DNA of 64,000 nucleotides. It comes from Alphaproteobacteria bacterium. GTDB taxonomy: Bacteria; Pseudomonadota; Alphaproteobacteria; Micavibrionales; Micavibrionaceae. Location: NCBI GenBank assembly GCA_030432025.1, contig JAUIIA010000001.1, positions 1 through 64,000 of the forward strand, read 5' to 3'. The position numbers and the translations under genes were made by a program. Of the stretch, positions 1 to 64,000 are shown one piece after another; the stretch's first letter is position 1, and every line of letters starts with the position of its first letter. Below the pieces are notes generated by a model that saw only the letters and a program-made list of their open reading frames with translations, searched no databases and was not told the origin of the DNA.

Positions 1-9
1 GTGCCTTAA

Positions 10-3000
10 AGAACGGATATAAAATCAATCGCGATCATCGGTGCGGGCCCGATCATCATCGGACAGGCCTGTGAATTCGACTACTCAGGCGCGCAAGCTT
101 GTAAGGCGCTAAAAGAAGAAGGCTACCGCATTGTCCTGATCAACTCGAACCCCGCGACGATCATGACTGACCCGGAAATGGCAGATGCAACCTATATCGA
201 GCCGATCACACCGAAAGTCGTTGCCAAAATTCTGGAGAAAGAAAGACCCGATGCCCTTCTACCGACCATGGGTGGGCAGACAGCGTTGAACACGGCCCTC
301 GCGCTCGAAGAGATGGGCGTGCTTGAAAAGCTTGGCATTGAGCTGATCGGTGCGAAAGCAGACGTCATCGACAAGGCCGAAAACCGCGAGCGCTTCAAAG
401 CCTGCATGGAAGAGATTGGCCTTGAAAGCCCGCGCTCCAAAGTTGTGCACTCGCTTGACGAAGCCCGTGAGTACCTCAAGGAAATCGGCCTGCCGGCTAT
501 TATCCGCCCTTCATTCACTATGGGTGGCACAGGCGGCGGTGTTGCCTATAACAAAAGCGAATTCGAAGACATCGTTCTTGATGGTCTTGAAGCCTCCCCC
601 ACCGATGAAGTCTTGATTGATGAAAGCTTGCTCGGTTGGAAAGAATACGAGATGGAAGTTGTTCGCGATAAAAACGACAACTGCATCATTATCTGCTCTA
701 TCGAGAACCTCGATCCGATGGGCGTGCATACAGGCGACTCGATTACTGTCGCCCCTGCCCTCACCCTGACCGATAAAGAATACCAGATGATGCGTACCGC
801 CTCGCTGGAAGTCTTGCGCGCCATTGGCGTAGAGACCGGCGGCTCCAACGTGCAGTTCGGCATGGACCCGGAAACGGGCCGCATGGTCGTAATTGAGATG
901 AACCCACGTGTATCGCGCTCCTCTGCTTTGGCCTCTAAAGCTACAGGCTTCCCGATCGCGAAAGTCGCAGCCAAGCTGGCGGTCGGTTACACATTGGATG
1001 AGTTGGACAACGACATTACAGGCGGTAAAATCCCCGCCTCCTTCGAACCGACAATCGATTACGTTGTTACTAAAGTGCCGCGTTTCGCATTCGAAAAATT
1101 CCAAGGTGCCGATAACAACCTCACCACAGCGATGAAATCCGTCGGCGAAGCGATGGCGATTGGCCGTAGCTTTGAAGAGTCTTTGCAAAAAGCCTTACGT
1201 TCACTTGAAAAAGGTCTCGACGGTTTGCAACCTATGCCGGATATTTCAATGGATGAAATCCGCAGTGAAATCGGCCGCCCGACACCGCAGCGCATTCTGT
1301 ATATCGCGGAAGGCCTGTTCCAAGGCTTAAGCATTGATGAAGTCTATGAGCTTTGTAAGTTCGATAAATGGTTCCTGGAGCGCATCGATAATTTGATGAA
1401 AGCCGAAAAGGCGTTCCGCGAAAACGGATTGCCGACGACGGCCGAGGGCTGGGTCGATTTGAAGAAAAAAGGCTTCTCCGACGCGCAGCTTGCCAAGATC
1501 ATGAAGGTTGATGAAAAAACCGTACGCAAAGCCCGCTGGGCGCATGATGTGCACCCTGTTTACAAACGCGTTGATACCTGCGCCGCAGAAATAGCTTCTG
1601 ATACGCCGTACATGTATGGCTGCTATGAAGGCAACGGTCTTTACCAAGCGGAAAGCGAGATCGACCCGTGCGACAAAGAAAAAGTCATCATTTTGGGCGG
1701 TGGTCCGAACCGTATCGGTCAAGGTATCGAGTTTGATTATTGCTGCGTTCACGCCGCGTATGCTCTGCGCGATGCGGGTTACGAAACCATCATGGTCAAC
1801 TGTAACCCTGAGACAGTTTCAACGGACTATGACACCTCAGACCGTCTGTACTTCGAACCTCTAACCGAAGAAGATGTGATTGAACTGATCCGCGCCGAAA
1901 ACACGGACAACAGTGTCAAAGGTGTTGTTGTTCAGCTTGGCGGACAAACACCGCTGAAACTTGCCGATGCGTTGCAAGAAGAAGGCATTCCTATTCTCGG
2001 TACAGATCCAGATGCGATCGATTTGGCCGAAGACCGCGAACGCTTCCAGCAATTACTGAAAAAGCTGAAGTTGAAACAACCACCTAACGCCCTTGCCTCT
2101 TCTGCTGAAGAAGCGTTTGAAGAAGCAGAGAAAATCGGCTTTCCGCTTGTTGTGCGCCCGTCCTATGTTCTGGGCGGTCAGGGCATGCAGATTGTGCACT
2201 CCATGGACGAGCTCAAGCGTTATATCAACATCGCGGTGAAAGTATCCGGTGATGCGCCTGTCCTGCTCGACCGTTACCTGAAAAGCGCGATCGAGATTGA
2301 TGTCGACGCAGTGTCCGACGGTAAAGATGTTTATGTTGCCGGGATCATGGAACATATCGAGGAAGCCGGTATTCACTCCGGTGACAGTGCGTGTGTATTG
2401 CCGCCGCACTCTTTGCCTTACAAAACCGTTCGTGAACTAGAGAAGCAAACCATCCAGCTTGCCAAAGCGTTGAAGGTTAAAGGCTTGATGAATGTTCAAT
2501 TTGCCGCACGTAAAAACGAAAACACGGGCGAACAGGATATTTACATCATCGAAGTTAACCCGCGTGCATCACGTACCGTGCCGTTTGTTGCAAAAGCGAC
2601 AGGCGTGCCCGTTGCCAAAATTGCTGCACGTGTAATGGCCGGTGAAAAACTTTCGAGCTTTAAAGATCAGCTTGTCGGTATGCCTGCGGATTTGAGTGCC
2701 GTGAAGGCGCCAGTATTCCCGTTCAACCGCTTCCCTGGTGTTGACCCGCTGCTTGGTCCGGAGATGAAATCTACGGGTGAAGTAATGGGAATTGATACCG
2801 AGCTTGCGCATGCTATTGCCAAGTCACAGCTTGCGGCGGGAACGTTGCTGCCGAAAGAAGGTAAAGTGTTCTTGTCCGTTAAAGATAACGACAAGCAAGA
2901 CCTCTTGCCATTGGCGCGTGATCTGGAAAATATGGGCTTTGAATTGATCGCTACGGGTGGCACATGCCGTTACCTGAACGAGAACGGTGTCGAAGCTAAG

Positions 3001-3294
3001 CGCATCAACAAGGTTCTGGAAGGCCAGCCGCATATTCTGGATGCGATCATCAATGGCGAGATTGCCATGATGATCAACACCACGACTAAAAGCGCGCAGG
3101 CTGTTGCGGACGCCACCAATATCCGTCGGATGGCCTTGATGAACAAGATTCCTTACTACACGCTCCTTACGGCTGCTGGTGCCGCTATTCAGGCGATCCG
3201 GGCAGTAAAGGCGAAGGATATCGAAGTCGAAGCCCTGCAAAACTACTTTGATGCGCCGGAAAGCGCAGAAAAGCAGGACAAAAACGCCGCCTAA
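10..3294 (+). CDS. carB: carbamoyl-phosphate synthase large subunit (5' end interrupted or at a contig edge)
   Basis: Makes carbamoyl phosphate from bicarbonate, ATP and ammonia for arginine and pyrimidine synthesis. Both halves are visible: a first ATP-grasp ([12 protein letters not shown] near 500-540), an oligomerisation region near 1260-1680, a second Rossmann start ([15 protein letters not shown] near 1695-1740), a second ATP-grasp ([12 protein letters not shown] near 2155-2190) and a C-terminal MGS-like allosteric domain (ATGGTCRYL near 2950). The family N-terminus (usually MPKRTDIKSI) is readable from base 1 as V-P-stop-R-T-D-I-K-S-I, so a TAA at 7-9 replaces the expected Lys codon. 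The first ATG in frame is at 163, which would delete the start of the N-terminal Rossmann fold. The true start therefore probably lies at base 1, with a sequence error or a real nonsense change. About 1,095 codons; E. coli CarB has 1,073. Confidence 0.95.
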
Positions 3295-3323
3295 ACTTTT
3301 TTCAAAAAATTTATAAAAACAGC

Positions 3324-3349
3324 GGAACGAACTCGTGTTTGTTCCGTTT
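3324..3349 (+). promoter_or_regulatory. EcfG-type promoter for the 119-aa secreted protein
   Basis: GGAAC at 3324-3328 and GTTT at 3346-3349 with a 17-base spacer (CGTT at 3345-3348 gives 16). This matches the alphaproteobacterial general-stress sigma consensus GGAAC-N16/17-cGTT and sits 38 bases before the ATG. The same bases form an imperfect 12-bp inverted repeat (3321-3332 with 3337-3348), which could also act as a weak stop after carB. Confidence 0.6.
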
Positions 3350-3386
3350 GCAGGGCAATCGTATCTAAAACTGAAAGGATGAAACG

Positions 3387-3746
3387 ATGAAAACTTTTAA
3401 GAATATCGCCCTGATGGGCACTGTCGCTGTTTTGAGCCTAGGCGCCCACACTGCACAGGCACAGGTAGGTCTGAGCGTGACTGCAGATACTTCAACAGAA
3501 GGTGCAGTAGAAACAACTACAGACGCAGCCAAGTCAACGACTGATGCCATTACAAACACAGAAGCCAATGTCGAAGCAGACACAGAGACAAGTGCTTCAG
3601 CAGATGGCAGCGCCGAAATGGATGCAGAGACAAATGCCGACATTGAAACGTCCGCAGGTAGCGAAGCCGAAAAAGCCGTTGAAAGCGGTACCGAAGCTGC
3701 TACAGGCATCTCTTCATCAGTAGATGCTGACGCGAGTGTTAAATAA
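3387..3746 (+). CDS. small secreted Ala/Thr/Glu-rich protein, function unknown
   Basis: A 119-residue protein with a clear signal peptide: basic start, hydrophobic stretch, cleavage after THTAQA or nearby at about residue 25. The mature part is low-complexity and acidic, made of T, E, A, S and D with recurring TETSA/EAN-like units and no Cys or aromatic residues, so it is probably disordered. AAGGATG precedes the ATG at 3387. A 128-codon open frame on the opposite strand is a shadow of the repeat. The upstream GGAAC promoter links it to the stress genes at 31-41 kb. I do not recognise a family. It may be a periplasmic or surface disordered stress protein, which is inference. Confidence 0.75.
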   Translation: MKTFKNIALMGTVAVLSLGAHTAQAQVGLSVTADTSTEGAVETTTDAAKSTTDAITNTEANVEADTETSASADGSAEMDAETNADIETSAGSEAEKAVESGTEAATGISSSVDADASVK

Positions 3747-3756
3747 AACACGTTTT

Positions 3757-3798
3757 GCGAGAGGCTCTAACTCTCCCCCCAAACTGTGAGCCTCTCGC
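3757..3798 (+). terminator. hairpin after the 119-aa gene
   Basis: Perfect 11-bp inverted repeat GCGAGAGGCTC (3757-3767) and GAGCCTCTCGC (3788-3798) with a 20-base loop, starting 10 bases after the stop codon. It has no T-run, so it is either a weak or factor-assisted terminator or an mRNA 3' stabiliser. Confidence 0.5.
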
Positions 3799-3820
3799 AT
3801 ACCCCTCAAACACTCCTAAC

Positions 3821-3849
3821 TTGACGTGCGCAGCTTAAACGCATAATTT
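3821..3849 (+). promoter_or_regulatory. sigma-70-type promoter of greA
   Basis: TTGACG at 3821-3826 with TAATTT at 3844-3849 (17-base spacer), or CATAAT at 3842-3847 (15). Transcription would start near 3855, just before the leader hairpin. Confidence 0.5.
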
Positions 3850-3858
3850 ATAGGAATT

Positions 3859-3887
3859 CCCGCCCGCGAATGGCGGGTTTATTTTTT
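3859..3887 (+). terminator. intrinsic-terminator-like hairpin in the greA leader
   Basis: CCCGCC (3859-3864), a 7-base loop, GGCGGG (3872-3877), then a T-rich tract to 3887. It lies between the likely greA promoter and the greA start at 3909, at the very 5' end of the mRNA. It may attenuate greA or stabilise its 5' end. Confidence 0.55.
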
Positions 3888-3908
3888 AAAACCCCAAGAG
3901 ATTTAGCA

Positions 3909-4382
3909 ATGGATCAGATACCTGTAACCAAAACAGGCTTCAATGGTTTGGAAGCCGAATTAAAAGATTTGAAATCCGTGCAGCGCCCTGCAGTGATCGA
4001 GGCGATTGCGGAAGCACGCGAGCATGGTGACTTGTCGGAAAATGCCGAGTACCATGCTGCCCGCGAACAGCAGAGCTTTATTGAAGGCCGTATTCAGGAA
4101 CTGGAGGCTGTTATTGGCCGTGCGCAAGTAATCGACCCAGCCACATTATCCGGTGACAGCATCAAATTTGGTGCGACCGTTACAATCGTCGATGAGGAAA
4201 CAGACGAGGAATCGACATATCAGATTGTCGGGGATTACGAAGCGGATCTGGAACAAGGTAAGATTTCGATCAGCTCCCCTATAGCGCGTGGATTGATTGG
4301 GAAATCAGAGGGTGACTCGGTTGTGATCAGAACCCCCAAAGGCGCCGGAGATTACGAAATTCTCGAAGTGAAATACCAATAA
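3909..4382 (+). CDS. greA: transcription elongation factor GreA
   Basis: Rescues backtracked RNA polymerase by stimulating cleavage of the transcript's 3' end. From ATG 3909 the protein has 157 residues, the usual length. The N-terminal coiled coil carries the acidic tip motif [11 protein letters not shown], whose Asp and Glu coordinate the catalytic magnesium, and is followed by an FKBP-like C-terminal domain. An in-frame ATG at 3870 would add 13 residues encoded inside the leader terminator, so I prefer 3909, which has AAGAG upstream. The gene stands alone between a leader hairpin and two downstream terminators. Confidence 0.95.
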
Positions 4383-4387
4383 GCAAA

Positions 4388-4410
4388 AAGGCCCTTAAAA
4401 ACGGGCCTTC
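4388..4410 (+). terminator. greA terminator 1
   Basis: AAGGCCC (4388-4394), 8-base loop, GGGCCTT (4403-4409), then CTTC. It starts 6 bases after the greA stop. Confidence 0.6.
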
Positions 4411-4423
4411 TTCATAAAAAAAC

Positions 4424-4448
4424 AAGCCTGCTTTAGTCAGGCTTTTTT
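4424..4448. terminator. bidirectional terminator between greA and the Lrp gene
   Basis: AAGCCTG (4424-4430), CTTTAGT, CAGGCTT (4438-4444), a T-run on the right and an A-run on the left (4416-4422). It serves both convergent genes; the stop codon of the Lrp-type gene overlaps the T-run. Confidence 0.75.
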
Positions 4449-4920
4449 ATTGTTCGATCGGAACGCCAGGCTCGTCCTTTGCGCTGCGAATGCCCAAAGA
4501 TGATTTTACGGAAACCACATTTGGAGCGCTTGTCAGCTCATCTTTCAAAAACTCCTGATAACTGTCCCAATCTTTTGCAACAATTTTCAGAATAAAGTCG
4601 ACTTCTCCGGCTAACATATGACATTCACGCACCATAGGAAGTGAAGTCATGTGTTTTTCGAATACCTCGAGGTCCTTTTCGGCCTGTGATTCGAGGCGAA
4701 CCATGGCAAAAACAGTCACACTGAACCCTAAAATAGAGGGATCAATCTGTGCATGATAGCTTTTAATATAGCCGGCTTCTTCCAAAGCACGAACGCGTCT
4801 TAAACACGGAGGAGCAGAGATACCAACAACTTTCGCCAATTCAACATTGGTCATGCGACCATCCTGTTGCAGGTTCTGAAGAATCTTTTTATCAATTTTA
4901 TCGAGCTTTGAGCGTCGCAT
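4447..4920 (-). CDS. Lrp/AsnC-family transcriptional regulator
   Basis: A 157-residue feast/famine regulator. The N-terminal winged helix-turn-helix (about residues 5-60) contains the family signature LDKIDKKILQNLQQDGRMTN and the recognition helix around SAPPCLRRVRALEEAGYI. The C-terminal RAM ligand-binding domain (about 70-145) contains VRECHMLAGEVDFILKI. It is divergent from the ELM1-family gene across 92 bp, so that gene is a possible target. The effector, probably an amino acid, cannot be read from sequence. Confidence 0.9.
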   Translation of the reverse strand: MRRSKLDKIDKKILQNLQQDGRMTNVELAKVVGISAPPCLRRVRALEEAGYIKSYHAQIDPSILGFSVTVFAMVRLESQAEKDLEVFEKHMTSLPMVRECHMLAGEVDFILKIVAKDWDSYQEFLKDELTSAPNVVSVKSSLGIRSAKDEPGVPIEQ

Positions 4921-5012
4921 AAGATTAGTGTTCTCTCATTAAAATGTTTCACAAAAATATCTGGGCTTGATATAAAGTTGCGCACGACCTTATGCAAGTA
5001 CTTTCATAAAAT

Positions 5013-5957
5013 ATGCGAAAAAAAATAAATTGCTGGATTGTCACCGAAGGAATAGCCGGCACTGAAAACCAGTGCCTTGGTGTTGCGGAAGCACTTGGCA
5101 TCGATGCCCAGGTGCATCGTGTTGCCCTGAAACAACCATGGAAAAGCCTGTCTCCCTATCTGGGATTTGAATGTGCCAGCACCTTCGAACCACAGTTTGA
5201 GGAACCATGGCCTGACCTTTTGATTGCCTCAGGTCGTAAAAGCATCGCGGCGGCGCGGTACATAAAAAAAGCGAGTGGCGGCAAGACATTTACCGTTCAG
5301 ATTCAGGACCCGCGCATATCACCCGCAAACTTTGATTTAGTCGCCGTCCCCGAGCATGACCCAACGCGCGGCGATAACGTGCTGGTAACCAAGGCTGCAC
5401 CCAACAGGATTACAGATGAAAAACTTGAAAATGCGCGTGAGCAATTTGCCGCATTCGAGAAGATAAAAGCGCCGCGTGTTGCCGTGCTTATCGGTGGAAC
5501 AAGTAAAGATTACACGCTGACCGCCAACATCACTAAAAAATTGATTCTACGCCTGCAGCATTTGGATGCCGGTTTGATGATTACTGCATCGCGTCGTACA
5601 GGCGTTGAGAATGAGGAAATGTTGAAAGCGGCCTTTGAGGATACCGATCATTACATTTGGGGCGGTGTCGCCGATAATCCGTATTTCGGCTTACTGGCGT
5701 GGGCTGATTTTATCCTTGTGACGGCGGATAGTGCGTCGATGATTTCCGAAGCTTGTACAACCGGAAAACCGGTTTATATGATTGGTATGGATAAAAACCA
5801 CCCTGAAAAGGCAGGTCGTATTGACAAGCTGCACCAAACACTTAAAAAATCAGGGTGTTTAAGAGATTTTGAAGGTGAATTGGCGTACTGGAAATATGAA
5901 CGTCTGAATGACTCACAAATGGTCGCAGATGAAATAACAAAGCGCATGAAATTATAG
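5013..5957 (+). CDS. ELM1-family (DUF1022) protein
   Basis: A 314-residue protein matching the bacterial 'mitochondrial fission ELM1' family: N-terminal WIVTEGIAGTENQCLGVAEALG, a central VAVLIGGTSKDYTLT glycosyltransferase-B-like nucleotide motif, and C-terminal TADSASMISEACTTGKPVY. The fold resembles GT-B enzymes and the bacterial role is unknown. The start at 5013 has no clear Shine-Dalgarno sequence. It ends 7 bases before trxB, so the two are probably co-transcribed. Confidence 0.8.
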   Translation: MRKKINCWIVTEGIAGTENQCLGVAEALGIDAQVHRVALKQPWKSLSPYLGFECASTFEPQFEEPWPDLLIASGRKSIAAARYIKKASGGKTFTVQIQDPRISPANFDLVAVPEHDPTRGDNVLVTKAAPNRITDEKLENAREQFAAFEKIKAPRVAVLIGGTSKDYTLTANITKKLILRLQHLDAGLMITASRRTGVENEEMLKAAFEDTDHYIWGGVADNPYFGLLAWADFILVTADSASMISEACTTGKPVYMIGMDKNHPEKAGRIDKLHQTLKKSGCLRDFEGELAYWKYERLNDSQMVADEITKRMKL

Positions 5958-5964
5958 GTAGATT

Positions 5965-6942
5965 ATGAGTACAGACATCAAGCATAGCAAAGTTTTAATC
6001 ATCGGCTCCGGCCCTGCGGGATATACGGCCGCGATCTACGCCGCGCGCGCAAATCTGAAGCCTATGCTTGTTGCTGGTTTCGAACCCGGTGGTCAGTTGA
6101 TGATCACTACGGAAGTTGAAAATTACCCCGGATTTGCCGAGCAGATTGAAGGCCCATGGTTGATGGAACAAATGAAGGGCCAAGCCGAAAATGTCGGCAC
6201 CGAAATCATCAGTGACTACATCAAGGAAGTTGACCTTTCCCAGCGTCCGTTCAAGGCGATTGGTGATCAAGGACAAGTCTATACAGGTGACACTCTGATT
6301 ATCTCCACCGGTGCGAAGGCGCGATGGCTCGGCTTAGAGAGCGAAAAGAAATTTCAAGGCAAAGGCGTTTCGGCCTGTGCCACATGTGACGGTTTCTTCT
6401 TCCGCGGCAAAGACGTGGTGGTTGTCGGCGGTGGTAACTCCGCCGTTGAGGAAGCCCTCTTCCTGACCAATTTCTGTTCCAAGGTCACTGTGGTTCACCG
6501 CCGTGATTCATTGCGCGCTGAAAAAATTATGCAGGACCGTTTGTTCGCCAGCGATAAGGTTGAAATGGTTTGGGATAGCGTTGTCGAAGAAGTTGTCGGC
6601 GATGATAGCGGCGTTACGGGCGTACGCATAAAAAATGTAAAGACGGACGAAGAACGCACAATTGATGCACATGGCATGTTTGTTGCCATCGGTCATGACC
6701 CGGCGACCGAACTGTTCAAAGGGCAGTTGGAGATGGACGATACCGGATATTTGATTACGGCACCTGATTCCACAGCAACCAGTATACCGGGTGTATATGG
6801 TGCGGGTGACGTTTCCGACCATACATACCGTCAGGCCGTTACAGCGGCAGGTATGGGCTGTATGGCGGCTTTGGAAGCAGATCGGTTTTTAGCCACACAA
6901 GCAGACGGTAACGAAGACACAACGGCGCAGGCGGCTGAATAA
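5965..6942 (+). CDS. trxB: thioredoxin-disulfide reductase
   Basis: FAD flavoenzyme that passes electrons from NADPH to thioredoxin in the cytoplasm. It has 325 residues. The FAD motif GSGPAG is at residues 14-19, the redox-active CATC at Cys138/Cys141, the NADPH motif GGGNSA near 155-160, and the C-terminal FAD motif [10 protein letters not shown]. It lies in the order ELM1, trxB, lysR with 24 bp to the LysR gene. In rhizobia trxB also neighbours lsrB, and this synteny supports the identification of the next gene. Confidence 0.97.
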
Positions 6943-6966
6943 ACCTGTCCTAGAAAGGCCCTCCGC

Positions 6967-7857
6967 ATGGATTGGGACAAGCTTAGAATTTTTCATACCG
7001 TAGCGAGGGCATCCAGCTTTACCGAAGCGGGAGAGATGCTCAATCTCAGTCAGTCCGCAGTTTCACGACAGATCAGCACGCTCGAAGAAAGCCTGGGCAT
7101 GGAGTTATTCCATCGTCATGCACGCGGTTTGATTCTAACCGAGCAAGGCGAAATTCTGCGTTCAGCAACCAATGAAATTGCCAACAAGTTACAAACTATT
7201 CAGGGCAAACTGGCCGACACACGGCAATCTTCCGAAGGCCCTTTAATTGTTACAGTTTCGGACTTTCTGGGTACAACATGGCTGGCCCCGAGGCTCTCGG
7301 GCTTTCGTGATATCCACCCTGAAATCCAGCTTACCCTGCTGTTTGATGAGCGCGTTTTGAACATCAGCATGCGCGAGGCGGATGCCGCCATACGATTGCA
7401 TGAGCCCCGCCAAGGCGACTTGGTTGCACGCAAGCTTACCTCGATTAATTTTCATATTTGTGCATCCAAAGCCTATATCGCAAAGTACGGTGCACCGAAG
7501 TCCGTAGATGATTTGAAGAATCATTGCCTGATCGCCTACCCGCCCGGTTCTTATTCCCCAATTCAAGAACCCGGATGGCTGCTCAACCTCGCCGGAATCG
7601 ATACCGAAAGCAATAACAATGTCTTACTGATGAATTCTATGTACGCCATCCACAAGGCCGTTCAGACCGATGTCGGTATAGCCGTGCTACCGAATTACAT
7701 GATCAATATACGTGACAATCTGGAGATTTTATTAGCCGATTATCAACGTCCGCCCGTGGATATGTACTTTGTATATGCAGAGGAACGGCGCAATTCGAAA
7801 AGAATTCAGATCTTTCGTGATTTTTTATTGAAGAGCGTAAACACCACCCCATTCTAG
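6967..7857 (+). CDS. lsrB: LysR-family regulator, LsrB/VtlR type
   Basis: A 296-residue LysR-type regulator. The helix-turn-helix spans about residues 15-60 (SFTEAGEMLNLSQSAVSRQI), followed by a periplasmic-binding-like effector domain with two Cys residues (HICASK and NHCLIAY). The order trxB, this gene, AbcR-like RNA matches rhizobial trxB-lsrB-abcR loci, where the LysR protein (VtlR in Brucella, LsrB in Sinorhizobium) controls AbcR RNAs and envelope or redox functions. A T-N11-A dyad lies upstream of the RNA gene just after this stop codon, a plausible target. LsrB orthology is inferred from synteny and length. Confidence 0.85.
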   Translation: MDWDKLRIFHTVARASSFTEAGEMLNLSQSAVSRQISTLEESLGMELFHRHARGLILTEQGEILRSATNEIANKLQTIQGKLADTRQSSEGPLIVTVSDFLGTTWLAPRLSGFRDIHPEIQLTLLFDERVLNISMREADAAIRLHEPRQGDLVARKLTSINFHICASKAYIAKYGAPKSVDDLKNHCLIAYPPGSYSPIQEPGWLLNLAGIDTESNNNVLLMNSMYAIHKAVQTDVGIAVLPNYMINIRDNLEILLADYQRPPVDMYFVYAEERRNSKRIQIFRDFLLKSVNTTPF

Positions 7858-7923
7858 AAGATTACACTAATATTCTTGTATTATTATGTACTTATGCGTG
7901 TTTAAACATTAAATCAACCTAGC

Positions 7924-7940
7924 TATGCATAAATTGCATA
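7924..7940 (+). promoter_or_regulatory. LysR-type operator (T-N11-A dyad) for the AbcR-like RNA
   Basis: TATGCA (7924-7929), five bases, TGCATA (7935-7940): a perfect 6-bp inverted repeat with a nested T-N11-A (T7926, A7938). Its centre (7932) lies about 64 bases before the likely RNA start near 7996, where activating LysR proteins usually bind. Confidence 0.5.
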
Positions 7941-7983
7941 ACTGATACTTAAAATTAGCCCTTTCATTTATTTTTTAGTGCGG

Positions 7984-7990
7984 TTATACA
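7984..7990 (+). promoter_or_regulatory. -10 element of the AbcR-like RNA
   Basis: TTATACA at 7984-7990 matches a sigma-70 -10 box, 6 bases before the first predicted hairpin region. No good -35 is visible, as expected for a LysR-activated promoter. Confidence 0.45.
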
Positions 7991-7995
7991 TTTCC

Positions 7996-8111
7996 GTTAA
8001 TGGCTTCTTGCCATTGAGGGTCCTTTTGGATCCTACGTCTCCCAGACGTGAAACCTCCCTGTTCAACTCGCCGGGCCAGTTGCATTTTGTGACATAGGCC
8101 CGGTTTTTTTT
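7996..8111 (+). ncRNA. abcR: AbcR-like (alpha-r15 family) trans-acting small RNA
   Basis: A roughly 116-base structured RNA with no open frame. Hairpins are: AATGGC/GCCATT (7999-8015), GGGTCC/GGATCC (8018-8033, one G-U pair), ACGTCT/AGACGT (8035-8049) and a terminator CCGGGCC/GGCCCGG (8071-8103) followed by eight T (8104-8111). Two CTCCC anti-Shine-Dalgarno motifs sit at 8039-8043 (hairpin loop) and 8055-8059 (single-stranded). AbcR RNAs of Rhizobiales use such CUCCC motifs with Hfq to repress ABC-transporter mRNAs and lie beside the lsrB/vtlR gene, as here. The 5' end is estimated from the -10 box. Confidence 0.75.
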
Positions 8112-8191
8112 ATGTTATAATATTAGATATTGTTAATGAGCCTTCAGCCGTTCAGGCTGCAGCATAAGCTCTTCTCAAAAGGACACACTTC

Positions 8192-9418
8192 GTGCCTAAG
8201 AAAAAAACAGTCGTAGTTCTCTTTACTTATGGCGGCGGTATGCGCGGCGTTATTCCTGCGCGCATCATGTCGCGTATAGAAGAGCAGACAGGTTTACGCA
8301 TGGCGCAGATGGTCGACGTATTTGCAGGCCCCTCGACCGGTACGATTCTGAATACCGCATTGAATATTCCCGATCCTAAAAACCCGAGCATGCCGAGATT
8401 TAAAGCTGCGCATCTTGTGCGATTTTATGAGCAGGAGGGAATCAAAATTTTCCCGCAAGACCGGTTCAGGGATTTTCGTGCATTTGTGCATGACTTCAAC
8501 AACCGCACCATGAAAATCGGGCAACTTAAATCCCTCTTCCGTCATGGGCACTACGACCCGGGGTACCTTTCCAAATGCCTTTATGATCTGTACGGCGAGC
8601 ACAAGCTGGAAGATTCGCTCAAGAGCCTGATTATCCCTGTCTACAATATCGACAGCCGTCAGTTCGAACCATTACAAGAGCAAGGCGATACTATGGACAC
8701 GCCGGTCCACACGACCAACAATTTTGTTGATGGCGGCGGACACGCCGTGTGGTTCAAAAACATGAAACACGGGCGCAATCAATCCTCTTACGACGTGCAA
8801 CTTCACGATGCCGTTTTGGCGAGTTGTGCTGCACCTACATACTTCCCTTGCCAGCATTTTGCCGCCACCCCGCCCGGGCAAAAACACCCGAAACATTACT
8901 CGGGTATAGACGGCAGCATTTTTGACAATCCCTGCATCAGCTATCACGGCGCAATCCGTCAGCATCTGGATGCAGACACGAATGTGGTGATGATTATTCT
9001 GGGAACAGGCTACACGCTACAATCAATCCGCAAAGACGAATGGAACAGCTATGGCGGCTTGGGTGTCGTTGACCCCGTGAATGACCTGCCGTTGATCAGC
9101 ATCCTGTTCCACGCATCAGAATCTGCACTGGTCGGCAGCTTCAAGGAAGAGCTGGGCGACAACATCTATGTCTTTAATAAATCGATCGCAGGCGCCGACG
9201 AGGTCACAGACAACGATCAGGTCCCGTCAAAGGCGATTGACGATGCCAGCCCGCAAAATCTGGCCAGCATGCATAATTTTGCTGAAAAAATTATCGAAGA
9301 AAACCAGCAGCAATTTGACCGTCTGTGCACCTTTTTGAAGAATCATGCTCAAGATATTGATTCCAAAAATGAAAAAGTGAGTTTCTTTGAAAAGACGAAA
9401 CGCTTTTTCGGATCATAA
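8192..9418 (+). CDS. patatin-like phospholipase family protein
   Basis: A 408-residue patatin-fold hydrolase. The oxyanion loop GGGMRG is at residues 14-19, the nucleophile elbow GPSTG has Ser48, and the second catalytic residue is Asp240 in IDGSIFDNP (usually DGG or DGA). SCAAPTYFP near 211-219 is also typical. It has no signal peptide, so it is probably cytoplasmic and acts on phospholipid or acylglycerol. It starts at GTG 8192 after AAAAGGA. A C-terminal tail beyond residue 300 is not recognised. No nucleotidyltransferase is nearby, so a CBASS role is not supported. Confidence 0.85.
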   Translation: MPKKKTVVVLFTYGGGMRGVIPARIMSRIEEQTGLRMAQMVDVFAGPSTGTILNTALNIPDPKNPSMPRFKAAHLVRFYEQEGIKIFPQDRFRDFRAFVHDFNNRTMKIGQLKSLFRHGHYDPGYLSKCLYDLYGEHKLEDSLKSLIIPVYNIDSRQFEPLQEQGDTMDTPVHTTNNFVDGGGHAVWFKNMKHGRNQSSYDVQLHDAVLASCAAPTYFPCQHFAATPPGQKHPKHYSGIDGSIFDNPCISYHGAIRQHLDADTNVVMIILGTGYTLQSIRKDEWNSYGGLGVVDPVNDLPLISILFHASESALVGSFKEELGDNIYVFNKSIAGADEVTDNDQVPSKAIDDASPQNLASMHNFAEKIIEENQQQFDRLCTFLKNHAQDIDSKNEKVSFFEKTKRFFGS

Positions 9419-9544
9419 AAAATTCAAACACCTCTGTTTTTTCCACCGTAGCCACGGCGGTGCAGCATAAAATATTCGAGCGTTTTTTATTCCCCTTCGC
9501 TAATATGCCAGCAAGAACAATAAGAAACAGCACAGGGGCAAGCT

Positions 9545-10729
9545 ATGCGTACCAGAGCCGGCTCACCATTTGCAGAAATTAAAGATGCCGAAGCACATGT
9601 CGAAAAAGAGTTGCTTCGCATTTTTGAACGCAGCCATAGACGTGACCAGTTAGTCGAAAGACACATGGATCAAACCGTCGGTTCAGGCTGGATCCCCCTC
9701 TCCCTTCAATTCGATAAACGTGTTTCCGCGTATCACATGCCTTCTAAAGGGCCCACGAAAGCCGTTGTTGCACTTAACTTGGGCTGCGAGGGTTCGGCAT
9801 TGTCTTCAGCCCCCAGCATTAATGACGCCCGCGAAAAAGGTGTGGCTTTCCTCGCATTCAGTATGGTTACGCGCGAAGCCGCGGGTGGCAACACGCGGGA
9901 GCAGATCGCGGCGAGTGTTGCTTCCAACGCGTGGTTCAATATCTCGACCATGTCGCCGCTTCATCAGCTTTACAACACAGAGAGAATACCGACATTCCTG
10001 TTGCCGCAATCCGCAGCGGCGGCGATGACACTGGACAACCTCACACATGAAGGTTTCGCGCGCAGAATGGGAGAGCGCATAGATGAAATTCATTTCGTAG
10101 TGCCGTTTTTTGACGCGAGCGGCGCAGGGACGATTTACCCGCTTGAAGGAGGCTTAGGAAAAAGAAGCCTTGGTGAGGCATATCGTCAAACCAGAAACGG
10201 ACTGTGGAGCCTATACGCCAATATCAAGGGCGGTGGAGAACTGGGTACAGGGTTTATTGATCGCTGGGTAACATCGGATGGTTTTTTCTCCCTCGCCAGA
10301 GATCCGAAAACACGCATGCCGACCCGTAAAGAAGGACGAGCCTTACAACTCTATGCGCGGGATGTGGTGAAAAAACTGGAAGGCCTTCCCGCCGACCATC
10401 CCCTGTATCAGATCCCGATGACCTCATGGATGAGTAGTGCTGACGAGGCGTCCTGCCCACATTCAGCGAATTATGTTGCGGAATTGCTAGGCGCGGACCA
10501 GCGCACGGATAAGCTGAAACATATGAATCTGAAGAAACGGGTGAGCTGGATTATATCGGATATTGAAGCCGATTTAGGGGTCGGGGAAACGAATAAAAAC
10601 CTGCCACCACTAACACTCAACCGCCGCCCTGAGCCAACAGTCGAGGATATAGTACGCCAAACTGGCGGCTACGATCCGGATGTGCTTGAAGCCCCGATCG
10701 GTCCGCCCCGCGCTGTTTTGGCAATGTAG
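9545..10729 (+). CDS. conserved-looking protein of unknown function
   Basis: A 394-residue soluble protein with no signal peptide or membrane segment. A region near residues 65-110 (KAVVALNLGCEGSALSSAP) reads like the strand-turn of an alpha/beta fold, and GGN, GCEGS and STMSPLHQLY could be loop motifs, but I cannot assign a family. The C-terminus is Pro-rich. It starts at ATG 9545 with AGGGGC upstream, 126 bp after the patatin gene and in the same direction, so co-transcription is possible. It converges with the aminotransferase, leaving only 3 bp. Confidence 0.7.
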   Translation: MRTRAGSPFAEIKDAEAHVEKELLRIFERSHRRDQLVERHMDQTVGSGWIPLSLQFDKRVSAYHMPSKGPTKAVVALNLGCEGSALSSAPSINDAREKGVAFLAFSMVTREAAGGNTREQIAASVASNAWFNISTMSPLHQLYNTERIPTFLLPQSAAAAMTLDNLTHEGFARRMGERIDEIHFVVPFFDASGAGTIYPLEGGLGKRSLGEAYRQTRNGLWSLYANIKGGGELGTGFIDRWVTSDGFFSLARDPKTRMPTRKEGRALQLYARDVVKKLEGLPADHPLYQIPMTSWMSSADEASCPHSANYVAELLGADQRTDKLKHMNLKKRVSWIISDIEADLGVGETNKNLPPLTLNRRPEPTVEDIVRQTGGYDPDVLEAPIGPPRAVLAM

Positions 10730-10732
10730 AGT

Positions 10733-11980
<1,248 letters not shown>

Positions 11981-11996
11981 TCAGTTTACTTCTTAT

Positions 11997-13049
11997 TTAC
12001 TGGGCATCCGCGGCAACACGCTCGCGAAGCTCAGGAACATTAAAGTCGCACGGACCTGAAAAATCAACATCACAATCATCAAAAAACGCTTTTAAGGGCG
12101 CGAGAACAGGCTCTTTAACTGCATTATGCAGGTAAGTTTGCAAACGCGGGACGTGTTTAAGGTATGTCTCGTTGTCATCCAGCGTGGCCTGCTTAATGAA
12201 CTGGCCGATAACACGGCAGTGGAATTGCGTCGCCATAATGCGGAACCATGCCTGCTGTACCGGGTCCATATCATTAAGGATCTGCGCCTTAACATCCGGC
12301 GCGACAACGCGGCGCGCATCTTCCAGCAAGTTGGTGAAATCATAAATGCTCGGGCCGATCATAGCCCCCTGAAAGTCGAGTATCCCAAGAGCGCTGAGAC
12401 CGTTTTCATTTTTCATGATCATAAGGTTCTGCGCATGGTAGTCGACATGAACAAAACCTTGCGGGCATGGCGGCACGCTTTTCTCGATCTTTTCCCATAC
12501 CGCTTTATACTCATCGACCAGCCCGTCTTCATTAGCGCGGCCACGAGTCATTGGCAGGTACCAGTCAATTACACGGCGGTGACGACGGTGAACATGGCTT
12601 TGGTAATAATCGGGAAGGTCGAGCGGACAGTCCTGATCCGCTATATGATTTAGAATATCGGCCGCGTTGTTATAAAGCTGTGCCTCCTGTGACGGATCGG
12701 CCTCCACCGTGTCACGCAGGCAGGCATCACCAAAATCTTCGAGCAGCAGATAGCCCTGCTCCGTGTTGCCCTCATATATCTCCGGTGCGCGAACACCGAT
12801 GGAACGCAACCATTCCGATATTCTGATGAAATCGCCAAGTGCATGGCCGGGTGTGGCATGCGGGGAATTATCCGGCACGGTTTCCATCAGGATCGCGCTT
12901 TGCGTTCCCTTGGTCACACGAAAATAACGGCGGATGGAGGAATCCTTTCCGACCGGTTTATCAATGCGCCAACCATGTTGCTCCAAGAACATCCTGCGGT
13001 GGTCCTCATCAAAAATGGGCTGAAGTTGTGCGGCATGCGCCAGATTCAT
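11997..13049 (-). CDS. AmgK-like sugar kinase (aminoglycoside phosphotransferase fold)
   Basis: A 350-residue protein kinase-like phosphotransferase. The catalytic loop HVDYHAQN spans residues 201-208 (Asp203) and the metal-binding Asp225 lies in ILDFQGA. It resembles AmgK, the N-acetylmuramate/N-acetylglucosamine anomeric kinase of peptidoglycan recycling, which usually accompanies murU (and tsaE). No murU or tsaE is present on either side here, so the substrate is uncertain. It probably shares a transcript with the downstream aminotransferase. Confidence 0.75.
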   Translation of the reverse strand: MNLAHAAQLQPIFDEDHRRMFLEQHGWRIDKPVGKDSSIRRYFRVTKGTQSAILMETVPDNSPHATPGHALGDFIRISEWLRSIGVRAPEIYEGNTEQGYLLLEDFGDACLRDTVEADPSQEAQLYNNAADILNHIADQDCPLDLPDYYQSHVHRRHRRVIDWYLPMTRGRANEDGLVDEYKAVWEKIEKSVPPCPQGFVHVDYHAQNLMIMKNENGLSALGILDFQGAMIGPSIYDFTNLLEDARRVVAPDVKAQILNDMDPVQQAWFRIMATQFHCRVIGQFIKQATLDDNETYLKHVPRLQTYLHNAVKEPVLAPLKAFFDDCDVDFSGPCDFNVPELRERVAADAQ

Positions 13050-13078
13050 AGGGCTTTATGACTTGTATATAGAGTTAC

Positions 13079-13513
13079 TTATTCCGATGAATTTTTGGAC
13101 GATTTGTTAATCATGGCATTAATCGCGTCCAAATGTTTTTGCGACACGCCACCGCGCTTTTGCGGTGCACCGGGGTCCTCAAGACCAAAAATCTGCGGCG
13201 AGCCCGCTACGGCTTTCAATATTTCCATACCGAATTGTTCGTCTTCGTTTTTCGGCTTCGGTGCGGCTTGTTTCGGGGCCTGCGGCTGTTTCGTTGCTTC
13301 ACTCGCCTTTTGTGCCGCGGCATCGGCTCTACCGGATGCTACACGTTCGATATTATAGGCAACTATGCCGGAAAGATGCGGTTTTGCCAGTGTATGCAGA
13401 AGTTTATTGTCTTCAAAGGTCCAGGCAATGATTTGCTGGCGGGCTTTCACGCGATTACCGCCGCTCATCTTGAGGGCGTCTTTGATCCGGCTATTGAGGT
13501 ATTCCATAGACAT
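13079..13513 (-). CDS. hypothetical protein with Ala/Pro/Lys linker
   Basis: A 144-residue unrecognised protein. Residues 1-60 look like a compact helical domain (MEYLNSRIKDALKMSGGNRVKARQ, then KLLHTLAKPHLSGIVAYNIERV). Residues 60-90 are a low-complexity A/K/P/Q linker, and a short C-terminal helix follows. No signal peptide. It is followed after 29 bp by the amgK-like gene on the same strand, suggesting one operon. A start two codons later is equally possible. Confidence 0.65.
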   Translation of the reverse strand: MSMEYLNSRIKDALKMSGGNRVKARQQIIAWTFEDNKLLHTLAKPHLSGIVAYNIERVASGRADAAAQKASEATKQPQAPKQAAPKPKNEDEQFGMEILKAVAGSPQIFGLEDPGAPQKRGGVSQKHLDAINAMINKSSKNSSE

Positions 13514-13576
13514 AAAGGATGCCTTTTTTATGCTTATTCCTTAAGCATGACATATTTTCGGCTTTTACAAAAGGTT

Positions 13577-14494
13577 TTAACCCACATGTCCGGTGACTGA
13601 CGGGTCGGAGACCCCCGCAAAACGCGTGTCGTGATCGAACTTATATCCCTGCATTTTGCTGAAGAAATGGCCGAAAAGACGGCGGTGGTTTTCGAATTGA
13701 TGCTCATCGCCATGCGCGACTTCAAAATGGGCCTGCACGCCTAGCATATTGCCGTAACTAACGGCTTCGATGACACCATCGGGAGCGACGGCATTAATGC
13801 GGAATTTTGCTCTTAAATCGCTATTTTCCGGCTGATTCCAGCTTTTGATGGTTATGCCTTCACCATGAACCGAATTTACCGGCAAATCGCCTTTGCCGAA
13901 AATCTCGCGCATGATGGTACCGTCACTGATGTAAATCTCGTGAACCGTGCGACCGATCTCTTCCGGTTCCATTAAACCATTCTGGTTAAAGTCATTTCTG
14001 TAGCCCGAGGCGTGGTCAATTCCGCCAGCGTCCGAGAGTTTTTCCAAACGCCCGCCAAACGCGACAATCATTTCCTGCATACCGCGGCATATCCCCAGTG
14101 TTGGGATATTCAGGCTTTCCGCCTTCCATGCCATTTGCATGGCTGTCATATCGCGTTGAATGTCACGCAAATCGTCTTTACGCAGCGGCCACTGGTGATC
14201 ATCCTTGTATAAAGGATCATAAAACATGGGGTGGATATTGGCGTTTCCACCCGGAAGCAATACACCATGGGCGCCCTGTAACGCGGCGTTCATCTCTTCA
14301 TCGCTTGCGCCGACTTTGACGAAATCGATCTCAATACCGGCCTTTTTAAAAGGCTCTATCCAGCGTGGATTAAGATTGATATGACCATCAGGACATAAAG
14401 GCGCAAGCACGGCAACGCGCAGGCCCTGCCCCCTATATTGCAGGAATTCGTCAGGAACAGCTAAACCGTCTAACTCAGTGGTCTTTTGAGACAT
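13577..14494 (-). CDS. class I glutamine amidotransferase-like hydrolase (peptidase C26 type)
   Basis: A 305-residue protein of the gamma-glutamyl-gamma-aminobutyrate hydrolase (PuuD-like) group. The nucleophile Cys136 lies in the elbow GICRGMQE, and the other triad members are His256 and Glu258 in GVQAHFEV. The PGGNANIHP loop (81-89) resembles the oxyanion region. The usual QWHPE is changed to QAHFE but the His-x-Glu pair is kept. It likely cleaves gamma-glutamyl bonds in the cytosol; the substrate is unknown. Confidence 0.8.
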   Translation of the reverse strand: MSQKTTELDGLAVPDEFLQYRGQGLRVAVLAPLCPDGHINLNPRWIEPFKKAGIEIDFVKVGASDEEMNAALQGAHGVLLPGGNANIHPMFYDPLYKDDHQWPLRKDDLRDIQRDMTAMQMAWKAESLNIPTLGICRGMQEMIVAFGGRLEKLSDAGGIDHASGYRNDFNQNGLMEPEEIGRTVHEIYISDGTIMREIFGKGDLPVNSVHGEGITIKSWNQPENSDLRAKFRINAVAPDGVIEAVSYGNMLGVQAHFEVAHGDEHQFENHRRLFGHFFSKMQGYKFDHDTRFAGVSDPSVTGHVG

Positions 14495-14614
14495 ACGCCA
14501 ACATTTAACACATTTGCTTACTAAATTAGTAACAAAACATCGCGTTTCGATACATTATCAACGTCTTTATTAGCAAGACGAAAGCAAATATGCAAATCTC
14601 TTATGGAAACAAAA

Positions 14615-17600
14615 TCAAAGTGAGCTTAGCTCAGCCATGAGGCTATGAGTGCCTTTGACACGTTTTGTCGGCGTATCCCAGTGGCGGATGGCGACGAGCT
14701 TATGATCGGGACGCAGCTTAATGGCCCCGCCTTTGGAGGTCATCCAATGCATAAGACCTTCTAGATTGGGCGGTGCATCCTTGTGGAAACCGATGACCGC
14801 ACCCTTCGGCCCCGCTTCCACGGACGACACACCCGCTTTCTTACACAGTTGTTTGATCTTCACGATATGGATGAGGTTTTGAACCTCTTCGGGCAGGTCG
14901 CCGAAACGGTCGATGAGTTCCGCGGCGAAGCTTTCGATGTCTTCGGGTTCGAGCAGATCGGATAAGCGACGGTAGAGGCTCATGCGGACACCAAGGTCCG
15001 GAACGTATGTTTCGGGAATAAGAACCGATGTACCGACATTGATGGTTGGCGACCATTGATCGCGTTCAGGCATGTCATCAAGATCGACACCTTCGCGGGC
15101 CATGGCGACGGCTTCCTCCAGCATTTGTTGGTAAAGCTCGACACCGACTTCCTTGATGTGACCGGATTGCTGATCGCCGAGCAGGTTCCCTGCCCCGCGG
15201 ATATCCATGTCGTGACTGGCGAGCTGGAAACCGCTACCCAGTGTATCGAGGGTTTCCATGACTTCGAGGCGCTTGGTCGCGTTCGGGGTCAGTAATTCAT
15301 TCGCTGGCCATGTGAGATAGGCGTAGGCGCGCACCTTCGAACGGCCGATACGTCCACGGATCTGATAAAGCTGCGCGAGGCCGAACATATCGGCACGGTG
15401 GATAATCATGGTGTTAGCGGTTGGAATGTCGATACCGCTTTCGATGATGTTGGTCGCAAGCAGCACATCATATTGCCCGTCATAAAAGGCGCTCATGCGG
15501 TCTTCCAGGTCAGTGGCAGACATTTGCCCGTGCGCGGCGATGACTTTGACTTCCGGAACCTCTTCTTTCAGCATGTTTTCAAGGTCTTCCATGTCACTGA
15601 TACGCGGACACACATAGAAAGACTGACCGCCGCGATAATGTTCACGCAGCAGCGCCTCGCGGATAACCATGATGTCCATCGGCATTACGAATGTGCGGAC
15701 AGCAAGGCGGTCAACGGGGGGTGTGGTGATGAGCGACATTTCCTTCACACCCGTCAGCGACATTTGCAGCGTACGCGGGATCGGCGTCGCGGTCAGAGTC
15801 AGGACGTGGACGTTATTCTTTAGCTGTTTCAGGCGCTCTTTCTGCTTCACGCCGAAACGCTGTTCTTCATCGACGATCAGCAGACCAAGATTGTCGAATT
15901 TCACGCTTTCAGCAAACAGAGCGTGTGTGCCGACAACGATATTGACCGAACCGTCGCGCATACCGTCTTTAGTAGCCGTGGCGTCCTTTGCACTGACCAG
16001 CCTTGAGAGTTGTTCAACGCGCAGACCCGTACCCGCAAAGCGCGCCATGAAGTTTTTGTAATGCTGGCGGACGAGCAAGGTTGTCGGCGCTACGACAGCG
16101 ACCTGATAGCCATCCATGGCGGCAACGTAAGCGGCACGCAATGCAACTTCGGTTTTACCAAACCCCACATCGCCACAGACAAGACGGTCCATCGGGTGGG
16201 TTTTGGCCATGCTTTTGAGCGTGGAGTCGATGGCGCGGTCCTGATCCTCCGTTTCCTGATACGGGAAGCGGGAGGCAAATTCGTTGTAGAGTTCTTTTGA
16301 AATTTCGATCGGCTTTGTTTTCTTAAGCTGACGCGCGGCGGCGATTTTAAGGAGGCCATCAGCCATCGCCATGAGGTCTTTTTTGACTTTGGCTTTACGC
16401 GCTTGCCACCCCGCCCCGCCGAGCTTATCGAGTTGCACCGTGCCTTCATCCGCGCCGAAACGGGAAAGGACTTCGATGTTTTCCACGGGTACGAATAAAC
16501 GGTCCCCGCCGGCATATTCGATTTTGAGGCAGTCATGATAGGTCTTACCAACGGTGACGGTTTCAAGCTCGAGGAATTTACCGATGCCGTGCTCGATATG
16601 TGTGACCAGATCACCTTCATCAAGGGAAGAGACTTCGCGCAGAAAGTTATCGGCTTTTTTCTTCTTCGAGGCTTTACGTGCGAGACGGTCGCCGAGAATG
16701 TCTTGCTCGGTCAGAACGGCAAGATCAGGCGCGGTAAAGCCATGTTCCAGCGCGAGAATGCACAGGCCGATTTCATGCGATTTCAGTTTCTTCAGCTCTT
16801 CTGCCGCATCTACCGCCTTCAGGTTCGTGATGTTGACGGCGTCCAGCATGGTTTGCACACGCTGGCGGGAGCCTTCAGAGTAACAAGCGATCAGAACTTT
16901 ACGGGTATTATCCTGCAGCGAAGACAAATGGGTTTTGAGTTCGCCCATCAAATCTCCATCCTGTAAGGCACGGATATCCGCGAAGTCGCGGGCTTTTTTG
17001 ACAGCAGGTGTTTCGTCGTTAGGTGCCGCGAAAGGCGAGAGAAATTCAGCAGAGGCAATTACGCGTTGCCATTCAGTTTCCAGCAGATAGAGACGATCCG
17101 GTTTAAGGGCACGGTAGATGGCTCCCGAGAGGCTGACGTCTTTGGACTTCTTTTCATTCGCAGCTTTTTCGAGCGTTTTGCGGGATTGGTAGAAATCCTC
17201 GATCTGATCCATGCGCTCGGCTTCGGCGCGGCGACCGTGATGATCGAGCGTAACTTCATGCCCACCCACGTAATCAAAGACTGTATCCATGCTTTCGTAA
17301 AACAAAGGTAGCCAGTGCTCCATACCATTATAACGGCGGCCTTCGGAGACGGATTCATAAAGCGGGTCGTTTTGCACAACGCCGAACGCTTCGCGATAGC
17401 CTGCGCGAAAACGGTCGATGGATTCATCGTTGAGGAAAAATTCAGTAACGGGTTGCAGACTGAAACTGTCGACATCTTTGTCCGTCACCTGAGTCAGTGG
17501 ATCGAAGCTGCGGATGCTTTCGACTTCATCGCCGAAAAGGTCGAGGCGGACGGGCTCTTCTTCGCCAGGTGGAAACAAATCAACAATACCGCCCCGCATG

Positions 17601-18106
17601 GCGTATTCCCCAGCTTCACGAACAGTTTCGGTACGGCTGTAGCCGTTGGCGATTAGATAAGCCTGCAATTCGTCCACGTCGACGCGGGAGGATTTGGAAG
17701 CGGAGAATGAGGCATCGGCCAGTGCTGTGCGCGGCATAACCCGTTGGGAGGCGGCGTTGACAGTCGTAATTAAAATACGCGGATAACGGCGGCTTTCTTT
17801 TTGCCAAATCAACAATTGCGAAAGCGCAGCCACACGGCGGGCCACAACATCCGCGTTGGGTGAAACGCGGTCATAGGGCAGACAATCCCATGCAGGGAAA
17901 TCGATGACTTCGACATCAGGCGCGAAGAAAGATAACAGCTCCTTTAACGTGGCAACGCGGGTGTCATCCAAAGCGATATGGACCAACACTTGGTCGTTGG
18001 GCATCAAGGCGCGTGCTTTTTCGGCCAGAACACGTGCATCGTGTCCTTCGGGCGCGCTATAAATCACCTGATCGCTATTACTCAACTTTTCCGCAGCTTC
18101 GGCCAT
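14615..18106 (-). CDS. mfd: transcription-repair coupling factor
   Basis: Removes stalled RNA polymerase and recruits UvrA to DNA lesions. It has 1,163 residues. An N-terminal UvrB-like region is followed by the RNA polymerase-interaction domain (EGDLVTHIEHGIGKFLELE), then a RecG-like translocase with Walker A GDVGFGKTE, DEEQ box VDEEQRFG and TATPIPRT, the TRG region GRIGRSKVRAYAYL, and the C-terminal autoinhibitory domain. It is divergent from btaA across 78 bp. uvrA lies 30 kb away in the same window. Confidence 0.97.
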   Translation of the reverse strand: MAEAAEKLSNSDQVIYSAPEGHDARVLAEKARALMPNDQVLVHIALDDTRVATLKELLSFFAPDVEVIDFPAWDCLPYDRVSPNADVVARRVAALSQLLIWQKESRRYPRILITTVNAASQRVMPRTALADASFSASKSSRVDVDELQAYLIANGYSRTETVREAGEYAMRGGIVDLFPPGEEEPVRLDLFGDEVESIRSFDPLTQVTDKDVDSFSLQPVTEFFLNDESIDRFRAGYREAFGVVQNDPLYESVSEGRRYNGMEHWLPLFYESMDTVFDYVGGHEVTLDHHGRRAEAERMDQIEDFYQSRKTLEKAANEKKSKDVSLSGAIYRALKPDRLYLLETEWQRVIASAEFLSPFAAPNDETPAVKKARDFADIRALQDGDLMGELKTHLSSLQDNTRKVLIACYSEGSRQRVQTMLDAVNITNLKAVDAAEELKKLKSHEIGLCILALEHGFTAPDLAVLTEQDILGDRLARKASKKKKADNFLREVSSLDEGDLVTHIEHGIGKFLELETVTVGKTYHDCLKIEYAGGDRLFVPVENIEVLSRFGADEGTVQLDKLGGAGWQARKAKVKKDLMAMADGLLKIAAARQLKKTKPIEISKELYNEFASRFPYQETEDQDRAIDSTLKSMAKTHPMDRLVCGDVGFGKTEVALRAAYVAAMDGYQVAVVAPTTLLVRQHYKNFMARFAGTGLRVEQLSRLVSAKDATATKDGMRDGSVNIVVGTHALFAESVKFDNLGLLIVDEEQRFGVKQKERLKQLKNNVHVLTLTATPIPRTLQMSLTGVKEMSLITTPPVDRLAVRTFVMPMDIMVIREALLREHYRGGQSFYVCPRISDMEDLENMLKEEVPEVKVIAAHGQMSATDLEDRMSAFYDGQYDVLLATNIIESGIDIPTANTMIIHRADMFGLAQLYQIRGRIGRSKVRAYAYLTWPANELLTPNATKRLEVMETLDTLGSGFQLASHDMDIRGAGNLLGDQQSGHIKEVGVELYQQMLEEAVAMAREGVDLDDMPERDQWSPTINVGTSVLIPETYVPDLGVRMSLYRRLSDLLEPEDIESFAAELIDRFGDLPEEVQNLIHIVKIKQLCKKAGVSSVEAGPKGAVIGFHKDAPPNLEGLMHWMTSKGGAIKLRPDHKLVAIRHWDTPTKRVKGTHSLMAELSSL

Positions 18107-18184
18107 TGCAATTCCAGAAAACCCGTTGTATCTCTCGGCTTTTATATATATAGCTTTTAGAGTTAATCAAAGGGATGATTCATA

Positions 18185-19516
18185 ATGAGTGCAGAACAAG
18201 CCACTACCGACAATAACGATGTCGCGAAAACAGACGCCGACACGATGGTCGAAAAACCGAATGCCAAACTTCTCAAAGAGGCCGTGCATGACCACAAAGC
18301 CCTGAGTAAAAAAGGCTTTCTAGAAAGGCTCTTCACTCTGTCATTCCGTGGTTTTGTTTACCCACAAATCTGGGAAGACCCTGAAGTTGATCTGGAAGGG
18401 CTGAAGCTGGACGAGCACAGCCGCATTATGACCATCGCATCAGGTGGTTGTAACGTCATGAATTACCTGACAGAAAAACCACAGCGTGTTGCCGCGATTG
18501 ATTTGAACCCTGCGCACGTTGCGCTGACCCGCCTGAAAATCGCCGCCATCAAGCACCTGCCTGATTACGAGAGCTTCTTTGCCTTTTTCGGTCACGCTGA
18601 CGAGAAAAAGAATATTGAAAACTACGACAAGTACATAGCGCCCCATCTTGATAAATTCTCAAAAGATTATTGGGAAGGTTGGAGCCCGTTCCGCGGACGT
18701 CGCATAAATTACTTTAGAAAAAACATCTATCAGTTTGGTTTGCTTGGCCGATTCATTTCCGTTGTGCACATCCTCGCTAAAATTTACGGTGAAGACCCAC
18801 GTGAAATCCTGACTGCGAAAACAATAAAAGAGCAAGGCGAAATTTTCGACCGTACGCTCGGTCCGATTTTCGATAAAAAATTCGTCCGCTTTATCTGCAA
18901 CATGCCGCCTGCCCTTTACGGTCTAGGCATCCCGCCTTCACAGTTCGACGAATTGCGCGGCGGCGAAGAAAACGACATGGCTGATATTTTGCGCGCACGT
19001 CTGCGTCGCTTGGCTGTCGACTTCCCGATTGAAGATAACTACTTCGCATGGCAAGCATTCGGCCGCGGTTATGACCGTGCATACAAGCGCGCTATTCCGC
19101 GTTACCTCGCAGAAAAGAATTACGAAACACTGAAAGCCAATGCGGACAAGGTGGAAGTTCACCACACATCCATTACCGGCTTCCTTGAATCACAACCTCC
19201 GGGCAGTCTGGACTGCTATGTTTTCCTTGATGCTCAAGACTGGATGAATGCCCAGCAGCTGAACGAGTTGTGGAATGAAGTTGTCCGTACAGCGGAACCG
19301 GGTGCTCGCATTATCTTCCGTACTGCGGGCGATGAGTCTCCATTGGAAGAAGCTTTGGAGAAAGACCTGCTCGCCAAGTTCCACTACGACCCATCCGCGT
19401 CTGTCGAAGCCGTGAAGAAGGACCGCTCCTCTATCTACGGCGGTTTCCACGTTTACACGCTCGGTGGTGAAGTGGCCGCACAGAAAGCCAAGAACGCCCG
19501 CGCGAAGAAGGCTTAA
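18185..19516 (+). CDS. btaA: BtaA, S-adenosylmethionine:diacylglycerol 3-amino-3-carboxypropyltransferase (DUF3419)
   Basis: First step of betaine-lipid (DGTS) synthesis: transfers the aminocarboxypropyl group of S-adenosylmethionine to diacylglycerol. It has 443 residues. SAM-binding-like IMTIASGGCNVMNYL with AAIDLNPAHVALTRLK follows a membrane-associated N-terminus (YPQIWEDPEVDLEGL), and the C-terminal half contains FLDAQDWM and RIIFRTAGDESPLE. It starts at ATG 18185 after AAAGGGATG. btaB follows after 3 bp. No Pho box is evident in the 78-bp upstream gap. Confidence 0.88.
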   Translation: MSAEQATTDNNDVAKTDADTMVEKPNAKLLKEAVHDHKALSKKGFLERLFTLSFRGFVYPQIWEDPEVDLEGLKLDEHSRIMTIASGGCNVMNYLTEKPQRVAAIDLNPAHVALTRLKIAAIKHLPDYESFFAFFGHADEKKNIENYDKYIAPHLDKFSKDYWEGWSPFRGRRINYFRKNIYQFGLLGRFISVVHILAKIYGEDPREILTAKTIKEQGEIFDRTLGPIFDKKFVRFICNMPPALYGLGIPPSQFDELRGGEENDMADILRARLRRLAVDFPIEDNYFAWQAFGRGYDRAYKRAIPRYLAEKNYETLKANADKVEVHHTSITGFLESQPPGSLDCYVFLDAQDWMNAQQLNELWNEVVRTAEPGARIIFRTAGDESPLEEALEKDLLAKFHYDPSASVEAVKKDRSSIYGGFHVYTLGGEVAAQKAKNARAKKA

Positions 19517-19519
19517 GCA

Positions 19520-20182
19520 ATGGCGTCAGATATGGCATCGGACGCACAAATCAAAAGCAATATGGATGCGATGTATCGCTGGACGCGTCATGTGTATGAC
19601 GCTTCCCGCAAATACTATCTGCTTGGCCGTGACAAGCTGATTGCGCAACTGGATGCCAAAGACGGCGAACAGATATGCGAAGTCGGATGCGGAACCGCAC
19701 GCAACTTGATCAAAATGGCAAAGATGTATCCGCAAGCCCAGTTTTACGGGCTGGATGCGTCGGATGAAATGCTCAAAACCGCGCAGAAGTCGGTTGAGAA
19801 GACAGATTTGAACATCCCCCTCCAGCAGGCGTTCTCGCAGAATTTTGACCCTAAGGGCTTATACAGCCTAGACAAGCCACTCGATAAAATCGTGTTTTCT
19901 TACGCGCTTTCAATCATCCCGCCATGGAAAGAGTCGATTGATCATGCACTCGAATTACTACCCAGCGGTGGTGAGATGCACATCGTTGATTTCGGCGGTA
20001 TGGAAGGCCACTCCGCGTGGTTTAGAAAGTTTATCTTCTGGTGGCTGTCGATGTTCCATGTCTATCATAAGCCGGAAATCCTGCAGCATCTGGAATTCCT
20101 CAAAGCCGGCGGCAAAGGCTCGCTGCAGGTACGCACCCTGTATAAGGGCTATACCTACATCGCGGTTTTCAAAAAAGCTTAA
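19520..20182 (+). CDS. btaB: BtaB, betaine-lipid N-methyltransferase
   Basis: A 220-residue class I SAM methyltransferase that trimethylates the BtaA product to give diacylglyceryl-trimethylhomoserine. Motif I is EVGCGTARNLIKMA (residues 53-66), the acidic motif II region is YGLDASDEML, and SYALSIIPPW and DFGG follow. A hydrophobic helix (FIFWWLSMFHVYH) could bind the membrane. Three bases separate it from btaA, and its stop overlaps the convergent sdhE stop by 4 bp. Confidence 0.88.
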   Translation: MASDMASDAQIKSNMDAMYRWTRHVYDASRKYYLLGRDKLIAQLDAKDGEQICEVGCGTARNLIKMAKMYPQAQFYGLDASDEMLKTAQKSVEKTDLNIPLQQAFSQNFDPKGLYSLDKPLDKIVFSYALSIIPPWKESIDHALELLPSGGEMHIVDFGGMEGHSAWFRKFIFWWLSMFHVYHKPEILQHLEFLKAGGKGSLQVRTLYKGYTYIAVFKKA

Positions 20183-20442
20183 GCGAATTTGTGATTTTTC
20201 AGGCGGGCAAAGACGTCGCTTTGAACATTGGCGGGGGCTTCTTCCTTGCCTGTAATCCAATTATACAGGTTCGGATCATTTTCTTTCAGCAACTCTTCGT
20301 ATTGCACCAGCTCGTCTTCGCTGAAGTCAGGCACGTGTTTCTTGGCAAACGACCCTAATAACAGGTCCATTTCCTTCGTTCCGCGATGTTCGGAGCGAAA
20401 TATTAAGCGCTTGCGCGTATTTTCCAGTGAATCTAAGCTCAT
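20179..20442 (-). CDS. sdhE: SdhE, FAD assembly factor of succinate dehydrogenase
   Basis: An 87-residue protein of the SdhE/Sdh5 family, which promotes covalent flavinylation of SdhA. The hallmark RGxxE motif is present as RGTKEMD, preceded by KRLIFRSEH, and the family end NDPNLYNWITG is clear. Length is typical. The stop codon shares TTAA with btaB. Confidence 0.92.
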   Translation of the reverse strand: MSLDSLENTRKRLIFRSEHRGTKEMDLLLGSFAKKHVPDFSEDELVQYEELLKENDPNLYNWITGKEEAPANVQSDVFARLKNHKFA

Positions 20443-20471
20443 ACCTGATGATTTAATCGTTGGGGGAGAAA

Positions 20472-21056
20472 ATGCAAAGCTTTTTAAAGGAAAATGGCGT
20501 TCTTATCGCGGGGATATTGCTGCCGCTGGTGCTCACATTCGTGTTTTTCGTATCGACCCAAATCAACAGAGCGAATATTGAACCGCCGCAACATTCTCTA
20601 ATCTACGCCAGTCAATATTACCCGAGCAGCCATAACCATCCGTATGTTTTCACGGTCGAGGATGGGCAGGTATATTTCAAATACTTCCCGCCTGAAGACG
20701 ACGAACATAATCACAATCACTACAAGCGGAATCCTCCCAAGCTGTTTATTTACAACCCTGCAGATGACGATACGACCGAGATTGCATTGCCCGATGCCTC
20801 CCGTGGTGATACCGAGATCAAACAAATTCCCGAAGCATTGCAAGGTGTTGAAGTTTCGAGCAGCACCAAAAGCCCCGACGGCTTTGTCTTTGAGCGTGAC
20901 ATCAGAAGCAGCGGCAACCTGATGACCGAAATGTTTGGTGGCGGGTATCGTTCGCGCAATCGATATGTGTTGAAAAAAGACGGCACAAAATTTGTAGTGC
21001 CCGATGCACAGACATACGGCTCCGAATTTATCGGCTGGGTCATTGAAGAGGAATAG
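20472..21056 (+). CDS. membrane-anchored His-rich periplasmic protein, unknown
   Basis: A 194-residue protein with one N-terminal membrane anchor (about residues 9-27) and a soluble domain likely in the periplasm. A His/Asp cluster (SSHNHPYVF, then DDEHNHNHYK) could bind metal, which is inference. The start is ATG 20472 because GGGGGAG (20462-20468) lies just before it; a TTG at 20460 would sit in front of that signal. It ends 2 bp before the next membrane gene, and this two-gene pairing recalls the DUF2157/GDYXXLXY pairs, although the GDYxxLxY motif is not present. Confidence 0.7.
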   Translation: MQSFLKENGVLIAGILLPLVLTFVFFVSTQINRANIEPPQHSLIYASQYYPSSHNHPYVFTVEDGQVYFKYFPPEDDEHNHNHYKRNPPKLFIYNPADDDTTEIALPDASRGDTEIKQIPEALQGVEVSSSTKSPDGFVFERDIRSSGNLMTEMFGGGYRSRNRYVLKKDGTKFVVPDAQTYGSEFIGWVIEEE

Positions 21057-21058
21057 CA

Positions 21059-22000
21059 ATGAACCACCCATCCCCCGCCAAGCAAGAAGCCCTCGATAAG
21101 ATCGCCACGATTGCGAAAGAGCATGACCTGACGCTGGACGAGATCGGCGCAAAGCTAACGCAGGATGCCATCAAGGATAAAAGTGGTAAATGGCTGACAC
21201 GCCTTCTCGGCTATCTGGGGGCCGCATTCATTTTCGGTGGGCTGGCTTTATTCATCAGCATGGTCTGGGACGACCTGGACAGTGCATCCCGCGTCATCAT
21301 TACATACGGTCCGGGTATCACCGCATTCTTGCTAGGCTTCATTGTATTAAAGGATGAGCGTTTTGAGCGCGCCTCTACGCCGCTTTTTCTGAAGAGCGCG
21401 GTTTTACTGCCGACCGGTATGTTTGTATTCCTCAAAGAATATGCGGAAGGCGACGATACCCAGCTGGCTGCTATGCTGGTGTTCGGCATACTGGCTGTAC
21501 AATTCCTGACGCCTTTCTTCATTGTACGTCGGACAAGCTTGTTGTTCTTCGGCTTTTTATTCTGGAACACAGCGGTGGGCATCATGATGGACCGTGCCGA
21601 TATTGACGGCGACACACTCGGTATAACACTCGGTTTGTCGATTATGGCGGTCGCATGGGCAATTGATAAAACCGTACATCGCCCCATCGCCCCGTTCTAT
21701 TACTTCATCGGTAGTGTCGGGTTTTTATGGTCTGTGTTTCAGGTTGTCGAAGGCATCTCCATCATTGACCTTATCTATCTGCCACTGACTATTGTGTTGA
21801 TGCTTATCAGCACACGCATGCACAGCCGTACATTGTTGCTGGTGTCTACGGGCGCCCTACTCGGCTTTCTCGGTTACTTCACTGATGAGTATTTTGCCGA
21901 TGTTACAGGCTGGCCTGTGGCGCTGATGATTATGGGCTTCCTGCTGATCGGTGTCAGTGCATATGCCATTCGTCTGGGACAAAGTATCAAAAGGACATAA
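21059..22000 (+). CDS. polytopic membrane protein, DUF2157-like
   Basis: A 313-residue protein with an N-terminal cytoplasmic helix region (about 1-45) and eight or more hydrophobic segments between about residues 48 and 305. The start resembles DUF2157 proteins, with a short helical region, then a GYLGAAFIFGGLALF first membrane helix. Function unknown. It overlaps no gene and follows the His-rich protein by 2 bp, suggesting a complex of the two. It is 40 bp before recG, with which it may be co-transcribed. Confidence 0.7.
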   Translation: MNHPSPAKQEALDKIATIAKEHDLTLDEIGAKLTQDAIKDKSGKWLTRLLGYLGAAFIFGGLALFISMVWDDLDSASRVIITYGPGITAFLLGFIVLKDERFERASTPLFLKSAVLLPTGMFVFLKEYAEGDDTQLAAMLVFGILAVQFLTPFFIVRRTSLLFFGFLFWNTAVGIMMDRADIDGDTLGITLGLSIMAVAWAIDKTVHRPIAPFYYFIGSVGFLWSVFQVVEGISIIDLIYLPLTIVLMLISTRMHSRTLLLVSTGALLGFLGYFTDEYFADVTGWPVALMIMGFLLIGVSAYAIRLGQSIKRT

Positions 22001-22040
22001 GAGCCTTTAACCCGTCGCCCGTTTGGCGTAAAAATTCTAT

Positions 22041-24122
22041 ATGGCCCGTCCGTTTGATCTCGATGCTTTGTTTCGTGCGCTGACCACACTTCCCGGTGTG
22101 GGACCGCGCAATGGCAAACTCATTGAGAAGCTGATAGGTGGCCCCAAAGTTCTCGACCTTTTGTGGCACCTGCCCGTTGATTTCATCGACCGCCGTTTTT
22201 CGCCGACCGTTGCCGAAGCGCCGGAAGGACGGATTGCGACGATGGAGTTAATGGTCATCGACCATATTCCAAATGCACGGCGTAACCTGCCCTACCGTGT
22301 GAAGGCGCGCGATGATAGCGGTGTCATCACCCTAACCTTCTTTCATGCCAATAAGGATTGGATACAGAAACAGCTCCCCGACCGTGAAAAAGTCATCGTC
22401 AGCGGGAAGATCGAATATTATCAGGGCAATCCGCAGATTGTGCACCCCGATACAGCCAAGCCGGAAAACCGCGAAACGCTGGAGACAATCGAGCCGATTT
22501 ACCCACTCACCGCCGGCGTAACTAACAAGACATTACGCAAAGCGATGCACGGCGCTCTGGGGTTCGTGCAAAAGCTGCCCGAGTGGCTGGATGAAAGCTA
22601 CAAATCCAAGCATAAATGGATCGACTGGCACAAAGCGATTGAACGCGTGCATACCCCCGAGGATGAGAAAGAGCTGTATCCCGAACATCCTGTGCGCCAG
22701 CGTCTTGCCTATGATGAATTGCTGGCCAACCAGCTCACGCTCTCACTTGTCCGCCATCGTCAGCGCCGCATTAATGGCCGCAGTTTTGAAGGCGATGGAG
22801 CACTAAGAAGTTCGTTCAGGGATAACTTGCCGTTCCAGCTCACGGGCGCACAGGAACGGGCTTTGGAGGATATTAACGCGGATATGGCCGAACCCGCCCG
22901 CATGCTGCGCCTACTGCAAGGTGATGTGGGCAGCGGTAAAACAGTGGTTGCCGCTCTGGCGATGTTGAATGCGGTTGAAACAGGCGCACAGGCCGCCCTG
23001 ATGGCGCCGACGGAGATACTTGCCCGTCAGCATGCCGAGACTTTAAAACCACTGCTGGATGAGTTGGGTGTGCGCCATGTCACCCTTACCGGCCGTGATA
23101 AAGGCAAGACGCGTGAAACGCTGCTACAGCAAATTCGAAGTGGTGCAGCGCAGGTCGTCATCGGTACACATGCGATTTTTCAGGACACGATCGAGTTTGC
23201 TGACCTCGGCTTGGCGGTGATTGACGAACAACACCGTTTCGGCGTGCATCAGCGCTTGAGCCTGTCATCCAAGGGGCAAGGAACGGATGTGTTGGTTATG
23301 ACCGCGACCCCTATTCCGCGCACGCTGACTTTGACTGCCTATGGCGACATGGATGTCAGCCGACTGGATGAAAAACCGCCGGGGCGCAAACCTGTTGAAA
23401 CGCTGCTGATCCCGAATGAAAAGATCGACGGTATGATTGACGGGCTGGAGCGGAAAATTAAAGACGGTGCACGGGTGTACTGGGTGTGCCCTTTGGTTGA
23501 GGAGTCCGAAGTGCTTGATCTGTCCGCCGCCGAGGAGCGGTTTGATATCTTGCGCTACCGTTTCGGCAAGGTCGGGCTTGTTCATGGGCGGATGAAGCCG
23601 CAGGAGAAAGACGAGGTGATGCAACGCTTTGCCAGTGGGGAGCTGGATGTATTGGTTGCCACGACCGTTATCGAGGTGGGCGTGAATGTGCCCGAAGCCA
23701 CGATCATGGTCATTGAACATGCCGAGCGTTTCGGGCTGTCGCAGTTGCACCAGTTGCGTGGCCGTGTCGGGCGTGGCGGTGATCAATCTTATTGTTTCTT
23801 GCTTTACTCCAGCCCGCTGGGTGAGACCGCAAAAGAGCGTTTATCCGTTATGCGTGAGACCGAAGACGGATTTTTGATCGCGGAGAAAGACCTAAAGCTG
23901 CGCGGTGGTGGAGATATTCTGGGCGTTAAACAAAGTGGTTTGCCGCAGTTCAAACTGGCTGACCTCAGCGTTCACGGGGAGCTTTTGGCCGCCGCACGCG
24001 ACGATGCACGCCTTATAATCGAGAAAGACCCCGACCTAAAAACCGAGCGTGGACAAGCACTTACGACATTACTCTACCTTTTTGAGCGGGATCAGGCTAT
24101 ACAGTATCTAAGGAGTGGTTAG
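22041..24122 (+). CDS. recG: ATP-dependent DNA helicase RecG
   Basis: Branch-migrating helicase that processes stalled forks and Holliday junctions. It has 693 residues. An N-terminal wedge/OB domain (about 50-160, with RVKARDDSGVITLTFF) is followed by a superfamily 2 helicase core with Walker A GDVGSGKTV, IDEQHRFG box and TATPIPRT. Helicase motif VI is LHQLRGRVGRGGDQSY, and the C-terminal GGGDILGVKQSG is typical. The next small gene starts directly after the TAG. Confidence 0.97.
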   Translation: MARPFDLDALFRALTTLPGVGPRNGKLIEKLIGGPKVLDLLWHLPVDFIDRRFSPTVAEAPEGRIATMELMVIDHIPNARRNLPYRVKARDDSGVITLTFFHANKDWIQKQLPDREKVIVSGKIEYYQGNPQIVHPDTAKPENRETLETIEPIYPLTAGVTNKTLRKAMHGALGFVQKLPEWLDESYKSKHKWIDWHKAIERVHTPEDEKELYPEHPVRQRLAYDELLANQLTLSLVRHRQRRINGRSFEGDGALRSSFRDNLPFQLTGAQERALEDINADMAEPARMLRLLQGDVGSGKTVVAALAMLNAVETGAQAALMAPTEILARQHAETLKPLLDELGVRHVTLTGRDKGKTRETLLQQIRSGAAQVVIGTHAIFQDTIEFADLGLAVIDEQHRFGVHQRLSLSSKGQGTDVLVMTATPIPRTLTLTAYGDMDVSRLDEKPPGRKPVETLLIPNEKIDGMIDGLERKIKDGARVYWVCPLVEESEVLDLSAAEERFDILRYRFGKVGLVHGRMKPQEKDEVMQRFASGELDVLVATTVIEVGVNVPEATIMVIEHAERFGLSQLHQLRGRVGRGGDQSYCFLLYSSPLGETAKERLSVMRETEDGFLIAEKDLKLRGGGDILGVKQSGLPQFKLADLSVHGELLAAARDDARLIIEKDPDLKTERGQALTTLLYLFERDQAIQYLRSG

Positions 24123-24455
24123 ATGATCTTACTCGCATTTATTGCCGCAACCATAATGCCGTTCATGGCCCCGATCGCGTTTCAGAACGTCAGAACGCTT
24201 GGTATTTACGCCATTGTGACAGGTGCTGCGCTGTCATTTTCCATCTTTGGTATGGTCGATGACAGTTTACTTGCGACCAAAGGCGTTGCGCTGACCATAC
24301 AGCTATTGCTTGTGATTTCCGCTACGCATTTACTGGGCGTTTTCGCACGTTTTTCGGTACTGATGTACAAGCAAAAGCATAACCAACCCGCCATTGAATG
24401 GCTGATCACACTTGCATTTGCGGTGATCTCGCCTTTGGCAGCCTTCGCAGGCTAA
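24123..24455 (+). CDS. small four-helix membrane protein, unknown
   Basis: A 110-residue hydrophobic protein with about four membrane segments (residues 1-20, 25-45, 52-75 and 90-108). Its ATG abuts the recG stop (TAG-ATG), so translation is probably coupled. Its last 4 bases overlap the end of cysE on the other strand. I do not recognise a family. Confidence 0.65.
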   Translation: MILLAFIAATIMPFMAPIAFQNVRTLGIYAIVTGAALSFSIFGMVDDSLLATKGVALTIQLLLVISATHLLGVFARFSVLMYKQKHNQPAIEWLITLAFAVISPLAAFAG

Positions 24456-25132
24456 GCCTTTTTCTTCGCTTTTTTACGGATTTCTTCTTCGCAGTCTTCG
24501 CTGGGAAGCTGGAGCTCTTTGCGGATTTCGCCCATCTGGCGGACGATGCAATCGATTGTGAAGGTGACTTCCTCCATCTCCTCACGGCTCGGCATACCGT
24601 AGCTTCGTGATTTATCATCACCGCCGATAACGCGGGCCGGAATACCCAGCGCGGTTTTTCCTTCGGGGATATCCTGAGTAACGACTGAATTCGCACCGAC
24701 CTTCGCACGTTTATGAACGGTAATGTCACCCAGAACCTGTGCGCCTGCGCCGATCATGGCGCCGTCCTCAATTGTAGGATGGCGTTTTTGACCGCGTTCA
24801 CCGTTGCGGCCAACGCCGCCCAACGTCACGCCATGGTAAATAGTTACATCATTACCGATCACAGCAGTCTGCCCGATTACAACGCCCGTTCCGTGATCGA
24901 TGAACAAACGCTCACCGATTTGTGCTTCCGGGTGGATTTCAATCCCCGTCAGGATGCGGGCAAAATTCGAGAAAAACCGCGCTAGACCGCGTAAACCCAG
25001 TTTCCAGATCGCATTATTCATGCGGTGAAACAAAAGCGCGTGAAAGCCGTTATAGCCGAAGAACACCTCCAGAGCCGTCGGAGCAGCCGGATCGCGTTCC
25101 CGAATGGAACTTAAATCATCCATTATGCCCAT
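24452..25132 (-). CDS. cysE: serine O-acetyltransferase
   Basis: Acetylates L-serine with acetyl-CoA, the entry step of cysteine synthesis. It has 226 residues, shorter than the 273 of E. coli because most of the N-terminal helical domain is missing, as in many alphaproteobacterial and plant-like forms. The left-handed beta-helix contains hexapeptide repeats with FIDHGTGVVIGQTAVIG and the catalytic region IYHGVTLGG, then GAGAQVLG. Its ATG is directly next to the stop of the DUF502 gene, so the two are coupled. A start 3 codons later (MDDL) is possible. Confidence 0.93.
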   Translation of the reverse strand: MGIMDDLSSIRERDPAAPTALEVFFGYNGFHALLFHRMNNAIWKLGLRGLARFFSNFARILTGIEIHPEAQIGERLFIDHGTGVVIGQTAVIGNDVTIYHGVTLGGVGRNGERGQKRHPTIEDGAMIGAGAQVLGDITVHKRAKVGANSVVTQDIPEGKTALGIPARVIGGDDKSRSYGMPSREEMEEVTFTIDCIVRQMGEIRKELQLPSEDCEEEIRKKAKKKA

Positions 25133-25888
25133 TTACGATTTTCCCTTCTTGACCGTATTGTCTCTGTCGTCGTTGAGTTGCGCACGGTCGGGCGGTGTAA
25201 TGATACCGGCTGAAACCACGAGCTTCACGGCCTCTTCGACCGTCATATCCAAATAGGTTAGTTCTTTCTTTGGCACAAACAAGAGGTAGCCCGATGTGGG
25301 GTTTGGCGTAGTCGGCACAAACACATTCACCGTTTCCTCTGCTGTAATTCGTTGAACTTCGCCTTCGGTTACACCCGTCACAAAACCAATGGACCAAACG
25401 CCCTTACGCGGATATTCAAGCATTACAGCCTCGCGAAAGGCCTGTGATTGACTGGCCATAATGGTTTCGAATATCTGCTTTGTGGCACCATAAACCGTAC
25501 GGATCACGGGCATACGATCGAGGATATACTCGTAGAATTTGATAATCAGGCGGCCAAGGAAGTTGGTCGCAAACCACCCGACAAAGATGAAGAAAGTAAC
25601 GGCGACCAAAAGCCCGAGCCCCGGGATGGCCGTTCCGTGGTAGAAACCGTCAAAATACTGGTACTGCCAATCGTCCGGAAAAAGCTTACCGACATTTTTG
25701 TCCATAAAGCTAAGGAATTGGTATGTCAGGTAGATCGTAATCGATATCGGGGCCGTAACAACAATACCGGTCAGCAAATAGCCGCGCAAACGCGACATAA
25801 AGCTGCGTTGCGGCAAGCGGTATGAATCCGGATCAGGGACATCCTTGCTGATTTTTTCATTCTGTATGTTGCTGTTTTTGTCGGTCAT
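25133..25888 (-). CDS. DUF502 family membrane protein
   Basis: A 251-residue protein with two membrane segments (about residues 33-55 and 95-118), then the family core with RMPVIRTVYGATKQIFETI and FVPTTPNPTSGYLLFVPKKEL. This matches DUF502, which is widespread and of unknown role. The N-terminus (1-28) is polar and probably cytoplasmic. It is the first gene of a two-gene unit with cysE. Confidence 0.85.
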   Translation of the reverse strand: MTDKNSNIQNEKISKDVPDPDSYRLPQRSFMSRLRGYLLTGIVVTAPISITIYLTYQFLSFMDKNVGKLFPDDWQYQYFDGFYHGTAIPGLGLLVAVTFFIFVGWFATNFLGRLIIKFYEYILDRMPVIRTVYGATKQIFETIMASQSQAFREAVMLEYPRKGVWSIGFVTGVTEGEVQRITAEETVNVFVPTTPNPTSGYLLFVPKKELTYLDMTVEEAVKLVVSAGIITPPDRAQLNDDRDNTVKKGKS

Positions 25889-25962
25889 CGCCGCATCATG
25901 CCGTGGCTTTGGCTTGAAAGCAATGCAGGAATTGGAGGATTCTTAATTTTAGATATTGGCCA

Positions 25963-26451
25963 TTAAGCAGCTGTTTTAGGAGCATGCTCCTTGAATATAA
26001 TATCGACAAACAGCTTTTTCTCCTTCACTGAAAACGAGATGTTGATGTCGTCATCATCTTCTTCGGCGGTCTCTTCGATAGACGGTATGCCCATTTTCAG
26101 GGAATAGCCTTGGTCATTCAGATAGGTTTTAACGCGGTTGGATACGATATTTGCAATCTCAGATGCGCAGGAATGAAAGCTTTCCTGAGTATTGGCGGCT
26201 TCGGGCGGATAGATCATGCCCGACACAATTTGCAGGAACGGTCTTTCGAACGAAACAAACACCGCGCCGGAAGCTGTTCCGTTCTTAAATACGGTCTTGC
26301 ACACGACGCCATCGGCTAGGTTTCCGGTCTGATCCTGATTTTGGAACTTGCCGATATCAATATCAAAATAGGTTTTGAACGTGTCACGCAATGTTTCCGA
26401 TACGATTTGTGTAATCTTGTCTTCGTGACTTTTTAGAGTATCAAGACGCAA
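25963..26451 (-). CDS. CheX-like phosphatase domain protein
   Basis: A 162-residue protein. The long helix SFHSCASEIANIVSNRVKTYL carries the E-x-x-N signature (Glu98, Asn101) used by CheC/CheX/FliY phosphatases to hydrolyse CheY-phosphate, and the surrounding alpha/beta pattern fits CheX. It is the last gene of the phosphorelay operon, 24 bp after the CheY-like gene, so its likely substrate is that receiver or the receiver of the hybrid kinase. No chemotaxis receptor genes are nearby. Confidence 0.72.
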   Translation of the reverse strand: MRLDTLKSHEDKITQIVSETLRDTFKTYFDIDIGKFQNQDQTGNLADGVVCKTVFKNGTASGAVFVSFERPFLQIVSGMIYPPEAANTQESFHSCASEIANIVSNRVKTYLNDQGYSLKMGIPSIEETAEEDDDDINISFSVKEKKLFVDIIFKEHAPKTAA

Positions 26452-26475
26452 AGCATCCCCCTTATGTAAGCAGTA

Positions 26476-26925
26476 TTAAGCAGTAAGGCCTTCTTGCCAT
26501 TTTATCACTGTATCGATCGCAATTTCCAAATCCGCTCTGGACGCGGGCTTCACCGTGTAGGCCGTTGCACCGGTTTTCATAGCTTCGGAAATGCTGCGCT
26601 TCTGATTTTCCGCAGTGACCATCACGATCGCCATCTTATGCAACCCAGTGTCTTCGCGGCATTGGCGTAAAACCTCAAACCCCGACATGTCGGGCATGTG
26701 CCAATCGAGGAACACGACATCATAAACGCCGCCCTCTTCCTTGGCTTCCTGAACTCTGGCCAGTCCTTCACTTCCCGAACGGGCAACATCAACCACGCCA
26801 AAACCGATTTTTTCGAGCATATCTTTAGACATCGTCGTCATCATCATATTGTCATCGACGACCAATGCCCGCTTTTCAGATAGGTCATGATCAAAGTCGT
26901 TTTCGGTGCTGTTATCAGCGTCCAT
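26476..26925 (-). CDS. CheY-like single-domain response regulator
   Basis: A 149-residue receiver domain with an acidic, disordered first 15 residues. The conserved residues are present: Asp24/Asp25 (VVDDN), phospho-acceptor Asp74 (FLDWHMPDMSGFEVL), Thr104 (VTAEN) and Lys126 (TVKPA). There is no output domain, so it must signal by protein contact or pass phosphate on. It lies between the hybrid kinase (17 bp upstream) and the CheX-like gene. Confidence 0.88.
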   Translation of the reverse strand: MDADNSTENDFDHDLSEKRALVVDDNMMMTTMSKDMLEKIGFGVVDVARSGSEGLARVQEAKEEGGVYDVVFLDWHMPDMSGFEVLRQCREDTGLHKMAIVMVTAENQKRSISEAMKTGATAYTVKPASRADLEIAIDTVIKWQEGLTA

Positions 26926-26942
26926 AATTACCCCTTCTCGCT

Positions 26943-29183
26943 TTACGCAGCGTAGCTGGCCGGATAGACCTTCAGTAATTCGTCCAAATTCTCGTCGAAC
27001 TTATCGCCGATCCCCACGACCAGCTCCTGAATTTCGCCTGCGTCATTCTCCCTGGCTGCGTATTCCAGCTTCTGCGCTAATTGGGAGATGTATGCCAAAC
27101 CACAAACTCTCGACATGCTTTTCAACTCGTGAGCCTTGTGGCTTATATCTTCAATGTTCTTATCAATGTCGTTAGCCATCCCCTCGATTTCAACCACGAA
27201 ATCGCGCATGTTCGGCAAGAACTTCTCTAAGAATGATATCACATATGCGCGGTCGAATGAGGATTCCAGTTCCTGTAAATTGACAAGATCCAATGATGTG
27301 ACCTCCAACTCGCCTTGATCATCATCACTCTCCATCACTTCAGCAAAGGAGTCGAAATCATCGGCCGGCTCTTCGTACAGCTTATGCGGCAGGTTATTAG
27401 CGATTTCATTCAGCAAAGTGGCCGGATCAAACGGTTTGGGCACGTATCCTTGCATACCGGCCTCGAAACATTTGCTGCGCTCCCCTTCAAATGAGTGGGC
27501 TGAGACCGCCAGAATAGGAATACTGCCCAGAGGCGGGGCTAACGACCGGATCTTTTCCGTCGCCTCAATGCCGTTCATTTTGGGCATCTCAATGTCCATA
27601 AGGATGATATCGAACGGCGTTTTTGCTAACTTTTTAACAGCGTTATACGCTTTTCTGCCGTTATCAGCGGTCGTAACGGTATGTCCGTATTTTTCCAGCA
27701 GATCCTGCCCGACCTGAATATTGATCTCGTTATCATCAACCAGCAAAATCGAGAGAGGGTCCAGGTCCGGCATGCTTTCCCGCACATTGATGGGAGACAC
27801 CATCTTTGCCGTCTCTACCGGCACAACAAACCAGAACGTAGAGCCTTTACCTTCCTCACTTTCTACCCCGACAGAACCGCCGAGGGCGTAAGCAATCTGC
27901 TTACATATCGAGAGGCCTAGCCCGGTTCCGCCATATTTTCTGGTGATGGACGAATCTGCCTGCGAAAACTCCTCGAACAGGTTATGCTGCTTTTCGCGCG
28001 GGATGCCTATTCCACTGTCAATTACAGAGAATTTAAGCTCTTCCGCGGGATGGAGATTACCTAAATTCTCGACAAAGATGGTGACCTCTCCGTCCTCGGT
28101 AAATTTCACGGCGTTGCTTACGAAATTCAACAAAACCTGCCGCAGACGGGTAGGGTCAGTGTTCACGAAAGGCGGAACTTCAGGATCGATCTTCACATGG
28201 ATATCGATGCCTTTTTCTTTCGCCCGCGAGCGCATAAGGTCGGCACAACTATTGATGACTTTTGTCAGGTCAAAATCCACGATTTCCAGTTCGATGCGGC
28301 CGGCCTCAGCCTTTGAAAAGTCCAGGATCTCGTTCAACATCGCCAGCAAGGTTTCGAAAGAGTATCTGATTGTCTCGAGATAGTTAGTTTGCTTAGCCGT
28401 CAGTTGGGTAGAGCTTAAAAGGTTAGCCATCCCCAGAATACCGTTCATCGGGGTACGGACTTCGTGGCTCATCGTGGCGAGGAACTTTGATTTCGCCGCA
28501 CTGGCTTTCTCCGCCTGATCACGGGCAACGCTGGCCACGTATTTTTGCTTAATCAAATTCAGCGCATTCATGCGCATTTCAGAAGATAATTTCTTGGTGA
28601 ATATTATTTGCAAGATAGCTGAAAACGCTAATGCGTACATGGCTATCTGTTCGAAATGAAGGCCCACATAGAGCACCATCAAGGCAGTGACGAGTATGCG
28701 TGGAAAGACCTCAAGATACATCAAGGGCGGATAAGCGCTACTGGTGAAAACGTTCTGTGCGACCGATACCAATACAATGCTGACAATAAACATGAAGCTG
28801 ACAAGGTCCTGATTCACATAGTCCCAGCCCCATATAACCAGCGTGGTAAAAATCAGAGAATAAATGAAACGCAGAGTGCAGATTTTAACTATGCTTTTAT
28901 TGAGCTCGTCTTTGGTCGGATTTTCCATCGCAAAAAATTGTTTGCAGAACATGCGCTGTATAATCGACAAGCCGATAATCGCGCCCAACCAGATCGCGAT
29001 ATGCTCTAAAGGCGTCCATAGCTGGATAACGGCGGAGATGAAGATGCAATAGATAGGGACTGCTATCGCCCCGTCTTTAAAACTTTTCACAACAACGGAA
29101 ACCAACTCGTGCTTAACAACATGCTCCGGCGCAAGCTCGGTAATCTCTTTGTATAGCTGGTCTTGGTTCTGTTGTTTGAACAT
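26943..29183 (-). CDS. hybrid sensor histidine kinase (TM-HisKA-HATPase-REC-Hpt)
   Basis: A 746-residue multistep phosphorelay kinase. About five N-terminal membrane helices (residues 35-185) have little periplasmic sequence. HisKA follows with [15 protein letters not shown], then HATPase with [17 protein letters not shown] and [10 protein letters not shown] receiver domain carries LLVDDNEIN and [11 protein letters not shown], and a C-terminal Hpt domain contains the phospho-His motif [15 protein letters not shown]. The stimulus is unknown. It is the first gene of a three-gene operon with a CheY-like and a CheX-like protein; the Hpt probably phosphorylates that CheY-like protein. Confidence 0.9.
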
Positions 29184-29337
29184 TCTTTATAAAAGCCCGA
29201 CTAAAAATAAGGTTATCGTATCCGCTACACGCATTAAAGTCCTATAATTACCTGATCCCCTTTAAAAAAACATGAATACGCACACCAAAATATGTCAAAT
29301 TCTATGAACTTTTTATCCCTTAGGCGCGTATGACTAG

Positions 29338-30249
29338 ATGATGACTAACTCATTCAACATTTTGATAAATTCGCAGTCGGGGACGGCTTCAGCCCTCGGA
29401 CAGGCAAAAATCGAGGCATGGATTGAAAAAGCAGGCTTAAATGTTGAAAATTTTTGCTTTTTGGAAGCCGATGCCTTTTTTGATCGGCTAGCGGATTTTA
29501 CACATGCGGACCCACATCTTTTGATAGGTGGCGGTGACGGTACAATCATGTCCGCGGCTTTGACATGTATGAAGGCTGAAAAGCCTTTTGGCGTACTGCC
29601 ACTGGGCACGATGAACCTTTTAGCCAAGGATTTGGATGTGCCGGAAACGCTAGAAGATGCGCTCAAAGCATATGCAATGTCGGCGACTACCCGACAAATT
29701 GATGCGGGTTTTGTTAATGACGAGTTGTTTTTGTGCAATGCATCTCTCGGCACAATCCCCGAAACGGCCAAAATACGTGAAGAACACCGTAAAGACAGCG
29801 AAGCTGTTATGGCGCCCCTGCTCGCGTTTTTTGTACTGGACCAGCTGGATGAAAGCTATCACCGCAACTATGCGATCAAGCTTGACGACCGACAGATTAC
29901 GATTAAAAGCCCCATGCTGGTTATCTCCAACAACTGCCTGAAAGACACGGGATATGCGCAGGAAAAATCATTCAAGAGGTTATCGATGAATGACAACGTT
30001 CTCGGTGTTTATTCCAGCCAACCACGTAATTTTTGGGAGAAAATGAGGTTCTTCTTCAAGTTAGGAAAAGGCGGATGGCGTAAAGACAGCGTTGTGAAGG
30101 AGTGGAGAAGCCGTAATGTCAGCATCACATCCGAACAGGAGGAAGAGCTTGTATCTCTGGATGGCGAAAACAAAACACTGACTACCCCCTTAAAATTTAA
30201 GGTCGAGCACGATGCCATACAGGTTTTAGTCCCCGGAGGTGACCGATGA
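29338..30249 (+). CDS. diacylglycerol/lipid kinase family protein
   Basis: A 303-residue lipid kinase with the diacylglycerol kinase catalytic domain: GGGDGTIMSA (residues 64-73) binds ATP phosphates, and PLGTMNLLAKDL follows. It probably phosphorylates diacylglycerol or a related lipid at the inner membrane. The ATG is doubled (29338 or 29341). Its end overlaps the exoD start by 4 bases (ATGA), so the two are translationally coupled. Confidence 0.88.
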   Translation: MMTNSFNILINSQSGTASALGQAKIEAWIEKAGLNVENFCFLEADAFFDRLADFTHADPHLLIGGGDGTIMSAALTCMKAEKPFGVLPLGTMNLLAKDLDVPETLEDALKAYAMSATTRQIDAGFVNDELFLCNASLGTIPETAKIREEHRKDSEAVMAPLLAFFVLDQLDESYHRNYAIKLDDRQITIKSPMLVISNNCLKDTGYAQEKSFKRLSMNDNVLGVYSSQPRNFWEKMRFFFKLGKGGWRKDSVVKEWRSRNVSITSEQEEELVSLDGENKTLTTPLKFKVEHDAIQVLVPGGDR

Positions 30250-30815
30250 GTGCTAATTTGACTGAAATACTCACCGATATAGACGAAAAAACCAAAGGCG
30301 AGTCGATTGATCTGGTAGAGATTGTCGAAGCTTTGAAATACAGAGGCTTTGGTCCGCTTATGATGGCGCCTGCGTTAATTGCGGTCCTGCCTACCGGTGC
30401 CATACCGGGCATGCCTTTTGTATGCGGAACGATTATCATTCTGGTGGCGGCGCAAGCCTGCATTGGGAAAAAACATCCATGGTTGCCGCAACGCCTCAAA
30501 TCGATTTCGTTTAAGCGCAAAACTTACAAAGCTGCGATTAAGAAAAGCAAACCCTACACTGAATGGATTGACGGCTTTTTTCACCCACGCCTAAAAATCT
30601 TAACTGGTGACATTGCCAAGCGCCTGATTTCTTTCTTATGCTTGGCCCTGGCCGTGATGCTTATTATTTTCGGCTTTGTGCCGTTTGCTGCCGCACTTCC
30701 CGCATCTGCAGTATTATTTTTCGGATTAGCGCTTAGCATCCATGACGGACTACTCACACTCATCGGTTTGGGTATGATGACAGCAAGCATTGCAACCATT
30801 CCATTTATATTTTGA
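30246..30815 (+). CDS. ExoD family membrane protein
   Basis: A 189-residue protein matching ExoD (exopolysaccharide synthesis, ExoD): GFGPLMMAPALIAVLPTGAIPGMPF in the N-terminal half and about four membrane helices, two of them after residue 125. In rhizobia exoD affects polysaccharide production and alkaline tolerance; its molecular role is unclear. It is the middle gene of lipid kinase, exoD, phosphoesterase. Confidence 0.82.
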   Translation: MSANLTEILTDIDEKTKGESIDLVEIVEALKYRGFGPLMMAPALIAVLPTGAIPGMPFVCGTIIILVAAQACIGKKHPWLPQRLKSISFKRKTYKAAIKKSKPYTEWIDGFFHPRLKILTGDIAKRLISFLCLALAVMLIIFGFVPFAAALPASAVLFFGLALSIHDGLLTLIGLGMMTASIATIPFIF

Positions 30816-30816
30816 C

Positions 30817-31605
30817 ATGAAAATCATACACTTATCAGATCTACACTTTGGCACCGAACACGACGACCTTGTCTCCCGGACTTTGGCGCGGATACACGAT
30901 GCGTCTGCGGATTTCGTCATCATTTCCGGTGACTTTACGCAAGTTGCAACATCTAAAGAATTTGAAGCCGCGAGACGGTTTATTGATGATTTACAGCTAC
31001 CCAGCATGTGTATTCCGGGCAACCATGACCTTCCGGTCCATAATCTGTATGAGCGCTTCACGCGCCCCTATAAGAAATATAAAGCGCACATTAGCGAGGA
31101 GCTAACGCCCAGCTACCAAAACGGGCTGGTCGACTTGATAGGCATCAATTCCGCCAGACGCGCTCTGCCGCACTGGAATTGGGCCAATGGCGCAGTTTCA
31201 TACGCCCAGCGAAAAGCGCTCGCAGAGTTCTTTGCCGATACGCCCGCGGAAAAATGGCGGATCTGTACGATGCACCACCCGATCCATAAAATTGCCGATA
31301 TGCCGATTGATGTCACAGTCTTTGGCAGGAAGAGAACATTGCAGTGCCTGCATGATTTAAAAGTGGACCTTGTCCTGACCGGGCATGTACATCACGCCGC
31401 GTTCGATATGATTGGCGATGAACAGCACAAGACAGCGTTCATTAGTGCGTCCACGGCGCTGTCATCCAGAAAACGCGGACATGAAAACGGGTTTAACATC
31501 ATTGAAATTGATGAAGAGAACCTACATGTGCAGATGTTGAACTACGAGGCGCAAGGCTTCGTTGAAACCAGCGCCCATAGTTTTAGAAAATCATCGTCTA
31601 TTTAA
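30817..31605 (+). CDS. calcineurin-like metallophosphoesterase
   Basis: A 262-residue metallophosphoesterase with all five metal motifs: DLHFG near the start, SGDFTQ, GNHDLP, MHHPIH and GHVHHA. This resembles CpdA/Icc-type enzymes (cyclic nucleotide or phospholipid headgroup hydrolysis). The start is ATG 30817, one base after the exoD stop; an upstream in-frame ATG at 30790 lies inside exoD and is less likely. Beside a lipid kinase, a lipid-phosphate substrate is possible. Confidence 0.88.
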   Translation: MKIIHLSDLHFGTEHDDLVSRTLARIHDASADFVIISGDFTQVATSKEFEAARRFIDDLQLPSMCIPGNHDLPVHNLYERFTRPYKKYKAHISEELTPSYQNGLVDLIGINSARRALPHWNWANGAVSYAQRKALAEFFADTPAEKWRICTMHHPIHKIADMPIDVTVFGRKRTLQCLHDLKVDLVLTGHVHHAAFDMIGDEQHKTAFISASTALSSRKRGHENGFNIIEIDEENLHVQMLNYEAQGFVETSAHSFRKSSSI

Positions 31606-32324
31606 TTATTGAGATAAGCTTGTAATGCACCGGCTTGACGCTCGGTCAAGATGACTTCGGTCGTTTTGGTGATTTGGTCATATGTAACATCAAAATTCAG
31701 CGCGGCGAATGGCGCGGCAAATGTATCTGCATCCGGATCAAAAGACCCGTGTGTTGCCTCAAAATATACTTCGGCCAGTACGCCATCAACAAAAGTTACA
31801 CGTTCGACACTGCCGAGTGTGCGGCCGTTAAGCTGTTTGACCGGACTATCGGGAAGTGTGCGCACGCTCAGCATGTTGTCGAGTTTTTCTTCATGCTTTT
31901 CTTGGTAAGGACGTTCGAAGAAATCATCAGCTGCCGCATTTATTGCGATGGGGCCTTCTTGAGAAAACTCCCGTATCTCGCTAGCGGATACCAATATCAA
32001 TTCTGCTTCGGTGCCTTCTGGCGGAGCCGTATCCCTTACACTGACGGATATCCATTTGATCTCTCCATCTTGAGGATCGACATACACATCATAGAGTGTT
32101 CCGATGATCGCATCCGCTTCGCCATATACGGTGTAGCCCAGCACGCCTGTTTTCTCGTTCAGAACCGCTTCTGGCTGCTCTGTAACTTCCGCGCTGTTAT
32201 ATTCAAGCGCGGGCTTGGGCTCCTCCAAAATCTCGTTATCGAAAGCGGTCGTGTATAGCAGATGCGTTAGCACGACTATTCCGACGAAACTAATGAGGAG
32301 TGCGAGTGCGGCTGAAGCTTTCAT
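31602..32324 (-). CDS. PRC-barrel domain protein with N-terminal membrane anchor
   Basis: A 240-residue protein with an N-terminal hydrophobic anchor (about 5-24) and two PRC-barrel-like modules (about 58-110 with VLGYTVYGEADAIIGTLYDVYVD, and about 160-205 with LNGRTLGSVERVTFVDG). PRC-barrels are small beta domains in stress proteins and RimM. It is the last gene of the five-gene csbD-led unit, whose EcfG-type promoter is at 33559-33583. The stop overlaps the convergent phosphoesterase stop. Confidence 0.75.
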   Translation of the reverse strand: MKASAALALLISFVGIVVLTHLLYTTAFDNEILEEPKPALEYNSAEVTEQPEAVLNEKTGVLGYTVYGEADAIIGTLYDVYVDPQDGEIKWISVSVRDTAPPEGTEAELILVSASEIREFSQEGPIAINAAADDFFERPYQEKHEEKLDNMLSVRTLPDSPVKQLNGRTLGSVERVTFVDGVLAEVYFEATHGSFDPDADTFAAPFAALNFDVTYDQITKTTEVILTERQAGALQAYLNN

Positions 32325-32334
32325 GAGTCACCTG

Positions 32335-32523
32335 TTATTTCTTGGCGATAATGTAAACCGCATGGACGATACCCGGAACATAACCGAGAATAGTCAACAC
32401 GACGTTGATCCAGAAATGTTTCGTAATACCGACTTCCATCGCTACACCGATTGGTGGCAGCAATACGGATAATAGAATGCGAATAAGATCGCCTTGATCG
32501 TTTTGGACTTGTGTCTGTGCCAT
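32335..32523 (-). CDS. Pmp3/YqaE-family small membrane protein
   Basis: A 62-residue protein with two membrane helices. The signature LPPIGVAMEVGITKHFWINVVLTILGYVPGIVHAVY is that of UPF0057 (Pmp3/YqaE), stress-induced proteins thought to limit membrane hyperpolarisation. A polar N-terminal extension of about 13 residues precedes it. It is in the csbD-led operon with 2-bp spacing to the upstream gene. Confidence 0.9.
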   Translation of the reverse strand: MAQTQVQNDQGDLIRILLSVLLPPIGVAMEVGITKHFWINVVLTILGYVPGIVHAVYIIAKK

Positions 32524-32525
32524 TT

Positions 32526-32786
32526 TTATAACTCCTGATTAATGTTGGGTTGGTTCAATTCTTCGATAATCGACTCCGGAACTTCACTTCTGGGGTCCGT
32601 ATCGGGAAGAACTTCAAAATTGTTGTTGCGGTAGAATTCCTCATCGGCGAGCTTTTCAATATCCTGCAGCTCGACGATAGGCTCGGAAAACGGCAGATTA
32701 GCGTCTTCCTCGACGGTTCCCGCATAAGGCATAAAGCCAAGCAGGAAGAGCGCGCCCGGTAAAATCATTATTTTTTTCGAATACAT
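32526..32786 (-). CDS. small secreted acidic protein, unknown
   Basis: An 86-residue protein with a signal peptide (about residues 1-23), followed by an acidic segment (VEEDANLPFSEPIVELQDIEKLADEEF) and an N/P-rich end. No Cys and no recognised family. AAGGAG sits upstream of ATG 32786. It lies between the EF-hand gene and the Pmp3 gene in the same stress operon. Confidence 0.65.
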   Translation of the reverse strand: MYSKKIMILPGALFLLGFMPYAGTVEEDANLPFSEPIVELQDIEKLADEEFYRNNNFEVLPDTDPRSEVPESIIEELNQPNINQEL

Positions 32787-32828
32787 GGTTAGACTCCTTA
32801 TTCGTGTGATTTGCCGAGCGCGTCTCGG

Positions 32829-33296
32829 TTACTTCGTACGGAAGTACGGCTCGAATTCGCTGAAACTAATAGCGCTGTCAGCGTTTTTATCGATGTCGTC
32901 AAACACCTGTTGTGCGTCAGCGGAAAGCTCGTAGAGGAAAAACTCGTCCTTACTGAGAAGACCGTTTTCACTCTTATCAAAGAAAATGAACTTTTGCTCA
33001 GCTTCACTCAGCTGTGGTTGCTCAACTTCCTTAGGCTGTTGCTTAGGGAATGCTCGCTCGCTCAGGATAAAATTCGGGTTGTCCTGAATATCCTTATAGG
33101 TGGGCTTCGGCGTTAGACCTTGCGTATCAGTGTAGACAGTCGTTTCACTGTCACTTTTACCGACAGCGGAAAGTGTCTTGGTTGATGACGTATCATCAAT
33201 CTGAATGCCTTGGTCAGCCGCAGCGGGCATTGCCAGAGTAGCGGCGCATACCGCGCCGATACCCATAGCTAATTTTATATGACGTAGCGGTTTCAT
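32829..33296 (-). CDS. secreted EF-hand calcium-binding protein
   Basis: A 155-residue exported protein. After the signal peptide (cleavage after about AAA) and a disordered Thr/Lys-rich stretch, two EF-hand loops are visible near the C-terminus: DKSENGLLSKDE and DKNADSAISFSE, both with Asp at position 1 and Glu at 12. The start is ATG 33296, 8 bases after AAGGAG; a GTG three codons earlier overlaps that ribosome site. It is the second gene of the csbD-led stress operon. Confidence 0.8.
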   Translation of the reverse strand: MKPLRHIKLAMGIGAVCAATLAMPAAADQGIQIDDTSSTKTLSAVGKSDSETTVYTDTQGLTPKPTYKDIQDNPNFILSERAFPKQQPKEVEQPQLSEAEQKFIFFDKSENGLLSKDEFFLYELSADAQQVFDDIDKNADSAISFSEFEPYFRTK

Positions 33297-33322
33297 TATA
33301 TCCACTCCTTCAAAAGACTGGC

Positions 33323-33523
33323 TTACGCCGCTTTTTTCTCAAATTCCTTGAGCTGCTCTTCGGCTTCATCTTTCGTGATGCCGTATTGCTCTTGAATAGC
33401 GCCAAGCAATTTGGTGCGGTTACCTTCGATCTGGTCCAAATGATCATCTGTCAGTTTGCCCCAGGTATTCTGGACTTCACCTTTGAATTGCTTCCAGTTT
33501 CCTTCAAAAATATCCTTATTCAT
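33323..33523 (-). CDS. CsbD-family general stress protein
   Basis: A 66-residue CsbD-like protein: MNKDIFEGNWKQFKGEVQNTWGKLTDD is the family start, then a charged helix. Such proteins are small, hydrophilic and strongly stress-induced; their function is not established. First gene of a five-gene unit, with AAAGGACAG upstream of ATG 33523 and an EcfG-type promoter at 33559-33583. Confidence 0.9.
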   Translation of the reverse strand: MNKDIFEGNWKQFKGEVQNTWGKLTDDHLDQIEGNRTKLLGAIQEQYGITKDEAEEQLKEFEKKAA

Positions 33524-33558
33524 TTTTCTGTCCTTTCGTTGGTTTGTCTGCTTTTACA

Positions 33559-33583
33559 TACGGTTAGGTATAGGTTTAGTTCC
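33559..33583 (-). promoter_or_regulatory. EcfG-type promoter of the csbD-led operon
   Basis: On the minus strand, GGAAC (33583-33579), 16 bases, CGTA (33562-33559). The -10 end lies 36 bases before the csbD ATG. Confidence 0.65.
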
Positions 33584-33591
33584 GATTGCTT

Positions 33592-33855
33592 TTAGTGCGC
33601 GCGGATATCAACCCGGTCAAAAGCACCGATCTGTTGTTCTGCTTGAGCTTTGAGATCTTCCAGATCCGTCAGCAAGTCGATGAGATATGTGTCGAAGCTA
33701 TTAAACTCCGCTTCTTCCATACCGTCCTGCTTTGAAATCGTCTGAATAACCAGCACGTCTTCAGAAGTATTGCGACCGTCATTTCCTTTCTTAAGGTACA
33801 TGTCGGCGACTAAAGGGTGGGAAACACCTCTGATATGTTGTGGTACTGTGTTCAT
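33592..33855 (-). CDS. hypothetical protein (87 aa)
   Basis: An unrecognised, soluble, acidic 87-residue protein. The C-terminal half (SFDTYLIDLLTDLEDLKAQAEQQIGAFD) is predicted to be helical and could be a coiled coil. AAAGGAGC precedes ATG 33855. A weak GGAAAC-N17-GTTA element at 33932-33906 on this strand could be a degenerate stress promoter. It is separated from csbD by 68 bp that contain the csbD promoter. Confidence 0.65.
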   Translation of the reverse strand: MNTVPQHIRGVSHPLVADMYLKKGNDGRNTSEDVLVIQTISKQDGMEEAEFNSFDTYLIDLLTDLEDLKAQAEQQIGAFDRVDIRAH

Positions 33856-33905
33856 AGTTTTGCTCCTTTAACAAAGTTTACGATTCCAGTTTAGGAGCGA
33901 TTCTG

Positions 33906-33932
33906 TAACCTCAAGACGTCCCGAATGTTTCC
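33906..33932 (-). promoter_or_regulatory. weak EcfG-like promoter candidate for the 87-aa gene
   Basis: GGAAAC (33932-33927), 17 bases, GTTA (33909-33906). The -35 differs from GGAAC by one base, so this is tentative. It is 50 bases before the start codon. Confidence 0.3.
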
Positions 33933-34015
33933 GTTTTGCAAAACTCTGTTTCAGTTTTGTAACAGCGCAAAAATGCACAAACTTTCAACACCTTAGAGCA
34001 GCACAAAAAACAGCG

Positions 34016-34047
34016 CCCGCCGCTAACGCCCTGTTCCGGCGGGTTTT
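34016..34047 (+). terminator. orphan hairpin with T-tract between divergent stress genes
   Basis: CCCGCCG (34016-34022) and CGGCGGG (34037-34043) with a 14-base loop, then TTTT. No gene on the plus strand ends before it. On the minus strand a T-run (complement of 34005-34010) follows the stem after 5 bases. It directly abuts the -35 at 34048. Confidence 0.5.
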
Positions 34048-34073
34048 GGAACTATCGCCTTTATTAAGTGTTG
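34048..34073 (+). promoter_or_regulatory. EcfG-type promoter of the five-EF-hand gene
   Basis: GGAAC (34048-34052), 17 bases, GTTG (34070-34073), ending 31 bases before the ATG at 34105. Confidence 0.65.
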
Positions 34074-34104
34074 GCTAAGCAACAGTATTAAAAAGGAGTC
34101 TATT

Positions 34105-34650
34105 ATGAAAACCAAATACTTAACTATTAGTGCGTTTGCCTTAACGGCCGCGTTGAGTGCCCACCCCGCGATGGCGGAAACGGTACATACAAAAACATAT
34201 GTCGAAACATCCGATGTTGCTGACGAGCGTAAGATCAACTTTTCTGCGTTCGACATTAACGAGGACGGCATGTATGCCAAATCCGAAGTCGGAGAAAAAC
34301 TGTTTTACGTTTTTGATCTCGACGGTAACGAAGTCATCGATAATCAGGAATGGGATACAAGAAGTATGTTTACCATTACCCCGATGGAAAAAGAGACGTT
34401 CAAGTTCGTCGATTATAATGATGACGGATATACCGACCTATCGACCTACACATACGAGACCTTTTATAAGGAATCGGGTTTGATCCGTTTTGATGAAGAC
34501 AAAGACGGTTTATCAGCCGCCGAATTCATCGATACCGGCTTTCAGGAGCTTGATGACAATGACAACAACACCATCGAGCTGGATGAATGGGTCGAGGCTT
34601 ACACCGTAATGACAAAACCGGCCACCGCCGAGCAAGAGCGTTACAACTAA
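34105..34650 (+). CDS. secreted multi-EF-hand protein
   Basis: A 181-residue exported protein with a signal peptide cleaved after AMA (residue 24). The mature part holds a string of EF-hand loops: DINEDGMYAKSE, DLDGNEVIDNQE, DYNDDGYTDLST (no final Glu), DEDKDGLSAAEF and DDNDNNTIELDE. It is therefore a calmodulin-like periplasmic or envelope calcium binder. AAAGGAG precedes ATG 34105, and a strong bidirectional terminator follows. Confidence 0.88.
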   Translation: MKTKYLTISAFALTAALSAHPAMAETVHTKTYVETSDVADERKINFSAFDINEDGMYAKSEVGEKLFYVFDLDGNEVIDNQEWDTRSMFTITPMEKETFKFVDYNDDGYTDLSTYTYETFYKESGLIRFDEDKDGLSAAEFIDTGFQELDDNDNNTIELDEWVEAYTVMTKPATAEQERYN

Positions 34651-34671
34651 GCTTCCCTTCATAGACAACGC

Positions 34672-34702
34672 AAAAAGGCCGCTTCATTCAAGCGGCCTTT
34701 TT
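34672..34702. terminator. bidirectional terminator
   Basis: AAAAAGGCCGCTT (34672-34684), loop CATTC, AAGCGGCCTTTTT (34690-34702): a perfect 13-bp stem between the EF-hand gene and the convergent 79-aa gene. Confidence 0.85.
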
Positions 34703-34734
34703 CGTTGCTATTACCAGCAGGTTTCTGACTTCCC

Positions 34735-34974
34735 TTAATTCTCCACGGGCAGGTTTGCTATAGCTTGTTCCATTGCCAGATTGGAGCAGTTTACAGAGCC
34801 GCTGGAGACTACAGAGCCGTGATAGGACACCATCCACTTCCAGCTTTCCCGTTTTTGTGAGCACTCCCAATCGGTCTTTTGTTTCTCGACAACCAATTCG
34901 TAGTCCTCCACATCCGTACAGATCTTTTGTATCTGCCAATTGTGTTCTGCTGCTTCAATATCGGTTAAAGACAT
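34735..34974 (-). CDS. hypothetical Trp/Cys-containing small protein
   Basis: A 79-residue soluble protein of unknown function with four Trp (one in KWMVSYHG) and three Cys residues. The start is ATG 34974, about 10 bases after AAAGGAG; a TTG two codons earlier is possible. A different reading frame (34688-34939) also stays open here but lacks a ribosome site. An EcfG-type promoter lies at 35009-35034, which supports a real stress gene. Confidence 0.6.
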   Translation of the reverse strand: MSLTDIEAAEHNWQIQKICTDVEDYELVVEKQKTDWECSQKRESWKWMVSYHGSVVSSGSVNCSNLAMEQAIANLPVEN

Positions 34975-35008
34975 AGTCAATTCTCTCCTTTGTTATTACG
35001 TATAAGCT

Positions 35009-35034
35009 TACGCGTTATCTAATGGCGAAGTTCC
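35009..35034 (-). promoter_or_regulatory. EcfG-type promoter of the 79-aa gene
   Basis: Minus strand GGAAC (35034-35030), 17 bases, CGTA (35012-35009), 35 bases before the ATG at 34974. Confidence 0.6.
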
Positions 35035-35050
35035 CACTGAGCACAGACAA

Positions 35051-35088
35051 AAACAAACCCGCTCAAAAATGAAGCGGGTTTGTTTTTA
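35051..35088. terminator. bidirectional terminator after the entericidin unit
   Basis: AAACAAACCCGCT (35051-35063), 9-base loop, AGCGGGTTTGTTT (35073-35085) with T-runs on both strands. It ends the minus-strand entericidin/56-aa transcript. Confidence 0.8.
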
Positions 35089-35106
35089 TTTCATTTGCAG
35101 CAGTGT

Positions 35107-35277
35107 TTATCCTCTGCCGGAATCTTCCTGAATTTCGTGAGCAACGCTATCCATGACATTACTCATGCTATTGCTGATTCTTTCTTCCGGGGTTTCTTCG
35201 TTATATTGCAGAAGAAAGATTGTAAAAATTCCCATTAGAAGTACGGCTATGACTGCTAGAAGGCTCGTATTATTCAT
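35107..35277 (-). CDS. 56-aa single-helix membrane microprotein
   Basis: A short gene of 56 codons: ATG 35277 with AAAGGAG seven bases upstream, stop TAA at 35107-35109. The protein begins MNNTSLLAVIAVLLMGIF, giving one N-terminal membrane helix (about 5-23), followed by a charged tail rich in Glu and Ser (NEETPEERISNS) ending in GRG. It follows the entericidin gene by 11 bp, so it is probably expressed from the same EcfG-type promoter at 35453-35477. No family recognised. Confidence 0.7.
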   Translation of the reverse strand: MNNTSLLAVIAVLLMGIFTIFLLQYNEETPEERISNSMSNVMDSVAHEIQEDSGRG

Positions 35278-35288
35278 TTCGCTCTCCT

Positions 35289-35426
35289 TTAGTTGGCGGC
35301 GTCCTGAACGCTCTCTCCGGCTTGTTCAATATCTTGGCCAGCACCATCAATCGTGTTACACGCACTCATGCTAACGCCGAGACCCAAGATCATCATTGCT
35401 GTCAGTATTGCTTTGTGATTCAACAT
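35289..35426 (-). CDS. entericidin A/B-family lipoprotein
   Basis: A 45-residue lipoprotein from ATG 35426 (AAAGGAG, 5-base spacing). Its signal peptide ends in a lipobox (SMSAC, Cys28 after MILGLGVSM) and the mature peptide NTIDGAGQDIEQAGESVQDAAN is the entericidin signature. Entericidins are small stress-induced outer-envelope lipoproteins first described as a toxin-antidote pair; a single copy such as this is common in alphaproteobacteria. An upstream extension to 35471 would overlap the promoter and is not used. Confidence 0.85.
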   Translation of the reverse strand: MLNHKAILTAMMILGLGVSMSACNTIDGAGQDIEQAGESVQDAAN

Positions 35427-35452
35427 AATAACTCCTTTCTTCTGCGTATACA

Positions 35453-35477
35453 GACGCTTAGGACGAATCAAAGTTCC
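35453..35477 (-). promoter_or_regulatory. EcfG-type promoter of the entericidin unit
   Basis: Minus strand GGAAC (35477-35473), 16 bases, CGTC (35456-35453), 27 bases before the ATG at 35426. Its -35 overlaps the stop codon of the upstream holin-like gene. Confidence 0.6.
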
Positions 35478-35911
35478 TAAAATAATTTATTACCTACTGC
35501 CATGCCCAGCGCAGTCGCCAGAGCTACAGCGGTTTTCGGGTTTTCCTGAATCGGTTCACCGAACTCATCATTGGCTGCATTTATCAGGCCCTGCACCTGA
35601 TGAATGGCTTCTTTTGTGCTTTGCTCTACCTTGCGACGGCTTTGCTTGATTATAACAAGCATGGCGCCAGCAGCGATCGCACACAGCCCCATACACAATA
35701 GCCCGGTGTATGCCGCAGCGATTTCAGGCGGGTATGTATTACCAAACCAGATGTGCGCAGCATGGATAAAGAATCCGGCACCGACCACAAAGAAGAACCC
35801 GGAAAGAGCGAGCAGACCAAAACTGGCCTTGCTCTTTCCTGTGATGGGGAACTTCTTACTGACGACACGGTCAATCAGTAAATGTTCAGCCATTTTAATA
35901 TAAGGTGTCAT
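35477..35911 (-). CDS. holin-superfamily-like two-helix membrane protein
   Basis: A 144-residue protein of the 'putative actinobacterial holin-X / phage holin 3_6' type: two membrane helices (about 33-55 and 66-87), then a charged helical tail ending with a hydrophobic GMAVGNKLF. These usually sit with DUF883 and stress genes and are not phage holins. Its start overlaps the DUF883 stop by one base (TAATG), so the pair is coupled. Confidence 0.78.
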   Translation of the reverse strand: MTPYIKMAEHLLIDRVVSKKFPITGKSKASFGLLALSGFFFVVGAGFFIHAAHIWFGNTYPPEIAAAYTGLLCMGLCAIAAGAMLVIIKQSRRKVEQSTKEAIHQVQGLINAANDEFGEPIQENPKTAVALATALGMAVGNKLF

Positions 35912-36195
35912 TATCTGCGCCCTATCAGCATGCTAAGAGCCAGACCGGCTGCGAAGGCGATACCAATTGATTCAACAGGCTTTTGCTTCACGCGCTTCTC
36001 AACGACCTTAAGCTGTTTTTCGCCGGACGCCTTAAGAGCGGCATAACGGTCAGCAGCCATATCCTTGATTTCAGCGGAATGCTCGCTGCCGTCTTTTTTA
36101 AGATGCTTGGTTAACTCAACAACATTCGTTTTGAGTGAATCCAGATCTTCTCTGATGTCTTCAATTTCGGGGTATGTAGATTTTGCTTTTGGCAT
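35911..36195 (-). CDS. DUF883 (ElaB/YqjD/YgaM) family protein
   Basis: A 94-residue membrane-anchored helical protein: charged coiled-coil region EDIREDLDSLKTNVVELTKHL, then a C-terminal membrane segment ESIGIAFAAGLALSMLIGRR, as in ElaB and YqjD, which anchor ribosomes to the membrane in stationary phase. The start is set to ATG 36195, 7 bases after AAAGGA; an ATG two codons earlier is too close. The EcfG-type promoter is at 36222-36246. Confidence 0.88.
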   Translation of the reverse strand: MPKAKSTYPEIEDIREDLDSLKTNVVELTKHLKKDGSEHSAEIKDMAADRYAALKASGEKQLKVVEKRVKQKPVESIGIAFAAGLALSMLIGRR

Positions 36196-36221
36196 TTTCA
36201 TTTCCTTTCGTTTGACTTAAC

Positions 36222-36246
36222 AACGTGTGGCTAATGAAAATGTTCC
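36222..36246 (-). promoter_or_regulatory. EcfG-type promoter of the DUF883/holin-like unit
   Basis: Minus strand GGAAC (36246-36242), 16 bases, CGTT (36225-36222): an exact consensus match, 27 bases before the ATG at 36195. Best example of the set. Confidence 0.7.
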
Positions 36247-36272
36247 TTTAATTCTTATGATTTTTAAGCGGC

Positions 36273-36989
36273 TTAGGCTGCCTCTGCTGTACCGACATAC
36301 ATATACCCGACGCCACGGATCGTCTTAATGACTTCTCCGCCCTCGTCGCCAATCTTCTTACGTATGCGTCCCACCTGTATATCTATAGCGCGATCATAAA
36401 CATCGTATTCCCCGTCCCGGGTCAGATCGAACAGCTGTTCTCTGGACAATGCCCTATTAGGGGCCATGACAAGAGCCTCAAGCAATTTGAACTCCCCCGT
36501 AGTCAGGTTGATCGATCCACCATCCTTATCGAACAGCTGATACTGCGCACGGTCCAAAACCCAGCGGTCCAGATTTAAAGTATCGGATTGCGGTTTCTCT
36601 TCGGCATTGTCCTTACCGCCATCGTCACGGCGGCGCGCAACAGCCTTTATGCGGGCAGCAAGTTCGCGCATTTCAAACGGCTTGGTCATATAGTCGTCGG
36701 CGCCCATTTCCAGGCAGACAATCTTTTCCGTCGTATCACTCTTGCCGGACACAACTATAATAGCGGCATCGGATTTTGCTTTCATTTGGGGAATCAGAGT
36801 TAACCCCTCCCCGTCCGGTAAGTTCAGATCCAGAAGGATTGTGTCATAAGTAACGGCTTCTAACTTTTCCAGCGCTGTTTGCACATCAACGGCTTTAAGC
36901 ACTTTATAGCCTTCTCCCTCAAGATAGTGCTCGATGACGGTCTGCAGGTTGTCGTCATCATCAATAGTTAGAACAGTGCCTTTTTTCAT
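36273..36989 (-). CDS. OmpR-family response regulator
   Basis: A 238-residue two-component regulator: receiver domain (about 1-120) with DDDDN, phospho-acceptor Asp in LDLNLPDGEG and Lys in TKPFEMRE, then a winged helix DNA-binding domain with FKLLEALVMAPNRALSREQL and VGRIRKKIGDEGGEVIKTIRGVGYMY. No kinase is directly adjacent; the nearest is the CHASE3 hybrid kinase beyond the sigma gene, which is a candidate partner only by proximity. Confidence 0.93.
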   Translation of the reverse strand: MKKGTVLTIDDDDNLQTVIEHYLEGEGYKVLKAVDVQTALEKLEAVTYDTILLDLNLPDGEGLTLIPQMKAKSDAAIIVVSGKSDTTEKIVCLEMGADDYMTKPFEMRELAARIKAVARRRDDGGKDNAEEKPQSDTLNLDRWVLDRAQYQLFDKDGGSINLTTGEFKLLEALVMAPNRALSREQLFDLTRDGEYDVYDRAIDIQVGRIRKKIGDEGGEVIKTIRGVGYMYVGTAEAA

Positions 36990-37161
36990 AAAGAACCCTT
37001 ATTAAGCGCGGATACCCTTATCTAGAGCGATTTTCATGCGATTATCAATATCTTTGTTACAGTATTGTTACATTTTTTTTCACCACTGATACATAGCTGA
37101 CAACGGCAACTTACGAACGCTCTCTACCATTGAAGATGTAGAAACGAAAAAGGAGCTATTA

Positions 37162-37701
37162 ATGTTCAGCAACACTGAATTGTTACAACACAACGAAAGA
37201 TTGGAAAAATTTGCATACAAACTCACTAGAAATGAGGCTGATGCGCAAGATCTTTTGCAATCAACGCTTCTAAGAGCAATCGAGAAAAAAGAATTATTTA
37301 AAACAGGTAGCAACCTATACAGCTGGTTATCCAAAATTATGTACAACCTGTTTGTGTCTGCTTACCGCCGTAAGACTAAATTTGAAACACAATATGACCC
37401 CGAGCCATATATCGAGAAGCAGAAATTGGACGCTTCACAGGATATCAAAATGGAATTTCAGGATGTCGACAATGCAATGGATGAATTGTCAGATGACCAC
37501 CGTGAAGTCCTGGTAATGGTTTGCGTTAAGGGCATGCAATATGCCGAGGTTTCCGACAAGCTGGATATTCCGGTCGGTACTGTTCGTTCCCGCCTATCAA
37601 GAGCGCGTGAAAACTTGCAGGCCCGTCTGGAGGAAACCAAGGAAACGATTCCCTACGTCCCCACCGTGCCGCGCACACATCAAGCATGTGTCGCAGCCTA
37701 A
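37162..37701 (+). CDS. EcfG-type extracytoplasmic sigma factor
   Basis: A 179-residue sigma-70 factor with only regions 2 and 4. Region 2 contains ADAQDLLQSTLLRAIEKKELF and GSNLYSWLSKIMYN; region 4 contains LSDDHREVLVMVCVKGMQYAEVSDKL and the helix-turn-helix PVGTVRSRLSRAREN. This pattern is that of EcfG, the alphaproteobacterial general-stress sigma, whose promoters carry GGAAC and CGTT. AAGGAG precedes ATG 37162. NepR and PhyR, the usual neighbours, are absent here, so it may be a paralogue or may be controlled from elsewhere. Confidence 0.85.
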   Translation: MFSNTELLQHNERLEKFAYKLTRNEADAQDLLQSTLLRAIEKKELFKTGSNLYSWLSKIMYNLFVSAYRRKTKFETQYDPEPYIEKQKLDASQDIKMEFQDVDNAMDELSDDHREVLVMVCVKGMQYAEVSDKLDIPVGTVRSRLSRARENLQARLEETKETIPYVPTVPRTHQACVAA

Positions 37702-37707
37702 ACTCAC

Positions 37708-37738
37708 AAAAAGCAGCTTTTAGTTAAGCTGCTTTTTT
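37708..37738. terminator. bidirectional terminator between sigma and hybrid kinase genes
   Basis: AAAAAGCAGCTT (37708-37719), loop, AAGCTGCTTTTTT (37726-37738). The kinase stop codon lies at the edge of the loop. Confidence 0.8.
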
Positions 37739-39955
37739 CTTTTCTCTGAGAAACTTCAGGATCTCTTTTTTAAGATCTTTTTCAACGATCGGCTTGGGCA
37801 GGTAAGCATCCATGCCGGCGTCTATGCATTTACTCTTATCCCCGACGAGCGCATGCGCCGTCATACCGATAATCGGTGTACGGTCGAGTTTGTTTTTGAT
37901 CTCGATCTTTCGAATTTCGTTTGTCGCGGTGAAGCCGTCCATCTCCGGCATCTGTACGTCCATAAGAACGATGTCGTAATGGTTCTTTTCCCACAAAGCC
38001 AAACCTTCGGCGCCTGTACGGCCAACATCATACTCAAAACCAAGCTCTTCCAAAATGTAACCAAGGACCACGATATTGCCCTCGTAATCCTCAACGACCA
38101 GTACCTTTGAGGTTCCTTCCGCTTCGGCCTTCAAGCTTTCATTGAGCTTTTTGAGGGTATGTCTGCTTTGTTTATTGTCAGCCTGTTTTTGGGAAACATT
38201 GGCTGGAATGAAGAACGAAAATGTCGAACCCTTGCCATGCTCACTGCTTAAAAAGATATCGCCCTTCATAAGCTGCGCAAGCTTCTTGGAGATCGGCAAG
38301 CCCAACCCTGTGCCGCCATATTTACGCGAGACACTGGAATCCGCCTGTTTAAAACGTTCAAAGATAAGGTCGAAGTCCTCGGGCAGAATGCCTATCCCTG
38401 TATCCGCGACATCAATTCTTAGGAAGTCCTGATCGTCACGCTCCTCGTAGTAAGCCCGCACTTTTACTCCGCCCTCATCGGTAAACTTGATCGCATTACC
38501 GATAAGATTCACGAGCACCTGACGTACACGGGCGCTGTCACCGACCATGATGTCATTCTTATCAATATCGTAGTCAAAGACGAAGCTGATGCCTTTCTCG
38601 TTAGCCTTGATGGACATCATGCTTATGGTTTGTTCGAAGATTTTATGCAGCTCGTACTCTTCTTCAACCAGTTCGATCTCACCGCTTTCGATCTTGGAAA
38701 AATCAAGGATGTCATTGATCAACTCTTTCAGGGACATCGTACTGGACCCTAATGTCTTCACGAGTTGTTGCTGTTTTTCATTTAGCTCTTTGGCTTGCTT
38801 CTCCAAAATTTCAGCGATGCCGCTGATGGCTGTTACAGGTGTTCTGATTTCGTGGCTCATGTGCGCGAGGAATTCGCTTTTTGCGCGGTTAGCCGACATA
38901 GCCTCTTCTTTGTCTGCCTTCAGTTTTTCCTGTGTTTGTTTCATGTGCGTGATATCGCTGTGCGCACCAACGACACGGTAAGCCGTGCCGTCCTTTTGGA
39001 ACAAACCTTTGGCACGGGACTGGATCCATATCCAACGCCCGGATTCGTGCTTCATGCGAAACTCGATCTCGAATTCTGAAAGATTGCCGTTCACATATTC
39101 CTGCGTATATTCCCAGACACGGTCGCGGTCATCAGGATGCAGCCGGTCCACAGAGAAATCCAACGTGTCCTTTTTCCCGCTGCTTTCAATGCCCAGTTGC
39201 TGGAAAAACCGGCGAGAGTAGAAAACTTTGTTTTCCTCTACATCCCAGTCCCAGATACCGTCTTGCGTACCGTCAACGGCAAGAACAAAGCGGTCTTCTG
39301 AAGCTTTCAAGCTCTGCTCGACCTTACTGCGCTTACGTTGTGAATGGAGCAAAAATGCGTTGAACAGCAACAACACCGCCATACCGGCACACAAGCCGAC
39401 GAGCAAGGTTCTGAAATAGCCCTTCTTCTTCTTGTCCAGAATAAGGATACGTTCCTGTAGTAAGGAGTACTCTTCCTCCAGAAGAGCTTTATTAATCCGC
39501 AAGATATCTTCACGAAGACCATTGATGAGGCTTACATCCTTTAGCGGATTTTCCTCTTCCAGCTCTCCTGTGAGCTGTGCCCTCTCGTCCAGAGCCAGAG
39601 AAAATTCAGTGAAATATGTTCTGATTTCGCTTAATCGGCTCTCCTGAGACGGGTTGCCTTCCGTCATTTCCGCCAAAGAGGAAATGTGATCAGAACCCTT
39701 TTCCTTCATTTCCTGATATTCGCTGAAAAACTGATCGTCAGATGTCAGGAGGTATCCTCTTTGTGAGGCCAGCATCGCGCGCACAACGCTTGAGAATTGT
39801 TGTGCCTCGATAATCACTTTGTGTGTGCGGGAGACCCATTCTTCTGTTTTATCGAGCTCTTTTTCGCCCTGAACAAGGTAATAGACTAGCGCGCCGACGC
39901 TCACAAACAGGAACACGACAAAAATTGCGTAGTTACGTATGAATACCTTATCCAA
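37724..39955 (-). CDS. CHASE3-PAS hybrid sensor histidine kinase
   Basis: A 743-residue kinase. Two membrane helices (about 10-28 and 180-200) flank a periplasmic CHASE3 domain (SSVVRAMLASQRGYLLTSDD). A PAS domain (DRFVLAVDGTQDGIWDWD) and PAC segment follow, then HisKA (MSHEIRTPVTAISG), HATPase (NLIGNAIKFTDEGG, DTGIGI, GGTGLGLPI) and a C-terminal receiver (VVEDYEGN, LMDVQMPEMDG). I place the start at TTG 39955, after AAAGGT. The frame stays open a further 108 codons, but that stretch reads as non-protein-like (C/R-rich) and overlaps the DUF1328 gene and its terminator. Confidence 0.85.
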   Translation of the reverse strand: MDKVFIRNYAIFVVFLFVSVGALVYYLVQGEKELDKTEEWVSRTHKVIIEAQQFSSVVRAMLASQRGYLLTSDDQFFSEYQEMKEKGSDHISSLAEMTEGNPSQESRLSEIRTYFTEFSLALDERAQLTGELEEENPLKDVSLINGLREDILRINKALLEEEYSLLQERILILDKKKKGYFRTLLVGLCAGMAVLLLFNAFLLHSQRKRSKVEQSLKASEDRFVLAVDGTQDGIWDWDVEENKVFYSRRFFQQLGIESSGKKDTLDFSVDRLHPDDRDRVWEYTQEYVNGNLSEFEIEFRMKHESGRWIWIQSRAKGLFQKDGTAYRVVGAHSDITHMKQTQEKLKADKEEAMSANRAKSEFLAHMSHEIRTPVTAISGIAEILEKQAKELNEKQQQLVKTLGSSTMSLKELINDILDFSKIESGEIELVEEEYELHKIFEQTISMMSIKANEKGISFVFDYDIDKNDIMVGDSARVRQVLVNLIGNAIKFTDEGGVKVRAYYEERDDQDFLRIDVADTGIGILPEDFDLIFERFKQADSSVSRKYGGTGLGLPISKKLAQLMKGDIFLSSEHGKGSTFSFFIPANVSQKQADNKQSRHTLKKLNESLKAEAEGTSKVLVVEDYEGNIVVLGYILEELGFEYDVGRTGAEGLALWEKNHYDIVLMDVQMPEMDGFTATNEIRKIEIKNKLDRTPIIGMTAHALVGDKSKCIDAGMDAYLPKPIVEKDLKKEILKFLREKKKAA

Positions 39956-40012
39956 AAAAGTACCTTTCAAGGGAAACCCCAGTAATACGGCAAAACGCTT
40001 AAGATAGCCACG

Positions 40013-40048
40013 AAAAAAGGCGCTTCCCTTACAGAAAGCGCCTTTTAT
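40013..40048 (-). terminator. terminator of the DUF1328 gene
   Basis: On the minus strand AAGGCGCTT (40044-40036), 10-base loop, AAGCGCCTT (40025-40017), then a T-run (40016-40013). It separates this gene from the hybrid kinase downstream. Confidence 0.75.
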
Positions 40049-40062
40049 TAGATTTCTCTTAG

Positions 40063-40239
40063 TTATGCAGGTGGTGCGCGTCCTCTTAAAGCACCAACCA
40101 GTGCAGATATAAGAAACAGTGCTAAGAACACGATGAACACGATTTGCGCGATTTCTACTGAAACAGCGGCAACTCCACCGAAGCCTAGTACAGCCGCAAT
40201 AAGGGCGATGACTAGAAATGTGAGGGCCCAACCGAGCAT
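40063..40239 (-). CDS. DUF1328 (YtjA-like) small membrane protein
   Basis: A 58-codon gene hidden in another frame of the open region upstream of the hybrid kinase: ATG 40239 with AAAGGAG 7 bases before it, stop TAA 40063-40065. The protein starts [20 protein letters not shown], has a second hydrophobic stretch ([19 protein letters not shown]) and ends LRGRAPPA, the DUF1328 pattern. It has its own EcfG-type promoter (40283-40308) and terminator. Role unknown, probably membrane stress. Confidence 0.85.
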
Positions 40240-40282
40240 GATAATCTCCTTTCAGTTCAGTTGAATTACTTCTGCCCAAACA

Positions 40283-40308
40283 TACGTATGAAGTGCCTTG
40301 CCGGTTCC
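40283..40308 (-). promoter_or_regulatory. EcfG-type promoter of the DUF1328 gene
   Basis: Minus strand GGAAC (40308-40304), 17 bases, CGTA (40286-40283), 44 bases before the ATG. Confidence 0.6.
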
Positions 40309-40331
40309 AAATTTTTTTCTTTTATGAATAC

Positions 40332-40357
40332 GGAACTTCAAGCATTTTTAAATGTAT
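40332..40357 (+). promoter_or_regulatory. possible EcfG-type promoter of the 61-aa anti-sigma-like gene
   Basis: GGAAC (40332-40336), 17 bases, GTAT (40354-40357), ending 57 bases before ATG 40414. The -10 is weaker than in the other cases. It lies back-to-back with the DUF1328 promoter. Confidence 0.45.
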
Positions 40358-40413
40358 GATTCCCTAGAGTTAGCGAGAGACAGAACGGAACAAAGGAGCT
40401 TGCGGAGTTTGCA

Positions 40414-40599
40414 ATGCAACACAAAATAATCACCCGATATGATGTAGAGGCGCTGCTAGACAACGAACTATCATGGAAAGATGCCAAAGACGTCATGCAA
40501 CATTTGGAAAATGACCGGACCTTGGCAAAATACTATCAGACCCTGAGGCAGCAAAAGAAACAGCTGCAATCATGGTGGGCGAACACACATAACGATTAA
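40414..40599 (+). CDS. short anti-sigma-factor-like protein
   Basis: A 61-residue soluble protein. RYDVEALLDNELSWKDAKDVMQHLENDRTLAKYYQTLRQQ follows the pattern of the N-terminal sigma-binding helices of ECF anti-sigma factors ('DGEL...HL..D..L...Y...R'), but the zinc-binding His-x3-Cys-x2-Cys and the membrane helix are absent. CGGAG lies 6 bases before ATG 40414. It lies 2.7 kb from the sigma gene. An anti-sigma function is inference; a free-standing sigma-binding decoy is possible. Confidence 0.6.
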   Translation: MQHKIITRYDVEALLDNELSWKDAKDVMQHLENDRTLAKYYQTLRQQKKQLQSWWANTHND

Positions 40600-40622
40600 C
40601 CCCTTGAAAAGCAATTAATTCC

Positions 40623-40647
40623 GGAACTTTGCCATACACCAAACGTA
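40623..40647 (+). promoter_or_regulatory. EcfG-type promoter of the hemerythrin gene
   Basis: GGAAC (40623-40627), 16 bases, CGTA (40644-40647). Transcription would start near 40654, which rules out the GTG at 40655 as the start codon and supports ATG 40667. Confidence 0.6.
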
Positions 40648-40666
40648 TGGTTGGGTGAGGTCAATT

Positions 40667-41164
40667 ATGGATATCAAAAACAACATTCAATACGATCACG
40701 AAAAGATCAAAAAATACATCTTCGACATAGAGGCGCTGGGCCGCTCTGATTCAGCGCTCCGCAAGCCGCTATTTAACGTGCTGCGCAATGAGCTATTGAT
40801 CGTTCAGAAAGCTGAAGAAGCCACGCTGTATGATGCACTTGAGGCGCGTCAGCGTGACGGCAAACTCGTTGATAAGCTAGAGACTGAGAACGAGACGATC
40901 AGGTCCTTACTGAAGGCCATTAAAAAGAGCGAGCCTAATTCCGATGAATGGCATGATAATTTTGTGAAGCTGAAACATCACGTTATCAATCACTTTGATA
41001 AGGAAGAGCGTAAGCTTCTGCCCAAAGCTGAAAAAGCACTACCGACAGAAGAAGTCGCGCAAAGCTTTGATGATAAGAAAAGAGCGCTATGGAACACTAA
41101 AACAATGGTTGAAGAGGTTTCCGCATGCGAAGATTTTTCCAAGACTGTACGGCAAGCGGCGTAA
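40667..41164 (+). CDS. hemerythrin HHE-domain protein
   Basis: A 165-residue four-helix protein with His/Glu pairs spaced as in HHE cation-binding domains: YDHEKIKKYI near residue 9, KLKHHVINHFDKEERKLLP near 103-121. It likely binds a di-iron centre and senses or buffers oxygen, nitric oxide or iron. It is monocistronic under an EcfG-type promoter. The usual family length is about 150-190. Confidence 0.85.
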   Translation: MDIKNNIQYDHEKIKKYIFDIEALGRSDSALRKPLFNVLRNELLIVQKAEEATLYDALEARQRDGKLVDKLETENETIRSLLKAIKKSEPNSDEWHDNFVKLKHHVINHFDKEERKLLPKAEKALPTEEVAQSFDDKKRALWNTKTMVEEVSACEDFSKTVRQAA

Positions 41165-41177
41165 TTTGAGGGAAAAA

Positions 41178-41253
41178 TGGTGATCGCGCAGGGATTCGAA
41201 CCCTGGACCTACTGATTAAAAGTCAGTTGCTCTACCAGCTGAGCTACGCGATC
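41178..41253 (-). tRNA. tRNA-Lys (anticodon TTT)
   Basis: Cloverleaf on the minus strand: acceptor GATCGCG with CGCGATC (41253-41247 and 41188-41182), D-loop AGCTCAGCTGGTAGAGC, anticodon stem CTGAC-TTTTAA-T-CAG with anticodon TTT, T-loop GGTTCGAATCC, discriminator A and encoded CCA (41180-41178). Confidence 0.97.
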
Positions 41254-41347
41254 ATCATGAAATGACTTGGGAATACCAAGATTTTGCAGCAACATATGGA
41301 TTTCAGCGGCAAAGGTCAAGCTTTTCTGATGCTTAATTCAACGAGTT

Positions 41348-41860
41348 TTAGTCTGAAAATTTTGAACTCAGTTTTTCAGCCACATTCGGGGTGACAAATT
41401 CGTCAACGTTGCCGCCTAAGGAACTGATTTCCTTAACAAAGCTGGCAGAGACAAACTGCCATTTATCAGATGCCATCAAAAACACTGTTTCCAGATTCGG
41501 GTCCAGCTTGGCGTTCATACCGGTGAGCTGAAATTCATATTCAAAGTCAGAAACGGCGCGCAACCCCCTGAAAATACAAGAAGCGTTCTCTTCGCGAGCA
41601 AAGTCGACCAGAAGCGTATCGAACCCCTTTATGACGATTTCACAGCCCTTCTCGTTCAAATTACCAATATCGGTTTTCACCATTTCCACACGCTCTTCAA
41701 AAGTAAAAAGCGGCCCTTTGCGGCTTTTTACGGCGACACCGATGACCAGACGGTCAACCATGCAGCTTGCACGGCGAATAAGGTGTAAATGCCCCTTCGT
41801 TACGGGGTCGAATGTGCCGGGATATACGCCTGTTAAAAATTTTCCGTTTTTTGTAGTCAT
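41348..41860 (-). CDS. coaD: phosphopantetheine adenylyltransferase
   Basis: Penultimate step of coenzyme A synthesis: transfers AMP from ATP to 4'-phosphopantetheine. It has 170 residues with the nucleotidyl-transferase motif GTFDPVTKGHLHLI (TxGH type) at the start, FRGLRAVSDFEYEFQL in the middle and the SSSxVKEI-like SASFVKEISSLGG end. Usual length is about 160. It starts at ATG 41860. Confidence 0.95.
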   Translation of the reverse strand: MTTKNGKFLTGVYPGTFDPVTKGHLHLIRRASCMVDRLVIGVAVKSRKGPLFTFEERVEMVKTDIGNLNEKGCEIVIKGFDTLLVDFAREENASCIFRGLRAVSDFEYEFQLTGMNAKLDPNLETVFLMASDKWQFVSASFVKEISSLGGNVDEFVTPNVAEKLSSKFSD

Positions 41861-41930
41861 GAACTTTTCGATGATTTTTACGTTGGTCTAACTGAATTAC
41901 AGAAAAAACGAACAAAAAGAAAGCAGGATC

Positions 41931-42128
41931 ATGAAACTTAGACCAATTACCTCCCTCATCACTTTGTCGGCACTCACATTGCTGATCTCAGGAAGTGTGG
42001 TCATTTCAGCATTCAACCGCATGCCGCCTGCTGAAAACCTGTTAGGGACAACGGGTATGTATGAGGTGGGTCAGAGCGGTGAGCAAGCCCCGCAGGAGCT
42101 TGCTATGCTTGAAAGCCGTAATCAGTAA
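41931..42128 (+). CDS. small single-anchor membrane protein, unknown
   Basis: A 65-residue protein with one N-terminal hydrophobic segment (about residues 8-28) and a short Pro/Glu-rich tail (EQAPQELAMLES). AGGATC lies before ATG 41931. It converges with gyrA, only 3 bp apart. No family recognised; it could be a false positive, but the ribosome site, hydrophobic start and fit between two genes argue for it. Confidence 0.5.
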   Translation: MKLRPITSLITLSALTLLISGSVVISAFNRMPPAENLLGTTGMYEVGQSGEQAPQELAMLESRNQ

Positions 42129-42131
42129 GGC

Positions 42132-44927
42132 TTATTCTTCGGCATCACCCTCAGGTGCAGCCTCTTCGGCTGGTGCTTCTGAAGCTTCCGCTTCGCCTTC
42201 ACCTTCAACTGTTGCAGCAGCCTCTTCACCTTCGGCGCCTTCCGGCAATTCGTCTTCTTCGTCTTCCTGAATGAGCCACGCGACAGACACCACATTCTCA
42301 TCATCAGCGACCTTGAACACGGTTACGCCCTGCGCGCTACGTCCTGTTACACGGATGTTTTCAACAGGTGTACGGATCAGCTTGCCCTGGTCAGTCACCA
42401 GCATGATCTGGTGGCTGTCTGTTACCGGGAAGGTTGCAACCACTTCACCGCCGTTTTTCTTGGTCAGAGACATGTTGGCCACGCCCTGCCCGCCACGGCC
42501 GGATACACGGTATTCGTAAGCGGATGTGCGCTTACCGTAACCCTTGTTGGATATGGTCAGAACGATCTGTTCCTTGTCCAGCAGCTCGCGGAAGCGGTCC
42601 TCGGAAAGCTCCAGATCGGTTTCCTCATATTCGAAACCTTCATCCTCGCTACCAACAACTTGTGATGCCGCCTTAAGGTAGGCGTTACGTTCATCAGGCG
42701 TAATATCGACATGCTTGAGGATGGACATTGAGATAACCTCATCGTCCTTATCCTTCATCTTCACGCCGCGCACACCGGTAGATGTACGGCCGGAGAATAC
42801 GCGAATATCATTAACAGGGAAGCGGATCGCCTTACCCAACTTGGTCGCCAGCATGACGTCTTCATCTTCGGTACAAATTTTGACCGAAACCAGTTTTTCG
42901 TCATCGCCCAGCTTCATTGCTATCAAGCCATTTGCACGGATGTTCTTGAAGTCGGAGAGCTTATTGCGACGAACTGAGCCGTGGGAAGTGGCGAACATGA
43001 TGTCCAACTCCTTCCACCGCTCTTCATCTTCCGGCAGACGCATATAGACCGAAACAGTCTCGTCTTTTTCCAACGGTAGAAGGTTCACAAGGGCCTTACC
43101 CTTTGATGTCGGGTTACCCAGCGGCAACTGGAACACCTTCATGCGGTGAACGATACCGCGGCTGGTGAAAAACAGGATCGGCGTGTGGGTCGAGGCCACA
43201 AACAGATCGGACACGAAATCCTCATCCTTTGTGCTCATCCCCGAACGGCCTTTACCACCGCGGCGTTGCGCACGGTATGTATCGAGCGGCACACGTTTGA
43301 CGTAGCCGCCACCCGTGATGGTCACGACCATGTCTTCGCGTTGGATCAGGTCTTCGATATCCATTTCGAATTCAGCGTCACACAGCTCCGTACGGCGCGG
43401 TGTACCGAATTTTTGTTTTACGTCCTCAAGCTCCTCAACCAGAACCGCTAGCAATTTGGCGCGGTCAGCTAGAATGGCGAGATATTCAGCGATTCTGTCT
43501 GTGATTTCACGCAATTCGCCCGCGATCTTGTCACGTTCCAAACCTGTCAGGCGGTGCAGTCGAAGGTCCAGAATGGCTTTCGCTTGCACTTCAGACATCT
43601 GGTATGTGCCATCATCATTAAGCGGATGCTCAGGGTCATCAATCAGTTCAATGAGTGGTGCAATATCCTTTGCAGCCCATGGCTTGGCCAAGAGTTTTTC
43701 TTTTGCCTCCGTCGGGTTAGGAGCATTACGGATCAATGCGATGATTTCATCGATATTTGCGACGGCAACAGCAAGACCGGCCAAAACATGGGCGCGATCA
43801 CGGGCTTTACCAAGTTCATAGACGGTACGGCGGGTGATGACTTCCTCACGGAATTTCACAAACGCCTTGATCATGTCCTTGATCAGCATCATCTGTGGTT
43901 TACCGTTATGCAGTGCCACCATGTTGCAGGCAAAGTTGGTTTGCAGGGCCGTGTGCTTGAATAACTGGTTCAAAACGACTTCGGCATTCGCATTCATTTT
44001 CAATTCAATAACTATACGGACACCGTCACGGTCAGATTCATCACGAATTTCGGAGATGTCTTCGACGACTTTTTCGCGGCCTACTTCGCCCAAACGCTCG
44101 AGCAACTTGCCTTTGTTAACCTGATACGGCACTTCGTGAACGATGATGGCTTCACGCTTACCGATTTCCTCAACGGAAGTCTTTGCGCGCATAACAACGG
44201 AGCCATTACCGGTATGGTAGGCTTTGTGAATGCCGTTTTTGCCCATGATCTGCGCCCCTGTTGGGAAGTCAGGCCCGGGGATAATCTCCAGAATCTCTTC
44301 AGTCGTCAGCGCAGGGTTTTCAACCATCGCCATACAAGCGTCGATCACTTCCCCCAGATTATGCGGCGGAATGTTGGTCGCCATACCCACGGCAATACCG
44401 CCGGCACCATTTACAAGCAGGTTAGGAATACGGGACGGCAGAACCGTTGGCTCGTTCAAGCTTTCATCATAGTTCGGACGGAAATCGACGGTTTCCTTAT
44501 CGATATCCTCAAGAAGCGTTTCAGCCGCCTTGTTCAGGCGGGCTTCCGTGTAACGCATAGCCGCAGGCGCGTCCCCGTCCATGGAACCGAAGTTCCCCTG
44601 ACCATCGACCAGCGGTAAACGCAGCGACCAAGGCTGGGCCATACGCACCATGGCGTCATAAATTGCGGAGTCACCATGCGGGTGATATTTACCCATCACG
44701 TCACCGACGATACGGGCAGACTTTTTGTAAGGTTTATCAGAAGCGTATCCGCCTTCGCGCATAGCATACAGAATGCGACGGTGAACGGGCTTCAGGCCGT
44801 CACGGACATCCGGCAAAGCACGGGACACGATAACGCTCATGGCGTAATCGAGGTAGCTTTGCTTCATCTCCTCTTCGAGAGAGATTGTCGGGAAATTTTC
44901 TTCTTCGGATACGGTGGAATCAGTCAT
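42132..44927 (-). CDS. gyrA: DNA gyrase subunit A
   Basis: Breakage-reunion subunit of gyrase. It has 931 residues. The catalytic Tyr is in [10 protein letters not shown], the quinolone region reads [17 protein letters not shown] with wild-type Ser and Asp at the two resistance positions, and the C-terminal beta-pinwheel has GyrA-box-like [10 protein letters not shown]. The tail (last 45 residues) is a long acidic Glu/Ala stretch. It starts at ATG 44927, 29 bp after the symporter stop on the same strand. Confidence 0.97.
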
Positions 44928-44956
44928 CTGTACTCTTTGGTTTTATGGCAGTTTTC

Positions 44957-46369
44957 TCACGTTTTCTGCGATTCAGGTTTAATGTATTTTTCTAGCAAAT
45001 ATGAGACGCCGAAGATAGCAAAACCTGCAATCATTCCGGGCACTAAATCCATCAGCACGCCGTTCATTTCCAAGCCATAGCGCCAAAATAGCGTCATGCC
45101 GAAACCACCCGCCATCATGGATACCGATAAACGCTGCCCCGGCTTGCCGCCACACAGATTTACGACCACCAGCGGCGCGACCGCAGCCGCCATCCACCCC
45201 CACGCCAAAACGACCAGTGACAGTACGTTATCGCTTGCGAACAAGGCAATCGCGACCACCAAAACAATCACAATCACCGTTCCGAGACGGGCGAGCATGT
45301 ATGAATTTCGAAGCTGCGGAAAAATATGCTGCGTCATGGATGACGACGCAGCCAGCAACAAAGAATCCGCCGTCGACATTGTTGCGGAAAACAATCCGGC
45401 GACCAAAAAACCGACAAAAACAGGGGATAACAAATCCGCCCAAAGTGCGGGGATCGATAATTCGGCATCAAATGCCCCCTCGCCTTCGGGGATCATCACA
45501 CGCGCGATGAAACCGACCAGCGTTGCGAGCAGTAGAACGGTCCACCGCCAACCGAGGTAGATGCGTCGAGCATGCAGCAGGCAATCATCGTCCCGCGCAA
45601 CCATGTGCCTTACCATAAGCTGCGGCTGCCCCAACACACCTATACCGAAAAACACCCAGCCGACGAATACAGGCAGGAACTTGAACTGGTACGGATCAAC
45701 AAGGGACGGGTCTATCGTTTTTAAGGCTTCATAGAGGCAAACAAAGCCGCCAATTTCATCCATGGCCACATAGACCAGCACCAATAGAGATAGCAGGATC
45801 ATCACGGCCTGTACGGCATCGGTCCAGATGGAGGCGCGTATACCACCCGCCCAGCAATAGGCCAGCAAGACACCCGCACCCACAAGGATGAAAATGTTGT
45901 AGTCCCAGTCGAACAGGGCCACACCGACCTTTGCCCCCGCTACCAGCTGGGCACTGCAATAGGTCCCCATAAAGACGACGGTCATCATCGCCATGAGCAA
46001 TGTCACAATGGGCAGGTCACGGCCGCTGAGTTTGCCGACCAATGACGGATATGTATGCGCTTTGGTTTCTATGGCTTTACGACGGATACGATTGCCCGCA
46101 ATGGCCCAACCAATGTGGTCGCCGATTGTAAGTCCGACAATCGCATACAGGGCCGTCAGGCCCGTGCTGTATGCCAGCCCAGCGAAACCGATAAAAGTTG
46201 CACCGCTGGAAATTGTCGCACCATAAGACAGCGCCACAAGCCACGCCGGAACGTCGCGACTTGCGAGAAAATAGTCTTCGATTGTGTTTTTACGAAAGAA
46301 AGAAGAAGCCAGCCCTACGCCTGTAAAGGCAACAAAAAACGCGAGAAAACTGATCAGCATCACGTCCAT
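44957..46369 (-). CDS. sodium:solute symporter family protein
   Basis: A 470-residue integral membrane protein with about 12-13 helices. Typical SSS-family sequences are the sodium-site region SYGATISSGATFIGFAGLAYS near the N-terminus, YCWAGGIRASIWTDAVQ, and GLFSATMSTADSLLLAASS. It resembles PutP/PanF-type carriers but the substrate cannot be told from sequence. It lies between a DUF2059 gene (12 bp) and gyrA (29 bp) on the same strand. Confidence 0.88.
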   Translation of the reverse strand: MDVMLISFLAFFVAFTGVGLASSFFRKNTIEDYFLASRDVPAWLVALSYGATISSGATFIGFAGLAYSTGLTALYAIVGLTIGDHIGWAIAGNRIRRKAIETKAHTYPSLVGKLSGRDLPIVTLLMAMMTVVFMGTYCSAQLVAGAKVGVALFDWDYNIFILVGAGVLLAYCWAGGIRASIWTDAVQAVMILLSLLVLVYVAMDEIGGFVCLYEALKTIDPSLVDPYQFKFLPVFVGWVFFGIGVLGQPQLMVRHMVARDDDCLLHARRIYLGWRWTVLLLATLVGFIARVMIPEGEGAFDAELSIPALWADLLSPVFVGFLVAGLFSATMSTADSLLLAASSSMTQHIFPQLRNSYMLARLGTVIVIVLVVAIALFASDNVLSLVVLAWGWMAAAVAPLVVVNLCGGKPGQRLSVSMMAGGFGMTLFWRYGLEMNGVLMDLVPGMIAGFAIFGVSYLLEKYIKPESQKT

Positions 46370-46381
46370 AGGATGCCTCCT

Positions 46382-46813
46382 TTACTGTTGGTCGGTACGA
46401 AGCCGTATCAAAGCACGGTCCATCATTCTTCCAATTTCAGGCGCAATTTTAGAATTGAGCAAGCGTTGCTTGTCACTGGCGCTTTGTGCTTCGGGTTTGG
46501 AGTAATACTCCACCATGGCTTCAAGCTCTTTGAGCGTGAAGGTTTCGGCATATGCATCCACCGCGACCTTTTCCAGCGCAGCAGGATTCATCAAACGCCT
46601 CATAGCCGTACGGAAAATTTCCTTATCTTCTTCGGATGCTGCAAGCAGATAGTTTTGAACATAAACGTCGATAGCGCGATCAACTTGTGCCTGTACAGGG
46701 CGGATTTCCATCATGCGTTCGGCCAACTCCAAACGCTGAAGAAAATCATCTTCTTGAGCCGACGCGAGCGCCGGCAACAAGAGAATAGTTAAAGCGATTA
46801 GGCGAACAAGCAT
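46382..46813 (-). CDS. DUF2059 periplasmic protein
   Basis: A 143-residue exported protein with a signal peptide (cleaved after ASA, about residue 19). The mature part is helical, with YAETFTLKELEAMVEYYSKPEAQSASDK, the end typical of DUF2059. Role unknown. It is between ssb (3 bp) and the symporter gene (12 bp), all on the minus strand. Confidence 0.82.
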   Translation of the reverse strand: MLVRLIALTILLLPALASAQEDDFLQRLELAERMMEIRPVQAQVDRAIDVYVQNYLLAASEEDKEIFRTAMRRLMNPAALEKVAVDAYAETFTLKELEAMVEYYSKPEAQSASDKQRLLNSKIAPEIGRMMDRALIRLRTDQQ

Positions 46814-46816
46814 GCC

Positions 46817-47305
46817 TTAGAACGGGATCTCGTCTTCCAGCTCATCCATTGGCGCGGCCTGAGTCTGGGACTGTGCAGGCTGTGCCGGAGCACCTTGGGA
46901 ATAGCCGCCGCTTTGGTTGTCGTTGAATGAGCGACCGCCACCCATGCTGTCACCGCTATTGCGGGAATCGAGCATTGTAAGCTCACCACGGTAAGGGCGA
47001 AGCACGACTTCGGTTGTGTATTTCTTCTGACCGTCCTGTTCCCATGAACGAGTTTCAAGCTGGCCTTCGATGTATACTTTGGAGCCTTTTTTCAGGTAGT
47101 TTTTACAAACATTCACAAGGCCCTGATTGAAAATAACAACGCGGTGCCATTCCGTTTTTTCACGGCGCTCACCTGTGGATTTATCTTTCCAGTTTTCAGA
47201 TGTCGCGACAGAGAGGTTCACAACCTCGTCTCCGCTTTGCATGCTACGCACTTCGGGGTCGTTCCCGAGATTACCTACTAAAATGACTTTATTGACTGAA
47301 CCGGC
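46817..47305 (-). CDS. ssb: single-stranded DNA-binding protein
   Basis: A 162-residue SSB. The OB-fold starts [18 protein letters not shown] and contains [20 protein letters not shown]; a Gly/Gln/Ala-rich linker follows and the conserved acidic partner-binding tip DELEDEIPF ends the protein. The start is GTG 47305, 7 bases after AAGGAG; an ORF extension to 47356 would add 17 residues unlike the family. Confidence 0.95.
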
Positions 47306-47425
47306 CACGTCTTTACTCCTTAGAATCTGTGATTGAACCCCTACTATAGACCTCACCGAACGTGCGCAAAAGCCTTAATTTACAGTTATACCGAAGCAGC
47401 TTGTTGACCGAATAAAGGGATTCCA

Positions 47426-47455
47426 TTGACGGGAAAATTTCGAATCCCATATCAT
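47426..47455 (+). promoter_or_regulatory. sigma-70-type promoter of the 32-codon microgene
   Basis: TTGACG (47426-47431), 18 bases, TATCAT (47450-47455), 38 bases before the ATG. Confidence 0.5.
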
Positions 47456-47476
47456 GTATATAACGTCAACGTATAT

Positions 47477-47503
47477 GAAAGGAGGTGATCAGATGAATGA
47501 TCA
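47477..47503 (+). promoter_or_regulatory. extended Shine-Dalgarno with start codon in a hairpin loop
   Basis: GAAAGGAGGTGATC (47477-47490) is a 14-base exact complement of the bacterial 16S rRNA 3' tail. TGATCA (47486-47491) and a second TGATCA (47498-47503) can form a 6-bp stem whose loop GATGAA holds the ATG (47493-47495). Confidence 0.65.
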
Positions 47504-47591
47504 AGAACAGAGTTTAAAGGCCGGATACGACGCTAAACCGAAAGTTGGAACGATCGGCATTTGGTCCTCCCTGAAAGGGGCGGCGCGCTAG
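47493..47591 (+). CDS. 32-aa microprotein of unknown function
   Basis: A short gene of 32 codons from ATG 47493 to TAG 47589-47591, with an unusually perfect ribosome site. The peptide is charged in the first half (NDQEQSLKAGYDAKPK) and ends in an amphipathic/hydrophobic stretch (VGTIGIWSSLKGAAR). It has its own promoter and a strong terminator at 47653-47687. Inside the transcript, AGGCCGGAT (47518-47526) can pair perfectly with ATCCGGCCT (47614-47622), and TAGCC/GGCTA (47589-47609) forms a hairpin at the stop, so the RNA is structured and may itself be functional. I know no family for the peptide. Confidence 0.55.
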   Translation: MNDQEQSLKAGYDAKPKVGTIGIWSSLKGAAR

Positions 47592-47652
47592 CCAGAGTTA
47601 TTCAGGCTACATAATCCGGCCTGAAACATAGTTAAGATCACAGTATCTACGG

Positions 47653-47687
47653 AAAACCCTGCGGGAAATGCCCTCGCAGGGTTTTTC
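47653..47687 (+). terminator. terminator of the microgene
   Basis: AAACCCTGCG (47654-47663), 11-base loop, CGCAGGGTTT (47675-47684) plus further T. On the minus strand the A-run also gives a T-run, so it can serve the convergent GST gene. Confidence 0.8.
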
Positions 47688-47697
47688 TGTTATCGGG

Positions 47698-48324
47698 TTA
47701 AGCGGCCAGAGCTTTGTATTCGATTTCTTCAGTCGCGATTGCGCGTTGGTAAGCCGGACGACCGGTTACGGTCTTCAGAAGCTCTTTTGTTTTTGGTCCG
47801 AAGGTCGGCTTGTGCGGGAAGAAGTCCCAGTTAGCAACGACGGCGACATAGATGTCCCCTGCCGTGAAGCTTTCCCCGCATAAGTATGGGCCGCCGCTAT
47901 CGGTCAGTTGCTGTTCAATAAGGTCCCATTGTGACTGAATGGCATCGCATGCGATTTTTATCGCCTCATCGCCCAGATCGTTTTTCTTACAGAACAGCGC
48001 CTTGCCGTATGCGGGGTGCAATGTGGAATTGGCATACATCAGCCATTGCAGGGCTTTGGCACGCTCATAACCTTCCGCAGGGATCAAATTTCCGCCATGC
48101 GCATCATTCAAATACACGATCATTGCCGCGTTTTCGGTGACAAGGCCATCAGGCGTCATAAGCGCACCGACCTGCCCACGCGGGTTGATTTTGAGATATT
48201 CGGGGGAGCGCTGTTCGCCCTTAGACAAATCAACTTTGTGTGTTTCAAAATCGACGCCCAGCTCTTCGAGTGTTACGTGGACCGACATGGAACACACGCC
48301 CGGTGAATAATAAAGCGTATACAT
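47698..48324 (-). CDS. glutathione S-transferase family protein
   Basis: A 208-residue GST. The thioredoxin-like N-terminal domain has YYSPGVCSMSVHVTLEELG (beta-class Cys10 position conserved) and the cis-Pro/Glu motif LVTENAAMIVYL (TENAA), then an all-helical C-terminal domain with SFTAGDIYVAVVANWD. It likely conjugates or reduces small electrophiles in the cytosol. It converges with the microgene across a shared terminator. Confidence 0.9.
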   Translation of the reverse strand: MYTLYYSPGVCSMSVHVTLEELGVDFETHKVDLSKGEQRSPEYLKINPRGQVGALMTPDGLVTENAAMIVYLNDAHGGNLIPAEGYERAKALQWLMYANSTLHPAYGKALFCKKNDLGDEAIKIACDAIQSQWDLIEQQLTDSGGPYLCGESFTAGDIYVAVVANWDFFPHKPTFGPKTKELLKTVTGRPAYQRAIATEEIEYKALAA

Positions 48325-48423
48325 AAATATGATCTCCTTCGCTTACCCATAAAATTATCGGGTAGATGACTAAAAGTAATTCAGCCTTTGCTTTTGACCA
48401 GTGTCGGCTCTATATATTTTTTC

Positions 48424-51279
48424 ATGCTTAAGGAAATCAGCGTCCGTGGTGCGCGAGAACATAACCTGAAAGACATTGATGTCGATATGCCCCGTGATCA
48501 GTTGATCGTTATTACGGGGCTTTCGGGTTCTGGGAAATCCTCTCTCGCCTTTGATACGATTTATGCGGAAGGCCAGCGTCGCTACGTCGAAAGCTTGAGT
48601 GCATATGCGCGTCAATTCCTCGAGTTGATGCAAAAACCGGATGTCGATGCCATCGAAGGCTTATCGCCCGCGATTTCCATCGAGCAGAAAACAACATCAC
48701 GTAACCCGCGCTCCACCGTCGGTACGGTGACGGAAATTCACGATTATATGCGCCTTCTTTGGGCGCGTGTAGGTGTGCCCTACTCCCCCGCGACGGGCAA
48801 GCCGATTACATCGCAAACCGTGTCGGAGATTGTCGACCGTATCCTCGCCATGGGTGAAGGGACCAAGCTTTACATCCTCGCGCCGATTGTTAGAGGCCGT
48901 AAGGGCGAATACCGCAAGGAATTTAAAGAGCTGCAAGCCAAGGGTTTCCAGCGTGTAAAAGTGGACGACGAGCTTTACGAGATTGCCGAAGTCCCAGCTC
49001 TGGATAAAAAGCTGAAGCACGATATTGAAGTGGTCGTTGACCGTCTGGTTGTTCGCGAAGATTTGGGTAACCGTTTGGCGGACTCTGTCGAGACCGCTTT
49101 GCGCCTCGCCGATGGTTTGGTCATTACCGAAGATGCGTCCTCGGGTGACCAAGAAATTTTCAGCGAGAAATATGCCTGCCCCGTTTCCGGATTCACGATT
49201 GCAGAGATCGAGCCGCGCTTATTCTCGTTCAACTCGCCGCACGGTGCCTGCCCGCAATGTGACGGTCTTGGCGTGAAGATGTATATGGACGAAGCTTTGA
49301 TCGTGCCTGATGACTCCAAGTCGATATTGAAAGGCGCGGTCGAGCCGTGGTCGAAAAACTTTGCTCCGTTTTACATGCAGGCGATGGAAGGCGTTGCTAG
49401 GCATTATGGCTTTAGTGTCGCCGACCCTTGGAAAAAGCTGAAGCGTGAGCATCAGGAGAAAATCCTCTATGGGTCGGGTGACGAAATTATTCCGATTACT
49501 TACGAGACAAAATCCGAAAGCACATGGAAGAGTAACAAACCGTTCGAAGGTGTTATCCCTTCTCTCGAGCGTCGTTTGATCGAAACGGATTCCAATTCCG
49601 CCCGTGAGGACATTGCGAAGTATCAAGCCAGCGCGTGGTGTGAGAGTTGCGAAGGCTACCGACTAAAACCCGAAGCACTGGCCGTAAAAATCGACAGCAA
49701 GCATATCGGCGAGATCAGCCAGTTGAGCATCGAGGATGCAGGCAACTGGTTTGATACGGTTGAAGACAGCCTGACCGAGCAGCAAAAGCAAATCGGTGAG
49801 AAAATCCTCAAAGAGATTAACGAGCGCCTGACATTCCTGCGCAATGTCGGGTTGGATTACCTCAACCTTTCCCGCGCTTCCGGCACCTTGTCGGGCGGCG
49901 AAAGCCAGCGTATCCGTCTGGCCTCGCAGATCGGTTCGGGACTAACAGGTGTCTTGTATGTTCTGGATGAACCGTCTATCGGCCTGCACCAGCGTGATAA
50001 TAACCGCTTGCTCGAAACACTGACCCGCCTGCGTGATATGGGGAATACCGTGATTGTGGTTGAGCATGACGAAGATGCGATCCGCAGCGCCGACTACCTG
50101 ATCGATATGGGTCCGGGTGCGGGTGTGCATGGCGGACGAGTTGTTGCCAGCGGACCACCCGAAGAGGTGTTCAAATCCGGCCGCTCAATGACCGCCGCAT
50201 ATATGACCGGCAAGAAAGAGATTGCCGTGCCCGCCAAACGTCGCAAGGGCAAAAAGGGTCAGAACCTCGAAGTCATTGAGGCCAGCGGTAACAACTTGCA
50301 GAAAGTCAGCGCCTCTATTCCGCTCGGCACATTTACCTGCGTGACGGGCGTTTCGGGCTCAGGAAAATCGACCTTCACGATAGATACGCTGTACAAAGCG
50401 GCTGCAAAAACCTTGATGAAATCGAAAGAACTGCCGCTTGAGCATAAAGCGATTAAAGGTCTCGCCTTTGTTGATAAAGTCATCGACATCGACCAATCCC
50501 CGATCGGTCGCACACCGCGCTCCAACCCCGCGACATATACAGGCGCGTTTACGCCAATCCGTGAATGGTATGCAGGCCTGCCTGAAGCGAAAGCGCGTGG
50601 GTACAACCCCGGACGTTTCAGCTTTAACGTTAAGGGCGGACGCTGCGAAGCCTGTAAAGGTGATGGTGTCATCAAGATCGAGATGCACTTCCTGCCCGAT
50701 GTGTATGTTGAATGCGAAACATGTCACGGCAAGCGCTATAATCGCGAAACGCTTGAGATTAAGTACAAGGACAAATCGATTGCCGATGTGCTCGACATGA
50801 CTGTTGAGGAAGCGGCTGACTTCTTCAAAGCCGTACCGAGCATCCGCGATAAAATGGAAACGTTGAAAGATGTCGGTCTGACCTATATCAAGGTCGGCCA
50901 GCAAGCGAACACGCTTTCAGGTGGTGAGGCACAGCGTGTGAAGCTCTCGAAAGAGCTTTCCAAACGTTCAACCGGCAAGACGCTGTATATTCTGGATGAG
51001 CCGACAACGGGTCTGCATTTCGAAGATGTACGCAAATTACTGGAGGTTCTGCATAAGCTGGTTGATCAGGGCAATACTGTTGTCGTGATCGAGCATAATC
51101 TGGATGTGATTAAAACGGCGGATTACATCATCGATATCGGCCCCGAGGGCGGACATAAAGGCGGTGAAATCATCGCAACAGGCACGCCTGAAGAGATTTG
51201 TAAGGTCAAAAAATCCTATACAGGCGAATATCTCAAGCCGATGCTGGAGAAGGTTCAGACTTCACAAGCGGCCGAGTAA
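48424..51279 (+). CDS. uvrA: excinuclease ABC subunit A
   Basis: Damage-recognition ATPase of nucleotide excision repair. It has 951 residues from ATG 48424. The two ABC cassettes have Walker [10 protein letters not shown] and GVSGSGKST, signatures [12 protein letters not shown] and [12 protein letters not shown] and Walker B ILDEPT. Two zinc modules (CPVSG...CPQCDG and CEACKGDG...CETCHGKRY) are intact. An upstream TTG (48388) would add 12 residues that are not family-like. mfd in the same window serves the same pathway. No clear LexA box is seen upstream. Confidence 0.96.
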
Positions 51280-51848
51280 AACAGGGGGTCCCTATCCCAT
51301 CCGGCCTCGCCCAATTCCAAAGATAGGATCGATGTATCAATCTCAACGTCTTCCAAGAGTGCACGCATGGTTTTCTGGCAATTAACATCCTGCGCACCGA
51401 ATGCGTAGCGCACATACGGAAAGCGTATCGCGTCATAAACACGTGCGCTTGATATAAGATGTTGCCAAACCTCTTGCGTTTCCTCTCCCGAAACCAATTC
51501 CGTTTCGCGCGCAGCCAATTTGTACTGGCGGTTGCCCTGCAACTCCACCATGCGGTTGACCGGAAAGCTATTCGGGAAGCTCGCCTCAAAAACAGATGAA
51601 AGTCTGGGTACTTGACCAGTAATACTGGCAATCGCAAGGGAAAGCTCCAACTGCTTCGATAACCTAGGTTGGTTATCGTTGACGCAACTGCGGGCGCTCC
51701 ATGTACCATGCAACTCCGACACGACGTCTTCGCCGTCCTTCATAACCAGAAAAGGATGCGACAAAGGTTTACCCAATACGCGGCGATCAAGCGCCTGACC
51801 GCGGATAACTCCTCTTTCGCAAAACATGATACGCAGATCTTTTAACAT
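51255..51848 (-). CDS. hypothetical protein overlapping the uvrA 3' end
   Basis: A 197-residue protein, no signal or membrane segment. It looks alpha/beta with a Cys-containing N-terminus; stretches such as [26 protein letters not shown] suggest a sensor-like or adaptor fold, but I cannot assign a family. AAGGG precedes ATG 51848. Its last 25 bases overlap uvrA on the other strand. It stands alone. Confidence 0.6.
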
Positions 51849-51962
51849 CGCCCTTGTTTTTCATAACACTACGCAAATGTCAAGAATCAGCTGTAACACA
51901 GCCGCTTCAGCGGTTAAATCCAGATATTTTTATGTTTTAAATCAGAAGCTTAACCTGAATTG

Positions 51963-51991
51963 TTGTATTTTCCTTAATTTTTTGTTAAGAT
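51963..51991 (+). promoter_or_regulatory. promoter of the 132-aa gene
   Basis: TTGTAT (51963-51968), 17 bases, TAAGAT (51986-51991), 47 bases before ATG 52038. Fair sigma-70 match. Confidence 0.4.
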
Positions 51992-52037
51992 TTAGCATAA
52001 TCACGAAACGAACAAACGGTAGTAACGGAGAAAAATT

Positions 52038-52436
52038 ATGTCTGGAGCAGTAGCAGATGCAGCAAAAGGTTTAGGTGATACCGCGACAAAGCTCGGCGGT
52101 ACAATCTTGGAACAAACCTTGGCCCCCAAACACTGGAAACGTAACGCCTTTATTGGTGTCGGTTTGGCTGTTGGCGTTCCGGCTCTTGGCGAATCTTTCC
52201 AAGCTATGCAGTTGGGTGGAGATGGTGTTTCCACTTTCATTGATGTGACGACCTCAAATGTCGTTGAAGCCGGTGCAAGCGTCGTTCAAAGCGCTCCCGA
52301 TGCGGCTGGTGCTGTTTTTGAGGCAGGATCAAGCGCGGTATCTTATGTAGGCAACATGCCTTGGGATCAATATATCTCGACAGCGCAAGCCGCGGCGCAA
52401 GAAGCAACCTTTACACCAGTTTCCCCCGGCGGATAA
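52038..52436 (+). CDS. small Gly/Ala/Val-rich protein, unknown
   Basis: A 132-residue protein, rich in small residues, without a cleavable signal. One moderately hydrophobic segment (IGVGLAVGVPALGESF, about 39-54) could associate with a membrane. It has no Cys and no family I recognise. ACGGAG precedes the ATG at 52038. It is convergent with the Cys-rich secreted gene across 15 bp. Confidence 0.6.
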   Translation: MSGAVADAAKGLGDTATKLGGTILEQTLAPKHWKRNAFIGVGLAVGVPALGESFQAMQLGGDGVSTFIDVTTSNVVEAGASVVQSAPDAAGAVFEAGSSAVSYVGNMPWDQYISTAQAAAQEATFTPVSPGG

Positions 52437-52451
52437 ACTTCTGCACTTACA

Positions 52452-52988
52452 TTATTTGTATTTGCCCAGCGCCTGCTCGATAGCAGAGCAATATGCGCTT
52501 TTGTCCAGACATTGGACGGCCCCCACCAAAAGCTGGTACTGCGATTGATCAGGAATCTTGCCTGTCGCGTTTGCGGTATCAACTATGAAGTTCACACATT
52601 CAACATAAGCACTGCGCATTGCGCTTGCAGGATATTCGCCTTTTGTCGCTGCTGTTGAAGCAGCGCATTTTTGCTTCACCATTTCGCCATGGCTTTTGCG
52701 GCCTGACTTTTCCAGTGCCTCAATGTAATTCGCGGCCATAACCAGATTGTTTTCGGATACAGCCTTCAGGCACGGTTGCTGCTCCCATTTACCACTGACG
52801 CAGGCTTGCGCAACACGGCGCGCATAATCCGAAGCAGTTGAGCTGGGTTTTGATTCTTGTTGTGTTTGCGCCTGCTGGCTCTTTTTCTTCTTTTGAACAT
52901 ATGCGGCATCGGCGTTGACAGAAACCAGCAGCAGTCCGAAAAGAGCGCAGACGGACAGCATGAATACGAATAGCTTAGATGAGGTCAC
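52452..52988 (-). CDS. secreted six-cysteine protein, unknown
   Basis: A 178-residue exported protein: signal peptide to about residue 28 (NADA), a basic Lys/Gln linker (QKKKKSQQAQTQQE), then a helical domain with six Cys residues spaced along it (ACVSG, PCLKA, KCAAS, ECVNF, QCLDK, YCSAI), probably forming three disulfides in the periplasm. No family recognised. AAGGAG sits upstream of ATG 52988. Confidence 0.65.
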   Translation of the reverse strand: MTSSKLFVFMLSVCALFGLLLVSVNADAAYVQKKKKSQQAQTQQESKPSSTASDYARRVAQACVSGKWEQQPCLKAVSENNLVMAANYIEALEKSGRKSHGEMVKQKCAASTAATKGEYPASAMRSAYVECVNFIVDTANATGKIPDQSQYQLLVGAVQCLDKSAYCSAIEQALGKYK

Positions 52989-53124
52989 AGTTTTCTCCTT
53001 GATATCTTAATATTGTGCACGGTTCAGAAAGCACATGCAACTTTGCGCCCCTAAGCGTAAATGACGGAAAACATTGACATTTACCATAAAAGTATGCAAA
53101 AACGCTCATCTGGAGAAAAGAACA

Positions 53125-54147
53125 GTGAGACGACTACTACCATCATTTGCAACATTTGCAGCCGGATGGCGCGGTAAAAGAGACCCGACGCCTGACGATC
53201 TTGCTCGTGTGCAGGCGGAGATCGCAAAGCTTCAGGAACAAGAAACCGAGATTGCTACTTTTCTTCGCAACTCCGTTCAATTCGAGCCTGTTGACCGCAG
53301 TGAGCAATATGCCGATATACATGCCCAGCTTTTTGCCAACGAACGCGTCCACCCCGTCGAGAGCGTTGAAGAGCTTGTGGAAATGCGTATTGGTAGCGCG
53401 GGAGACAACAAAAAATGTTTTGCCCGTATCACCCCCGGTAAAAACCCGAAACTTACAGCCGGTATCTTCACAGCTATGGTCGACATCACCCCTGAAGACG
53501 GCAGCCTCTCATATCGCGACATTCCCGGTGATATTGATGCCATCAGGAACATGCCCATCGAACCGTTCGCAGTGGACGGCGAAGACCGAACTGTTGCCGT
53601 CATTCTCTATACTATTTCCGGAAACCAGAACCAGACATGGGATAGAGGCGGCCGACCATTGGCTGCTGGTCTGCATGAGTATTTGAACGGTCAGGCGGAA
53701 CAGCATGGCTTTAACCTTGTCATGTCCACCCTATCGCCGCTCCGAGAGTTCGGGCCGTGGCTGGCGCAACAACAAGGGTATGCAGGTCTGCTGGACGAAA
53801 ATGGCAAACCTAGCTCGGACTTCGCAGCATATTTACAAGATGAAGAAGGTCATGACGAACTGCGCCGTATGGCTTTGCGCTATCTACTAACGCAGAGAGA
53901 TGACGTATTGAATTTCCATCTGGGTAACGGTGCGTATATCGGCGACTTAAAATTCAATCCTGACGACGAACAGGATTGGATTATGGTGAATTACGTGTAC
54001 CCGAACGACCCGGAACAGCTGGCGCATCAGCGGGATTTTTATAAGAACACAAAATTGCGCATTCTGGCCCCGCACCTGCAAAAGCTTGCAGGGTATGATG
54101 GAGACCTGCAGTCCAAAGCCACCGTCCTGATGGAAGCCGGCATATAA
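53125..54147 (+). CDS. malonyl-CoA decarboxylase-like protein (divergent)
   Basis: A 340-residue protein from GTG 53125 (GGAG 9 bases before). The C-terminal half shows the malonyl-CoA decarboxylase pattern: NLVMSTLSPLREFGPWL (catalytic Ser region, residues 201-205 STLSP) and VLNFHLGNGAYIGDLKFNPDDEQDWIMVNYVYP (catalytic His265 and the end motif MVNY). The N-terminal helical domain of canonical enzymes is mostly replaced by a short region, so the protein is about 100 residues shorter. It may decarboxylate malonyl-CoA to acetyl-CoA. No malonate uptake or ligase genes are near. Confidence 0.7.
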   Translation: MRRLLPSFATFAAGWRGKRDPTPDDLARVQAEIAKLQEQETEIATFLRNSVQFEPVDRSEQYADIHAQLFANERVHPVESVEELVEMRIGSAGDNKKCFARITPGKNPKLTAGIFTAMVDITPEDGSLSYRDIPGDIDAIRNMPIEPFAVDGEDRTVAVILYTISGNQNQTWDRGGRPLAAGLHEYLNGQAEQHGFNLVMSTLSPLREFGPWLAQQQGYAGLLDENGKPSSDFAAYLQDEEGHDELRRMALRYLLTQRDDVLNFHLGNGAYIGDLKFNPDDEQDWIMVNYVYPNDPEQLAHQRDFYKNTKLRILAPHLQKLAGYDGDLQSKATVLMEAGI

Positions 54148-54180
54148 AAAACAGAGCTTCGAAAATCATCCGAAGCTCTG
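54146..54180 (-). terminator. terminator of the aminotransferase transcript
   Basis: Minus strand: CAGAGCTTCG (54180-54171), 9-base loop, CGAAGCTCTG (54161-54152), then a T-run (54151-54146). It overlaps the stop codon of the convergent decarboxylase-like gene. Confidence 0.8.
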
Positions 54181-54201
54181 CTGATACAATTCCTTAGAAA
54201 A

Positions 54202-55509
54202 CTAGGCTGCTTTTTCAGCAGCGCTTTGCCCGTATTTCTTGATGAACTCACCAAAGATGTCGATCGCCTTCAGGACGCGTGGTGCGTGCTTCTGCACGAA
54301 GGCTTCGTTTAACTCTTCACCATTCTGATACGCTTCCAACGCTGCTGCACCGTCATAGTCACAACCGGAAAGACGCAAGGTCAGCACTTCAGCCTCTGCA
54401 CCGAAAGCCTTACCCGGCAATGTTGCAAGGTTATATTCCTTCAATAGCACTTCATGCACATCTTGTGATGTCGTAATGCCGTTTGCGGCCAAGGCTTCAC
54501 GGAACGGTGCGAAGTCAGGGTAGTTATAGAACGCGCCCTGTGCCATCGGTGCGATAATGCCGTGGGCTTGCAGACCCTTGGAAATCGTCTTGTTCATCAG
54601 CGCATGGATATCGGTACAGGCCTGAATGTGATCTTCGATATCCTTGTGCCCCTTGTAAGCTTCCGCGCAAGCATCCTGGATTGGTGATGACACGCATGAC
54701 CATGTTTCGGAGATGATGCAACGAAGTGCATTATGCAGACCTTCAACACCTTTCGGGATGAAGCCCACACCGATGCGCCAGCCACCCAAAGACAAGTGCT
54801 TCGACAGGCCAGTCGTTACAGCCGTAATTTTCGGCGCGTGTGGTGCACATGTGCGGTATTCGCCATCGAAACTGACAAGGCCGTAGATTTCATCGGAGAT
54901 GATCAATACGCCCTCTTCCTCACACACTTTTGCAATCGCAGGCAGTTCATCACTCGGGATGGTCAGGCCAGTCGGGTTGCTTGGCGCGTTGATTATGATC
55001 TTGGTCGGGTTCTGGCCATTTGCACGGGCGTCTGTGATGGCTTTGCGAAGATCATCAGGATTGATGTGGTAACCCGCATCATCCAAAGTTGTCGGCACTT
55101 TAATCACATCGGTGTGCAGCATTTTGGCTTGCGGGTCATAACTCACCCAGCTTGGCACAGGCATCAACAGGTCACCTTCGATCGCCATTTGCAGGGCGTA
55201 GAGGATCAGCTTGCTGCCCGGTGCGATGATGATGTCGGACGCTTCGATATATTCATCGCCGTAAATCGGGCGGTAATATTCACGGACGGCATCGGTCAAA
55301 TCATCCAAACCGTCAGCTTTCAGATATTCCTTGCGGTGCGCGGCGTCTGCCAGCGCTTTTTTCAGACGCTCAGGCACGGGGAACGGCGATTCACCGAAAC
55401 CCATATGGTAGACCGTTTCACCTTCGGATCGTTTTTCGTGCACCAGATCATTCGCCCACAACGTAGGGGAATGTGGCAGATTTTGTATTGTGTCAGCCAG
55501 TTTAATCAT
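54202..55509 (-). CDS. class I/II PLP-dependent aminotransferase
   Basis: A 435-residue fold-type I aminotransferase. The PLP Lys is in TTGLSKHLSLGGWRIGVGF, the NAPSNPTGL motif and DEIYGLVSFD follow the family. It is slightly longer than the aspartate transaminase at 10.7 kb and only distantly similar. Donor and acceptor cannot be read from sequence. It lies 21 bp downstream of the lysine 2,3-aminomutase-type gene in the same operon, so it may act on the aminomutase product or substrate. Confidence 0.88.
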   Translation of the reverse strand: MIKLADTIQNLPHSPTLWANDLVHEKRSEGETVYHMGFGESPFPVPERLKKALADAAHRKEYLKADGLDDLTDAVREYYRPIYGDEYIEASDIIIAPGSKLILYALQMAIEGDLLMPVPSWVSYDPQAKMLHTDVIKVPTTLDDAGYHINPDDLRKAITDARANGQNPTKIIINAPSNPTGLTIPSDELPAIAKVCEEEGVLIISDEIYGLVSFDGEYRTCAPHAPKITAVTTGLSKHLSLGGWRIGVGFIPKGVEGLHNALRCIISETWSCVSSPIQDACAEAYKGHKDIEDHIQACTDIHALMNKTISKGLQAHGIIAPMAQGAFYNYPDFAPFREALAANGITTSQDVHEVLLKEYNLATLPGKAFGAEAEVLTLRLSGCDYDGAAALEAYQNGEELNEAFVQKHAPRVLKAIDIFGEFIKKYGQSAAEKAA

Positions 55510-55530
55510 AATGTTTCTCCGTAAATAATG

Positions 55531-57111
55531 TTAAGCGGCTAGAGCTCTCTTGATACTACCGAGGTCCATTTCATGCCCCTGACCTTTACGGTCAGCGAGC
55601 AGTTTCTGGAAGAACTCGGCACCAAAGTTATGCATGAGGACAGATACGAGTCCACCGTATTTCTCATTATCACCACGACGTGAATCATAAAGAATGCGGT
55701 CCTCGTAACCTGATATCCAGAGCGCCTCAGGATTACGCTTGGCGATCACCAAGTCCCCTTGTGCTCCGGCTTCGTGAGGTGAGCGGTGGAATTTAAAGAT
55801 CACCAACCCGTCACCCAAAAGGTCCTTAATCGCGATCTGCAAAGCCAGAGGCAGACTTGCGAAGCTGATCGTTTCATCATTGATCGGGTCAATCACACTG
55901 ACCACTTCCATTTTGCCCCATTCGGTCGACATGGAAAAACGCGAGCGCGCAGTATCCGACAGACCCTTCATCGAGTCATTATGGATCTTCCATGCTTGTT
56001 CCACAGGAACGGAAAATGCTCTGTGTCCTTCAATGTCGCGGCTCTGGAAAATGTATTTCGGCTTCACACCCATGCGGCGGCATTCTTCATGCAGCACGCG
56101 AAGGTCTTCCTCACGGTCATTCACCTTCATAATCATCGGTGTCTGGTTTTCCAGTGAAACGAAGCTCAAGCCCAGCATGCGTTCTACAGCACCTTTGGAA
56201 ACATCCATCCACTTGAATCCCGGACCGTTGTCATTCGGGATGTAGTTATTGTCTTCATCACGAAGCAAGAACTCATCTGGGTGTGAGAAGTGAGTTACGA
56301 AGTTGAGGTGCAGATGCGGAAACTCGTCATGAATAAAGTTCAACGTATCCACAAGTGCGTCATCAAAGCGTTCGGGGCGGAAAGCAATTTCCTTGGTTCC
56401 GAAGCGCAGGATATTCACGCCCGCCTGTCCCGCCGCTTTGGCAAAGCGGTAAAGCGTCTTATTTGGCAAAACCATAATGTCACCGCCGGAAAGCAGTAGT
56501 TCACGGATCGGGTAACGACGTGCGCCCGTTTCGGGATCTACACCGCCATTGGCCTTCAGTCTTTCATTATAGTTAATGATGTAGTCGCGAAGCTCCTCCG
56601 GGCGGACGCTGATCTTGCCCGTATCCTTGTTAAACAGGTCAAGACGGTAACAATAGCGGCAATGCGCGGAGCATGTCGGGGATGCGTAGCCCAGAACAAT
56701 CTCGTCATACTTATGAAGCAATTTACCGTGCAGACTGTTGCTGCCCGGTGTGAAGTTCATCTGGTTTGCGGGGTCCTTCGCACCATCCAGACTGAACGTC
56801 TCCTCGAGGCGAGGCAAAATCAATGCTGCAATCGGCAAGCTTGGCGGCATCTTGGGTACCAGCACTTCGCCGTCAACACCGATAAGCTCCTCACCCATTG
56901 CAAGCGCTTGATAATGTTCATTCGTGCCGAACATCATGCGCTTATCAACGCCGGATTCTTTCATCTCGGCATATTCATCTTCATCGTAAATTCTCTGCAG
57001 CAATTCATCGACGCGATCATGCGTGAATCGCCCGCGTAACGGACGAACGTGTTTCATTCGTGTTTTTGGAATATCCATATCCCGTGCAGATATGACTTCT
57101 GTGTTCTCCAT
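55531..57111 (-). CDS. KamA-family radical SAM aminomutase (lysine 2,3-aminomutase type)
   Basis: A 526-residue PLP- and iron-sulfur-dependent aminomutase. The radical SAM cluster motif CSAHCRYCYR has Cys147, Cys151 and Cys154, followed by a KamA-like LLSGGDIMVLPN and the PLP-region sequences of the family. Canonical lysine 2,3-aminomutase has about 416 residues, so this form has about 100 extra, part of them in the N-terminal region before the cluster. The start is ATG 57111 with GAGGAG upstream; an extended frame to 57174 is unlikely. Substrate (lysine, glutamate or arginine) is not determined. Confidence 0.85.
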   Translation of the reverse strand: MENTEVISARDMDIPKTRMKHVRPLRGRFTHDRVDELLQRIYDEDEYAEMKESGVDKRMMFGTNEHYQALAMGEELIGVDGEVLVPKMPPSLPIAALILPRLEETFSLDGAKDPANQMNFTPGSNSLHGKLLHKYDEIVLGYASPTCSAHCRYCYRLDLFNKDTGKISVRPEELRDYIINYNERLKANGGVDPETGARRYPIRELLLSGGDIMVLPNKTLYRFAKAAGQAGVNILRFGTKEIAFRPERFDDALVDTLNFIHDEFPHLHLNFVTHFSHPDEFLLRDEDNNYIPNDNGPGFKWMDVSKGAVERMLGLSFVSLENQTPMIMKVNDREEDLRVLHEECRRMGVKPKYIFQSRDIEGHRAFSVPVEQAWKIHNDSMKGLSDTARSRFSMSTEWGKMEVVSVIDPINDETISFASLPLALQIAIKDLLGDGLVIFKFHRSPHEAGAQGDLVIAKRNPEALWISGYEDRILYDSRRGDNEKYGGLVSVLMHNFGAEFFQKLLADRKGQGHEMDLGSIKRALAA

Positions 57112-57560
57112 GTCGTACTCCTCGAAAGCCAAAAATTGTTCAAAAATAACTAAACGCAGGCTCTTGGAACTCAAACGCAGCCACTGCGTCCGTGCCGTTC
57201 AACAAAATGGACCATGCACATCACATACAGAAAAAGCAATAAAAAAATCCCCGCAAGCGACTGATTTTAAATGAGTTTTTGTGTGCGATGCACAATTATG
57301 GAAGATGTCAGCGCAATTTTCTTAATTATTTTAAGGAGTTTGCGTCACATTAGAAAAACCAAATTTAGAAACTGCTTTTGTGCAATTTTTTTGGCAGAGC
57401 ACCCGTGCGCCGAGTCAGGGTGCTGTAAATATCGATACCCCAACTTTGGTAAGTTGTATGATTTTTTTGGCTTTGCTTAAAAACTACGAACAGGAAAGAT
57501 GCACAAGAATTCGGATTTTAAAACCCGATTGCGGTTTCTGTTACCTATGTATGCGGCCGT
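57112..57560. other. gene-free interval
   Basis: About 450 bases between the aminomutase start and the hmuV stop with no convincing gene. It holds a perfect 7-bp hairpin AGCACCC/GGGTGCT (57398-57424) without a T-run and a weak minus-strand terminator candidate AAACC/GGTTT (57521-57537) after hmuV. An open frame at 57271-57480 is Cys/Phe-rich and lacks a usable ribosome site. Confidence 0.6.
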
Positions 57561-58334
57561 TTAAAAGTAGAAATACGTTCTGCCGTTTTGCGCGGACACC
57601 GTATTCATCAGACGAGCGTCATAAAGGTCCGTTAGCACAGCCTCTTCCAAATCGTTTGCTTTTGAATGGCCCAGAACCTGTCCAGCCTTGAGCAGAATCA
57701 GGTTATCGGCAATCTCACAAGAAATGTTGATGTCATGCATGACAGCCAGAATGCTCAAACCTTTTTCGCGCAGCTCGCCGATAAGCTCGATGACTTCTCT
57801 TTGATGCTTTACATCCAACGCGGATGTCGGCTCATCGAGGAATAGATATTTACCGCTCAAATCCGCAGCAGTGAAATCAAGCTGAGCAAGAACACGGGCA
57901 ATTTGCACACGCTGCTTTTCGCCGCCGGACAGCGTTGAGTAACTGCGGTCTTTCAGTGCATACGCCCCTACCCTGCGGAGGGCCTGTTCGGCAACCTCTA
58001 CATCATAAGGTTTCTCGCTGGTAACGATAAAAGGTGCGCGCCCCATCATCACGATATCAATTGCACGGAACGGAAACCCTACATCAAGGCTTTGCCCTAA
58101 CACGGCGCGCTTTCTGGCCAGCTCACGTATATTGCATTTGGCAATATCGTGTCCGTCAAATTCCACTACGCCCGCATCAACGGACACTCCACCCGACAAG
58201 CATTTCAGCAACGTGGACTTACCCGCACCGTTTTGCCCGAGAATACAGGTCACCCCCGATGCCAACGTGCACGAGACGTTTTGCAGGATCAGCTTTTCAT
58301 CAATATTGACGGAAATGGTTTTGGCTTCGATCAT
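57561..58334 (-). CDS. hmuV: haem ABC transporter ATP-binding protein
   Basis: Energises haem import through HmuU. It has 257 residues with Walker A GQNGAGKST, signature LSGGEKQRVQIA, Walker B LFLDEPTSALD and the switch His in AVMHDIN. Its start overlaps the hmuU stop by 4 bases, so it is coupled. Last gene of the haem operon. Confidence 0.93.
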   Translation of the reverse strand: MIEAKTISVNIDEKLILQNVSCTLASGVTCILGQNGAGKSTLLKCLSGGVSVDAGVVEFDGHDIAKCNIRELARKRAVLGQSLDVGFPFRAIDIVMMGRAPFIVTSEKPYDVEVAEQALRRVGAYALKDRSYSTLSGGEKQRVQIARVLAQLDFTAADLSGKYLFLDEPTSALDVKHQREVIELIGELREKGLSILAVMHDINISCEIADNLILLKAGQVLGHSKANDLEEAVLTDLYDARLMNTVSAQNGRTYFYF

Positions 58335-59374
58335 AGCGTGAAGCCTTTCTTGTACTGGCGAACAAGCAGCCAGAGGAAATACGGCCCACCGATTAGGGAC
58401 GTCAAAATACCGACTGGCATTTCCGCAGGCGCAACCAATGTGCGCGCAGCCGTATCGGCAGCAATGAGTAACGCCGCCCCCAGCAAGGCCGAGAGCGGTA
58501 ACAGGGCACGGTGGTCAGGGCCGATTGATAAACGTATCAGATGCGGAACAACCAGACCGACAAAACCGATCACGCCACTGACCGCAACGCAAACACCAAC
58601 ACAGAGTGCGATGGCAACGATTGTGATGTTCTTGGTTCGCTCGGGGTCAGAGCCGGAATAACGGCTTTGTTCCTCGCCCAACTGCAGCAAGTTCAACGCC
58701 TGTGATTGCTTATATATCACCAGTGCGCTCGGAATGACCACGAGTGCGGCTACAGCGACAGATGGCCAAAGCGCCCCGCCCAACGAGCCCATAGTCCAGA
58801 ATGTAATTGCGCGCAGTTGCTGATCATCACTGATGTAGCTGAGAAAGCCGATGCCTGAAAACGCAATCGCGCTGATAGCTATACCCGCCAGCAGCATGTG
58901 CGCAACCGAGACTTTGCCGGAAATACTGGCAATTTTAAAAATCAAAAGGCACGTGATTAGACCGCCGGCGAAAGCGGCAACAGAAAGCAAAAACAGTGAC
59001 GACAAGCCCGACACAGCCGATGCACCGGAAAACACAATCGTGATCGCGACGGCCAAAGCCGCCCCCGAAGAGACACCGATTAATTGAGGATCGGCCAGCG
59101 GATTACGGAACAGCCCCTGAAGCGCAGCACCGGAGATCGCCAACCCCGCACCGACAAAGCCGGCGAGTAGCACTCTGGGCAAGCGGATAGAATAGAAGAC
59201 TGCCTGTTGCTGTTCGTTGAGACTACCGCTCAAAAGATCAAGCAGCGGAATTCCGAAAGCACCAAGACTTAAGGACAGCAAAATGCAGACAGCCAGCAAA
59301 ACCCCGATCCCAAAACGGACAGAGAGTTTTGGCCATGAAAATGAAGAGGAGGATTTTGCGAGCACAAAATTCAT
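58331..59374 (-). CDS. hmuU: haem ABC transporter permease (FecCD family)
   Basis: A 347-residue inner membrane permease with about ten helices. FecCD-family motifs are RLPRVLLAGFVGAGLAISGAALQGLFRNPLADPQLIGVSSGAAL near the N-terminus and GVIGFVGLVVPHLIR in the middle. It pairs with HmuV and HmuT and abuts the hmuT stop directly. Confidence 0.93.
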   Translation of the reverse strand: MNFVLAKSSSSFSWPKLSVRFGIGVLLAVCILLSLSLGAFGIPLLDLLSGSLNEQQQAVFYSIRLPRVLLAGFVGAGLAISGAALQGLFRNPLADPQLIGVSSGAALAVAITIVFSGASAVSGLSSLFLLSVAAFAGGLITCLLIFKIASISGKVSVAHMLLAGIAISAIAFSGIGFLSYISDDQQLRAITFWTMGSLGGALWPSVAVAALVVIPSALVIYKQSQALNLLQLGEEQSRYSGSDPERTKNITIVAIALCVGVCVAVSGVIGFVGLVVPHLIRLSIGPDHRALLPLSALLGAALLIAADTAARTLVAPAEMPVGILTSLIGGPYFLWLLVRQYKKGFTL

Positions 59375-60202
59375 TTAAGCTCCGTTGCCGAATGCCTTTG
59401 ACAGTTCCTGTGCGGCTTCAATTGTTCGTGGACCAAAGCCGAGAACAAGAAGAGCGTCCATAGACACGATATTCTTGCTTTTCCCTGCCGCGGTCAGTGC
59501 GATACCCGGCGTTTGCAGCAAGCCTTCAACACCGCCCATCTGCGCCATAGATTCATCCGTTGTGACAATGATGTCCGGGTTGAGTGTTGCCAGAGCCTCC
59601 GGGGTTAAAGGCTTGTATCGGTCAAAATCAACCACGTTCTCGCCGCCAGCCAACGATATAATCGCATCTGCGGCTGTGGTCTTACCACCCGCCATCGGCG
59701 CACCGCCGCCATGTTGCATAATGAACAGGACTTTCGGCTTATCAGTCTCTGCCGTGTCCAGCTCTTCCTTTTGTTGCTTCAGCTCTTCGATCAAAACCAG
59801 ACCTTCTTGCTCTACACCGAAAGCTTCGGCAACGGCCTCTATCTTCTGATAAACAGCATCGAGGCTGGGTTGCTCTTTGATTTCAACACGCTTGATACCG
59901 GCCTGATCGATTTGTTCAATCACTGCCGGTGGGCCTGCTTGTTCAGTGTGAATGATCAATTCAGGTTCGAGAGACAAGATACCTTCGGCATTCAGCATTC
60001 TCTGATAGCCAACCATAGGCAGCTTTGATGACGCTTTGGGATAGGTGCTGGTCGTATCCGCACCGACAAGGCATTCTTCCTTGCCGAGCTTGTACACGAT
60101 TTCCGTGATGGCGCCGCCAATCGACAGTGTGCGCGGGCAGTCCGCAGCCATAGCAGTGGCAGGCATAATCAGGACCAAAGTAAATATCAGAATACGTGTC
60201 AT
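59375..60202 (-). CDS. hmuT: haem ABC transporter substrate-binding protein
   Basis: Periplasmic haem-binding protein with 275 residues: signal peptide (MPATAMA, about residue 19) and a class III periplasmic-binding domain with the two lobes SIGGAITEIVYKLGKEECLVGADTTS and ETNPDIIVTT-like ATLNPDIIVTTDES. The ChuT/HmuT haem ligand Tyr would be expected in TSTYPKAS near residue 52. It follows exbD with a 1-base overlap. Confidence 0.9.
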   Translation of the reverse strand: MTRILIFTLVLIMPATAMAADCPRTLSIGGAITEIVYKLGKEECLVGADTTSTYPKASSKLPMVGYQRMLNAEGILSLEPELIIHTEQAGPPAVIEQIDQAGIKRVEIKEQPSLDAVYQKIEAVAEAFGVEQEGLVLIEELKQQKEELDTAETDKPKVLFIMQHGGGAPMAGGKTTAADAIISLAGGENVVDFDRYKPLTPEALATLNPDIIVTTDESMAQMGGVEGLLQTPGIALTAAGKSKNIVSMDALLVLGFGPRTIEAAQELSKAFGNGA

Positions 60203-60636
60203 TATTTTTCTCCGGATTGCATAAGGATATTAGCAGTTTGAATACCGTTATTATTAAGGAATGTCAGAACGGACAGTAAACGCTCCAGCGACACATCACG
60301 GTCACCGGCCAGAACGACTTTCTGTTCAGGGTTATCCTGAACCGCTTTCAAAAGTTCAGCCTTGAATGTTTCCAGCCCCTCAACCTGACGGTCATTGATA
60401 GCGTAGCTGTCTACCGCTTGTCCCATTGAAAGGACCAGTACTTTATCACGTGGCAAAGCTGTCTCTTCGTTGGTGGCGCTTTTGGGTAACGTTAGATCCA
60501 TCGTCTGGTACACCTGCCCCACAGCCAGCATAAAGAAAACCAGCAAGATAAACAGAATATCCAGCATCGGGGTCAGATCAGGAAGCAGGTCCTTCAGAAC
60601 TCCACCGTCATCAGCAGTGTTATCGAGCGTAATCAT
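60202..60636 (-). CDS. exbD: ExbD/TolR-family biopolymer transport protein
   Basis: A 144-residue protein with one membrane helix: LPDLTPMLDILFILLVFFMLAVG holds the essential Asp of the ExbD proton path (LTPMLD). Then a periplasmic domain follows. The start is ATG 60636 (MITLDN), overlapping the exbB stop by 4 bases; the frame extends to 60723 but inside exbB. It forms the TonB energising complex with ExbB. Confidence 0.9.
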   Translation of the reverse strand: MITLDNTADDGGVLKDLLPDLTPMLDILFILLVFFMLAVGQVYQTMDLTLPKSATNEETALPRDKVLVLSMGQAVDSYAINDRQVEGLETFKAELLKAVQDNPEQKVVLAGDRDVSLERLLSVLTFLNNNGIQTANILMQSGEK

Positions 60637-61208
60637 GCGGCTCTCTTTTTGGGAAAAGGCTGTACCTGTTCGGCCTCGCCATTCAACTCGAAAGAGAGAG
60701 ACAGACGGTTCAATCGGGAACAAATACCATTGAGGATGCTATCGCTCCATGCCTTTAGCCCTTGAGAGGCCAGCAAGCATGGTAAGGCAATACCCAGACC
60801 GACAGCCGTCGTCAGCAATGCTTCCCATAGACCGTCGGCGATCATGGCCGGATTAACCGGACCTGTGCTGCCTGCGATTTTGTGGAAAGCGGTGATGATA
60901 CCGATAACCGTACCGAGCAGACCGAGGATCGGGCTGATCGTACCGATAGTTCTGAGCAAACTGGAGCCACCTTTATAACTTTGCTGCAATTCACTCAGAT
61001 TGATCGCTGTTAATTCGTCACGAACGGCTTTGGGCTTATCACGGTATGACGTCAAGATTTCAGACAGCTCCGTATATGTTTCGGAACGGGCCTTCCATGC
61101 TTTAAACATGAAAAAGCTGCGTTCCAGAATGACGGCCAGAGCCAGCACCGAGCAAACCGCCAGCGGCCAGCCCATAATCCCTAGTTTTTCAAACCATTCA
61201 AAGCCCAT
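60633..61208 (-). CDS. exbB: ExbB/MotA/TolQ-family proton channel protein
   Basis: A 191-residue membrane protein with three helices. LLRTIGTISPILGLLGTVIGIITAF and MIADGLWEALLTTAVGLGIALPCLLASQG are the ExbB/TolQ core sequences, with Thr and Glu positions at the channel. It supplies proton-motive energy to TonB at the outer-membrane haem receptor. The exbD start overlaps its stop. Confidence 0.92.
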   Translation of the reverse strand: MGFEWFEKLGIMGWPLAVCSVLALAVILERSFFMFKAWKARSETYTELSEILTSYRDKPKAVRDELTAINLSELQQSYKGGSSLLRTIGTISPILGLLGTVIGIITAFHKIAGSTGPVNPAMIADGLWEALLTTAVGLGIALPCLLASQGLKAWSDSILNGICSRLNRLSLSFELNGEAEQVQPFPKKRAA

Positions 61209-61220
61209 TGGGAGTCTCCC

Positions 61221-62318
61221 TTATGCCTGTTTCAAAGGTTCCAAATCATCAACGATTTCGCGCCACAGTGTCAGCTCGGGGATACCCGGCTTACGCTTGC
61301 CGAACAATGTTGCAATGATGCTGCCGTCTTCGGCGAACAATTCAACTGCTGTCACGATACCGTCTTCGGTCGGCTTCTTGCTGACCCATGTTTCGGCGAT
61401 CATGTCTTCGCGCAGGTGCAGGTTGAACATCGGGTCCAGTACATTGTACCAAGGGCCGTGCTCGACCAGTTTCTTTACAGGACCGCTGTGGATCTGGATA
61501 CAGCCGCGGTTCCCCACGAACACCATGATCTCACATTCCTTGTCACGGGCCAGTTCCAACGTCTTACGCAATGAAGCATTGTCGATGCGGTATGCAAAGT
61601 CCTCACCGATTTTGCGGAAGGCTTGCTGACGGCCAACCTTGAATTTGCGCAACATTGGGAAGAAGTCATGTGTGTCTTTCAGGTTTTCCCAAGTTGTGCG
61701 GAAACCTTCCCAGTCGATCTCACTGTCAGGCAGATCAGCTGCAGGAGCGTCATAGGCTTCTGTCACCATTTCATCGATCTGGTTATCATCTGTGAAACGC
61801 TCAACGATCGTGTCATAAGCCGCGATGTCGGATTTATGCGTCATGTAGATTTTGTGGACGGCCGTACCGGACTTGTCAAAGAACTGGATGCTGCGGCGTG
61901 GGTCTTCGGCATCGCCTTCAACTACGGCAAACGCATGCTGCCAGTGATTGAAGAACAAGCGCAGGTCGATGTCAGGGTTCACAAACAGACCCATGTGCAT
62001 TCTGCCGTGCTTTGACGCGCTAAAGTTATCGTATTCACCTTTGCGTTCATGAACGCAGGCTTCGTTGCGGGTCAGCGCCATTACGTGACCGCATTCTTTG
62101 ATCGCAGGCAGCACAGCTTCAACGTCGCAAGTCAGGCGCGTATTGCCATGACCAACATGGGCGGCAACCAGTTCACCTTCGGAAAACCCCATTTCCTCGG
62201 CCGCATTACGGGCGCGGATTTTAGGTTCGCTTTCCTTGAGCTGCTCGTACTTCTCACGGATATATGCGCCTTTTCTGCAGTCTGCACGGTCTTCGGTTTT
62301 TAATGCGGCTTGAATCAT
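61221..62318 (-). CDS. hemS: haemin-degrading factor HemS/HmuS
   Basis: A 365-residue cytoplasmic haem-binding and haem-handling protein of the HemS/ChuS family, with two repeats of about 160 residues. Each half carries the family pattern; the haem-ligand His is in the AVHKIYMTH region near residue 156. ChuS degrades haem with oxygen or reductant; HemS otherwise stores it. It is placed between tonB and exbB in the haem operon. Confidence 0.9.
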   Translation of the reverse strand: MIQAALKTEDRADCRKGAYIREKYEQLKESEPKIRARNAAEEMGFSEGELVAAHVGHGNTRLTCDVEAVLPAIKECGHVMALTRNEACVHERKGEYDNFSASKHGRMHMGLFVNPDIDLRLFFNHWQHAFAVVEGDAEDPRRSIQFFDKSGTAVHKIYMTHKSDIAAYDTIVERFTDDNQIDEMVTEAYDAPAADLPDSEIDWEGFRTTWENLKDTHDFFPMLRKFKVGRQQAFRKIGEDFAYRIDNASLRKTLELARDKECEIMVFVGNRGCIQIHSGPVKKLVEHGPWYNVLDPMFNLHLREDMIAETWVSKKPTEDGIVTAVELFAEDGSIIATLFGKRKPGIPELTLWREIVDDLEPLKQA

Positions 62319-62341
62319 TTTATCTCTCCTTCATTGCCTTA

Positions 62342-63046
62342 TTAATTCAGTACAAAACGCACAGGCACTTCGACCCATGCTTTCATTGGTTTTCCGTCGC
62401 GTGTAGCGGCTTCGAATGTCCAATTCTCAACGGCGTTTACCGCCGAACGATCCAGACTTTGATGTCCTGACGAGGACACCACCTTCAATGTCTCTGTGCG
62501 GCCGTCACCATTAACCAGCGCATGCAGAACTACGGTTCCCTGACGGCCCATGCGGCGTGCGCGGGACGGATATTCAGGTGGCGTTTGTCTTAGAATATTT
62601 ACATCTCTAAGCAACGGAATGACCGTGCTTTTATCCTGACCACGGTCATTATTAGTCACCACTGCTTTACGCGGTTCGATCTTTTGGATTTGTTCTTTTT
62701 TAATCGGCTTTTGAGCAGGAAAACTGGCCAATTTTTTCAATGTTTTCGGCTTTGGCTTGGAAACCGGAATAACTTCCTTCGGTTGTTCGGTCGGCACAAT
62801 TTTGACTTCCCTCACCTCTTCGCCGGCCGCAGGTTCAATTTTTTGCGGCTGGATTTCAGGGGCTGCCAGACTGACAAGATTGATACGAATTTGCGGAACC
62901 GGAATCTCGATATTGTTCGTCGACAAGGCCGGCATAGCAGCCACAGCAACCGCATGCGCGAACAAAGACAGAAGCAGGCAAAGCCCTACGGCCTTGACTG
63001 CTCCTGCCTCGTACTTTCGAGATAGAAATGGTTCTGCTGTCGTCAT
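62342..63046 (-). CDS. tonB: TonB energy transducer
   Basis: A 234-residue TonB: N-terminal membrane helix (about 20-40), Pro/Lys-rich periplasmic spacer with KPKPKTLKKL, and the C-terminal TonB domain with PPEYPSRARRMGRQGTVVLHALVNGDG and SLDRSAVNAVENWTF. It starts at ATG 63046, which overlaps the receptor stop (TAATG), so it is translationally coupled. A dedicated TonB for this haem locus. Confidence 0.92.
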   Translation of the reverse strand: MTTAEPFLSRKYEAGAVKAVGLCLLLSLFAHAVAVAAMPALSTNNIEIPVPQIRINLVSLAAPEIQPQKIEPAAGEEVREVKIVPTEQPKEVIPVSKPKPKTLKKLASFPAQKPIKKEQIQKIEPRKAVVTNNDRGQDKSTVIPLLRDVNILRQTPPEYPSRARRMGRQGTVVLHALVNGDGRTETLKVVSSSGHQSLDRSAVNAVENWTFEAATRDGKPMKAWVEVPVRFVLN

Positions 63047-64000
63047 TAAAACTTCCAACTAGCTCCCAATGTAAAGTTACGGCCCGGCTCACGTGATCCT
63101 GCGAACACGGTCTCGTAGTTTTTATCAAACACGTTTTCTACACCTGCATTCACGCTCAAGCTTTGAATGTCTTGAGGCTGCCAGCGGACATAAATGTCAT
63201 GAACGCCATAGCCATCACGTGCATCTGCGGGATCGTTTACGTCATCCTGATTTTTAGCGAAGCGTCCACGCCAGCCTGTTGTTACGTCTTGCTCAAGAAA
63301 ACGGTATTCAACATTCGTGGTCAGAGTCGGAGGCACAATATTTGTGAGGTGCTCGCCGTTCGTTTTGTCACGCCCGTCAGTTTCGGCATAGCCCAAACCA
63401 AACTTCCAGCGCTCTGTATCGTAGCCAAGCTCGATATCCCACCCCTGAAGCTCTGCTTCAGGCACGTTAACGTTTGTAGATGTACCGCAACACGCTCTGG
63501 GAATGAACGACGGCCCTGTGCTTACAACGTCAAGGTCGATAAAGTCCTCGGCATCAATGAAATAACGGGTACCTTTGACCTGAAATCTATCATTTTGTTG
63601 AAATACATCTTCGAATTTCAGACCAGCGCCAATTTCAAACGTTTCGGTCGATTCTGGACGCAAGTTCGGGTTTGGCACGAACTGGTTCACACCGCCGAAA
63701 AAGCCGGGGAACGGATCAGGAATCGAAAAGTGTGTACCTGTTGAGTAGATCTCTGTCAGGTTCGGCGCACGGAACGCTTCCGCGTAGCTACCGAACAGGT
63801 TCAGCCATGGCTGTGGCTTATAGCTAACAGCAACTTTTGGTGAAACCTGACTTTCTTCCTGTGAATTTCCGATCGTGTCCTCTGATTCAAAATGATCAAA
63901 ACGAACGCCCGGAATGACAGTGAACTCACCCGGGAATTCACCCAATTCGGAGAAGATAATTTCATCCTGCAAATACAAGCCGAACGTGTCCGCATTCGCA
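63046..64000 (-). CDS. hmuR: TonB-dependent haem receptor, C-terminal part (runs off the window)
   Basis: The last 318 or so residues of an outer-membrane receptor; the plug and first strands lie beyond the right edge. Barrel sequences such as VSYKPQPWLNLFGSYAEAFRAPNLTEIY (TonB-dependent receptor motif), RPESTETFEIGAG and the terminal strand ending in Phe (TLGASWKF) are clear. A Cys-Cys in PRACCGTSTN is unusual. A haem/haemoglobin role is inferred from the operon. It is the most upstream gene seen of the eight-gene unit. Confidence 0.9.
   Translation of the reverse strand, partial: ANADTFGLYLQDEIIFSELGEFPGEFTVIPGVRFDHFESEDTIGNSQEESQVSPKVAVSYKPQPWLNLFGSYAEAFRAPNLTEIYSTGTHFSIPDPFPGFFGGVNQFVPNPNLRPESTETFEIGAGLKFEDVFQQNDRFQVKGTRYFIDAEDFIDLDVVSTGPSFIPRACCGTSTNVNVPEAELQGWDIELGYDTERWKFGLGYAETDGRDKTNGEHLTNIVPPTLTTNVEYRFLEQDVTTGWRGRFAKNQDDVNDPADARDGYGVHDIYVRWQPQDIQSLSVNAGVENVFDKNYETVFAGSREPGRNFTLGASWKF

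Follow-up and report, generated by a model that had tools for sequence, protein, structure and literature searches.

The window, by which we mean the whole 64,000-nucleotide stretch of DNA analysed, comes from an alphaproteobacterium of the Micavibrio group and contains a thioredoxin-disulfide reductase gene (trxB), a gene for a LysR-type regulator and, directly downstream of the latter and on the same strand, a predicted small RNA (Table 1). An initial annotation had placed here, directly 3' of a trxB-LysR pair and in a lineage distant from the Rhizobiales, an RNA with several hairpins, a strong intrinsic terminator and two CUCCC motifs, and these points were all borne out. The predicted fold of the RNA (-47.3 kcal/mol, z = -5.6) was equalled in stability by none of 200 shuffled sequences and comprises four hairpins, among them a GC-rich terminator with a stem at 8070-8104 followed by the U8 tail. 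One CUCCC lies in the loop region of hairpin 3, where CCC alone is unpaired in the minimum free energy fold, and the other lies in the open stretch AAACCUCCCUGUUCAAC.

Table 1. Features at and around the small RNA locus of the window
Feature	Position	Strand	Basis or remark
Lrp/AsnC-type regulator gene	4447..4920	-	
Mitochondrial-fission ELM1-like protein gene	5013..5957	+	
trxB, thioredoxin-disulfide reductase	5965..6942	+	TIGR01292, 423 bits (cut-off 343)
lysR, LsrB/VtlR ortholog, LysR-type regulator adjoining trxB	6967..7857	+	sequence comparison
LysR box, palindrome ATGCATAAATTGCAT (ATGC-N7-GCAT, T-N11-A inside)	7925..7939	.	centre about 64 bp 5' of the predicted RNA start
GCAT-N3-TG	7936..7944		overlaps the palindrome
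Predicted -10 element TATACA, without a good -35	7985..7990	+	sequence; -10-like element at the same place in relatives
Small RNA, about 116 nt, predicted 5' end	7996..8111	+	sequence, fold, covariance model
Hairpin 1, sequence variable among relatives	7997..8017	+	fold, relatives
Hairpin 2, sequence variable among relatives	8018..8033	+	fold, relatives
Hairpin 3, UACGUCUCCCAGACGUG	8034..8050	+	fold, pair covariation
CUCCC in the loop region of hairpin 3	8039..8043	+	sequence
Single-stranded seed region AAACCUCCCUGUUCAACUC, 19 nt, most conserved part	8051..8069	+	fold, relatives
Core of the seed region, CCUCCCUGUU	8054..8063	+	fold, relatives
CUCCC in the open stretch	8055..8059	+	sequence
Intrinsic terminator and U8 tail (typical Hfq-binding 3' end)	8070..8111	+	sequence, fold
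Patatin-like phospholipase gene	8192..9418	+	PF01734

A covariance model, R1, was built from 7 other genomes with the window sequence excluded; its E-values are rough, owing to a short calibration. In the 64 kb of the window, R1 matched the RNA with 82.9 bits (E 1.3e-21) and nothing else below E 2. Matches at E ≤ 1 were obtained in 186 of 315 good Alphaproteobacteria genomes, and most of the 186 are clear, since the matches listed for the class extend to an E-value of only about 5e-9; within the order to which the window belongs, 103 of 142 genomes gave a match. A BLAST search with 171 bases found matches in 34 of the 37 genomes searched, the strong ones being centred on ACGUCUCCCAGACGUGAAACCUCCCUGUUCAACUCGCCGGG, and the matches listed from a pattern scan of named genomes include Azospirillum, Thalassospira, Magnetovibrio, Roseomonas, Reyranella, Kiloniella, Nisaea, Caedibacter, Micavibrio and others. 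The covariation test used 94 distinct aligned rows. Fitting the alignment to the model gives the structure an advantage, but the gap between the observed score (0.466) and those of shuffles (0.120) and slid structures (at most 0.067) is very large. In these rows, standard pairs occupy 98.1% of the pair cells, double-sided changes occur at 11 of the 12 base pairs, and the terminator stem is 99.3% paired with covariation; the 5 modelled pairs of hairpin 3 have all changed on both sides among relatives (96.4% paired). By these comparisons, the presence of a conserved structured RNA at 7996-8111 is confirmed, far beyond chance. The pattern of conservation already contradicts the view that the RNA is merely the terminator of lysR or the leader of the patatin-like gene, between which it lies, and we regard this view as highly improbable: about 17 unpaired nucleotides hardly vary across the class, copies of the RNA exist without lysR upstream or without a patatin gene downstream, and the patatin gene lies beyond the U8 terminator.

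The two CUCCC motifs differ in their conservation. Several divergent members of the family have lost the motif in the loop of hairpin 3 while keeping the stem by compensatory changes, and these members retain the open stretch, whose seed is nearly invariant and which is mostly unpaired (mean unpaired probability of 0.74 over 154 RNAs). Because the loop motif can be lost and the open stretch is kept, the latter is probably the main working part of the RNA; the idea that both motifs are equally essential was dropped on account of the relatives that lack the loop motif. The RNA is absent from the RNA database Rfam and apparently also from the open-licence literature searched, and it is not printed in the main text of a survey of small RNAs in Azospirillum brasilense (PMC7685610).

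The genes surrounding the RNA are conserved as well. The LysR protein of the window is 41% identical over its full length to the Sinorhizobium meliloti LysR protein encoded between trxB and AbcR1, with a nearly identical recognition helix, and most of the class carries its ortholog in a single copy. At 130 of 165 usable unique RNA loci, the LysR ortholog lies within 700 bp upstream and on the same strand, and at many of the RNA loci trxB lies 5' of it. In S. meliloti Ak57 and Rhizobium leguminosarum the order is likewise trxB-LysR, followed by AbcR1 and AbcR2, so that the claimed synteny of trxB, lsrB and a small RNA is indeed common to these species and the window. A gene of the Lrp/AsnC type stands upstream of trxB in all three, and the conserved block is therefore longer than trxB-lsrB; in the window, the ELM1-like gene is also found 5' of trxB. 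Immediately 3' of the RNA, many relatives have at the same place a patatin-like gene whose product is 51-85% identical to that of the window, and in Micavibrio sp. UBA7657 this family-specific gene (58.5% identity) also stands beside the RNA; the assignment of the host to the Micavibrio group is based on this sharing of genes with a named Micavibrio contig. The product of the window gene scores 102 bits with the model of the CBASS cGAMP-activated phospholipase, which is below the cut-off of 200. Sequence comparison showed that the cysteines of S. meliloti LsrB are not conserved in the LysR protein of the window; the redox signal is therefore not transferable to it, and a redox role through these cysteines was dropped.

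The region upstream of the RNA contains a candidate binding site for this regulator. Among the 130 LysR-linked loci, an exact ATGC-N7-GCAT palindrome is present upstream of the RNA in 97, where dinucleotide shuffles would give 1.3, and a palindrome with no more than one mismatch in its 8 letters is present in 121, where shuffles would give 16.8. The same palindrome ranked first among gapped word pairs when none had been chosen beforehand (97 loci). In the window, the T-N11-A inside it lies at activator distance, and the palindrome is conserved together with LysR. The published LsrB/VtlR box is GCAT-N3-TG-N3-T (PMC7486931, PMC8844928), and the GCAT-N3-TG of the window lies 60-52 bp 5' of the predicted start, with a C in place of the last T of the published box. 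In S. meliloti, the box is located at -61 to -49, its truncation reduces the activity of the AbcR1 promoter more than 22-fold, and binding of LsrB was shown by gel shift (PMC8844928). In both S. meliloti and R. leguminosarum, the palindrome is also found about 65 bp 5' of AbcR1, and the LsrB/VtlR box that the AbcR1 promoter has near -61 to -49 is conserved in the window.

Activation by LysR is best supported by the joint loss of the site and the factor. In the order of the window, the palindrome is present at 63 of 79 RNA loci from genomes that have a LysR ortholog and at 0 of 12 loci from genomes without one (Fisher p 1e-7), the remaining 16 of the 79 having no recognisable palindrome. For some of the 79, the ortholog was identified at the RNA locus and not by a genome search. 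Conversely, TTGAC is found at -35 in 5 of the 12 LysR-less copies versus 1 of the 79 LysR-bearing ones (p 1e-4). It should be noted that the order-level p-values are optimistic, given that related genomes are not independent, but the genomes without LysR are spread over several genera and families. At three loci (L248, L254 and L255), the palindrome is kept while the LysR gene has been relocated in the genome. From these comparisons we infer, with good support, that LysR activates the RNA. Among the LysR-less relatives, the RNA has been kept at loci L018 and L020 (genomes G024 and G029) without an adjacent trxB-lysR pair and without LysR in the genome.

The same region bears on the question of how the RNA is made. 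It could be derived from the lysR transcript, as SorX is released from the 3' UTR of its mRNA by RNase E, instead of from a promoter of its own; it lies on the lysR strand, 140 bp past the lysR stop codon and without a terminator in between, and SorX provides the precedent (PMC9438474, PMC6238624). We consider this origin unlikely, as a -10 element is located just 5' of hairpin 1 in the window and its relatives, the LysR box is spaced as is classical for an activator, and in genomes that have lost lysR the RNA persists and tends to be preceded by a -35 element.

The RNA had been proposed to extend the AbcR family, and this stands in part. The ar15 model (RF02345), with which the initial annotation had suggested to check its proposal, gave no match at E ≤ 10 in positions 7000-9500 and none at the gathering score (40 bits) in the window, whereas true AbcR1 and AbcR2 score 107-127 bits with it; over 142 and 385 genomes of the class, it gave sub-threshold matches only, one of which is a suhB RNA. 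R1, in turn, did not match AbcR1 or AbcR2 at E ≤ 10. By sequence, then, the RNA is not a member of ar15, and it falls instead into its own class-wide family; what matches AbcR is the position, the box and the presence of two anti-Shine-Dalgarno motifs. Both AbcR1/AbcR2 and the RNA of the window have the trxB-LsrB-RNA order, a palindrome at about -65, a terminator and two anti-Shine-Dalgarno motifs, the first in a loop and the second unpaired, although some relatives of the window RNA lack the loop motif. They differ in the open motif, which is GUUCCCCUCU in AbcR versus CCUCCCUGUU in the window, and in an extra hairpin that AbcR carries between the second anti-Shine-Dalgarno stretch and the terminator.

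The nearest Rfam family by sequence is SorX (RF02784), below threshold: its model matches the window RNA from end to end and over the full model length with 26 bits (E 0.002; gathering score 46.6), and SorY (RF02651) gave no match in the same search. In Paracoccus, Octadecabacter and Pseudorhodobacter, three Rhodobacterales, the LysR ortholog is followed, as in the window, by an RNA that scores 49-54 bits with the SorX model, above its gathering score; trxB is not annotated beside the ortholog in the two of these records that are annotated. R1 matches these RNAs weakly (E 1e-5 to 1e-4), and each of the two models hence finds members of the other family. SorX/SorY and the window RNA share a hairpin followed by the single-stranded stretch CCUCCCUGUU and a terminator, but the window RNA has two more hairpins, the loop CUCCC and a predicted promoter of its own that includes a LysR box, whereas SorX of Rhodobacter sphaeroides is cut from the 3' end of an mRNA (PMC9438474). 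A further group of similar build, alpha-r8 (suhB/MmgR/SisA-D), also has a weak hairpin, an open UUUCCUCCCU stretch, a terminator and an Hfq-dependent anti-Shine-Dalgarno seed (PMC12559287). Its seed differs after CUCCCU, however, and most alpha-r8 RNAs adjoin an N-formylglutamate amidohydrolase gene in place of trxB-lsrB (PMC12559287); the corresponding model (RF00519; gathering score 41 bits) had no match in the window at E ≤ 10. What can safely be stated from these comparisons is that the RNA belongs to a separate, LsrB-linked family with an anti-Shine-Dalgarno motif that is spread over much of the Alphaproteobacteria, a positional and regulatory counterpart of AbcR that is closest in sequence to SorX/SorY.

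Taken as a whole, the best explanation, which we consider likely, is that the locus encodes a LysR-activated, Hfq-type small RNA of its own class-wide family that masks Shine-Dalgarno sequences. LysR, the ortholog of LsrB/VtlR, and the trans-acting RNA directly 3' of its gene would constitute a two-gene regulatory module in which the former switches on the latter. A LysR dimer would bind ATGC-N7-GCAT and recruit RNA polymerase to a promoter with a -10 element but a poor -35, the U-tail of the terminator would load Hfq, and the open stretch, aided by the neighbouring loop CUCCC, would pair with target mRNAs at the Shine-Dalgarno region and lower their translation. In function and position, the RNA would then correspond to AbcR1 of rhizobia and to the SorX/SorY-type RNAs of Rhodobacterales. 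The features expected of an Hfq-dependent trans-acting RNA were found, as the host genome (G000) encodes Hfq (106 bits) and the RNA ends in a stem and the U8 tail. We infer the masking of Shine-Dalgarno sequences because CCUCCCUGUU is open and complementary to a strong Shine-Dalgarno region, and because similar seeds of AbcR1/2 (PMC8844928) and SisA (PMC12559287) repress by pairing at or near the ribosome-binding site and SorX represses potA (PMC9438474).

Candidate targets were sought by a scan for perfect 9-nt seed complements in 1.9 Mb of the host genome, in which gene starts were set by a simple script and the output is a prediction only. Complements were found in the start regions of 9 ATG genes versus 1.75 in shuffled regions, but other purine-rich, Shine-Dalgarno-like control seeds reach a count of 9 in 9-14% of draws. 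A gene taken to be prkA and the DUF444 gene that follows it each have a complement 5' of the start codon (G000:C7:65031-70422, outside the window); the row presumably consists of prkA, DUF444-like and SpoVR-like genes. This prkA is the sole recurring prediction, its site being conserved only in the nearest relative. The silencing of ABC-transporter mRNAs, suggested initially by analogy with AbcR, is unsupported in the host: unlike the targets of AbcR, the genes with a seed complement in the scanned 1.9 Mb include no ABC-transporter group by sequence prediction.

The RNA may also be a true ortholog of AbcR that has diverged beyond recognition by ar15, one ancestral LsrB-controlled RNA having become AbcR in the Rhizobiales, SorX/SorY in the Rhodobacterales and the present RNA elsewhere; we find this about evenly balanced between right and wrong. 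It is consistent with the shared place 3' of trxB-LsrB in S. meliloti, R. leguminosarum and the window, with the SorX/SorY-family RNAs behind an LsrB ortholog without an adjoining trxB in the three Rhodobacterales, with the same LysR box at the same distance in the window and the AbcR1 loci, and with the reciprocal matches of R1 and the SorX model. The failure of R1 and ar15 to match each other's RNAs and the extra hairpin of AbcR argue against it, and the small RNA gene at the locus could have been replaced. Equally poised, in our judgement, is the broader proposal that a single LsrB-activated small RNA gene at trxB-lsrB gave rise to AbcR, to SorX/SorY and to the RNA found in Rhodospirillales-type lineages and Micavibrionales, its seed being kept or swapped while its transcriptional input stayed unchanged. 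If true, this regulator and its RNA would be among the oldest known pairs of this kind, predating the orders of the Alphaproteobacteria. Among the open-licence papers searched, none contains both AbcR1 and SorX, and none of those listed in a wider search joins AbcR with SorX/SorY. A strongly conserved class-wide family, absent from Rfam, would join three so far separate lines of research, on AbcR of symbionts and pathogens, on SorX/SorY of photo-oxidative stress and on the unstudied Rhodospirillales, and makes it testable whether trxB-lsrB-sRNA is an ancestral circuit. The LysR-less relatives offer a natural experiment on how the promoter of a small RNA changes once its activator is lost, and cultivable hosts exist, as Azospirillum, Thalassospira and Magnetovibrio carry the RNA.

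Several small genomes (G271, G280, G319, G275 and G041) contain multiple LysR orthologs, some of them together with several copies of the RNA. G271 has 5 LysR genes and 7 RNA matches and G280 has 6 and 4, respectively, which suggests that regulator and RNA multiplied jointly in such genomes. At another locus (L222, G077:C3:145300-148900), several CUCCC-bearing hairpins and two SorY-like RNAs in tandem are found 3' of a LysR gene.

Follow-up and report, generated by a model that had tools for sequence, protein, structure and literature searches.

A conserved, structured and very probably translated small RNA gene of Micavibrionales with a putative function in trans

Main

In a 64,000-nucleotide stretch of an alphaproteobacterial genome (the window), we identified an RNA gene that is real, conserved and structured and is very probably translated; we ascribe to it a putative function in trans. 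Its Shine–Dalgarno (SD) sequence, a covarying long-range helix, its reading frame and its stand-alone position are conserved, and protein-type constraint is absent. Our best explanation, which we hold with moderate confidence, is that the gene encodes a stand-alone, structured and translated riboregulator, the fold of which is gated by ribosomes and the peptide of which is a by-product; its transcription, its ribosome gating and its action in trans are what we infer. As far as Rfam goes, the gene founds a new Micavibrio-type family that is near the CC2171 RNA in layout without being a scored member of it.

Gene layout and surroundings

The gene lies on the forward strand of a 2.44-Mb assembly, between ssb (reverse strand, start near 47311) and a reverse-strand gene at 47698-48324, convergent to it, which we take from its sequence type to encode a GST. 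A sigma70-like promoter (TTGACG-18-TATCAT; 47426-47455) precedes it, and promoter-like boxes of similar type, judged by eye, stand upstream of several relatives. The 14-base SD GAAAGGAGGTGATC (47477-47490) is followed by the 32-codon mini-ORF MNDQEQSLKAGYDAKPKVGTIGIWSSLKGAAR (47493-47591; ATG 47493-47495, TAG 47589-47591). Codons 3-12 carry the 5′ strand of the long-range helix (GAUC, AAC, GUUU and AGGCCGGAU; 47499-47526), and the 3′ strand (AUCCGGCCU, GAAAC, GUU and GAUC) occupies 47614-47639. Hairpin A (GAUC and GGUC around the loop GGCAUUU; 47552-47566) coincides with codons I-G-I-W-S, and is followed by the anti-SD word CCUCC (47566-47570) and by hairpin B (CUCCC..GGGG; 47567-47581), which is mostly paired with several pairs broken.

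The preliminary description had proposed a hairpin at the stop codon and a strong terminator, and both can be read in the window: UAGCC pairs with GGCUA (47589-47593 with 47605-47609), and the intrinsic terminator (47657-47686) consists of a stem (47657-47665 with 47673-47681), a U run and a 7-base loop, AAAUGCC (47666-47672), that is the complement of the hairpin A loop. A conserved GUAUCU (47643-47648) could pair with AGAUG at the start codon. The folding energy of the stretch is −74.8 kcal/mol, compared with −57.7 (s.d. 4.6) for shuffled sequences (z −3.7), a difference to which the terminator contributes.

Relatives in the order

With a DNA pattern allowing up to 3 mismatches, the gene was found in 12 of the 142 genomes of the order, the source genome included, and the reversed-pattern control gave none; the absence of conservation that the preliminary description had named as grounds for rejection thus did not occur. 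A protein search recovered it in 10 of the 142. A covariance model (R1) strongly matched the identical 12 (E 2e-70 to 8e-17); its best match in 12 further genomes had an E value of 0.003 and was judged to be chance. The gene is present once per genome, and within the genus only 5 of 7 genomes carry it. The idea that other ssb loci of Micavibrio contain diverged copies was considered and rejected, as R1 run on 33 such loci gave 4 strong matches, all known already, and the eight upstream regions inspected at Micavibrio ssb loci contained neither GGAGGTG nor AGGAGGT. A search of viral contigs yielded no matches.

Eight of the 12 copies have ssb nearby, with uvrA or GST, and four are located elsewhere, so the gene is not tied to any particular downstream neighbour. 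This bears on the idea that the RNA is a leader peptide with an attenuator for a downstream operon, for which the mini-ORF, alternative pairings and terminator are all present. The several contexts of the gene across relatives, and the opposite orientation of the neighbouring GST gene, make that arrangement very improbable.

A maximal Shine–Dalgarno sequence

The 16S tail of the genus, read in two of its seven genomes, is GGCTGGATCACCTCCTTTCT; a 16S gene with this tail was not found in the window's own assembly. Against that tail the 14-base match is exact, as had been proposed, and the predicted SD:16S duplex is worth −24.7 kcal/mol, compared with −6.6 for AAGGAG. The 2.44-Mb genome contains a single copy of the 13-base core, AAAGGAGGTGATC, which is exact in 11 of the 12 relatives; in the remaining one (L006), a single change retains a G-U pair to the 16S rRNA. 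Elsewhere in the source genome (L130; G000:C8, about 224172), GAAAGGAGGTGAT stands ahead of an ATG opening an ORF for a 35-residue peptide that, by eye, is basic and contains a cysteine; the gene described here is therefore not the only one with a long SD.

Such a match, beyond what initiation needs and kept through the class, could also mark a non-coding RNA that uses its 14-base anti-16S stretch to bind 16S rRNA or the 30S subunit and has only an incidental ORF, and the pairing-preserving change in L006 fits that proposal. However, the frame and the length of the ORF are constrained and the SD–ATG spacing is that of a working SD, and we consider a purely rRNA-binding RNA improbable.

Two TGATCA copies (47486-47491 and 47498-47503) border a 6-base loop containing the ATG (TGATCA-GATGAA-TGATCA, 47486-47503), as first described, and may form a hairpin that presents the start codon. 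The hairpin is paired in the RNAalifold consensus and near-invariant across relatives (one A-U to G-U change), so covariation says nothing for or against it. The GAUC involved has two mutually exclusive candidate partners, one in the SD copy, as in this hairpin, and one in the pre-terminator copy. The heptamer GTATCTA is present in all 11 rows of the alignment described below (A1), and its pairing as GUAUCU with AGAUG is predicted in several single folds; the G-C pair is lost in L005, L006, L007 and L093.

Of 11 relatives in the order, 6 have the word CCTCC inside the ORF. Complementarity of the ORF to the SD was not significant in the order set (mean P 0.26), and the anti-SD word was rejected there as a significant complement of the SD; among the class-wide loci examined below, CCTCC is found in 6 of 22 ORFs, compared with 1.6 in shuffles (1/200).

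A conserved frame and a variable peptide

The reading frame is intact through every insertion and deletion in all 12 relatives. The distance from the ATG to the ATT codon is 60, 63, 66, 69 or 72 nucleotides in all of them, and that from the stop codon to TATCTA ranges from 40 to 103 with all residues modulo 3. The stop codon is TAG in 11 and TAA in L093. Counted pair by pair within the conserved blocks, codon changes number 45 synonymous and 131 non-synonymous, and single pairs give synonymous/non-synonymous counts of 2/10, 2/9 and 2/13. From the multiples-of-three spacing and the mostly non-synonymous change we conclude that the frame is conserved but the peptide scarcely so, and the conserved frame implies that the mini-ORF is very probably translated. 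In the comparison of codon conservation called for by the preliminary description, the frame is thus preserved and the encoded residues scarcely.

These data also bear on the possibility that the gene is a small mRNA with the 32-residue peptide as its product, in which structure would only tune translation and the strong SD would pay for opening the helix. The frame and stop are kept in all 12 relatives, and most keep the I-G-I-W-S block, in which codon position 3 is the most variable (entropy 0.193, compared with 0.078 and 0.078 at positions 1 and 2). Yet GGC ATT TGG within that block is letter-perfect, which fits hairpin A, and codons 1-11 lack the third-position excess typical of a protein, varying more at position 2 than at position 3 and never at position 1 (entropies 0, 0.38 and 0.286 for positions 1 to 3 in ten relatives, L091 and L093 excluded). 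Pairs differ mostly non-synonymously, the exception being the class look-alikes L145 and L146 (2 synonymous, 0 non-synonymous), and the look-alikes across the class (L145-L174) encode unrelated peptides of 18-36 residues. None of nine peptides matched Pfam or NCBIfam. We regard a peptide-product mRNA as rather unlikely. The earlier suggestion of a regulatory peptide is not supported, given the same codon changes, the missing third-position excess and the unrelated class peptides, although a peptide with the conserved I-G-I-W-S may yet be functional; the accompanying suggestion of a dual-function or translation-controlled RNA is well supported by the stand-alone position, the conserved frame, the covarying helix over the first codons, the stop hairpin and the terminator.

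The 32-residue peptide, read directly, is polar with no hydrophobic or membrane segment. In the hok and AapA1 type I toxin mRNAs, 5′–3′ long-range pairing controls a small ORF, and the closure seen here resembles theirs, as would suit a type I toxin mRNA silenced by such pairing and by an antisense RNA. In contrast to hok and AapA1, the peptide of the window gene is polar and unconserved and there is no sign of an antisense partner, a minus-strand promoter-like site not having been found in 46800-48400; a toxin mRNA is a highly improbable explanation.

A covarying long-range helix

The 9-bp pairing of 47518-47526 with 47614-47622 (AGGCCGGAT with ATCCGGCCT) that had been pointed out from the sequence is exact, and the helix covaries among relatives. 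We examined a structure drawn from L001 on a MAFFT alignment of 11 relatives (A1) of which L001 is itself a row; L093 was excluded as too divergent. On A1, 86.6% of cells are paired and 14 of 41 pairs show two-sided changes, which provides the co-varying bases sought in the preliminary description. None of 500 shuffles reached any of five measures of conservation with covariation, and one-column slides cut pairing to 57% or 46%. Because A1 misplaces the pre-terminator GAUC in L004, L007 and L091, helix 1 is undercounted. Unprompted, RNAalifold returned 42 pairs, 18 with two-sided change, the long-range helix included.

Individual replacements follow the helix. Serine/asparagine changes (G/A) at codon 7 are answered by C/U in the opposite strand (L003, L006 and L009), GGA/GGT in L007 is answered by TCC/ACC, and a GGA/GTA change in L010 is matched by its helix partner. 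In L091, from another family, the entire helix is replaced (AGCCTAAGTCAAAG with CTTTGGCTTAGGCT), and in L093 it is likewise formed from unrelated letters. All 12 relatives beat shuffles for the long-range pairing (P 0.003-0.04). L093 is a diverged copy that keeps the helix in new letters, has lost hairpin A and the W-S codons, and ends in TAA.

Among the local elements, the stop-codon hairpin (helix 6) has 93% of cells paired with one-sided changes only, and the terminator stem (helix 7) shows two-sided change in 7 of 9 pairs. The hairpin A stem is invariant in all 11 A1 rows and its loop is GGCATTT in 10 of them. The terminator loop AAATGCC is complementary to the hairpin A loop at 7/7 pairs in 8 of 12 relatives, and the stems differ greatly; among 34 seven-base words kept in at least 8 of 11 relatives, GGCATTT/AAATGCC is the sole reverse-complementary pair. 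A kissing contact between the two loops is thus plausible from the sequences. L003 retains 6/7 pairs (by eye), L006 5/7 and L008 4/7; no compensatory pair was seen among the relatives, L008 having altered both sides without restoring complementarity.

Predicted accessibility places the effect of the fold on the early codons. The AUG has an unpaired probability of 0.62 in the full RNA and 0.52 in an RNA cut at the stop codon, that is, it is no less open in the full RNA, so it is codons 2-11 rather than the AUG itself that the fold is predicted to close (0.32 in full compared with 0.51 when cut; 0.33 and 0.42 in the class). The SD is predicted to be more open in the full than in the cut RNA (0.54 compared with 0.29 in the order, 0.27 compared with 0.17 in the class).

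Look-alike genes across the class

The pattern GAAAGGAGGTGATCN{1,3}ATG occurs at 35 places in 34 of 385 class genomes, with none in the control; one genome (G153) has two such sites. Thirty class loci were opened, of which 28 lie outside the order; one of these 28, cut by a contig end, was dropped. Leaders containing CAAC or AACAA are found at 21 of 27 class loci and 9 of 12 in the order. An ORF of 18-36 residues is present at 21 of 22 loci after near-duplicates were dropped, compared with 5.9 in shuffles (0/300). Towards the ORF end, several of L145-L174 have words resembling GGAGCAACCUCC. Summed over the 27 class loci, five near-duplicates included and base composition uncorrected, pairing of each locus's own 5′ and 3′ strands amounts to −953.8, compared with −745.9 (s.d. 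24.4) when strands are permuted (0/20000); singly, 13 of the 27 beat shuffles at P 0.05. R1 run on 25 class loci gave 24 matches of 13.3-23.8 bits, mostly to the SD block, so common descent of the class set is not established. Thirteen loci that R1 matched weakly, in the order or elsewhere in the class, were inspected and most look like chance; two of them (L132 and L139) match CC2171 at 47.8 and 46.7 bits.

In Rfam, 19 of 20 class loci (20 of the 28 were submitted) match CC2171 at E ≤1, and for 13 of the 20 the match spans its whole length and scores 33-69 bits, compared with about 17 for the SD alone. The CC2171 model also gives false low matches of about 17 bits (16.9) opposite the 16S tail in many genomes (for example, L177, L178 and L179), and four of the 12 order relatives score 12.2-16.8 bits, not above that level. 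None of the 142 genomes of the order reaches 75 bits, the source genome has no match at E 10 and the window stretch none at E 5. Assignment of the window gene to CC2171 by score was accordingly rejected, with no match beyond the SD and the cut-off of 75 bits not reached; a His_leader match in the window (20.3 bits compared with 49) was set aside as chance. The window gene nevertheless shares the layout of the CC2171-matching loci, namely SD block, mini-ORF, long-range closing helix and terminator, a likeness of layout only and judged on those loci.

Nineteen named plasmid or chromid records carry the leader (Azospirillum 15, Skermanella 2 and Sphingobium 2), most with no annotated feature there; the Skermanella and Azospirillum copies opened have a GTG start. 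These are likely CC2171-like members, in genera that can be manipulated genetically, and look-alike genes appear to stand unannotated in many alphaproteobacteria.

Discussion

We propose that the gene specifies a small RNA of about 210-225 nt, one per genome, on which the maximal SD would load 30S subunits at the mini-ORF. In the predicted folds, the long-range helix would tie codons 3-12 to the stretch immediately upstream of the terminator, and a 30S subunit would dock at the exposed SD ahead of this closed ORF. On entering the ORF, ribosomes would have to open hairpins A and B as well as the helix, and they would terminate where the stop codon is itself in a hairpin. Two states of the RNA would result, one closed and untranslated, the other opened by ribosomes with the 3′ strand and the terminator loop free. 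In one of these it may act as a riboregulator in trans, with translation as the switch.

A broader proposal, which we consider unlikely, is that this is a class-wide alphaproteobacterial RNA whose conserved function is to be translated, CC2171 and the Micavibrio gene being two branches. Here the 14-base pairing would dock the RNA on the 30S subunit, and its open or closed state would signal the number of free, initiation-competent subunits and relay it in trans. In either case the gene offers a concrete example of an RNA gene in which frame and fold are kept and the peptide hardly.

Our literature search found nothing on the window gene or on CC2171 biology, the original description of CC2171 being beyond its reach, and the accessible portions of PMC12559287, PMC11005374, PMC5988900 and PMC5082802 contain nothing on the window gene. 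Translated small ORFs in alphaproteobacterial small RNAs are represented by Pos19 of Rhodobacter (PMC5036791) and by the attenuator RNA rnTrpL, encoding peTrpL, of Sinorhizobium (PMC10117765, PMC7298713). According to the parts of these reports available to us, Pos19 occurs only in R. sphaeroides strains and has an ORF of 150 or 135 nt for which the SD is only partly needed (PMC5036791), and rnTrpL is leaderless (PMC10117765), unlike the window gene with its maximal SD; those parts describe neither a maximal SD nor a long-range closure in either RNA. In Staphylococcus aureus, cryo-EM shows extended SD pairing beside CCUCC, on the start-codon side of the 16S tail, so an AU after the SD is usable by a ribosome (PMC13009471, in the portion available). 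There the extension is a general feature of start selection, predicted at about 30% of sites, whereas the 13-base core of the window gene occurs at one place in its genome. In Caulobacter, by the accessible text of PMC4117421, 75.4% of coding genes lack an SD.

Among the closest known RNAs is CC2171 (Rfam RF01867), a Caulobacter small RNA that has a perfect SD block, a stand-alone position and a terminator in common with the window gene. It is filed in Rfam as 'Gene; sRNA', and the window RNA gives no match to its model. Should CC2171-like genes prove to be translated, what is classed as an sRNA family would be ribosome-gated.
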